Shown here: piece by piece, positions 1 to 25,519 of the stretch | How the letters are laid out: the number at the start of each line of letters is the position of its first letter | Position numbering within the stretch: position 1 is the first letter of the stretch | IMG/VR virus record: IMGVR_UViG_3300031837_000052 | Coordinates: 1-25,519 of that record | Length of the DNA: 25,519 nt | Strand: one strand, 5' to 3' | From: a virus | Program-made: the position numbers and the translations under genes | The notes under the pieces: generated by a model | Told to the model about the DNA's origin: nothing | Database searches by the model: none | Seen by the model: the letters and a program-made list of their open reading frames with translations, nothing else

Positions 1-477
1 GGTTGTGGCAGCGCAGACCCCTGGAGTCAGAGCAGTCGTGACAGTGAAGTTCGAACTAATCCCGATAACGTCATAGGTTTCTGCCGAAGTCGTCACACTG
101 CCGGAACTGGCATTGATGTAACCGATGCCGATCTTGTTCGCTGCCGATACACGATAGCTCGCAACGCCGATACCGCCTGTCTGAGTCGGTTTGTTGACCG
201 CCACCACGTCAGTGGTCAGCAACCCCGTACAAACGGTTGTAGTGACCTCTGCGGAGGTTGTCGCGCCAACTGCTACCGTGGCATTGGTCAACTGATATTT
301 TGTCAGCAAACCAGTGTCGAACATCGTACCAGCGATAAGATTCGCGGGGCCAACATTGGCTTGCGCAACAGGCGTTTGCCCGTAGAGCGATACCAAGTCA
401 GTCGCGCTTGTGCCTAGCACCGTACCTTGACTATTACCGTCAGATAGTTGCTTGGCTGCTTTTTGTTGAAATGTCAT
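1..477 (-). CDS. Phage virion protein, 3' end cut by window edge
   Basis: The frame stays open from the ATG at 477 to the left edge (159 codons), so the C-terminus is missing. The start follows a good ribosome site (AGGAGA, about 7 bases upstream). The product has no signal peptide or membrane segment and is rich in Thr, Ala, Val and Gly. It starts MTFQQKAAKQLSDG and has stretches such as VLGTSATDLVSLYGQTPV and SAANKIGIGYI. These resemble a recurring family of small beta-rich phage structural proteins that follow the coat gene. A capsid decoration or head-associated role is inference from composition and position directly downstream of coat; I cannot name a P22 counterpart. Confidence 0.7.
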   Translation of the reverse strand, partial: MTFQQKAAKQLSDGNSQGTVLGTSATDLVSLYGQTPVAQANVGPANLIAGTMFDTGLLTKYQLTNATVAVGATTSAEVTTTVCTGLLTTDVVAVNKPTQTGGIGVASYRVSAANKIGIGYINASSGSVTTSAETYDVIGISSNFTVTTALTPGVCAATT

Positions 478-512
478 GATATTTTCTCCTGAGGAAATAG
501 GTTATCGGTCGA

Positions 513-1697
513 TTAGTTAGTCAACCGGCATCCGGTTTCCTCGTAAAAAGTAGTTGTGCCATAGAGCAAATCAACACGGCATGGCTCAACATCGTTTTGG
601 ATGTCGTACGCACGCAAGATACGCAGCGACAGCCCCTTGTACTCTTCGCTCGCGCCGAATACTTGGTTAGCAGGTACGTTCATTGGCACGGTGACGAGGC
701 CGAAGGTGTCACGCACAAAGCCGATGTTATTCGCATAGGTTGTGCTTGCTGTGCCGGTCTTGACCACGAGAGCAGCGCCGGATGCTGGAGCGTTCGACAC
801 GTTCTGATAGGCACCAGTAGTAACGATTGCTGGGATGATTTGCAACGTCGCATTGCCGCCGCTGTCCGAGCTTGCCGTTGCCGATAACGTGAAATTCTTC
901 AGCGTTCCGGTAGATTGACGGTTTTTCGGGTTGACGTTGAAAACACCAGCAATGGTGAACACGTCGCCAACGTTCAACAATCCTGTGATGCTCGCTGTCC
1001 ATCCGTTCGTTACCAAACTCGATCCGGTTTGACCAGCACCGTTCGTAACGCCAGAACCGGCATAAGCACCGACTGTCTGGTTTTGGACGTTCTGATCTTG
1101 GTATATTTCGAAGTTGGCAATGTTGGCGAGATAGCCCTTCAATGCTGGCTGTGCGACTGCCTGCACGTACAACCCGCTCAAACCTGACGCCATCGACCAG
1201 TAGGCCGCAGGATTCAGGATCAAGCAACGCTCTTGAGGCGCTGCATTTTCGTCCATGCGCTGACCGACTGCTGCGAGTGCTGCGAAGTTCGCTGGAATCG
1301 TGCCGGGAGTGCCGACGATGTTCGATACAGATTGGAAATTGGTAATCAGGTCGAAATCCAACTGGTTCGCCAATTCTTCGGCGGCTGGCTTCAGATAACG
1401 TTCGCTGAATTCCTCAATAACAAGCGTCAATTCCTGCTGTGAGAACTGGAAATCAACGTGCTTTTGATTGGAAATCGTGATGCTGGTTGACGGCTCGGTG
1501 ATATCTTGGATAGCCAAGCCGGGGCCGGAAGTGACTTTGAAGCGGTTCGGTTTGCGAATCGTGAGTGTCGAACCAATCTTTACGAACTGATTCTCAAACT
1601 TACGGTTCACCTTACCAGCCGCTACGGTGTTGTTCGCCAACATCAAGAGGGTCTCTTTCGAGATCAGACTCGGCGTTAGATCGGTATTATTGCTCAT
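513..1697 (-). CDS. Major coat protein, P22 gp5-like
   Basis: This 394-residue protein is the probable major capsid subunit, which assembles around the scaffold into the procapsid. The N-terminal half matches the P22 coat family (HK97-type fold): LISKETLLMLANNTVAAGKV at about residues 11-30, then GSTLTIRKPNRF and an acidic helix-rich stretch around 90-120. Length is close to P22 gp5 (430 aa). The Gly/Thr/Ser-rich middle (about 205-320) is beta-rich and probably includes the inserted domain of this family. The ATG at 1697 follows AGGAG about 9 bases upstream. It lies just downstream of the scaffold gene, the P22 order. Family assignment is by recognition, not by search. Confidence 0.9.
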   Translation of the reverse strand: MSNNTDLTPSLISKETLLMLANNTVAAGKVNRKFENQFVKIGSTLTIRKPNRFKVTSGPGLAIQDITEPSTSITISNQKHVDFQFSQQELTLVIEEFSERYLKPAAEELANQLDFDLITNFQSVSNIVGTPGTIPANFAALAAVGQRMDENAAPQERCLILNPAAYWSMASGLSGLYVQAVAQPALKGYLANIANFEIYQDQNVQNQTVGAYAGSGVTNGAGQTGSSLVTNGWTASITGLLNVGDVFTIAGVFNVNPKNRQSTGTLKNFTLSATASSDSGGNATLQIIPAIVTTGAYQNVSNAPASGAALVVKTGTASTTYANNIGFVRDTFGLVTVPMNVPANQVFGASEEYKGLSLRILRAYDIQNDVEPCRVDLLYGTTTFYEETGCRLTN

Positions 1698-1737
1698 TTT
1701 CGAGAACTCCTAAACCGGCGAACAACCAATATTTCGC

Positions 1738-2586
1738 CTATTTTTTTGATCCCCTGTGTGCTGCGTATTCAGCCATGGTCATTTCGTTGACATGTTTCGT
1801 CACCGCTCCAGAACCGCCCGATAATGGTTTGATCGGGGCAGGGGCATTGCTTTTTTGCACTGGCGGCTTTGCGGCCATCAGTTGCGCTTTCATAACCCCA
1901 AGCTCAAAAACTTGCATCCCTGGCGGCAGTGCGGCAATGCGCTGGGCTTCTGCCGGGTTTTTCCCAAGGTGGTAAGCGATTTTTGTCCCCATCGTGTCCA
2001 TCGCCATGGCATTCGCCATAGTTTCGGTAATGGGCAAATCTCTTGCCTCTGCGACTTCGACGTAATCAGGCATCTCCTGAATAGCCGCTTCGCGCCTTGT
2101 TTGAAAATCCGACCGCAAGCGCTGTTGCTGCGCCTGCATTGCCATCTGCTGCCGTTCCTGCTCTGTTCGTTCGAGTAGTGCCTTTGCTTCGATCTTCGAG
2201 TTGTGCTGCACCAGTGCTTTGGTGTATGTCGCCATATCCCGTTGATACTGTTCGGGAGTCTCGAATTCCGGTTCTTTCGGTTCCTGAATGGTTTCAACAA
2301 CTTCCACCACAGGAGCCGGTTTCGGCGTTACTCGTTCAATTATTTCCAAGGCGCGATCAAGTCGTTGCTGTGACTCAATAGCGCGTTGCTCTGCAAGTTT
2401 TTGAGCCTTGGTAATCTCGCTGAACCGCTGATTGTGCTTCGTTTCCGCTGCTTGATCGGGCGTTGGCGCAGGCGTTTCAACTACGACTACGGGTTCTACT
2501 ACTGCCGCTACTTCAGGCGTTTGAAGCTCGGTCGATTGACCGCCATCAACCACCGCAGATGCGGTATCAACATTTGATGCACTCAT
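1738..2586 (-). CDS. Scaffold-like protein for procapsid assembly
   Basis: A 282-residue, highly charged and mostly helical protein sits between the portal-side genes and the coat gene, the place of P22 gene 8. It has a Pro/Val/Glu-rich low-complexity N-terminus (about 1-50). A long Gln/Glu/Arg-rich coiled-coil region (about 55-175) follows. The short basic tail includes VTKHVNEMTMAEYAAHRG near the C-terminus, an ending I associate with phage scaffolds. P22 scaffold directs coat assembly through a basic C-terminal helix-turn-helix and then leaves the capsid; the same role here is inferred. The ATG at 2586 follows AGGGG at 2593-2597. Sequence identity with P22 gp8 is not evident by eye. Confidence 0.75.
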   Translation of the reverse strand: MSASNVDTASAVVDGGQSTELQTPEVAAVVEPVVVVETPAPTPDQAAETKHNQRFSEITKAQKLAEQRAIESQQRLDRALEIIERVTPKPAPVVEVVETIQEPKEPEFETPEQYQRDMATYTKALVQHNSKIEAKALLERTEQERQQMAMQAQQQRLRSDFQTRREAAIQEMPDYVEVAEARDLPITETMANAMAMDTMGTKIAYHLGKNPAEAQRIAALPPGMQVFELGVMKAQLMAAKPPVQKSNAPAPIKPLSGGSGAVTKHVNEMTMAEYAAHRGSKK

Positions 2587-2599
2587 GATTGGCCCCTAG

Positions 2600-2648
2600 T
2601 TGATTAACAGTTCGAACGACTTGCCAAGGTCGCTGCCAGATTAATCAA
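2600..2648 (-). promoter_or_regulatory. Inverted repeat in the leader of the scaffold gene
   Basis: Perfect 8-bp arms TTGATTAA (2600-2607) and TTAATCAA (2641-2648) enclose 33 bases that contain further near-palindromes (GTTCGAAC at 2610-2617 and the ACTTGCCAAGGT region). On the minus-strand transcript this hairpin would end only a few bases before the scaffold ribosome site at 2593-2597, so it could influence translation. Function is inference. Confidence 0.4.
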
Positions 2649-2676
2649 ATCCCGGTTGAAACTAGCCGGTAAGTGG

Positions 2677-2715
2677 AAAAACAAAAAGCCGCTATCCCGT
2701 TACCAGGATGCGGCT
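2677..2715 (-). terminator. Intrinsic terminator
   Basis: Read on the minus strand the sequence is AGCCGCATCC, loop TGGTAACG, GGATAGCGGCT, then TTTTGTTTTT. The stem has a 6-bp GC-rich base (AGCCGC/GCGGCT) and an upper ATCC/GGAT part, with a single unpaired A. The U-rich tail follows directly. It lies 90 bases before the scaffold start and ends the transcript that begins near 2933. Confidence 0.85.
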
Positions 2716-2933
2716 CTCGACTTCAAACTCGGATGATTCAAATTCGTGTCCATGGCCCATTGCGGAACAATCGGAACCCTTTCGGGCTTCGTGACGCCAT
2801 CCCGGCGTTACGGTACAACTCTAATTCAAAACTCTATCGCCTTTTGTCTGGCCTGCGCGTGGCAAGAATCAGCTAAAGTCAGGTGACCGTTACCAACTCA
2901 ACCGATTCAGACAAAAGGCGGTAAAACTCTGCT
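2677..2933 (-). ncRNA. Candidate stand-alone structured phage RNA, about 257 nt
   Basis: No convincing reading frame occupies this gap, but it carries a complete transcription unit: promoter at 2940-2969, folded body and terminator at 2677-2715. A perfect 13-bp helix joins 2908-2920 and 2838-2850, and is extended after a small internal loop by GAATCGG/CTGATTC. Farther 3' are a hairpin at 2794-2808 (ACGCC/GGCGT), a GAAA-capped hairpin (AGCCC-GAAA-GGGTT, near 2776-2789) and CCGATTG/CAATGGG near 2757-2775. I do not recognise it as tmRNA, 6S, RNase P RNA or a known riboswitch. Antisense, regulatory or packaging roles are all possible. The 5' end is estimated from the -10 box. Confidence 0.55.
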
Positions 2934-2939
2934 GACGTG

Positions 2940-2969
2940 ATTATAGTGCTTGAATGTAATAACTCGCAA
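2940..2969 (-). promoter_or_regulatory. Sigma70-type promoter of the candidate RNA
   Basis: On the minus strand, TTGCGA (2964-2969) and a perfect TATAAT (2940-2945) are separated by 18 bases, with an A/T-rich stretch upstream. Transcription would start near 2933. It lies between the end of the gene at 3004 and the folded RNA body. Confidence 0.65.
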
Positions 2970-3003
2970 CTATTTTGTTTAATTATGCGAAAACCAACTA
3001 TTT

Positions 3004-3240
3004 CTAAGTCATTTCCTTCAGCATCTCATGCTTCGCAACTTCGATAAATCCGATAACCTGTGTGCATGTCGTATCTCCAAAAACCGCCCAATCGCAGAGC
3101 ATTCCGGGGCGCGCACGAAGCACTATGCACGTCGCGAATTGATCTGGGTTTTCGTCTGCTAGTTGCGCTTGTTCTCGCAGCATATCGCCTGCGGATTGAT
3201 GGATTTTGCAGACTGGTAGTTTGGTTACGTTGACGGTCAT
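3004..3240 (-). CDS. Small hypothetical protein of the head operon
   Basis: A 78-residue soluble protein with no recognised domain. It starts MTVNVTKLPVCKIHQSAG and has four cysteines. The ATG at 3240 overlaps the stop of the preceding gene (ATGA), so it is probably translated by coupling; no strong ribosome site is seen. It is the last gene before the gap that contains the candidate RNA. No function is proposed. Confidence 0.7.
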   Translation of the reverse strand: MTVNVTKLPVCKIHQSAGDMLREQAQLADENPDQFATCIVLRARPGMLCDWAVFGDTTCTQVIGFIEVAKHEMLKEMT

Positions 3241-3632
3241 GTCGATGAAAGTAAATGTTGTGGTCTACGGCAAAGCATCGTTACGTATATTGATGTGGTA
3301 GTATCCCCTCCAGTTAAAACCGGTTGAACATATACCGTAAGTTCAAGAATTTGACTTACTCCATTTTGGGTTTTTGATATGGCGGTTAGAGATGGGTCGT
3401 TCAATCCATAGTAGTTCACGCCTCGATTGCTTCCATTCAGCGTAATCGTTCCTCCCGATCCAAAAGTACCATCAGCCTCAATTGATCTGTCTGCCCATTG
3501 TACGAGATTGACAGACTGGCATGTGTCACCCTGTTTCATTGGCCCCCATGACACTATCGCTGTGCAAGGGTCTTGCGCCAACTCGGTATCTAGCGTGAAT
3601 GGTTTGATTACTGGAGGCCAGTTGGTACTCAT
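3237..3632 (-). CDS. Probable beta-sandwich virion protein
   Basis: This 131-residue protein has a central pattern that recurs in small phage structural proteins: QWADRSIEADGTFGSGGTIT, then a GSNRGVNYYGLNDP strand-turn, then ELTVYVQPVLTGGDTTTSIY. These suggest an Ig-like or beta-sandwich fold, perhaps a capsid decoration or tail-accessory protein; the fold and role are inference. The start overlaps the previous stop (ATGA at 3629-3632), and its own stop overlaps the next start. There is no signal peptide. Confidence 0.7.
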   Translation of the reverse strand: MSTNWPPVIKPFTLDTELAQDPCTAIVSWGPMKQGDTCQSVNLVQWADRSIEADGTFGSGGTITLNGSNRGVNYYGLNDPSLTAISKTQNGVSQILELTVYVQPVLTGGDTTTSIYVTMLCRRPQHLLSST

Positions 3633-5266
3633 CTCTTACCCCTTCTGCGTGCGTTGATGATCCAATTATATATCTTCGTCCCAACGTGATGGTGCGAGTA
3701 TGGAGCACTACCAGCGAATAGCAAACCGCCTGATGCCGACCTGATGGCAGATTTGATGATTGAAGCTACCCCAGCGAAGTGAATGCCACCGCTCGGTGTC
3801 CAAGTTACGCTTTGCGTGTTGTGGTTGCCTTGTGATGGGGAGGTTCCCGAAAGGATCACCCCGCCTGTTGGCACAGAAACTCTTGACCTGATCTCTGCCG
3901 AAGTTCCTCCCAATACCATACCACCAGAAGGTGTTCTAACAATCCCACTGAGTTTTGCCGATGACCCAGCAAATACAATTCCGCCGACAGGTGTTCTTAA
4001 AGCACTTTTCAGAAGTGCCGCGCTACCGCTGAATGCCACGCCACCCGTACCCGTGTAGCTATATGACTGCGTGCTACTTTTGAATTCCCATGCGCCTATA
4101 TCCCACGCGGACCCTTGCGGCCTGCTAGTATTGACGATATCGACTGCGCCGCTGATATTCGTGGTTCCTGCCGCTCCCGGCACGTTGCTTGTATCCGTAT
4201 AGCCGTGATCAATACAGTCTGCGCCACTCTTGAGGCGGTAATCGTACGTTGATGACGTTACGCCTACGAATTGATTAGCATACGTCTTGGATGCTTGGTT
4301 ATTTGATCCGAATCCGATTGCCTGATCCGAGCAGTTATTCAACCCTGAAAAAGTGGCCGAACCTACATAATAGTTGGTTCCAAAACCCATGATCACTGTG
4401 TTGTGAATCGTCCATGTCTCGCCGTTAGCGGCGATGCCATAGTTAGTATTTCCTACATCCGAAGGGCAAACTATGGTGCAATTAAACAGTCCGCACGTGT
4501 CATACCCAGCGCTAATACCTCGCATTCCAGCAGAATGCGCAACGATCAGCGTATTAACGATTGTTTGAAACGATCCCGGCAAGCACACCGCAGGGGTGTT
4601 GCTGCCTGTCGATTCAATTATGCAATTCGATATGTAATTGTTATTGTCTGTCTGAAGACAGTAAGATGAGCCGCCAGTTGTATTAAGGCTAAACTGCAAC
4701 CGAGTTATGATGACATTGGCAATGCTCGTATAAAGCACTTGCGAATACCCTGAATTAACGCGCAATCCGACGCCATTGGCTGCATTGTATTTCAGTGCGT
4801 TGGTCTGCGCATTGGCGTTGTCCATGAACGACTGCCCCGCAGCGGCCGTCATTGTGATCGTGTTTGTGGTGTCAGTTGTGATACCACCGATTGTTACGAG
4901 AATACTGCTTGTCGTCGTATAAAATTCGGAGTCTGCGTACCCTGACAAGATGTATGGCGTATTCGTGCCGCTACTAGAAATGTTCGCAGGTATTGCCGCT
5001 ACGGCCGCATTCCATGAGGAGTATTGGCGTCCTCCTGTGATGGTTGTCGAAACAACGGTTTGGCTGATGTTTACATTATAAGTTCCAGCGCCTCCGCTGC
5101 CTGTCCCAAAGCTTGAAATTGTCGTGCCACCAGTTACGCCGGTTCCTGTAAGCGTCTGTCCAACTGCGTACGTTCCTGTAATCGTTCCTGCGGCTGTGAA
5201 TACCGTCGTTGTGATCGTTCCCGCAGTACAGGTTGCTGGAACACCTACGGTAAGGGTGACAGTCAT
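3629..5266 (-). CDS. Beta-helix virion or receptor-binding-like protein with C-terminal Gly repeats
   Basis: A 545-residue protein in three parts. Residues about 1-80 are a Thr/Gly-rich beta module (VGQTLTGTGVTGGTTISSFG) common in phage virion proteins. Residues about 80-400 look like a right-handed parallel beta-helix: Asn/Ser/Ile-rich strands (NNNYISNCIIES, LFNCTIVCP) closing with DIGAWEF, as in choice-of-anchor-Q type beta-helix proteins. Residues about 400-525 hold five to six degenerate repeats of 19-20 residues built on TPxGGIVFAGSSA. The tail ends in a short basic stretch, NARRRGKR. It is probably surface-exposed on the virion (spike, fibre or head fibre), which is inference. Its place between portal and scaffold genes is unusual for a tail spike. 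Confidence 0.7.
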   Translation of the reverse strand: MTVTLTVGVPATCTAGTITTTVFTAAGTITGTYAVGQTLTGTGVTGGTTISSFGTGSGGAGTYNVNISQTVVSTTITGGRQYSSWNAAVAAIPANISSSGTNTPYILSGYADSEFYTTTSSILVTIGGITTDTTNTITMTAAAGQSFMDNANAQTNALKYNAANGVGLRVNSGYSQVLYTSIANVIITRLQFSLNTTGGSSYCLQTDNNNYISNCIIESTGSNTPAVCLPGSFQTIVNTLIVAHSAGMRGISAGYDTCGLFNCTIVCPSDVGNTNYGIAANGETWTIHNTVIMGFGTNYYVGSATFSGLNNCSDQAIGFGSNNQASKTYANQFVGVTSSTYDYRLKSGADCIDHGYTDTSNVPGAAGTTNISGAVDIVNTSRPQGSAWDIGAWEFKSSTQSYSYTGTGGVAFSGSAALLKSALRTPVGGIVFAGSSAKLSGIVRTPSGGMVLGGTSAEIRSRVSVPTGGVILSGTSPSQGNHNTQSVTWTPSGGIHFAGVASIIKSAIRSASGGLLFAGSAPYSHHHVGTKIYNWIINARRRGKR

Positions 5267-5598
5267 CAGGCTACCTTGATTGTGGCGTTCACCATTTGTT
5301 CGTTCGACAGCGCCACTATTTTAACTGTCCGTGTTGGACCTAGTCCGAGCGCAGGCAAATTCAATAGGTGTGCAGTCTGCGGGTACTGATTGCCGCGCAC
5401 ACGTTGCCCAAACGAATGCTGTTGCATCAGGGTCGCAACGTGTGTCGGCAGTATGGGCGCACTGATGACGTGCCAATTAGGATTTGACAGTTCGGCTTCG
5501 CTCCAGCCCCAACCATCGGGATGCACGTCGATTACTTGTCCTGCCTTGATATCGTCAATGCGCTCACTGCGATCTAGCCCGGCGACAAGCAGTTCCAT
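5266..5598 (-). CDS. Conserved small phage protein, function unknown
   Basis: A 110-residue protein with a Trp-rich motif, GQVIDVHPDGWGWSEAEL followed by NPNWHVISAP, at about residues 20-48. I recall this HPDGWxWG pattern from small proteins in phage head regions, without a known function. It is soluble, with no signal. Its stop overlaps the next start as TGATG at 5264-5268. Location suggests a virion or assembly role only by association. Confidence 0.7.
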   Translation of the reverse strand: MELLVAGLDRSERIDDIKAGQVIDVHPDGWGWSEAELSNPNWHVISAPILPTHVATLMQQHSFGQRVRGNQYPQTAHLLNLPALGLGPTRTVKIVALSNEQMVNATIKVA

Positions 5599-5600
5599 GA

Positions 5601-6122
5601 TTAAACCACCTTATAGCCGTATGCTTCGACCAAATCGTCGCCGCCTGCATCGCGCCATACTGCCGCAACCATCGGAGTCCAGAACGTGCGGAAATCTGAC
5701 AATTCACCAGTCCATGTAATTGTCATGCCAGTCAGGTTTTTGAATGCGCTGTCGAGGAATGGAACATCAAGAAAGAATGCTATATCTCGAATCGATACAT
5801 CATCAGCAATGAGGCTCTCGAACCGCACCTTGAATGCGGTATCGTCCGTCATCCATCCTGAGAAGTCGCGCAAGTACCTGAGATAAGTTCCCTCTCGTAT
5901 CGCGGCCATGACAGTGCCGTCAGTGATGGACTTTCCTTGCTGCCGCATCCACGATATCAATCCGTTGCGCGGATCGCGATAGATGAATAGATGTTTTGTT
6001 CCCTCTGGAAATTGAGTTCCATGTGCATAGTGGATGATTGATCCAGCGTCCTGTCCAAGCAACTCAACCGATTTCAATAGAGCGTGATTACCATGTTTAG
6101 GGCATCCATTGACAACTATCAT
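5601..6122 (-). CDS. Small sulfotransferase-like protein
   Basis: This 173-residue protein has the signature order of PAPS-dependent sulfotransferases. An N-terminal strand and P-loop-like motif reads VVNGCPKHGNHALLKSVELL (residues 3-22), matching the family's YPKSGNTWL-type 5'-phosphosulfate loop. HLFIYRDPRNGLISW (44-58) matches the 3'-phosphate motif RDPRDxxvS. VRFESLI near 99-105 fits the RYEDL motif, and a final FWTPMVAAVWRDAG and YGY fit the family C-terminus. It is much shorter than the usual 250-300 aa, so it may be a minimal or degraded enzyme. It would move a sulfonate from PAPS to an acceptor, which cannot be told. It lies inside the structural operon. Confidence 0.7.
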   Translation of the reverse strand: MIVVNGCPKHGNHALLKSVELLGQDAGSIIHYAHGTQFPEGTKHLFIYRDPRNGLISWMRQQGKSITDGTVMAAIREGTYLRYLRDFSGWMTDDTAFKVRFESLIADDVSIRDIAFFLDVPFLDSAFKNLTGMTITWTGELSDFRTFWTPMVAAVWRDAGGDDLVEAYGYKVV

Positions 6123-6124
6123 GA

Positions 6125-6535
6125 TCAGGTCGCCGTGATGGTTGGCGTTAGCTTGATATTGTCTCCGTTTGCGGCTGGCGTGAAGGAAGTAAACGCTTCG
6201 GCCAAATATTCACTAGTTGTATTAGTGGCACCAGTAACGAAATAGCCATAAATTGTGGCATTCGTCGTCAACGCTCCAGTGAATGTGTACGTCTGCTGCG
6301 CGTAGGAGGCCGTAGCAACGCCTCCAGTAGCAGAAATGGACCAGCTTGCGCCAGTGAGCGCTATCGAAGAGTATCCGCCTCCCGTGGCCTCTGTATAGGT
6401 TCCGAAGGTGTCAGTGTGGGAAGGTGTAACGTTCGTGGCAAACAATCGATAGACGAGGTTTTCAGTTGATGTGACCTTATTTGTCACATATCCCAATGCC
6501 TGATCCTGTCCGAATGAGCCAAAGAAGATCGTCAT
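6125..6535 (-). CDS. Beta-rich phage virion-type protein
   Basis: A 136-residue protein with a pattern seen in small phage structural proteins. LVYRLFATNVTPSHTDT near 27-43 is followed by YTEATGGGYSSIALTGASWS, AQQTYTFTGAL, IYGYFVTGATNTTSEYLAE and GDNIKLTPTI at the end. The repeated amphipathic strands suggest an all-beta fold. Function is unknown; a capsid or tail accessory role is inferred from the neighbours. The ATG at 6535 overlaps the previous stop (ATGA). There is no signal peptide. Confidence 0.7.
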   Translation of the reverse strand: MTIFFGSFGQDQALGYVTNKVTSTENLVYRLFATNVTPSHTDTFGTYTEATGGGYSSIALTGASWSISATGGVATASYAQQTYTFTGALTTNATIYGYFVTGATNTTSEYLAEAFTSFTPAANGDNIKLTPTITAT

Positions 6536-6969
6536 TTGACTGCCTCGCTACTGTGAATGTATCCGAACTTCCGCATGTGGGAATCGTAGTCTTCTACGTC
6601 TGGGTTTCGGTTTGGAATCTCATCGATGTAGGCGCGACGAACATTGATCAGAAGACCGTGATAGACCGCGTTGACAGCCTTATCTTGCTCATTCAATACC
6701 ATCTTGGTAAGACCGTCAGGCTTTATCAGGGTTACATCAACCGCCGCACCATCTTGGCACCCGGTTACGATCCCGACTCCTTGAGGAGTCATGGCCCAGA
6801 AACCATATCCTAAATTGACGGCTGAAAGTGCATCCTTGTCAATGAAAGGGCGGCTAAGAACAACATTAAGAGATTGCACTGGCACTACTTCTAGTCTTTC
6901 GACAGACGGCGCGGTAACAGCCTCTTGACTGTTTGCTTTTCCATACATATTTTTAAGCCATTCAATCAT
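6532..6969 (-). CDS. Hypothetical head-operon protein
   Basis: A 145-residue protein with an amphipathic N-terminus (MIEWLKNMYGKAN), a central hydrophobic block around NLGYGFWAMTPQGVGIVTGC, and an acidic C-terminal part. It contains a PNRNPDVEDYDSHMRKFGY stretch near the C-terminus. I do not recognise a domain. Overlaps of 4 bases at both ends show that it belongs to the same translational unit as its neighbours. A virion or assembly role is only suggested by position. Confidence 0.65.
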   Translation of the reverse strand: MIEWLKNMYGKANSQEAVTAPSVERLEVVPVQSLNVVLSRPFIDKDALSAVNLGYGFWAMTPQGVGIVTGCQDGAAVDVTLIKPDGLTKMVLNEQDKAVNAVYHGLLINVRRAYIDEIPNRNPDVEDYDSHMRKFGYIHSSEAVK

Positions 6970-7151
6970 GATTTTTCTCCAGTATCAGGGACATTGGCCG
7001 TTTCCGAATGCATCATATCCGCCTCTTTGTGCAATGCAGCGGATTCCTTAATCAATTCGTTGGATCGTTGGCGCAACTCTGCTGCCTCTGCTAGCAACAA
7101 ATCAGCTTGGACGCGCAATAGCAAGTGCCTCTTTCGATCTGCTTGTTTCAT
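6966..7151 (-). CDS. Small coiled-coil protein
   Basis: A 61-residue protein, mostly one helix with heptad spacing (LLLRVQADLLLAEAAELRQR near residues 10-29) and an acidic tail. No domain is recognised. Start and stop overlap both neighbours, as TGATG- or ATGA-type junctions, in the portal-to-scaffold operon. Such short helical proteins are frequent next to phage portal genes, but no specific role can be assigned. Confidence 0.6.
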   Translation of the reverse strand: MKQADRKRHLLLRVQADLLLAEAAELRQRSNELIKESAALHKEADMMHSETANVPDTGEKS

Positions 7152-7438
7152 TATGTTCTTTTGATTGGCTTGCCATCAAGCACGAATTGCATAAGAAGAT
7201 TTGCTTTGTAGGCAAGTTGCTCGATGGTCTGCACATCCAAATCCTTCGCGCATGAGGCAACGGCAATCGCACAGTCAAGGCGTAGCTTCTGTTCGGTGTT
7301 GAGTGGCATCATTGTGCGTTTCAAAAACTCATTAACGCTTCGATTTTCTACGCCTCTGATAGTTGCCCTTGCATAGTCTTCAAGAGCATCTGAGCGTGGC
7401 GCTCCATGTGAATCTTCAGTAGGGCCATTCGGTGTCAT
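7151..7438 (-). CDS. Small hypothetical protein after the portal gene
   Basis: A 95-residue, predicted all-helical protein. It starts MTPNGPTEDSHGAPRSDALE and has a helical core RLDCAIAVASCAKDLDVQTI and a basic end (DGKPIKRT). The ATG at 7438 overlaps the portal stop by 4 bases. No family is recognised. The operon position suggests a head-assembly context. Confidence 0.6.
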   Translation of the reverse strand: MTPNGPTEDSHGAPRSDALEDYARATIRGVENRSVNEFLKRTMMPLNTEQKLRLDCAIAVASCAKDLDVQTIEQLAYKANLLMQFVLDGKPIKRT

Positions 7439-9699
7439 TGCATCCCCCCATTAATCTCTGGTGCTTCTGGTTGATCTACCTGACCTTGTTGCTGCTGTCC
7501 TTCACGAGCGAGATTAACCTCGTCTTTACGCATTATATGCTGATGAACCTTATCCGTCATGTCAATGGCCTGACCGACTTTATCGAAGTCAAGTTTCTGC
7601 ATGTTTTTGTTCCAGTCAGCAACAACCTTTGCCATCTTGGCCTCGAAATTCTTATCGATTTCCAGTTTATGCAGAGATTGATCCGTCTTCTTATCGAGCA
7701 GGTCTTTGAGCATTTGCTGACGCTCTGCCATCAATCCGGCGATCTTCTTGTTCATTGCCTGCATCAACTGCTGAATCTGTGGCGGCATGTCCTTCATGTC
7801 AGGCGTCAACAACTCAGGCGGCAATGCCTTCAGGAGAATCTTGTATGCTTCATCAGCACCAGGCCAATCGCTGTACTTGGCAAACAGGTGCGCGATAAGC
7901 TGGCCTTTCTCTGGGCTGATCCGCATGAACTGAAGCATCTGTTCGCTAGCCTCGATGCGCTTCGTGGCGTAGCTTGGGCCGATGGTTACGGTTACTCCGT
8001 ACTCACCTAGTGATGGATTGAATATCTTGCGCTCGGCGGGGTTCTTGGCCGCTGGGTTACGTGACATCGGAGTTCCTGCGGTCGGATCAAGGGTTACACG
8101 CTCCTCGTTGTCATCCTCGCGCAAAATCGTGATGATGCGCTTGGTGTCGTAATACTTCGGTATCAAATCTATAAGAATTCGTCCAGTGTGGCGCAGGCTT
8201 CGGCTCGCGTTGTCAGTGAAGTGGAAGCTTCCTATGTCGGTATTACGGCGCTTCTCAATCAGAGCCTTGCCAGATTCATCGAAGGAAGAACTAGGAGCGG
8301 CTTGGTCGAAGCGAATTCCTGTAGCGGCTAGCATATCCTGCTGCGCACCCATCTCGGCCTGTACGAATCCTTCCGGTACTCCCGCCATAGGCTGACGCAT
8401 TGGGGGCGGCACCATCTGTCCTTCAACAACATGTGGGTTGTACATCAACCTTGGGAAGGCACGACTGTTCGCTTGATCCCAATCAGACTCATAACCTTCG
8501 AACTGCTCCAGCGTGCCGATGAACGGATTCTTAGGCTGCATCCCCAAAACCTCAACTTTTGCCGTAATCGCGTAATTCTTGACGCGTGCAGGTTCCTTCG
8601 CGTTGCGGATTATCCCGCTACGGGTGACTTTTCCTTGAATGTCGATCTCTTCGCCAATCACCTCAACAATCGGTATCCACTTGCCAAGCCATGCATTTGT
8701 TTCAAGAATCTCAACACCAGTGATCTTGTGCCATACCACGCGAGAACATTCTGATTCGCGCTCGTTGATGATTTCCGTTTTTCCATCAGTGATTGCTTCC
8801 TTGATCTCTGGTGCTAGATCGTCATAAAACCCAACGTGCCCGGTATCCAGTTGAACAAGCCGCTTCGTTTCATATTCCATCGTGAAATACTCAGCGATGC
8901 GAATCTTGTCCTTCGTGAACCATTCGCGGTAATCGTCGCCGACGCCCTTTTCCTGCCAGGGATACTGATTAGCCTTCGGCCATTTCTCCTTGAACTCACT
9001 GCGATCCATCATGTCGGTGATGAATCCGAACTTCGCGTCTGCCCCATCTGGTTCCTGTCTGCTGTCATCCAGAAACACGGTGAATGGATTGCGGATGCGT
9101 CGAATCACCAGAACTTGCTCAAAGCCGGCTTCTTTCGCGTACTCGGTCAGTATGCGCCAGTACCCAAACCCGATATCAACAGCGGAGGTAATCGCCGTAT
9201 CGTAAGCAATGTCAGCCTGACAATCGCGTTCAATGGCGTTGATCATGCCGGAATACATCTCTGCGGCTTCTTTGTCGGTCTTGTCGCCTAGCGGGGAGAC
9301 GTTGATAGCCGGGCGGTTCTGCCGAATGTCGTTCGATACTTGTCGCGTCAGTGTGGGGATTTGATTGATCGTGATCGCTGGCCGACCTTCCTGCTTGCGC
9401 TTCTGCAAGTCTCGGTCATCCCATTGTTCGCCAGCCTTGAATTTCAGGTCTTCCAACGCCTTCTTGCGGTTGTCGGTCTCAGCCTCGACGCAGCGCTTGA
9501 ATCGCTTGATAGCGAGCGCAAGTATCTCTTTCTCGCGCTTCTTGGCATCAGTTTGTTCCTTCTCGCTCATGCTCTCAGGTTCAGGACGGCTCTTGGCCTG
9601 CTCAGGTACGCGAGTCTCGCCGGGAGGCAGTTTGTTTTGCCCCGGCACGATCTCAGGCATTCCTATGCCGTCACCGTCCTTGATATTCTTTGCCATCAC
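7435..9699 (-). CDS. Portal protein, P22 gp1-like
   Basis: This 754-residue protein is the probable dodecameric ring at the DNA-entry vertex, which binds terminase during packaging. It follows the P22 portal pattern: a charged N-terminus, then WDDRDLQKRKQEGRPAITIN near residues 72-91. Next comes the stem-side segment VSNDIRQNRPAINVSPLGDK, then SAVDIGFGYWRI and NPFTVFLDDSRQEPDGADA. Length is close to P22 gp1 (725 aa). The C-terminal 120 residues are Gln/Lys-rich and helical, in the place of the P22 barrel, and end in a Gln-rich tail. A second ATG one codon on (9696) is an equally possible start. The P22 order of terminase, portal, scaffold and coat supports the call. Confidence 0.93.
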   Translation of the reverse strand: MMAKNIKDGDGIGMPEIVPGQNKLPPGETRVPEQAKSRPEPESMSEKEQTDAKKREKEILALAIKRFKRCVEAETDNRKKALEDLKFKAGEQWDDRDLQKRKQEGRPAITINQIPTLTRQVSNDIRQNRPAINVSPLGDKTDKEAAEMYSGMINAIERDCQADIAYDTAITSAVDIGFGYWRILTEYAKEAGFEQVLVIRRIRNPFTVFLDDSRQEPDGADAKFGFITDMMDRSEFKEKWPKANQYPWQEKGVGDDYREWFTKDKIRIAEYFTMEYETKRLVQLDTGHVGFYDDLAPEIKEAITDGKTEIINERESECSRVVWHKITGVEILETNAWLGKWIPIVEVIGEEIDIQGKVTRSGIIRNAKEPARVKNYAITAKVEVLGMQPKNPFIGTLEQFEGYESDWDQANSRAFPRLMYNPHVVEGQMVPPPMRQPMAGVPEGFVQAEMGAQQDMLAATGIRFDQAAPSSSFDESGKALIEKRRNTDIGSFHFTDNASRSLRHTGRILIDLIPKYYDTKRIITILREDDNEERVTLDPTAGTPMSRNPAAKNPAERKIFNPSLGEYGVTVTIGPSYATKRIEASEQMLQFMRISPEKGQLIAHLFAKYSDWPGADEAYKILLKALPPELLTPDMKDMPPQIQQLMQAMNKKIAGLMAERQQMLKDLLDKKTDQSLHKLEIDKNFEAKMAKVVADWNKNMQKLDFDKVGQAIDMTDKVHQHIMRKDEVNLAREGQQQQGQVDQPEAPEINGGMQ

Positions 9700-9720
9700 T
9701 GCTCCAGTTGTAGGATTGCG

Positions 9721-9735
9721 GCGCCATCCCGGCGC
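9721..9735 (-). repeat. Short hairpin shared with the candidate RNA
   Basis: GCGCC-ATCCC-GGCGC forms a 5-bp hairpin in the 39-bp gap before the portal gene. The 13-base core CGCCGGGATGGCG (minus strand) also occurs in the candidate RNA at 2795-2807. The meaning is unknown. Confidence 0.35.
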
Positions 9736-9738
9736 GGC

Positions 9739-10014
9739 CTATCTGTTGTTTGCTGCATTTCCCTTTGGTATTCTCTCTGCGCCGGCCTTCTTCAGGGATT
9801 CCGGCTTGCAACACCTGTAGGATATACCATCGCACAGGAAATCTAGCCAGTCTAACGTTCGATCCTGGAACGGGCTGGTTTCCACGCTATAGATGTTTCC
9901 GGCCTCGTCTCTGCCAGTCCATCGGTCATGCCAAAAATCGTATTGCAGCACCACCCAGCCGAATCGCCACATGTCGACTACGGTGTTGTCTAGGACGGTG
10001 CGTAGCTTGCTCAT
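9739..10014 (-). CDS. Small hypothetical protein between terminase and portal
   Basis: A 91-residue protein from the ATG at 10014, which overlaps the previous stop as ATGA; a longer upstream reading to 10092 is unlikely. It is rich in Trp, Asp and Arg (VDMWRFGWVVLQYDFWHDRW near residues 13-32) and ends in a Lys/Arg/Asn-rich tail. No domain is recognised. The Trp-rich section could be a protein interaction surface. Position between the packaging genes suggests a head or packaging role, by association only. Confidence 0.65.
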   Translation of the reverse strand: MSKLRTVLDNTVVDMWRFGWVVLQYDFWHDRWTGRDEAGNIYSVETSPFQDRTLDWLDFLCDGISYRCCKPESLKKAGAERIPKGNAANNR

Positions 10015-10223
10015 TCTACAAACCCAGCCTCGTTCCCCGACTCGATGTGATCCTGAATCCGTTCGAGCGCCTTGCGCCTGCGCTGAATCCACCCAGGCCC
10101 CATGTCGATTACCAAGTAATGCTCTCTCGCGTTCTCGTCAAAACCGCTTATCCGACACATGTGCTTGTCGTGGATGATATTCCAGTGCTTGTACTCTGTG
10201 TAGTGGGTCATCTCGTGCGACAT
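10011..10223 (-). CDS. Small hypothetical protein after large terminase
   Basis: A 70-residue protein beginning MSHEMTHYTEYKHWNIIHDK. The ATG at 10223 lies one base past the terminase stop and has GGGGAA upstream, so it is chosen over an upstream in-frame extension. It contains a mixed aromatic/charged first half and a basic helix (GWIQRRRKALERIQ). No domain is recognised. Its stop overlaps the next start (ATGA). Confidence 0.65.
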   Translation of the reverse strand: MSHEMTHYTEYKHWNIIHDKHMCRISGFDENAREHYLVIDMGPGWIQRRRKALERIQDHIESGNEAGFVE

Positions 10224-10224
10224 C

Positions 10225-11748
10225 TCAATTCCCCATGTAAGTGCCGCTAGATGGGCCACTGCCGCCGCGCTTTGGCAACGGCGCACGAACAATAAATGGT
10301 TCGGCAAAGGTTAATCCGAGCGCGTCTGCCGTATCCGGCGATCTGAATCCGCGCTTCTTCATATCCTCTTTCTTCTCCATTTTCAATGCATTGTTGCTAT
10401 CATACGTGTAACGAATCTGCGTCAAATCAGTCTGCAATTCGTCGCTATCTGGAACTATGGCGGGTTGCGCTTCAAGCCACAGTTTCATCTCCCCCCACAT
10501 CTCAGCGCGTTTATTCGTGTATTTTACTCCGTCTATTGGCGACGATGCGCTATTTACAGAAACGACTTTGCAGACGGTTTTCGGCACAAGTTCAAGCAAC
10601 CTATCATAGACACCGGCTCCGAGGCCACCAACGTCTATTGCGCACTGCTGCGCCGCTGTTTCATCGATTGCCTTCTTAACGATCCCAGCGACTTCCATCG
10701 TGGACTTTTTTATGTAGCTGCGAATCCAAAGCACTTTTCGTCCTTGCCGCAAGCATAGGGTAGTTCTGTCATCGCCGAATCGCGCCGGATCAACGCCTAG
10801 AATCTTTGGTCCGTATGGTTCTGCATGGAATGCTCGGCGTGCAGCAATAACCAGCTCTGGCTTTATGTAGGAATCAAGCCCAGATACCTGGAATGCTTCT
10901 GATGCAGTTGCCGGGTATTCCTGCCTGAATAACATCGGGTCTTTCAGTTCAATCATTTTGCTGCGTCGCCATGCCATTTGGCCTAGATCAAGTTTATAGG
11001 CACTTTGATATTCGCGTTCCTCATCGTCGAGTGTGAAGGCATCAGCAACCGACTTGCGATATTCCGTCTGCCAGTACCACGGGATGAAGATGGCTATATA
11101 TTCAGATCGGCCTGATTCTGCGTCTTGCCATTGTTGATGAAAGTAATTGCCAATGCCGTGTGCCGTCCCCTCAAGAACAGACTCCGTGTCTGGCTCATCA
11201 GGTATGGCCTGCATAATTCCAGATGCATGCTCCTGGGCATTCGGCCATTGTGCTACCTCTGATCCATGAAAGAATTGAATCGTGGCGCTTCGTCCGACAG
11301 CCTTGTTGCCAGCAGTTCCAACTTTGTAACCAGAATCGAGTATGTTGAAATGCAACTCTTTGGCGTTCGCCGCGCTGGTTGACGGCTTTACAGCTTGCGG
11401 ACAATTTTCGTGGTAACGCGACGTCATTTCAAACAAGTTTGCACTGGCTTCGTCCTCATGCGTCAGGATGTACGCTCGAACTCCCTTCTTATGCGTCACG
11501 CGCCAGTAGTATCGACCACCGATGTAAGTAGAGCAACCTTGTTGACGACCTTTCAAGATTATTGCTCTGACCTTGCCAGTTCTCTGGCGCTGCTCTTCTA
11601 TCTTGTCGTGAATGAACTTTTGCGGTTCGTTGAGGACGAATGGCACGATTGCGCCTGACTTCGTGCGAATCTTTAGACACTTTGCAGCGTAGTGCTGAAA
11701 GTCGTCTTTAAGACGCTGACGAATTTTCAGATTTTCTGAGTCGTCCAT
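10225..11748 (-). CDS. Terminase large subunit
   Basis: This 507-residue DNA-packaging motor has both expected domains. The ATPase has a Walker A variant LKGRQQGCST (65-74), a Walker B-like strand IQFFHGSEVAQW (157-168) ending in a catalytic Glu, and a possible coupling motif LEGTAHG (191-197). The RNase H-fold nuclease has GVDPARFGDD (317-326, catalytic Asp319), CAIDVGGLGAGVYDRL (368-383, Asp371) and DTADALGL near the C-terminus, giving the acidic triad that cuts the concatemer. Length fits P22/T4-type subunits (about 500 aa). It overlaps the preceding small gene by 22 bases. The P22-like portal next door suggests headful packaging, which is inference. Confidence 0.95.
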   Translation of the reverse strand: MDDSENLKIRQRLKDDFQHYAAKCLKIRTKSGAIVPFVLNEPQKFIHDKIEEQRQRTGKVRAIILKGRQQGCSTYIGGRYYWRVTHKKGVRAYILTHEDEASANLFEMTSRYHENCPQAVKPSTSAANAKELHFNILDSGYKVGTAGNKAVGRSATIQFFHGSEVAQWPNAQEHASGIMQAIPDEPDTESVLEGTAHGIGNYFHQQWQDAESGRSEYIAIFIPWYWQTEYRKSVADAFTLDDEEREYQSAYKLDLGQMAWRRSKMIELKDPMLFRQEYPATASEAFQVSGLDSYIKPELVIAARRAFHAEPYGPKILGVDPARFGDDRTTLCLRQGRKVLWIRSYIKKSTMEVAGIVKKAIDETAAQQCAIDVGGLGAGVYDRLLELVPKTVCKVVSVNSASSPIDGVKYTNKRAEMWGEMKLWLEAQPAIVPDSDELQTDLTQIRYTYDSNNALKMEKKEDMKKRGFRSPDTADALGLTFAEPFIVRAPLPKRGGSGPSSGTYMGN

Positions 11749-11927
11749 GCCTTGAACAATACCGTCGTGTTATCAACAATGTCGCTGAAAGTAACGACAC
11801 TTTCATCTACCGCAAGAATTTCTGCAACTCCGAGCCGCAAATCATTGACTGTATGATTGCCTAAATTTTGTGCAACTGCCTTTTTTTTAAGCACCTCGTC
11901 TGCTGTGGCTTTGCGGTAGAGCACCAT
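11727..11927 (-). CDS. Small hypothetical protein between terminase subunits
   Basis: A 66-residue acidic protein. It overlaps the small-terminase stop by 1 base (TAATG) and the large-terminase start by 22 bases. Sequence parts are VLKKKAVAQNLGNHTVNDLR and an acidic end region around DIVDNTTVLFKAW. An A8 run lies within codons 14-16 (plus-strand T8 near 11881-11888). No family is recognised. Coupling to both terminase genes suggests a packaging-related role. Confidence 0.6.
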   Translation of the reverse strand: MVLYRKATADEVLKKKAVAQNLGNHTVNDLRLGVAEILAVDESVVTFSDIVDNTTVLFKAWTTQKI

Positions 11928-12226
11928 TATTTCAAATCCTCCAAGTTCTGCTCATGTGTCGTGATGTTCGCATCAATCGGCTGAACCGCCTTGCCATAGC
12001 CGCGTTCAATAATAGCCTGTGCGGCTGCTAATCTGTTACGCTCGTTCTCGCCTTCGTTCATGATGTGGTCAAGCACAGCGAGCGCTTCTGGAGCCTTGGC
12101 TCGACAAGCTGCGATAAGGTCAATCTCTTCCGCTGTCCTCTTAGGACGACCGCGTGGATTGCCTCCAATGCCTTTGACGAATGGCTTGCCCTTGCCCCTA
12201 GGAATTTTTTCGCTGTTAGTAGCCAT
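11927..12226 (-). CDS. Probable small terminase subunit or DUF5681-type protein
   Basis: The chosen start at 12226 gives 99 residues beginning MATNSEKIPRGKGKPFVKGI. A basic glycine-rich N-terminus with NPRGRPKR resembles the DUF5681 segment found before terminase genes. It is followed by helices (DLIAACRAKAPEALAVLDHI; RLAAAQAIIERGYGK). Small terminases recognise packaging DNA and stimulate the large subunit; this role is inferred from position just before the large terminase. The frame is open to 12313, with alternative ATGs at 12286 (GGAGG very close) and 12313. AAGGA lies about 11 bases before 12226. This is the first gene of the late operon, with an A/T-rich divergent region upstream. Confidence 0.65.
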   Translation of the reverse strand: MATNSEKIPRGKGKPFVKGIGGNPRGRPKRTAEEIDLIAACRAKAPEALAVLDHIMNEGENERNRLAAAQAIIERGYGKAVQPIDANITTHEQNLEDLK

Positions 12227-12366
12227 GAATGACATTTTCCTTTGTGTTGCTAGCATCATAAAATTTTCGATAGGCAGCACTCGCATCGCCTCCGTTTGAT
12301 TTATTTGAAGCATTTCCCATAATTATTCAATTTTACATCTATCTCGAAAAATATATAAAATAGTTC

Positions 12367-12395
12367 TTGCGTAACTAGTTACTATACTCTATAGT
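12367..12395 (+). promoter_or_regulatory. Promoter with a central operator palindrome
   Basis: TTGCGT (12367-12372) and TATAGT (12390-12395) are 17 bases apart. The perfect 12-bp palindrome GTAACTAGTTAC at 12371-12382 overlaps the -35 end and the spacer, the classic place for a repressor. It would drive the plus-strand operon at 12433, and lies in the divergent gap that also leads into the late operon. Confidence 0.6.
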
Positions 12396-12432
12396 TCATT
12401 CATCAGCAGCACAAACCGAACCGGAGAAAATC

Positions 12433-12738
12433 ATGAGCACATCACAAGAATTTAATGTCACAGTCAACGGCAAAGATTACAACGTGTCAACTAGCACGCA
12501 GGGGACACGCGACCATTTTGTCATCACCGCGCACAACGGAACAATCCGCGTTACAGATCAATCAGGAGAATGCAATCCGCTTCGCACCCTGTGGGGTAGC
12601 TGGAAATATCAAACTACCCATGGCGCGGCTCGCACATCGATGGAACTCAAGTGCATCCGCGAGGCCGTTGAATATGAGGTGCAAGCGCACATCGATTTCT
12701 GTTTTGAGCAAATCGCTGACGAACTGGAAAGTGCGTAA
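12433..12738 (+). CDS. Small hypothetical protein, control region
   Basis: A 101-residue protein whose ATG follows CCGGAGAAAATC, a good ribosome site. The first half is predicted beta-rich (EFNVTVNGKDYNVSTSTQG, HFVITAHNGTIRVTD). The second half has Trp-rich and helical parts, ending acidic. No family is recognised. It is the first gene of a plus-strand operon with its own promoter and palindromic operator, and is followed after 1 base by the ribbon-helix-helix-like gene. A role in lysis-lysogeny or early control is a guess from location. Confidence 0.65.
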   Translation: MSTSQEFNVTVNGKDYNVSTSTQGTRDHFVITAHNGTIRVTDQSGECNPLRTLWGSWKYQTTHGAARTSMELKCIREAVEYEVQAHIDFCFEQIADELESA

Positions 12739-12739
12739 A

Positions 12740-12910
12740 ATGCCTAACCAGCCAAAAACAGCCGCACAGCGCATGGCAGAACAGCGCCAGCGACGTGCGG
12801 CGCTCGGTCTTGTCCAGATAAACCTTTACGCCGACAAACGCGACCATGCCGCGATTAAAGACTTTGCGGCGAAGTTGCAAGCTAAGCGCTTGACATCCTC
12901 CCTGCCCTAA
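12740..12910 (+). CDS. Small ribbon-helix-helix-like DNA-binding protein
   Basis: A 56-residue protein. Its N-terminus, QRMAEQRQRRAALGLVQINL (residues 10-29), matches the pattern of short phage and plasmid RHH proteins (AERMAxYRxRxRAAGLVRVEV). The beta-strand is LVQINLYA and a helix follows (DHAAIKDFAAKLQAK). Dimeric RHH proteins such as P22 Arc bind palindromic operators through the paired strand. The palindrome in the promoter of this operon is an obvious candidate site, so autoregulation is plausible but not shown. The ATG overlaps the end of the upstream gene's stop region (1-base gap). It could be translated by coupling. Confidence 0.6.
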   Translation: MPNQPKTAAQRMAEQRQRRAALGLVQINLYADKRDHAAIKDFAAKLQAKRLTSSLP

Positions 12911-12936
12911 CCAGCTTTTGATTACGCTTTCCGCGC

Positions 12937-13128
12937 TCATTTTCTTTTCGCTGCCTTCGCTATACCGCCTTTGCGAGCGATGCTTGACCGTTTAGCAGGA
13001 GTGAGCGCCTTTGCTCTTGCTGGACCTCCCTTTGCCCCCCCCAACGACCCTAATACTACTGCGCTGTGATGCGGTTCCAGGGTTGTGCTTGAGCGCTTTG
13101 CCGTGTTCTTGCTTGAGCGTTTAACCAT
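12937..13128 (-). CDS. Small basic KGG-type protein
   Basis: A 63-residue, very basic protein with LGSLGGAKGGPARAKALTPA at about 27-46, then KRSSIARKGGIAKAAKR. This is the short LGGxKGGxARAxxLTPxxRxxIA motif found in many small bacterial and phage proteins of unclear role, sometimes compared with histone-like tails. The ATG at 13128 follows AAGGTGA 7 bases upstream. The coding strand has a G8 run (plus-strand C8 near 13035-13042) that could be slippage-prone. It is the last gene of the minus-strand regulator operon and converges with the gene ending at 12910. Nucleic acid binding is inferred from charge. Confidence 0.7.
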   Translation of the reverse strand: MVKRSSKNTAKRSSTTLEPHHSAVVLGSLGGAKGGPARAKALTPAKRSSIARKGGIAKAAKRK

Positions 13129-13129
13129 G

Positions 13130-13312
13130 TTAATTCACCTTTAATTCACGCAACATTGTTTGATAGGCGTGGTTTGATGTGTATCCAAAGCCTGCCTTGT
13201 TTTCAAATATACAAACCCAAGAACGTGCGTCACGTCTGAAAATATGCGGCTTCTTGCCGACCAGACCATATCGAAGAATGGAAACGAAATTGGTCATATA
13301 CATTCCGTTCAT
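13130..13312 (-). CDS. Small hypothetical protein of the regulator operon
   Basis: A 60-residue protein from the ATG at 13312, which has GGAG 8-9 bases upstream; an upstream start at 13336 would overlap the HTH gene. The sequence is basic and aromatic (SILRYGLVGKKPHIFRRDAR near 8-27, then WVCIFENKAGFGYTSNHAY). No domain is recognised. It lies between the HTH regulator and the small basic protein and is probably co-transcribed with both. Confidence 0.6.
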   Translation of the reverse strand: MNGMYMTNFVSILRYGLVGKKPHIFRRDARSWVCIFENKAGFGYTSNHAYQTMLRELKVN

Positions 13313-13317
13313 TTCAG

Positions 13318-13530
13318 TCACTCCGCTTGATTGCAATGCTTCTGATGAATTTTCAATATCACCTCACCGAGCGAGTGGCGCGGTTCGTGGCCTCTTACCA
13401 TGTTTTGAATGGCGCTTTTGTCTAAGCCGGTCATCCTGCTCACTTGACCGCTATCGATTCCTGCGCCTCTCAGGTCGAGAATGATCTGCCGCCAGTCAAG
13501 CGGCTCTATAGGCTCTATATCAACAAGCAT
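13318..13530 (-). CDS. Small HTH transcriptional regulator
   Basis: A 70-residue protein from the ATG at 13530, preferred over an in-frame TTG at 13575. The core DWRQIILDLRGAGIDSGQVS followed by RMTGLDKSAIQNMVRGH (about 12-48) is an HTH of the XRE/Cro kind: helix, AGIDSGQVSRMTGLD as helix-turn, and KSAIQNMVRG as recognition helix. It lacks a dimerisation or oligomerisation domain beyond a short C-terminal helix. It diverges from the 13629 operon, and the shared gap holds a promoter overlapped by an inverted repeat, the arrangement of a small phage repressor. Binding to that repeat is inferred. Confidence 0.7.
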   Translation of the reverse strand: MLVDIEPIEPLDWRQIILDLRGAGIDSGQVSRMTGLDKSAIQNMVRGHEPRHSLGEVILKIHQKHCNQAE

Positions 13531-13562
13531 TTTCCGCTCAATCGAAAATAATTTAATTAGTC

Positions 13563-13592
13563 CTTGCAAGTGCAAGTTATAAGCACTATATT
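13563..13592 (+). promoter_or_regulatory. Promoter overlapped by an inverted repeat
   Basis: TTGCAA (13564-13569) and TATATT (13587-13592) have a 17-base spacer and face the 13629 operon. CTTGCA-AG-TGCAAG at 13563-13576 is an inverted repeat that covers the -35 box. The HTH gene reads away from the same gap, so this may be its operator. Confidence 0.55.
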
Positions 13593-13628
13593 ACAGCATC
13601 GGAACTAAAAACGCAACTGGAGAACGAT

Positions 13629-14036
13629 ATGATTGGAATTGGGGTAATGATAGGTCAGCTTGAAGGAGGTACTGAATCTTCATTGGTGTATAGCAATGCG
13701 CTTCAAAAAACAATCTCTGATCTAGTTTTGGGCCAAGACGATCAGTTGCACTTTTCGTTTAGTGACGGCTCGAAAATCGTTCTCTATGATGATGGGCAAA
13801 GTTGCTGTGAGTCGCGGTATATGCAAACTGACGACATTCTCACTGATTTTTTGGGGTCAAAATTCCTTGGGGTAACAATTAAGTACGCGCCAAATATCGT
13901 GAGCGATGACGAATGGATTGAGCATGAAGTACAGTTCTTGGAAATACTAACTAGTAAGGGTTCGATAACGTTGTCTACTCACAATGAGCATAATGGATAC
14001 TATGGAGGATTCAATATCGTTATGGGAGAGGATTGA
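13629..14036 (+). CDS. DUF7448-like protein
   Basis: A 135-residue soluble protein. Its C-terminal two thirds follow a pattern I associate with the DUF7448 family in phages and mobile elements: LYDDGQSCCESRYMQTDD, FLGSKFLGVTI, HEVQFLEILTSKGSITLST, and a final HNEHNGYYGGFNIVM. The function of the family is unknown. The ATG has GGAG 9 bases upstream. It is the first gene of a plus-strand operon with its own promoter (13564-13592). The family name is from memory of the motif pattern. Confidence 0.65.
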   Translation: MIGIGVMIGQLEGGTESSLVYSNALQKTISDLVLGQDDQLHFSFSDGSKIVLYDDGQSCCESRYMQTDDILTDFLGSKFLGVTIKYAPNIVSDDEWIEHEVQFLEILTSKGSITLSTHNEHNGYYGGFNIVMGED

Positions 14037-14098
14037 TTATAAAAATCAAAAAACCGCCGGAAATTTCAGACGAAGAATTGGCAGAACTTTTTAATTAA
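14033..14098 (+). CDS. Possible 21-residue micro-protein
   Basis: A TTG at 14033 overlaps the previous stop by 4 bases and follows GGGAGAG closely. It opens a frame of 21 codons ending TAA at 14096-14098. The peptide is basic, then acidic: IIKIKKPPEISDEELAELFN. The ordered charge pattern and coupled start argue for translation, but the ORF is very short and uses a weak start codon. Confidence 0.35.
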   Translation: MIIKIKKPPEISDEELAELFN

Positions 14099-14117
14099 CC
14101 AACAAGGAGTAAATATC

Positions 14118-14765
14118 ATGATCAACATCGAACCAATCAAACTGCTTTCAGGATCACACGCCGATACCGGAACCACTGGTCAAGGCTGTTTCATGAACGT
14201 AATCGCCTACCTGAACGGCGAGGAACAAATCACCGATCAATCAACGTGCGTTTGCGTTACGATTCGTCCGATTGCAATTTTCCTGAATGATTTTGGAAAT
14301 GACGAACAACGCCAAAGGTTGCTGCCATTCGTCATTCGTGCAATGGGAAGCGCTACGGATGACCGCGTTGAAATGAATCGGCGTCTTGCTGCTGTCGTGA
14401 AATATGCTGAATTCAATGCTCGATTAGCCGCCGAGTCCGCCGAGTCCGCCGCCAAGTCCGCCAAGTACGCCAAGTACGCCGCCGAGTCCGCCGAGTCCGC
14501 CAAGTACGCCGAGTACGCCGAGTACGCCGCCAAGTCCGCCAAGTACGCCAAGTACGCCGCCGAGTACGCCGAGTCCGCCGAGTCCGCCGCCAAGTCCGCC
14601 AAGTACGCCGAGTACGCCGCCAAGTCCGCCGAGTACGCCGCTCGACGTGAAGCCATATTTCAAGCTGGGGTCGATTATCTTGACGAGGTTTGTCCTGCCG
14701 CGATGGAATGCAATCAAGAAATCATTTGCCGTGCGAATAAACTCATTGAACTGGCTACGGTGTAA
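14118..14765 (+). CDS. Phage protein with a long alanine-rich 9-bp repeat tract
   Basis: A 215-residue protein. An N-terminal domain of about 100 residues (LLSGSHADTGTTGQGCFMNV, then CVCVTIRPIAIFLNDFGNDE and RQRLLPFVIRAMGSATDD) has a pattern I recall from phage and actinobacterial proteins that also carry Ala-rich repeats. Residues about 104-175 are about two dozen units of Glu/Lys-Ser/Tyr-Ala, sometimes with an extra Ala. The tract should be a long amphipathic helix with one face of Ala and one of charged residues. A short C-terminal domain (REAIFQAGVDYLDEVCPAAM) follows. AAGGAG precedes the ATG. Function is unknown; copy number of the repeats is expected to vary. Confidence 0.75.
   Translation: MINIEPIKLLSGSHADTGTTGQGCFMNVIAYLNGEEQITDQSTCVCVTIRPIAIFLNDFGNDEQRQRLLPFVIRAMGSATDDRVEMNRRLAAVVKYAEFNARLAAESAESAAKSAKYAKYAAESAESAKYAEYAEYAAKSAKYAKYAAEYAESAESAAKSAKYAEYAAKSAEYAARREAIFQAGVDYLDEVCPAAMECNQEIICRANKLIELATV
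14427..14642 (+). repeat. Degenerate 9-bp tandem repeat array
   Basis: The unit is RAGTMCGCC (codons Glu/Lys, Ser/Tyr, Ala), sometimes with one extra GCC codon, running for about 216 bp. Only two positions vary (G/A at base 1, C/A at base 5). Extra GCC codons break strict periodicity but keep frame. The antisense frames are also free of stops. Confidence 0.9.
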
Positions 14766-14767
14766 TC

Positions 14768-14947
14768 ATGGAAATCAAAGTCACAATAAAGAGCGTATAC
14801 GGTCGCCGCACCATTTACCCAGCATGCGACAAATCAGCAATCTTTGCGCACATCGCTGGGCTGAAAACTCTGACCGATGAAATGGTCAAGGACATCAAGG
14901 CGCTGGGTTACGAGATTACCGTTGTTCAAGAAGCTGCGACTCTGTGA
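14768..14947 (+). CDS. Conserved small phage protein
   Basis: A 59-residue protein. The pattern VTIKSVYGRRTIYPACDKSA, then FAHIAGLKTLTDEMVKDIKA and LGYEITVV, is one I recall from a widespread family of short phage proteins without a known role. The second half looks like a helix followed by a strand. The ATG lies 3 bases after the previous stop and the ribosome site is weak, so translation is probably coupled to the repeat protein gene. Confidence 0.65.
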   Translation: MEIKVTIKSVYGRRTIYPACDKSAIFAHIAGLKTLTDEMVKDIKALGYEITVVQEAATL

Positions 14948-14954
14948 GGTTGAC

Positions 14955-15149
14955 ATGTACACCGAACAACAAATTGAGGCAGTCAAAATAATGCACGAGG
15001 CAACCCTAGCGGTCTTTTTGGCCTCACAGGACGTTATCAAACACCCTGAAAGCAACGCTATGGAGAGAGCGAGAAAGTTCCAATACTGCGCATCTAAGGC
15101 TATCCATGATGCCTTTAACCCTTCGTTCCGGGCCTCTGATCGCTCTTGA
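14955..15149 (+). CDS. Small helical hypothetical protein
   Basis: A 64-residue, mostly helical protein (TEQQIEAVKIMHEATLAVFL near residues 3-22; AMERARKFQYCASKAIHDAF near 35-54). The start follows GAGGTTGAC. No domain is recognised. It is the last gene of the plus-strand operon and is followed by a folded 88-bp element between convergent transcripts. Confidence 0.65.
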   Translation: MYTEQQIEAVKIMHEATLAVFLASQDVIKHPESNAMERARKFQYCASKAIHDAFNPSFRASDRS

Positions 15150-15156
15150 TCCAATG

Positions 15157-15244
15157 TTCGACGGCAGCGGGGCCATCTCCCGCTTTTCAGACCGTGTGAA
15201 AGTGTGGTCACGATCCCCGCTTGGCTTGCGTTCACACCGTCGAA
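15157..15244. other. Nested inverted repeats between convergent operons
   Basis: Three nested stems fill the 102-bp gap: TTCGACGG/CCGTCGAA (15157-15164 with 15237-15244), AGCGGGG/CCCCGCT (15166-15172 with 15215-15221) and GACC/GGTC (15190-15193 with 15206-15209). Alternative pairs exist: GCGGG (15167-15171) with CCCGC (15179-15183), and GTGTGAA (15194-15200) with TTCACAC (15231-15237). No U-tract follows on either strand. It may act as a two-way terminator-like or RNA-stabilising structure, or as a recombination or regulatory site. Confidence 0.55.
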
Positions 15245-15251
15245 TCTGGAT

Positions 15252-15452
15252 TTAGCTAATCACCTTAATTACTTCGTCTTTCTCGATGCTCGCAACTTCT
15301 GGATCACAGAATATTTTCACGGTTTTTTCGCTATCCACAAAGCCTACTGATCCATCATCCCAAGTCATTCTTTTTTCTTGCGCTACTGATTCCGCAAGAT
15401 GACAGCAGGCAATCCAGTAATCTGATGGGGATAGTTTAATGATTTTTTCCAC
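15252..15452 (-). CDS. Small hypothetical protein, end of early operon
   Basis: A 66-residue protein with a GTG start at 15452 and AAGGA 8 bases upstream. It contains SPSDYWIACCHLAESVAQEK and an acidic second half with alternating strands (VGFVDSEKTVKIFCDPEVAS). No family is recognised. It is the last visible gene of the early operon and faces the plus-strand operon across the folded gap. Confidence 0.6.
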   Translation of the reverse strand: MEKIIKLSPSDYWIACCHLAESVAQEKRMTWDDGSVGFVDSEKTVKIFCDPEVASIEKDEVIKVIS

Positions 15453-15455
15453 GAT

Positions 15456-15632
15456 TCATTCCTTGTCTGGATACTTCACGCTTGACGCCCTGAAAAACAC
15501 TTGCAGCGTCTTGCCTTCTTTGTTGCGGACTTCGATAACTGATTGATCTGGCTTCATTGAAACCCATGTTGCACCGACAAACCGATTTTCTTTTCCGTTG
15601 CTGTCGATTACGTCGAAATACTCATCAGTCAT
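15456..15632 (-). CDS. Small hypothetical protein
   Basis: A 58-residue protein from the ATG at 15632, which overlaps the previous stop by 8 bases. An alternative GTG at 15641 has AAGG closer upstream. The sequence (EYFDVIDSNGKENRFVGATW, then EVRNKEGKTLQVFFRASSVK) suggests a small beta-barrel-like protein. No domain is recognised. Confidence 0.55.
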   Translation of the reverse strand: MTDEYFDVIDSNGKENRFVGATWVSMKPDQSVIEVRNKEGKTLQVFFRASSVKYPDKE

Positions 15633-15852
15633 ACAAAGCACGGCCCTTAGATGTCAGCGCTTTGAGCGCGTCTTGCTGCTCCTGGGGCTGCGTGGCTGCA
15701 AAGGCGTCGATCTCGTCATAGACGGCCAAGTGTGGCTGGATTGCAGCGAGTTGAGCCTGTTCGCTTGCCAGTTGCGCATTCGCTGCGTCAAGCGCGGATT
15801 GTGCGGCTGTTACGGCTTGTTGCGATGCAGCGATTTTGTCTTGAAGTGCCAT
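15625..15852 (-). CDS. Small coiled-coil protein
   Basis: A 75-residue Ala/Gln-rich protein, MALQDKIAASQQAVTAAQSA onward, forming one long coiled coil to about residue 40 and a shorter helix after it. The ATG at 15852 has AAAGG 8 bases upstream. An in-frame ATG at 15906 makes an ATGA overlap with the previous gene and would add 18 residues, so it cannot be excluded. Similar small helical proteins recur in phage early or late-early operons; the role is unknown. Confidence 0.6.
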   Translation of the reverse strand: MALQDKIAASQQAVTAAQSALDAANAQLASEQAQLAAIQPHLAVYDEIDAFAATQPQEQQDALKALTSKGRALYD

Positions 15853-15902
15853 GATCTTGCCTTTCTTGGTGAAAAATCCTTGGAATAACCAATCGATATG
15901 AA

Positions 15903-16091
15903 TCATACGGTTCTCGACATCGCGTAAATCCGAGCCGCCACGAACACTGGGCGAAACCTCGGTAACTCGTCCGGGATTCTGACAAAGGAGTCAAAACCCG
16001 TTAATTCTTTGTCCTGCGGTTCAATCGCTCGGTAGACCTTTAGCAGTCTACCGAGTTGTTCAACAACTGATTGCCGAACGTCTGGATTCAT
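15903..16091 (-). CDS. Small hypothetical protein
   Basis: A 62-residue protein beginning MNPDVRQSVVEQLGRLLKVY. A basic second half contains FDSFVRIPDELPRFRPVF. The start couples to the previous stop as TGATG (16089-16093). No domain is recognised. Confidence 0.55.
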   Translation of the reverse strand: MNPDVRQSVVEQLGRLLKVYRAIEPQDKELTGFDSFVRIPDELPRFRPVFVAARIYAMSRTV

Positions 16092-16270
16092 CAGATGTTC
16101 GGATAGGACTTGCCGTCACGGATGTTTTTCGGATCAGCGGGGGCCGAGGATTCAAGATTGTGCTTGCTCTTGACCACGTTCGAACCGCTGCCGACTGCCG
16201 TGTTTTGTGGTGCGCTGCCGCCCTTGCTAGGTGGTTGTGCGCCTTGAGGTACTTTGCCGAAAATGCCCAT
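16091..16270 (-). CDS. Small low-complexity protein
   Basis: A 59-residue protein beginning MGIFGKVPQGAQPPSKGGSA. It is rich in Gly, Ser, Pro and Asn and probably disordered, with a short end motif DPKNIRDGKSYPNI. The ATG at 16270 follows GGAG; an upstream in-frame TTG is ignored. No function is proposed. Confidence 0.5.
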   Translation of the reverse strand: MGIFGKVPQGAQPPSKGGSAPQNTAVGSGSNVVKSKHNLESSAPADPKNIRDGKSYPNI

Positions 16271-16295
16271 TTTATTCTCCAATTGGTTGAAAATG

Positions 16296-16322
16296 CACGG
16301 CTGTTTTACGCGTAAAGCCGTG
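16296..16322 (-). other. Hairpin between early-operon genes
   Basis: CACGGCT (16296-16302) pairs with AGCCGTG (16316-16322) around a loop that includes the palindrome TTACGCGTAA. On the minus strand it is followed only by CATTTTC, so it is at best a weak terminator or an mRNA-stability structure. Confidence 0.4.
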
Positions 16323-16335
16323 AAATCACATATTA

Positions 16336-16518
16336 CTACTTGCTTCGCTCATATTCAATGCGTGCGTTGATGACTTGTAAATTGAGTAATTTTATAGTTT
16401 CGTCTGTCATTTCCTGCATCGCTGTTAGATTCGCTATTTGACTGCGCATCATTGATGCGCTAGCTTTGAGCTTTGCTAACTGCAATTCTGCATCTTCAAT
16501 TTCGGCGAGATTTGTCAT
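16336..16518 (-). CDS. Small coiled-coil protein
   Basis: A 60-residue protein beginning MTNLAEIEDAELQLAKLKAS, predicted as one coiled coil along nearly its whole length and ending ARIEYERSK. The ATG at 16518 overlaps the previous stop (ATGA). It is the last gene before a 65-bp gap with a hairpin. No role is known. Confidence 0.55.
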   Translation of the reverse strand: MTNLAEIEDAELQLAKLKASASMMRSQIANLTAMQEMTDETIKLLNLQVINARIEYERSK

Positions 16519-16817
16519 TTCTTGCCGCACATCTTTGCTGTTACTGCTGCAATGCGGTCAGATTCAGACTGCTCCTTTAATCGAAGTACCCATCCGTCAG
16601 TTTCGCGAGTGTATTTCTCGATCATGGCATCAGCGATATCTTCAGCGCAAGGCAGATATGTGCCGCGTATCTCGAAATCAACAACCATCCCTTTGATGAT
16701 AAATCGTTTTTGGATTTCCGAATCAGCGAGCGCAATATAGCCGCCTTCTTCAAAGCTAACCAAGCTGATGCCTGGATGTGCGTGCTTTGGATAAACGCTA
16801 AGAATCGTCAGTTTCAT
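16515..16817 (-). CDS. Hypothetical protein, about 100 aa
   Basis: The product starts MKLTILSVYPKHAHPGISLV at the ATG 16817, which overlaps the previous stop (ATGA) and has AAAGG 7 bases upstream; the upstream reading to 16889 lies inside the previous gene. Beta-rich first half (FEEGGYIALADSEIQKRF), then a helical Lys/Glu-rich half with EDIADAMIEKYTRETDGWVL. No family is recognised. Confidence 0.6.
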   Translation of the reverse strand: MKLTILSVYPKHAHPGISLVSFEEGGYIALADSEIQKRFIIKGMVVDFEIRGTYLPCAEDIADAMIEKYTRETDGWVLRLKEQSESDRIAAVTAKMCGKK

Positions 16818-17044
16818 GACGTTACCTTTGCTTTGGGTTTGATGATGGTTTTGGCATGGCCCGGAACCGCTGCCGAATCTTTCATGCAAACCGCGATAGT
16901 GTTGTCCAAATAATCATTTGGATATTGTTTTTTTACGCGATCAACATGAGATTGGCATTGCTCCTGCGTGTCATAGCCAAGATCAGGAACCATCGAGTAA
17001 GTGAAGATGCCACCAGTGATATTCAGAACGAAGATAAGCCACAT
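16814..17044 (-). CDS. Small exported or membrane-anchored protein
   Basis: A 76-residue protein with a hydrophobic N-terminus, MWLIFVLNITGGIFTYSMV, that could act as a signal or a single membrane anchor. Two cysteines follow (CQSHVDRVKK and IAVCMK), possibly a disulfide in the periplasm. Short proteins of this layout are common in phage early-to-late regions, with unknown function. A holin role is unlikely with only one weak hydrophobic stretch. Its stop overlaps the next start (ATGA). Confidence 0.55.
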   Translation of the reverse strand: MWLIFVLNITGGIFTYSMVPDLGYDTQEQCQSHVDRVKKQYPNDYLDNTIAVCMKDSAAVPGHAKTIIKPKAKVTS

Positions 17045-17053
17045 GATTGCCCC

Positions 17054-17380
17054 CTATTCGTTTGCAACGGTCGGTGAAGCGGTTTTTAAATCGCTTGGCG
17101 GTGGTACATAGGGCCGCGCCGGGGGAAGCTTGGCGAGCTTCTTTAAATCGCTGATGCTGGTTCCGGTAACTTCGTGAATCCTGATCAAAGTCAGCCCACC
17201 GACGCCAATCTTTGCGCTGCGCATCTTGCTGATTTGTGGTGGGGTCATATCCAAAACCTTGGACAGCGCCGCGTCATTTTTCAGCTTCAGGTGATTCATC
17301 GCATGGTCAAGGAGATTGTTCGCAGGCGGCTTCTCGCGAACTTTCACTGGAATCAACGAGGTCGGCGGAGTCTGGTACAT
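17054..17380 (-). CDS. HTH regulator, XRE-like
   Basis: A 108-residue protein. Residues about 22-85 contain an XRE-like HTH: LLDHAMNHLKLKNDAALSKV, LDMTPPQISKMRSAKIGVGG, then LIRIHEVTGTSISDLKKLA. The recognition helix is probably PPQISKMRSAK. A Pro-rich C-terminal tail follows. The ATG at 17380 has AGGA 7 bases upstream and lies 74 bases inside the end of the previous gene, so the two frames overlap. It is probably a DNA-binding regulator of phage genes; targets are unknown. Confidence 0.7.
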   Translation of the reverse strand: MYQTPPTSLIPVKVREKPPANNLLDHAMNHLKLKNDAALSKVLDMTPPQISKMRSAKIGVGGLTLIRIHEVTGTSISDLKKLAKLPPARPYVPPPSDLKTASPTVANE

Positions 17381-17651
17381 GGCAATTCCTCTCTAGGGCT
17401 TGCTGAAGCGCTTGCTCAGCGTGGTTGAATGCCTCAACAAACCTTGAGGCGGGGCGAACGGGGATTTTCAAATGTCTGCAAACTGATTCATGGGATAGCT
17501 GGTACGTGTAGGCGGTCACTAGCATGGTTTTGTGAGCTTCGGATAACATGAATATGGCTTCGTCCAGCTTGCGAGCGTCAACTGGATCGCCTGCGCCGCC
17601 TTTGCACTTTACCCATAGCGCCCAATTTTCTAGTCTGTGGCGAGTGTTCAT
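17307..17651 (-). CDS. Q-like late regulator or sigma-region-4-like protein
   Basis: A 114-residue protein beginning MNTRHRLENWALWVKCKGGA. The pattern of an N-terminal RLENWAxWxxxxGG, a mid helix LSEAHKTMLVTAYTYQLSHE and a second helix pair SVCRHLKIPVRPASRFVEAF resembles short phage proteins that I associate with Q-type antiterminators or sigma-region-4-like regulators. If so, it would switch on the late operon that starts at 12226. This call is by pattern only. The ATG overlaps the previous stop (ATGA). It lies between two HTH genes. Confidence 0.45.
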   Translation of the reverse strand: MNTRHRLENWALWVKCKGGAGDPVDARKLDEAIFMLSEAHKTMLVTAYTYQLSHESVCRHLKIPVRPASRFVEAFNHAEQALQQALERNCHVPDSADLVDSSESSREAACEQSP

Positions 17652-17815
17652 TTTATCCTCGACGAATACGCCGTATATTGAAGAACGGCATCCCGAACAG
17701 TTGAAGCTGGTACATTCAGCACCTTGCCAATCCTCTCATACCCGAATACTCCCGGATTGTGCAATTCCTTCGCTTGGCGAACTTGCTCATCGGTTAGTTT
17801 TCTTGCCCGTGTCAT
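17648..17815 (-). CDS. Small resolvase-type HTH protein
   Basis: A 55-residue protein: MTRARKLTDEQVRQAKELHN, then PGVFGYERIGKVLNVPASTV and RDAVLQYTAYSSRIK. The helix pattern LTDEQVRQAKELH - YERIGKVLNVPASTVRDAV is that of the C-terminal HTH of resolvases and related DNA-binding proteins. Its start couples to the helicase-methyltransferase stop (ATGA) and its stop to the next start. About 30 bases around its start codon reappear near 20124-20153 at a mosaic junction. It is probably a small DNA-binding regulator. Confidence 0.65.
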   Translation of the reverse strand: MTRARKLTDEQVRQAKELHNPGVFGYERIGKVLNVPASTVRDAVLQYTAYSSRIK

Positions 17816-20025
17816 GCCGCAACCTCCGCGAATAAATCAGCAGTATGCGATGTTGCGGTCGCCATGTTCTTCAATGCTTGTTCGTAATAACTTGGTTTCA
17901 ATTCACTACCAATGAATCTCCGACCCATTTTTACGGCTGTATATCCCTCACTTCCAACTCCAGTAAAAGGGCTAAATACAAGGTCACCTGGGGCTGTCCA
18001 CAACTCCATTGCGCGTTCAATGACGTCAAGTTGCAAAGGGCAAATATGTTTGACGTCATCGTCTTCTCGTGCATCACGGAAATTCAATGTGCGCGACTGG
18101 TCGATATCAAACCAAACAGGCGATGCATATCGCTGCCACATTGTTACCGGAAATTCCTCTGCTGTATGACTGATGAACTTTTCATTCTGTCCAGGCTTGC
18201 GGAAAACTACAAGATAATCAGCCAGTCCTTGACGGCTCATCGAGCTGTCTTTCTTGATTGTTTTGTGCAGTAGTCCAAGTGCTTTCGTGCGCTGCATCGC
18301 CACAACCGGATCTTTCCAAATGCATACTTCCGAATGGTAGATGAATCCTGCAGCTTGATGCGCACGGATAATATCGCCACGGAAGTCACGAATACCAATA
18401 AAACCATCATTCGCTTTTGATGTCGTCAAATTCATGCAGTGGACTACAACTAAACGACCAGGCTTCATCATTCGATAATTCTGTTCAATTAGGAACTGGT
18501 AATGAATCCTGAAATCTTCCGTTGACTTGTTGTTACCCATATCCCGGTCAGAGTTCGAATAGGTAAATAGTGATTCGAATGGTGGACTATAAATTGTGAA
18601 GTCAATAGATTCATCGACAATCTCTTGTGATAAGTCGATGCAATCTGCGTTGTGAATCGTCCACTGTGGGGTTTCTTTCACTTGCCGCACGTAGTCCATT
18701 TTCTCCTGTGTCGCGCCGAATATTTCCTTTTTCATCGAATCACTCATGAATTTCACCATCTCCGATCCCATAGTTTCGTTTTGTTCTTCTTTTCGTTTTA
18801 TGTTGGCAACGACCGCACCTTCTGATTCTGCGCTAATAACATGTACATTTACTTCTGATTCCTGACCAAACCTATAGAACCGGCGAATTGCCTGATAATA
18901 CTGTTCCCACGAATCAGACAGTCCGACGAATGCCGTGTTGTGGCAATGCTGAAAATTCATACCCGCTCCAAGTATGCGTGGTTTGCTAATCAGAACACGG
19001 ATACCGCCGTCAATGAAGGCGTTGACACACTCCTCTTTATGTTCGATGGAATCGCTGCCAGCTACATCAACCGCGCCATGAATCAACTTAACGAGCTTCT
19101 CCGCCTCTTCATTGCGATGACACCAGATAACCCATTGCTCGGTCGATGCATTGACGACATCGGCGCATTTTTCAACGCGATCATCGATGCTTTCCTTGCG
19201 TGCCTTGTTGCGATCCATAAGACCACATGCGATATCTGCGAATAATCCGTCGGTAGTTTTAGACTCGACAACATGATCGAACATATTCAATTTTGGCAAA
19301 ACATACGATGAACCGTCAAAGCCAAGATCGGACGGACTCCTAATAACGCACGCCCATGTTGATAGCCATTCCCAGAACTTGGCCTTCCCGTGACCCTTTA
19401 AAATCCATGTTCCAGTATCGCCAGCGTCATTGATGAAAAACATTGCCAGCATTTCAGTCATACTCATGATGCCAAGGAACTCCGATTGATTGCCCAATTC
19501 CATGAAGTCATTCGGGCTTGGCGTTGCCGTGCAACTCAGTCTATAAGGGACTGTCTGACATGCGGAAATAATTGCATTGCGTGTTTTCCCATCGCGGTTT
19601 TTGATAATACTAGATTCATCCAACACAATGCCGTGAAAGTCATCCAGATTGAATCTGTCAAGCATCTCGTAATTCGTGATATTGATACCTGGCTTAGAAT
19701 TTTCCTGATCGCGGCAAAAGTTGATATCAATGCCGAATTTAATTCCTTCGCGCACTGTTTGTTGTGCTACGCATAATGGAGCCACAATCAACACATCACC
19801 ATCGGTATGGTCGATTACAGACTTCGCCCAACTTGTCTGCATCAATGTCTTGCCAAGACCTGTATCAGCAAAAATAGCGGCACGTCCACGCTTCAATGCC
19901 CACTTCACAATGACTCTCTGGAAATCGAACAAGTTCACATTGAGTGATTCAAGTTCAACATCAAATCCTGAAATAATCGGCGTGATCTTTTTTCTTTCTA
20001 AGAATTTTTGGTATGTTTCATTCAT
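17812..20025 (-). CDS. SF2 helicase-DNA methyltransferase fusion
   Basis: A 737-residue protein with two enzyme domains. Residues about 1-430 are an SF2 (SNF2-type) helicase or translocase: FADTGLGKT (52-60, Walker A), VLDESS (134-139, DEAD-box equivalent), SCTATPSPND (164-173, motif III) and QAIRRFYRFGQ (378-388, motif VI with an arginine finger). Residues about 450-737 are a beta-type N4-cytosine/N6-adenine methyltransferase: YSPPFESLF (479-487, motif IV catalytic SPPF) comes before FSPFTGVGSEG (about 684-694, motif I, AdoMet). Fusions of this sort occur in phages; DNA modification that protects against host restriction is plausible. The target base and site cannot be read. The start overlaps the upstream micro-gene stop. 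Confidence 0.85.
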   Translation of the reverse strand: MNETYQKFLERKKITPIISGFDVELESLNVNLFDFQRVIVKWALKRGRAAIFADTGLGKTLMQTSWAKSVIDHTDGDVLIVAPLCVAQQTVREGIKFGIDINFCRDQENSKPGINITNYEMLDRFNLDDFHGIVLDESSIIKNRDGKTRNAIISACQTVPYRLSCTATPSPNDFMELGNQSEFLGIMSMTEMLAMFFINDAGDTGTWILKGHGKAKFWEWLSTWACVIRSPSDLGFDGSSYVLPKLNMFDHVVESKTTDGLFADIACGLMDRNKARKESIDDRVEKCADVVNASTEQWVIWCHRNEEAEKLVKLIHGAVDVAGSDSIEHKEECVNAFIDGGIRVLISKPRILGAGMNFQHCHNTAFVGLSDSWEQYYQAIRRFYRFGQESEVNVHVISAESEGAVVANIKRKEEQNETMGSEMVKFMSDSMKKEIFGATQEKMDYVRQVKETPQWTIHNADCIDLSQEIVDESIDFTIYSPPFESLFTYSNSDRDMGNNKSTEDFRIHYQFLIEQNYRMMKPGRLVVVHCMNLTTSKANDGFIGIRDFRGDIIRAHQAAGFIYHSEVCIWKDPVVAMQRTKALGLLHKTIKKDSSMSRQGLADYLVVFRKPGQNEKFISHTAEEFPVTMWQRYASPVWFDIDQSRTLNFRDAREDDDVKHICPLQLDVIERAMELWTAPGDLVFSPFTGVGSEGYTAVKMGRRFIGSELKPSYYEQALKNMATATSHTADLFAEVAA

Positions 20026-20123
20026 TTTTTTAACTCTTTCAGTTTAGCCACGTATTGGGCTTTGATCCGCTTCAGTTCATCAATCGACCACTTGGCAGGG
20101 GTGTTGTTGCTCTCCAGTGCTTC
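20022..20123 (-). repeat. Direct repeat, copy 1 of the ninG 3' end
   Basis: These 102 bases match 21237-21338 with about 5 differences by eye, two of them synonymous. Each copy ends at a stop that overlaps the start of the next gene. The PP-loop gene lies between them. Confidence 0.85.
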
Positions 20124-20165
20124 GTTAGTTTTCTTGCGCGTGTCATGCAGCACCACCTTAATCAC
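20022..20165 (-). pseudogene. NinG C-terminal fragment fused to the head of an HTH gene
   Basis: From GTG 20165 the frame gives 47 residues ending in EALESNNTPAKW and VAKLKELKK, the last 33 of which copy the C-terminus of the NinG protein at 21237. The first part (20124-20153) copies instead the start region of the small HTH gene at 17815, in another reading frame. The ATG of that start (20146) now runs into a 24-codon frame. The stop overlaps the helicase start as ATGA, so the remnant may still serve translational coupling. A short functional peptide is possible but a recombination scar is more likely. Confidence 0.6.
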
Positions 20166-21240
20166 ACAGACCGTATGATGACGCACATACAGTTGACTCG
20201 TGGAGTTCGGTCAACAGTGAAAACTGTTTACCGCCTCGGCTAGTTTTCGACCATTCGACAACCGAGTAAATGTTGTTTTCTTTGGCGTAGGCTTGCTTAT
20301 TCATGACGACTTCTCCCATCCACGGCGCAGGAATAAACGTCGCGGCTTGCCGTTTGCTACAAGCCGCGACCTTCTTTTCCCATTCAGATATCCTCTCGAT
20401 GTGTTCCGGGAAGCGCAGCGCAATTTCCTTAATTTCTCCCTTGTTGGCATTGATGCATGGCATGCAACCAACTCGTCCCATTCCGCATTTGTATAGTGGA
20501 TTGGGTTCGATACCATGGCTGGCGGCGTAGACGAATGTGTCATCGGCAGTCCAGTCAACAATGGGTCTGTACACATAAAGCTGGTCAGAAATTTTCTCGA
20601 ATTTCTTAGCGTGACGGCGGTTCAGAGATTCGTCACGCCGCACGCCTTGCCAACTAACGACTGTATGACCAGCGTCAACCAGTTCTAGCTGGTATCCGAC
20701 CGCCATGTCACGCTTTAAGTGCTCTGTGCAAAACTGCGCTTTTCTAGAAGGGAAGCGGCCTTTCCACATGCACATATCTAAGAAAGGGTTGCCGGTTGGG
20801 TATAGGTTCGCAAGAGCGCGGCGCTTTGCCTTGTTTGTCCAGCGCACGCGCTTACCTCCGCCGATCTTGATCGTCTTATGGACTGGCTCGCCCTTCTTGT
20901 TGAGAACAATGTTGCCCAGTCCGTCACGCTTCGGTACTGGTGTCTTGCCATCGACCTCGAACACTGGCTTGGTGTCATATTCCCTGCGTGTGCGCTGATC
21001 GCGAGCGATAAAATACCGTTTTGCGGCAATTTCCGCGTCAAAATTTGCGCACAAGATGACGATCTGAATACCAGTTTCGCGCTCCAAGTAATCGCGGTGT
21101 GACCAAACAAGTTCGCTCTCGTTGCCGGTGTCGCAAATTATTCCGCGCACTCGATGCGCGCCGAAACGCTCCTTAGCTAGCAACAATGTCGCTACGCTAT
21201 CCTTACCAGTTGAGCATGATACGACGTGAATGATACTCAT
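20158..21240 (-). CDS. PAPS-reductase-family PP-loop enzyme
   Basis: A 360-residue protein. The ATP-type PP-loop is SCSTGKDSVATLLL (8-21), followed by CDTGNESELVWSHRDYLERE (36-55). FCTEHLKRDMA (170-180) and VSWQGVRRDESLNRR (195-209) are the other family motifs. CGMGRVGCMPC (252-262) may bind metal or an Fe-S cluster. Residues about 72-155 are a basic insertion that I do not see in cellular CysH. Such phage proteins are annotated as PAPS reductase-like but are more probably nucleic acid or small-molecule modifiers (compare DndC of DNA phosphorothioation); substrate is unknown. It sits between ninG and the helicase-methyltransferase and is flanked by copies of the ninG end. Confidence 0.8.
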   Translation of the reverse strand: MSIIHVVSCSTGKDSVATLLLAKERFGAHRVRGIICDTGNESELVWSHRDYLERETGIQIVILCANFDAEIAAKRYFIARDQRTRREYDTKPVFEVDGKTPVPKRDGLGNIVLNKKGEPVHKTIKIGGGKRVRWTNKAKRRALANLYPTGNPFLDMCMWKGRFPSRKAQFCTEHLKRDMAVGYQLELVDAGHTVVSWQGVRRDESLNRRHAKKFEKISDQLYVYRPIVDWTADDTFVYAASHGIEPNPLYKCGMGRVGCMPCINANKGEIKEIALRFPEHIERISEWEKKVAACSKRQAATFIPAPWMGEVVMNKQAYAKENNIYSVVEWSKTSRGGKQFSLLTELHESTVCASSYGLCD

Positions 21241-21338
21241 TTTTTCAACTCTTTCAGTTTAGCCACGTAATGGACTTTGATCTGCTTCAGTTCATCAATC
21301 GACCACTTGGCAGGGGTGTTGTTGCTCTCAAGTGCTTC
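21237..21338 (-). repeat. Direct repeat, copy 2 (native ninG 3' end)
   Basis: This is the end of the intact ninG gene and the likely parent of the copy at 20022-20123. Its stop (TGA) overlaps the PP-loop gene start as ATGA. Confidence 0.85.
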
Positions 21339-21806
21339 GACGGCTTCTAGGCCTATTTTGGCGATTAGCCGAGGCCGATACTTTGCGATGTTTCCAGACA
21401 AATACGAATTACACTTTTCGCACTGCAAATGCACGTTCTGTTCATTGAACCTCAAATGTGGTGCTGCACCCACAGAGAGGAAATGCCCAGCGTTCACCTT
21501 GCATCCGCTTGAAGTGCCGCAGGAAATGCACGGCTGTCCGGCATCACGCTCCCTGATGAATTTATTGAAAACAACTTGCGCCTCCTTCAACCAGTCAGAC
21601 CGCGACTTCAATTTATCCAGACGATCCTTCTTTGCCTTAGTCGCTAGTTTTGATGCCGCCCTTTCATTCTTTGCGCGAATTGCCAGTGCAAAATTAATCG
21701 CGCAATCGGGGCTACAAACTACCGCGCCGAAATTATGATGCGGCTGAAACTCCTTTCGGCATGCTTTGCAGCGGGGGAGCTTCACTTTATTTGTGCGGTT
21801 AAGCAT
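21237..21806 (-). CDS. ninG: NinG (Rap-like) recombination protein
   Basis: A 189-residue protein from the ATG at 21806; it overlaps the methyltransferase stop as TGATG. The N-terminus has a zinc site, CKACRKEFQPHHNFGAVVC, with a further DC (four Cys). The C-terminal half is an HNH-type domain: CISCGTSSGCKVNAGHFLSV, then APHLRFNEQNVHLQCEKCN and SGNIAKYRPRL. Size and order agree with lambda NinG (204 aa), the Holliday junction and branched-DNA nuclease that helps RecA-type and Red recombination. It is in the usual late-early position. The longer upstream reading to 21857 lies in the methyltransferase gene. Confidence 0.85.
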   Translation of the reverse strand: MLNRTNKVKLPRCKACRKEFQPHHNFGAVVCSPDCAINFALAIRAKNERAASKLATKAKKDRLDKLKSRSDWLKEAQVVFNKFIRERDAGQPCISCGTSSGCKVNAGHFLSVGAAPHLRFNEQNVHLQCEKCNSYLSGNIAKYRPRLIAKIGLEAVEALESNNTPAKWSIDELKQIKVHYVAKLKELKK

Positions 21807-22716
21807 CAGAATCTTCCTGAAAGGATGGTGAATGCTGTTGCAGCCACTCGCGGACATTGCGCATTCCCAAGGGCGACAAGGCGCTCCAATCTGTGGGGAA
21901 ATCCATCCTCTGTTCCGTCCAGCGTGGGCAGATTTTTAATCTGCCAATCTCGGTTCCACGGTAAATGTTTCCACTTCCCCCTAATTCCTGAAGTGTGCCG
22001 CCCCAATGATTGCTTCCAGCGTTCGGTGTTGGGATCATTCGTCTCAATAGATGTTCGCCTAATCGCACTCCTCTTGATGTCGCATGTTGGCGCTTGGATA
22101 CAAGCGCCAAGCTCATGCTCTCCGATCTGCAATCCGTTGCCACTGGCGTGGGCAACAATCCAGATTCTCTCTCTTTCGTGATTTCCTCCCAGTGCCCCGA
22201 CTGAAAATATTCCCCATTCCGAATCGAACCCCATCTCGACCAAGTCTCCGAGAACTCGGTGTAACCCCCTAGAAGTGAGAGCTGGGCTGTTTTCCACGAA
22301 GACGATTCGCGGTCGTACTTCGCCAATGATGCGCTTGAACTCTGCCCACAATCCGCTTTTATCGCCGTCGATTCCTGCCCCTTTTCCTGCGGTGCTGATG
22401 TCCTGACAGGGAAACCCGCCCGCGACAATATCGATGAGTCCACGCCACTTTGTTCCGTCAAATTTCGCGACATCATCAAAGATTGGAAAGAAGGGAAGAC
22501 TCCCGTCTTCCTGCCGTGCCGCCAAGACTTGCTGGCAATAGCTATTGATTTCGACTGCGCAGACGGGTTGATGTCCGAGTAGTATGTCGGCAAGAATCCC
22601 TCCGCCAGCGCCTGCAAATAGATGCATAGTTCTGAGTCGCTGCAATTTACTGGCCCTCCCATTTGTTTTTCTTCGAGCAGTTTTTCGTGTGCCACATTGG
22701 GCGTAGATTGTTTCAT
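21799..22716 (-). CDS. Overlapping frame on the same strand as the C5 methyltransferase, 305 codons
   Basis: The ATG at 22716 overlaps the preceding stop as TGATG, and the frame runs 305 codons to 21799 over nearly the whole methyltransferase gene in another frame. The protein has recognisable features: SLAKYDRESSSWKTAQLSLL (130-149), FSETWSRWGSIRNGEYF (155-171), GLLPTPVATD (186-195), MIPTPNAGSNHW and RWTEQRMDFPTDWSAL (265-280). I recall this order (SxWKTSQxSL - FSxTWPRxGxxRNGxxY - GLLPTPxATD - LMxxPxxWT) from many phage and prophage proteins labelled hypothetical or DNA cytosine methyltransferase. It has no catalytic methyltransferase motif. Translation is not proven; the length without a stop and the coupled start support it. 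Confidence 0.55.
   Translation of the reverse strand: MKQSTPNVAHEKLLEEKQMGGPVNCSDSELCIYLQALAEGFLPTYYSDINPSAQSKSIAIASKSWRHGRKTGVFPSFQSLMMSRNLTEQSGVDSSILSRAGFPVRTSAPQEKGQESTAIKADCGQSSSASLAKYDRESSSWKTAQLSLLGGYTEFSETWSRWGSIRNGEYFQSGHWEEITKERESGLLPTPVATDCRSESMSLALVSKRQHATSRGVRLGEHLLRRMIPTPNAGSNHWGGTLQELGGSGNIYRGTEIGRLKICPRWTEQRMDFPTDWSALSPLGMRNVREWLQQHSPSFQEDSDA
21806..22645 (-). CDS. C5 cytosine DNA methyltransferase
   Basis: With the TTG at 22645, which follows GGGAGGG by about 9 bases, the protein has 279 residues. An ATG at 22627 is a close alternative, and the frame stays open upstream to 22747. Motifs in order: MHLFAGAGGG (7-16, motif I), VEINS (31-35, motif II), GGFPCQDIS (76-84, motif IV with catalytic Cys80), FVENSPAL (116-123, motif VI), HERERIWIVA (156-165, motif VIII) and LVALGNAQCPRV near the end (motif X). 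The protein is short, so the target recognition domain is small. It methylates carbon-5 of cytosine, probably to evade host restriction; the site is unknown. Stop couples to ninG. Confidence 0.9.
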   Translation of the reverse strand: MQRLRTMHLFAGAGGGILADILLGHQPVCAVEINSYCQQVLAARQEDGSLPFFPIFDDVAKFDGTKWRGLIDIVAGGFPCQDISTAGKGAGIDGDKSGLWAEFKRIIGEVRPRIVFVENSPALTSRGLHRVLGDLVEMGFDSEWGIFSVGALGGNHERERIWIVAHASGNGLQIGEHELGACIQAPTCDIKRSAIRRTSIETNDPNTERWKQSLGRHTSGIRGKWKHLPWNRDWQIKNLPTLDGTEDGFPHRLERLVALGNAQCPRVAATAFTILSGRF

Positions 22717-22889
22717 CACCGAATCTCGCCACGCTTAGCAGCCGCACGGTGTTCTGTGGTTTGCTTTGCCATGAATCGCATGAACTTTTGTGTCTTTGCG
22801 AAGGTTTCAGAAGATAGCGCAGCCAGGAAGCCGAACGATGGCCCCCAAGCTTCGCCGGTTGGTGCGGTTTTGAAGATGTGCTTTTTCAT
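22716..22889 (-). CDS. Small hypothetical protein before the methyltransferase
   Basis: A 57-residue basic protein: MKKHIFKTAPTGEAWGPSFG, FLAALSSETFAKTQKFMRFM, then AKQTTEHRAAAKRGEIR. The start lies 2 bases after the previous stop. Its stop is joined as TGATG to the ATG of the overlapping frame at 22716, not to the methyltransferase start, which supports translation of that frame. No domain is recognised. Confidence 0.55.
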   Translation of the reverse strand: MKKHIFKTAPTGEAWGPSFGFLAALSSETFAKTQKFMRFMAKQTTEHRAAAKRGEIR

Positions 22890-22891
22890 GG

Positions 22892-23413
22892 CTATGCGCT
22901 CACTTGTTCGCCAAACAGTTCATGGACGTTTTCAGGCGCAGGCGGCACAAGCTTGATTTCGATTTCTTGCTGGATCATGTCGCACAACTTGCCAACGTCT
23001 TTTACTTCAGGATGAACGATCACGCGAAATTCAATTCCTACAGACCCACCGCCGTATGGCGTGAACTTGAATTTATCGACCTTGCAATCCATGAGCTTGA
23101 TGTCACTCTTGCCGCCAACGCCGTAGCCAACGGTGAGGTGGTATCCGGTTCCGGTGTAATCCCACTTGATCGCTCCCATCTGCGGAAATACCAGTTCGGT
23201 CAATGCACCGTCTTCTTCCTGCTGCTCGATAAAATCCGGGTTTGTCGCTTCTTTGAAAATCATCTGGCGCAAACGCGGGTGAAATTCGATAAGCTTCTCG
23301 TTATTGCAATCGGCTGAAAACTTCAAATCGAATGCAGCTTTTCGCTCATCTCCATGAATCTCTGCGCGTGCATTCACAGATACAAGCATTACTTTCTGTT
23401 CAATTTCAAACAT
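22892..23413 (-). CDS. Conserved early phage protein, unknown function
   Basis: A 173-residue soluble protein, beginning MFEIEQKVMLVSVNARAEIH. It is a beta-rich protein with FHPRLRQMIFKEATNPDF, acidic EEDGALTELVFPQM, and a C-terminal FTPYGGGSVGIEFRVIVHPE, then VGKLCDMIQQEIEIKLVPP. I recall this pattern from early-operon proteins of phages next to helicase genes, without a function. The location suggests a DNA metabolism role such as ssDNA binding, but no OB-fold signature is visible. Confidence 0.7.
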   Translation of the reverse strand: MFEIEQKVMLVSVNARAEIHGDERKAAFDLKFSADCNNEKLIEFHPRLRQMIFKEATNPDFIEQQEEDGALTELVFPQMGAIKWDYTGTGYHLTVGYGVGGKSDIKLMDCKVDKFKFTPYGGGSVGIEFRVIVHPEVKDVGKLCDMIQQEIEIKLVPPAPENVHELFGEQVSA

Positions 23414-23434
23414 TCTTCTTCTCCTTGGGTTGTG

Positions 23435-24361
23435 CTACAAAATACCGCGTTGCTTTTGAAAATCGCGGAATAACATGGTGTGTTTCTCGTACCACAGCTT
23501 GCATCGTCCTTCCCAATCGCCATTGCGCTGCTTGTCGCAAATCAGAATTGAGTCTGGTACGTTTTCCTCCACGTCTTTCCCCGCTTCGATGTCGCGCTCT
23601 TTTTTCTTGTTTCGCCACACAATCAAAACATTGTCTGCCATGTTGCTGATGTCCGCGCTTCCACTCACATCAAACCGTGTCGGCATGCGTTCGTCGTTGT
23701 CCGGCTTTTTCAAATGCACAACGAGGTGAATGTGGATACCGTAGTCGCAAGCCGCTGCCGTGATCTCGTTCAAGAATTTTTTCTGCTCGCTTAGATCGTC
23801 TGCCTTGGTCATGATCTTCATTAAGCTATCCACCACTACATGCTGACATTGCAGCTTCTCTGCGCAGTGTTTGATGACCGCTATCATGCGATCTGGCCTT
23901 GTTGTTCCTTGCTGATCGTAGAGCCAAATTTTTCCATTTGTGCGCGTCAGAAAATCAAGAACTTCATCACGCCTTGGTTGCGCATTGCGGAAAACTTGTC
24001 TTACAATTCTGGCCAATGTTTTCACTGGCTTCATTTCAAAGCTAGCGATGCAAATCTTCTGCCCCTTCTCTGCAAGATTCGTCAATACCTGCCCAGTGAG
24101 CATAGACTTTCCAGAACCGTTGTACCCAGACCAAAGCGTAACCTCTCCCGGCCTGAAGTCCAGCCAAGTGTTCGCAAACGGCAATCGCGGATACATCGAT
24201 TGCTCGTTGACCGGCGCAAGCGTGTGCATGATCCCATCAAGAAAATCACGCGCTGGTTTGATTTTTTCAAGATGATCCGTTTCCTTGAGATACTCATCGA
24301 AATTGATGGTGTCCGGCTCCAGAATCCCCGCGAATTGCTCAATATGCATTCCATGCCCCAT
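23435..24361 (-). CDS. Replicative DNA helicase, RecA-fold (Twinkle/DnaB C-terminal type)
   Basis: A 308-residue protein with a RecA-type ATPase core. SGYNGSGKSMLTGQVL (98-113) is Walker A, VVVDSLMKI is Walker B, and a downstream strand HIHLVVHLKKPDNDERMP follows. GSADISNMADNVLIVWRNKK is the pattern at the end of gp4/Twinkle and DnaB helicases. It has no primase domain, so it is a helicase only, shorter than DnaB (about 470 aa) and lacking its N-terminal domain. It unwinds the fork with the DUF1376 replication protein encoded just upstream. ATG 24361 and ATG 24349 are both possible starts, inside the end of the previous gene. Confidence 0.85.
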   Translation of the reverse strand: MGHGMHIEQFAGILEPDTINFDEYLKETDHLEKIKPARDFLDGIMHTLAPVNEQSMYPRLPFANTWLDFRPGEVTLWSGYNGSGKSMLTGQVLTNLAEKGQKICIASFEMKPVKTLARIVRQVFRNAQPRRDEVLDFLTRTNGKIWLYDQQGTTRPDRMIAVIKHCAEKLQCQHVVVDSLMKIMTKADDLSEQKKFLNEITAAACDYGIHIHLVVHLKKPDNDERMPTRFDVSGSADISNMADNVLIVWRNKKKERDIEAGKDVEENVPDSILICDKQRNGDWEGRCKLWYEKHTMLFRDFQKQRGIL

Positions 24362-24686
24362 CTTTGAAAATCAGCATTGGATCAATCTCGCCAAGCGTGC
24401 AAAGTACCACCATGCGCGCTCCAGCAGCCGCTAGGCGCTCCGAAAGGTCGATCAGGTCATCACACATCGCGGGTGCATGCAAATGCACTGTGCAGTCGTG
24501 GACGAATCTAAAATCTTCTTCGCGCCATGCTTCCGCAATTTCCATTTCGACGGTCGCATGCTTTTTCGTCCGCAGGAAGGTTTCAGGGTCGCCCATCAAG
24601 CCGCGTCCAAGATCAACCTCAAAAAATATTGATCCTGGCTTGTACCCTGCTTTGCGCGCAGCGCGGATAGTTTCTTGTCCGTTCAT
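24339..24686 (-). CDS. Hypothetical protein of the replication module
   Basis: A 115-residue protein from the ATG at 24686 (ATGA with the previous stop). Parts: ETIRAARKAGYKPGSIFFEV, DLGRGLMGDPETFLRTKKHA, a helical Glu/Arg-rich middle, and ARMVVLCTLGEIDPMLIF near the end. It overlaps the helicase start by about 20 bases. No domain is recognised; the operon position suggests a DNA replication context. Confidence 0.65.
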   Translation of the reverse strand: MNGQETIRAARKAGYKPGSIFFEVDLGRGLMGDPETFLRTKKHATVEMEIAEAWREEDFRFVHDCTVHLHAPAMCDDLIDLSERLAAAGARMVVLCTLGEIDPMLIFKDGAWNAY

Positions 24687-25423
24687 TGCATGAACCAATC
24701 TGGCGAATTGCCGTTTTTATTTTCCTTGTCAAGCCAAGAAGCCTTGAACCCGGCCCACCCATTTGCGCAGCATGTTTTTAAAACATCGTTTGGCAAGAGG
24801 GAGGTTTTTTTAATTTCATTGAAAATAATATCGAACGCTGTTTCTGTTGGAGCAAGCTTTTTTACTTTCCTAACTGCAAGCCAGTCTTTTGCCACTTTTT
24901 CATCTATCCCGCGATTTTTCAAATCATCAAGCGGTGAATATTTTGAATTCTTTGGTGCTATGTTTTTGTTTTTTTTATTTAAAGGTGAAGGTGATGGTGA
25001 TGAGCATGAATCAAGCATTGCTTGAGCATTGCTTGGAGCATTGCTTGGAGCATTGCTTGGAGCATTGCTTGGAGCATTTTTTTTGTCTCTCCATCTAGCC
25101 GCAGCACCAGCAGCAGCGCGGCTTTGCGCTGTTTCTCTATTTTTATCAGCTTTGGCTAACTCTTCGTCTATCCGACCATGCCGCCAATATCCATCGACTA
25201 CATTGAAGTAATGCTTGATCGATGCTTGAGCAATGCTCCAAGCATCGATTGTCATTCTAGTAATTTGCGCAAGAACTTCAGGATTGTCGGGAGGCGGTCC
25301 GCTTTTCCAATAATCCATCATCAACAGAAGGTAAGCCCCATGTTGTTGTGTGGTAAGTCTGGAGGTAGCCGCCAAGTAGTCACCTATGTAAATTGGCATC
25401 CAGATATCAGCCTTCTCAGCCAT
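24683..25423 (-). CDS. YdaU/DUF1376 replication protein
   Basis: A 246-residue protein. Residues about 7-100 are a DUF1376 (YdaU) domain: WMPIYIGDYLAATSRLTTQQ, HGAYLLLMMDYWKSGPPPDN, then a helix with IDEELAKADKNRE. DUF1376 proteins stand in the place of lambda O-type replication initiators or replisome organisers. A low-complexity linker follows (NAPS repeated four times, then Ser/Pro-rich and Lys/Asn-rich). A C-terminal helical part with PLDDLKNRGIDEKVAKDWLA and CCANGWAGFKASWLD follows that. The ATG at 25423 has AAAGGG 7 bases upstream. Its gene contains the 12-bp iterons and a palindrome, so it may both encode and contain the origin, as in lambda O. Confidence 0.85.
   Translation of the reverse strand: MAEKADIWMPIYIGDYLAATSRLTTQQHGAYLLLMMDYWKSGPPPDNPEVLAQITRMTIDAWSIAQASIKHYFNVVDGYWRHGRIDEELAKADKNRETAQSRAAAGAAARWRDKKNAPSNAPSNAPSNAPSNAQAMLDSCSSPSPSPLNKKNKNIAPKNSKYSPLDDLKNRGIDEKVAKDWLAVRKVKKLAPTETAFDIIFNEIKKTSLLPNDVLKTCCANGWAGFKASWLDKENKNGNSPDWFMQ
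25026..25073 (+). repeat. Four 12-bp tandem iterons with A/T-rich flanks
   Basis: GCATTGCTTGGA occurs four times exactly (25026-25073), preceded by an 11-base variant at 25015-25025. On the coding strand this gives NAPS repeats. The left flank at 24961-24980 and right flank at 25074-25084 are T-rich tracts. It is a candidate replication origin element. Confidence 0.75.
25218..25249. repeat. Long palindrome inside the replication gene
   Basis: ATCGATGCTTG (25218-25228) and CAAGCATCGAT (25239-25249) are perfect complements, and the inside adds AGC-AAT-GCT with one unpaired C, so the stem reaches 14 bp. A further ATGCTTG lies at 25211-25217. The ATGCTTG word overlaps that of the iterons (TTGCTTG). 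Confidence 0.7.
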
Positions 25424-25519
25424 GCAAACCCTTTGAAAACCCCACGCAAAAGTTAGCGTCCCGGAACGGTCGTCTAGCGACTGGAGGGCATTTACGTGGA
25501 GTTATCGAAAGATTCACAA
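25416..25519 (-). CDS. Possible 3' end of a further early gene, cut by window edge
   Basis: One minus-strand frame is open from the right edge to a TGA at 25416-25418, overlapping the start of the DUF1376 gene by 8 bases. It reads TPRKCPPVARRPFRD, then ANFCVGFSKGLHG at the end. The overlap fits the coupled-operon style of this strand, but about 33 codons without a known motif is weak evidence. If it is not coding, the 95 bases hold the promoter or leader of the early operon. Confidence 0.3.
   Translation of the reverse strand, partial: VNLSITPRKCPPVARRPFRDANFCVGFSKGLHG

Follow-up and report, generated by a model that had tools for sequence, protein, structure and literature searches.

Morons are extra units of phage genomes that have their own promoter and terminator, and their cargo is usually protein-coding. 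In phage lambda, the pR'-6S RNA-tR' unit is made up of a promoter, an RNA of ~200 nt and a terminator, followed by late genes; it opens the entire late operon, ahead of the lysis genes, and depends on Q. The IsrK RNA of the Gifsy-1 prophage also has its own promoter and an intrinsic terminator before phage genes, and some polymerases read through the terminator to give a leader, while the short form is trans-acting (PMC4825925, where the Q mechanism is also summarised). Since IsrK does both, one locus can be both a leader and a short RNA (PMC4825925). The put RNA of HK022 consists of two stem-loops, lies in early operons and binds the zinc-binding domain of the polymerase beta' subunit, by which terminators are read through with no need for other factors (PMC9378689). 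Structured RNAs within phage head clusters seem to have been hardly described, and the words capsid or structural genes are absent from a review of phage small RNAs (PMC12197685).

A predicted RNA unit ahead of the scaffold gene

The window analysed here, the whole stretch of 25,519 nt, is a 25.5-kb record from a phage that has not been cultured; its minus strand carries coat, scaffold, portal and terminase genes of the P22 type. On this strand, a non-coding gap of 417 bp (3003-2587) lies between the end of the upstream ORF at 3004 and the scaffold start at 2586, and no convincing ORF was found in it. The next gene downstream encodes the head scaffolding protein (1738-2586, minus strand; phrog_8865, 8e-34), and the P22-type coat protein gene lies beyond it (513-1697, minus strand; phrog_283, 6e-78). 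The gap holds a sigma-70-type promoter-like site (2940-2969, minus strand), in which a -35-like TTGCGA at 2969-2964 is separated by an 18-nt spacer from a -10-like TATAAT at 2945-2940, giving a predicted start at ~2933. TTGCGA-18-TATAAT matches the consensus at 10/12 positions; as three 10/12 sites occur in 13 kb, the site alone is only mildly above chance. An intrinsic terminator (2677-2718, minus strand; -22.8 kcal/mol, z -6.0) is formed by a stem at ~2718-2684 and the tail TTTTTGTTTTT at 2687-2677.

On the basis of this anatomy and its folding, a non-coding RNA of ~257 nt is predicted (2677-2933, minus strand). The predicted RNA reaches a folding energy of -98.7 kcal/mol, whereas shuffles average -76.4 (z -4.40) and 0/200 of them folded as well. 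The signal comes from a 5' domain (2838-2920, minus strand; z -4.13) and from the terminator (z -6.01). The 77-nt core described below has a z of -0.39 when folded alone, a stability that is not unusual, and for this reason the case for the core rests on its conservation.

A sequence-only reading had described the 417-bp gap before the scaffold gene as holding a promoter-like site, a helix, a GAAA hairpin and a terminator, and the positions of all of these were confirmed on the minus strand. For its further claim that they form an independent promoter-RNA-terminator unit, the anatomy gives good support and covariation adds support for part of the RNA, the 77-nt core. It had further proposed that the RNA might be active in lysogeny or act in head assembly, and that the terminator might shield scaffold and coat from late transcription upstream. 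The RNA had been judged by eye not to be tmRNA, 6S, RNase P or tRNA and a covariance-model search suggested; Rfam 15 models matched no family at the gathering score in the window or in the loci L080, L094 and L102 discussed below, and ARAGORN identified no tRNA or tmRNA in the window. The sole weak Rfam match in the window at E up to 10 was BcKCsr2 (17.2 bits against a cut-off of 40), which was rejected because the matched portion is mostly the terminator hairpin and the score is below the cut-off.

A conserved 77-nt core with compensatory changes

In order to find related copies of the gap, loci from related phages were gathered via the scaffold and coat proteins (13 and 80 loci) and compared with it by blastn. 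Besides near-identical copies of the window phage, one further lineage was identified, a second P22-like lineage represented by L077 and L078, whose contigs recur as L094 and L096. The blastn match in the L077/L078/L094 lineage covers 76 nt at 81.6% identity and lies directly upstream of the portal gene. The core common to the window and these loci is 77 nt long (2746-2822, minus strand), and its two copies, aligned with no gap, show 15 differences (~80% identity). RNAalifold folded the two copies into three hairpins in which 4 pairs are changed on both sides, 2 on one side and 0 are broken. Eight of the 15 differences thus fall in four compensatory pairs, two are one-sided changes that keep the pair, and five are at unpaired positions.

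Hairpin 1 (GU-[A.C]-ACGCC-GGGAU-GGCGU-AC; 2791-2811, minus strand) harbors two of the compensatory changes, A-U to C-G and C-G to U-A. Hairpin 2, capped by GAAA (AGCCC-GAAA-GGGUU; 2775-2788, minus strand), contains two one-sided changes with pairing kept. Hairpin 3 (CCG-AU-UG-N-UCC-GCAAU-GGG-N-CA-UGG; 2750-2774, minus strand) shows the compensatory changes U-G to G-C and C-G to G-C; as the window copy, folded alone to minimum energy, favours another hairpin 3, this hairpin rests on covariation. When 15 substitutions were placed at random (n=2000), 3 placements reached four compensatory pairs and 0 reached the consensus energy. A pair count on the alignment gave 20 pairs, 100% of them paired, and sliding by 1-3 columns lowered this to 30-40%, while the shuffle control of the pair-count tool (29/500) has little power with two sequences. 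As it comes from only two independent sequences, the covariation evidence is considered good, not abundant. Judged by these substitutions, at least the 3' domain (2822-2746) is a conserved RNA, and the comparison indicates that an unnamed conserved structured RNA module is real, new as a family and not as a kind.

We also considered whether the core is kept for its coding capacity. Both copies have an open sense frame, which would encode the similar peptides LYRNAGMASRSPKGFRLFRNGPWT and FHRTAGMAAQDPKGFRLRRNAPWT, and the L094 one shares the reading frame of the portal gene. However, the changes in this frame are 12 non-synonymous and 3 synonymous (pN 0.21, pS 0.17), pN is not clearly lower than pS in any frame of either strand, and peptide searches of viral contigs, phages and plasmids found no relatives beyond the same two lineages. 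With no frame under constraint, a coding explanation of the core was rejected. A related reading, that the core is kept as a DNA site (for recombination, packaging or a regulator, for example) or as a remnant of the peptide, with the RNA fold incidental, draws on the open frame and on the accessory DNA that adjoins both core copies. It is nevertheless improbable, as the substitution counts and the lack of other peptide relatives weigh against a peptide, and a DNA site would not predict compensatory changes.

The 5' domain is closed by a perfect 13-bp helix, an inverted repeat in which CGCCTTTTGTCTG at 2920-2908 pairs with CAGACAAAAGGCG at 2850-2838 on the minus strand. The sequence-only reading had looked to covariation in related gaps as a check on the RNA: it was found in the three-hairpin 3' domain at 2822-2746, whereas no homologue of the 5' domain or of the 13-bp helix emphasised in that reading appeared in blastn searches of phages and plasmids or among the related loci. 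The helix is predicted, and comparative support is as yet neither for nor against it. The domain is flanked by a 12-nt direct repeat, with copy 1, AGAGTTTTACCG, at 2919-2930 (minus strand, at ~+4) and copy 2, AGAGTTGTACCG, at 2811-2822 (minus strand), where it starts the 77-nt core. In L094 the repeat occurs once, as AGAGTTTCACCG, immediately past the promoter-like site. The window carries ~108 nt more than L094, with the 13-bp inverted repeat, between the direct repeats, a difference that may reflect an insertion or duplication in the window phage or a deletion in L094.

At this point the gap could be read as ordinary intergenic sequence, with a chance promoter, a terminator that belongs to the upstream accessory block and a 5' domain that is a small palindromic insertion between the 12-nt repeats. 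Promoter-like sites of 10/12 are not rare here, and the 13-bp inverted repeat between the AGAGTTNTACCG repeats is possibly an insertion relic. However, the core is conserved and covarying and the RNA folds far better than shuffles, and we regard this reading as very improbable.

Neighbourhood, distribution and rival roles

The module differs in location between the two lineages, lying before the portal gene in L094 and before the scaffold gene in the window. In L094 it follows the promoter-like site TTGCAT-17-TACAAT, an 8/12 consensus match by eye that the promoter scan did not call. The distance from this site to AGAGTTT is 9 nt, the same as in the window: AGAGTTTTACCG begins 9 nt past TATAAT in the window, and AGAGTTTCACCG begins 9 nt past the -10 box in L094. 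Local alignment of the two promoter regions gave a score of 25, modest against a best of 24 in 200 shuffles. No terminator follows the L094 core, and the portal ATG comes within ~10 nt. A reverse-strand fragment at L094:11375-11555, by eye the start of a DNA methylase, adjoins the conserved module and follows a short ORF; by eye, the L094 module is thus again at a junction with other DNA.

These features bear on the main rival to an autonomous unit, a role in cis as the leader of the head-gene transcript, in which the terminator would be a control point to overcome, as in lambda pR'-6S RNA-tR' with Q or, as with HK022 put, through an RNA that modifies the polymerase. In both phages, the core points the same way as the head genes and lies immediately before them, and in L094 it starts a few nt past the promoter-like site and runs into the portal gene. 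putL is likewise ~70 nt long, starts at ~+3 and forms stem-loops (PMC9378689). The gene order, O-like, DnaB-like and NinG and then 17307-17651, also places a small ORF near the place of the Q gene. However, no window protein matched an antitermination family, L094 has no nearby terminator to overcome, the core has three hairpins against two in put, and most relatives have no terminator before the scaffold gene. We therefore consider a purely cis role, of the lambda 6S/tR' or the put type, rather unlikely, albeit the most serious competitor. The small protein of 17307-17651 (minus strand), near the lambda-like Q place, gave weak sigma-region-4-like matches (E 0.006-0.3), and its distant relatives were found only in Burkholderia phages.

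A riboswitch-like attenuator was also considered, in which hairpin 1 would compete with an antiterminator formed by CCGGGAUG and CAUCCUGG, and a ligand or protein would set read-through into scaffold and coat. When the transcript ends at 2702-2690, folding the antiterminator gains 8-13 kcal/mol over a state in which the terminator arm stays unpaired. However, once the terminator is complete its fold is favoured by 15 kcal/mol, the hairpin 1 loop is retained in L094 where no terminator follows, and the CCGGGAUG-CAUCCUGG pairing was rejected for being at chance level (218/1000 shuffles as strong). An attenuator is thus improbable.

Among the scanned loci, a pre-scaffold terminator is present only in the window phage, L027 and L080, and a terminator before scaffold was rejected as a conserved feature because most relatives are without one. 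L080, with a coat protein 76% identical, shows at the same place (L080:2781-3040, before scaffold) the promoter-like site TTGCCA-17-TAAATT, a short non-coding stretch of ~110 nt and a strong terminator. Its similarity to the window is borderline (33 against a best of 31 in 200 shuffles), and hairpins 2 and 3 are absent from the L080 stretch. Strong intrinsic terminators (-16 to -18 kcal/mol) were also observed between scaffold and coat in L028, L036 and L042.

Five DNA-pattern scans of 2.9 million viral contigs identified no certain member beyond the two lineages. The degenerate patterns matched only these lineages and L102, and the rest were chance matches in coding sequence. L102:748-775, from an unrelated phage, fits the hairpin 3 pattern and is an intergenic exact match to CCGATTGNNNNGCAATNNNNCATGGAC past a long GC hairpin and 3' of a DNA polymerase clamp-like gene; it is an unproven member and was left out because an alternative perfect hairpin is possible and it scores weakly against the model (13.2 bits). 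In 84,980 prokaryote genomes, the strict pattern had no match, and the looser one gave 12 chance coding matches, several of them one protein stretch (PIAxQFGMD). A covariance model run on 50 related phage records and 399 genomes of the Polaromonas order recovered only the L078 record. Blastn of the gap, the core, the L094 core and the 5' domain against phages and plasmids found nothing real, and hits to Microvirga and Sinorhizobium plasmids proved on reading to be sequence without the motif. The family is either rare among sequenced genomes or fast-diverging.

The setting of the unit also differs from that in relatives. Among cultured relatives, portal, scaffold and coat genes are adjacent in PBR31, P26218 and VvAW1, one small ORF separates portal from scaffold in PAE2, and the gap between them in L077 is 3 bp. 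In the window, portal and scaffold are kept apart by ~4.4 kb of other genes, with about seven accessory ORFs, and by the RNA unit, so that the unit stands between genes that are adjacent in relatives (L077, PBR31, P26218, VvAW1). From this arrangement, the insertion looks like moron anatomy with an RNA as cargo. By eye, the accessory ORF block (3004-7438, minus strand), for which no PHROG function was found, contains a protein resembling a sulfotransferase (5601-6122) and one of 545 aa that is repetitive (3629-5266). Elsewhere in the window, 14118-14765 (plus strand) encodes a protein with long KYAEYAAKSAESA repeats, with the opposite frames likewise open and repetitive.

The predicted RNA unit among known systems

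Our preferred reading, held tentatively and at somewhat less than even confidence, is an autonomous moron-type phage unit for a non-coding RNA, whose read-through form is the leader of scaffold and coat. Its observed basis is the anatomy of the sequence, a paired structure conserved in two phages, the absence of coding constraint and the insertion relative to relatives; the transcription, trans action and partner of the RNA we infer. A host-type promoter would drive a structured non-coding RNA of ~257 nt, with transcription stopping at the unit's own terminator, and the unit would have entered the region between portal and scaffold together with accessory genes. Its functional element would be the conserved 77-nt module of three hairpins, which a protein or some other RNA would probably recognise via the invariant loops GGGAU, GAAA and GCAAU, and also via the nearly invariant 5' strand AGAGUUNNACCGUA. 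By default, the product would be a short terminated RNA acting in trans; upon read-through by a late-transcribing polymerase, the same sequence would lead the scaffold-coat mRNA.

The autonomous unit is favoured by a promoter-like site and a strong terminator that flank a body folding better than all shuffles, with the terminator closing the unit. It is also favoured by a core that covaries in a second lineage with no frame under coding constraint, by head genes that are adjacent or nearly so in relatives and separated in the window, and by the position of the L094 core at another place, upstream of the portal gene. Against it stand the two independent sequences, the 5' domain and 13-bp helix without a homologue, the L094 promoter at 8/12 by eye and missed by the scan, and the orientation of the core with adjoining head genes in both phages; the L094 core, without a terminator and with the portal ATG ~10 nt on, suits a leader better. 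It is also conceivable, if unlikely, that the 77-nt module is a new RNA family moved by phages around head-gene clusters, where the polymerase or a head protein would recognise it and so tune transcription or synthesis of portal, scaffold and coat. An RNA beside the portal or scaffold gene in two phages offers a short module open to experiment, which could reveal how the ratio of head proteins is set or how RNA is used during infection or lysogeny.

Compared with HK022 put, the core is similar in its length of ~70-80 nt, its promoter-proximal position in L094 and its stem-loops with internal mismatches; however, it forms three hairpins where put has two stem-loops. The lambda pR'-6S-tR' unit shares the succession of promoter, RNA, terminator and late genes, but the window unit sits within the head cluster, and no protein of the Q family was identified. 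IsrK resembles the unit, here predicted, as an RNA with its own promoter-like site and intrinsic terminator ahead of phage genes. However, the neighbours of IsrK are antiterminator and antirepressor genes and those of the window unit are scaffold and coat; no sequence relation was found (no Rfam match). In contrast to the usual moron, the window unit encodes no recognisable protein, and of the two elements a moron brings, the terminator is strong and the promoter a consensus match only. It is nevertheless moron-like as an extra unit with a promoter-like site and a terminator between genes that are adjacent in relatives.
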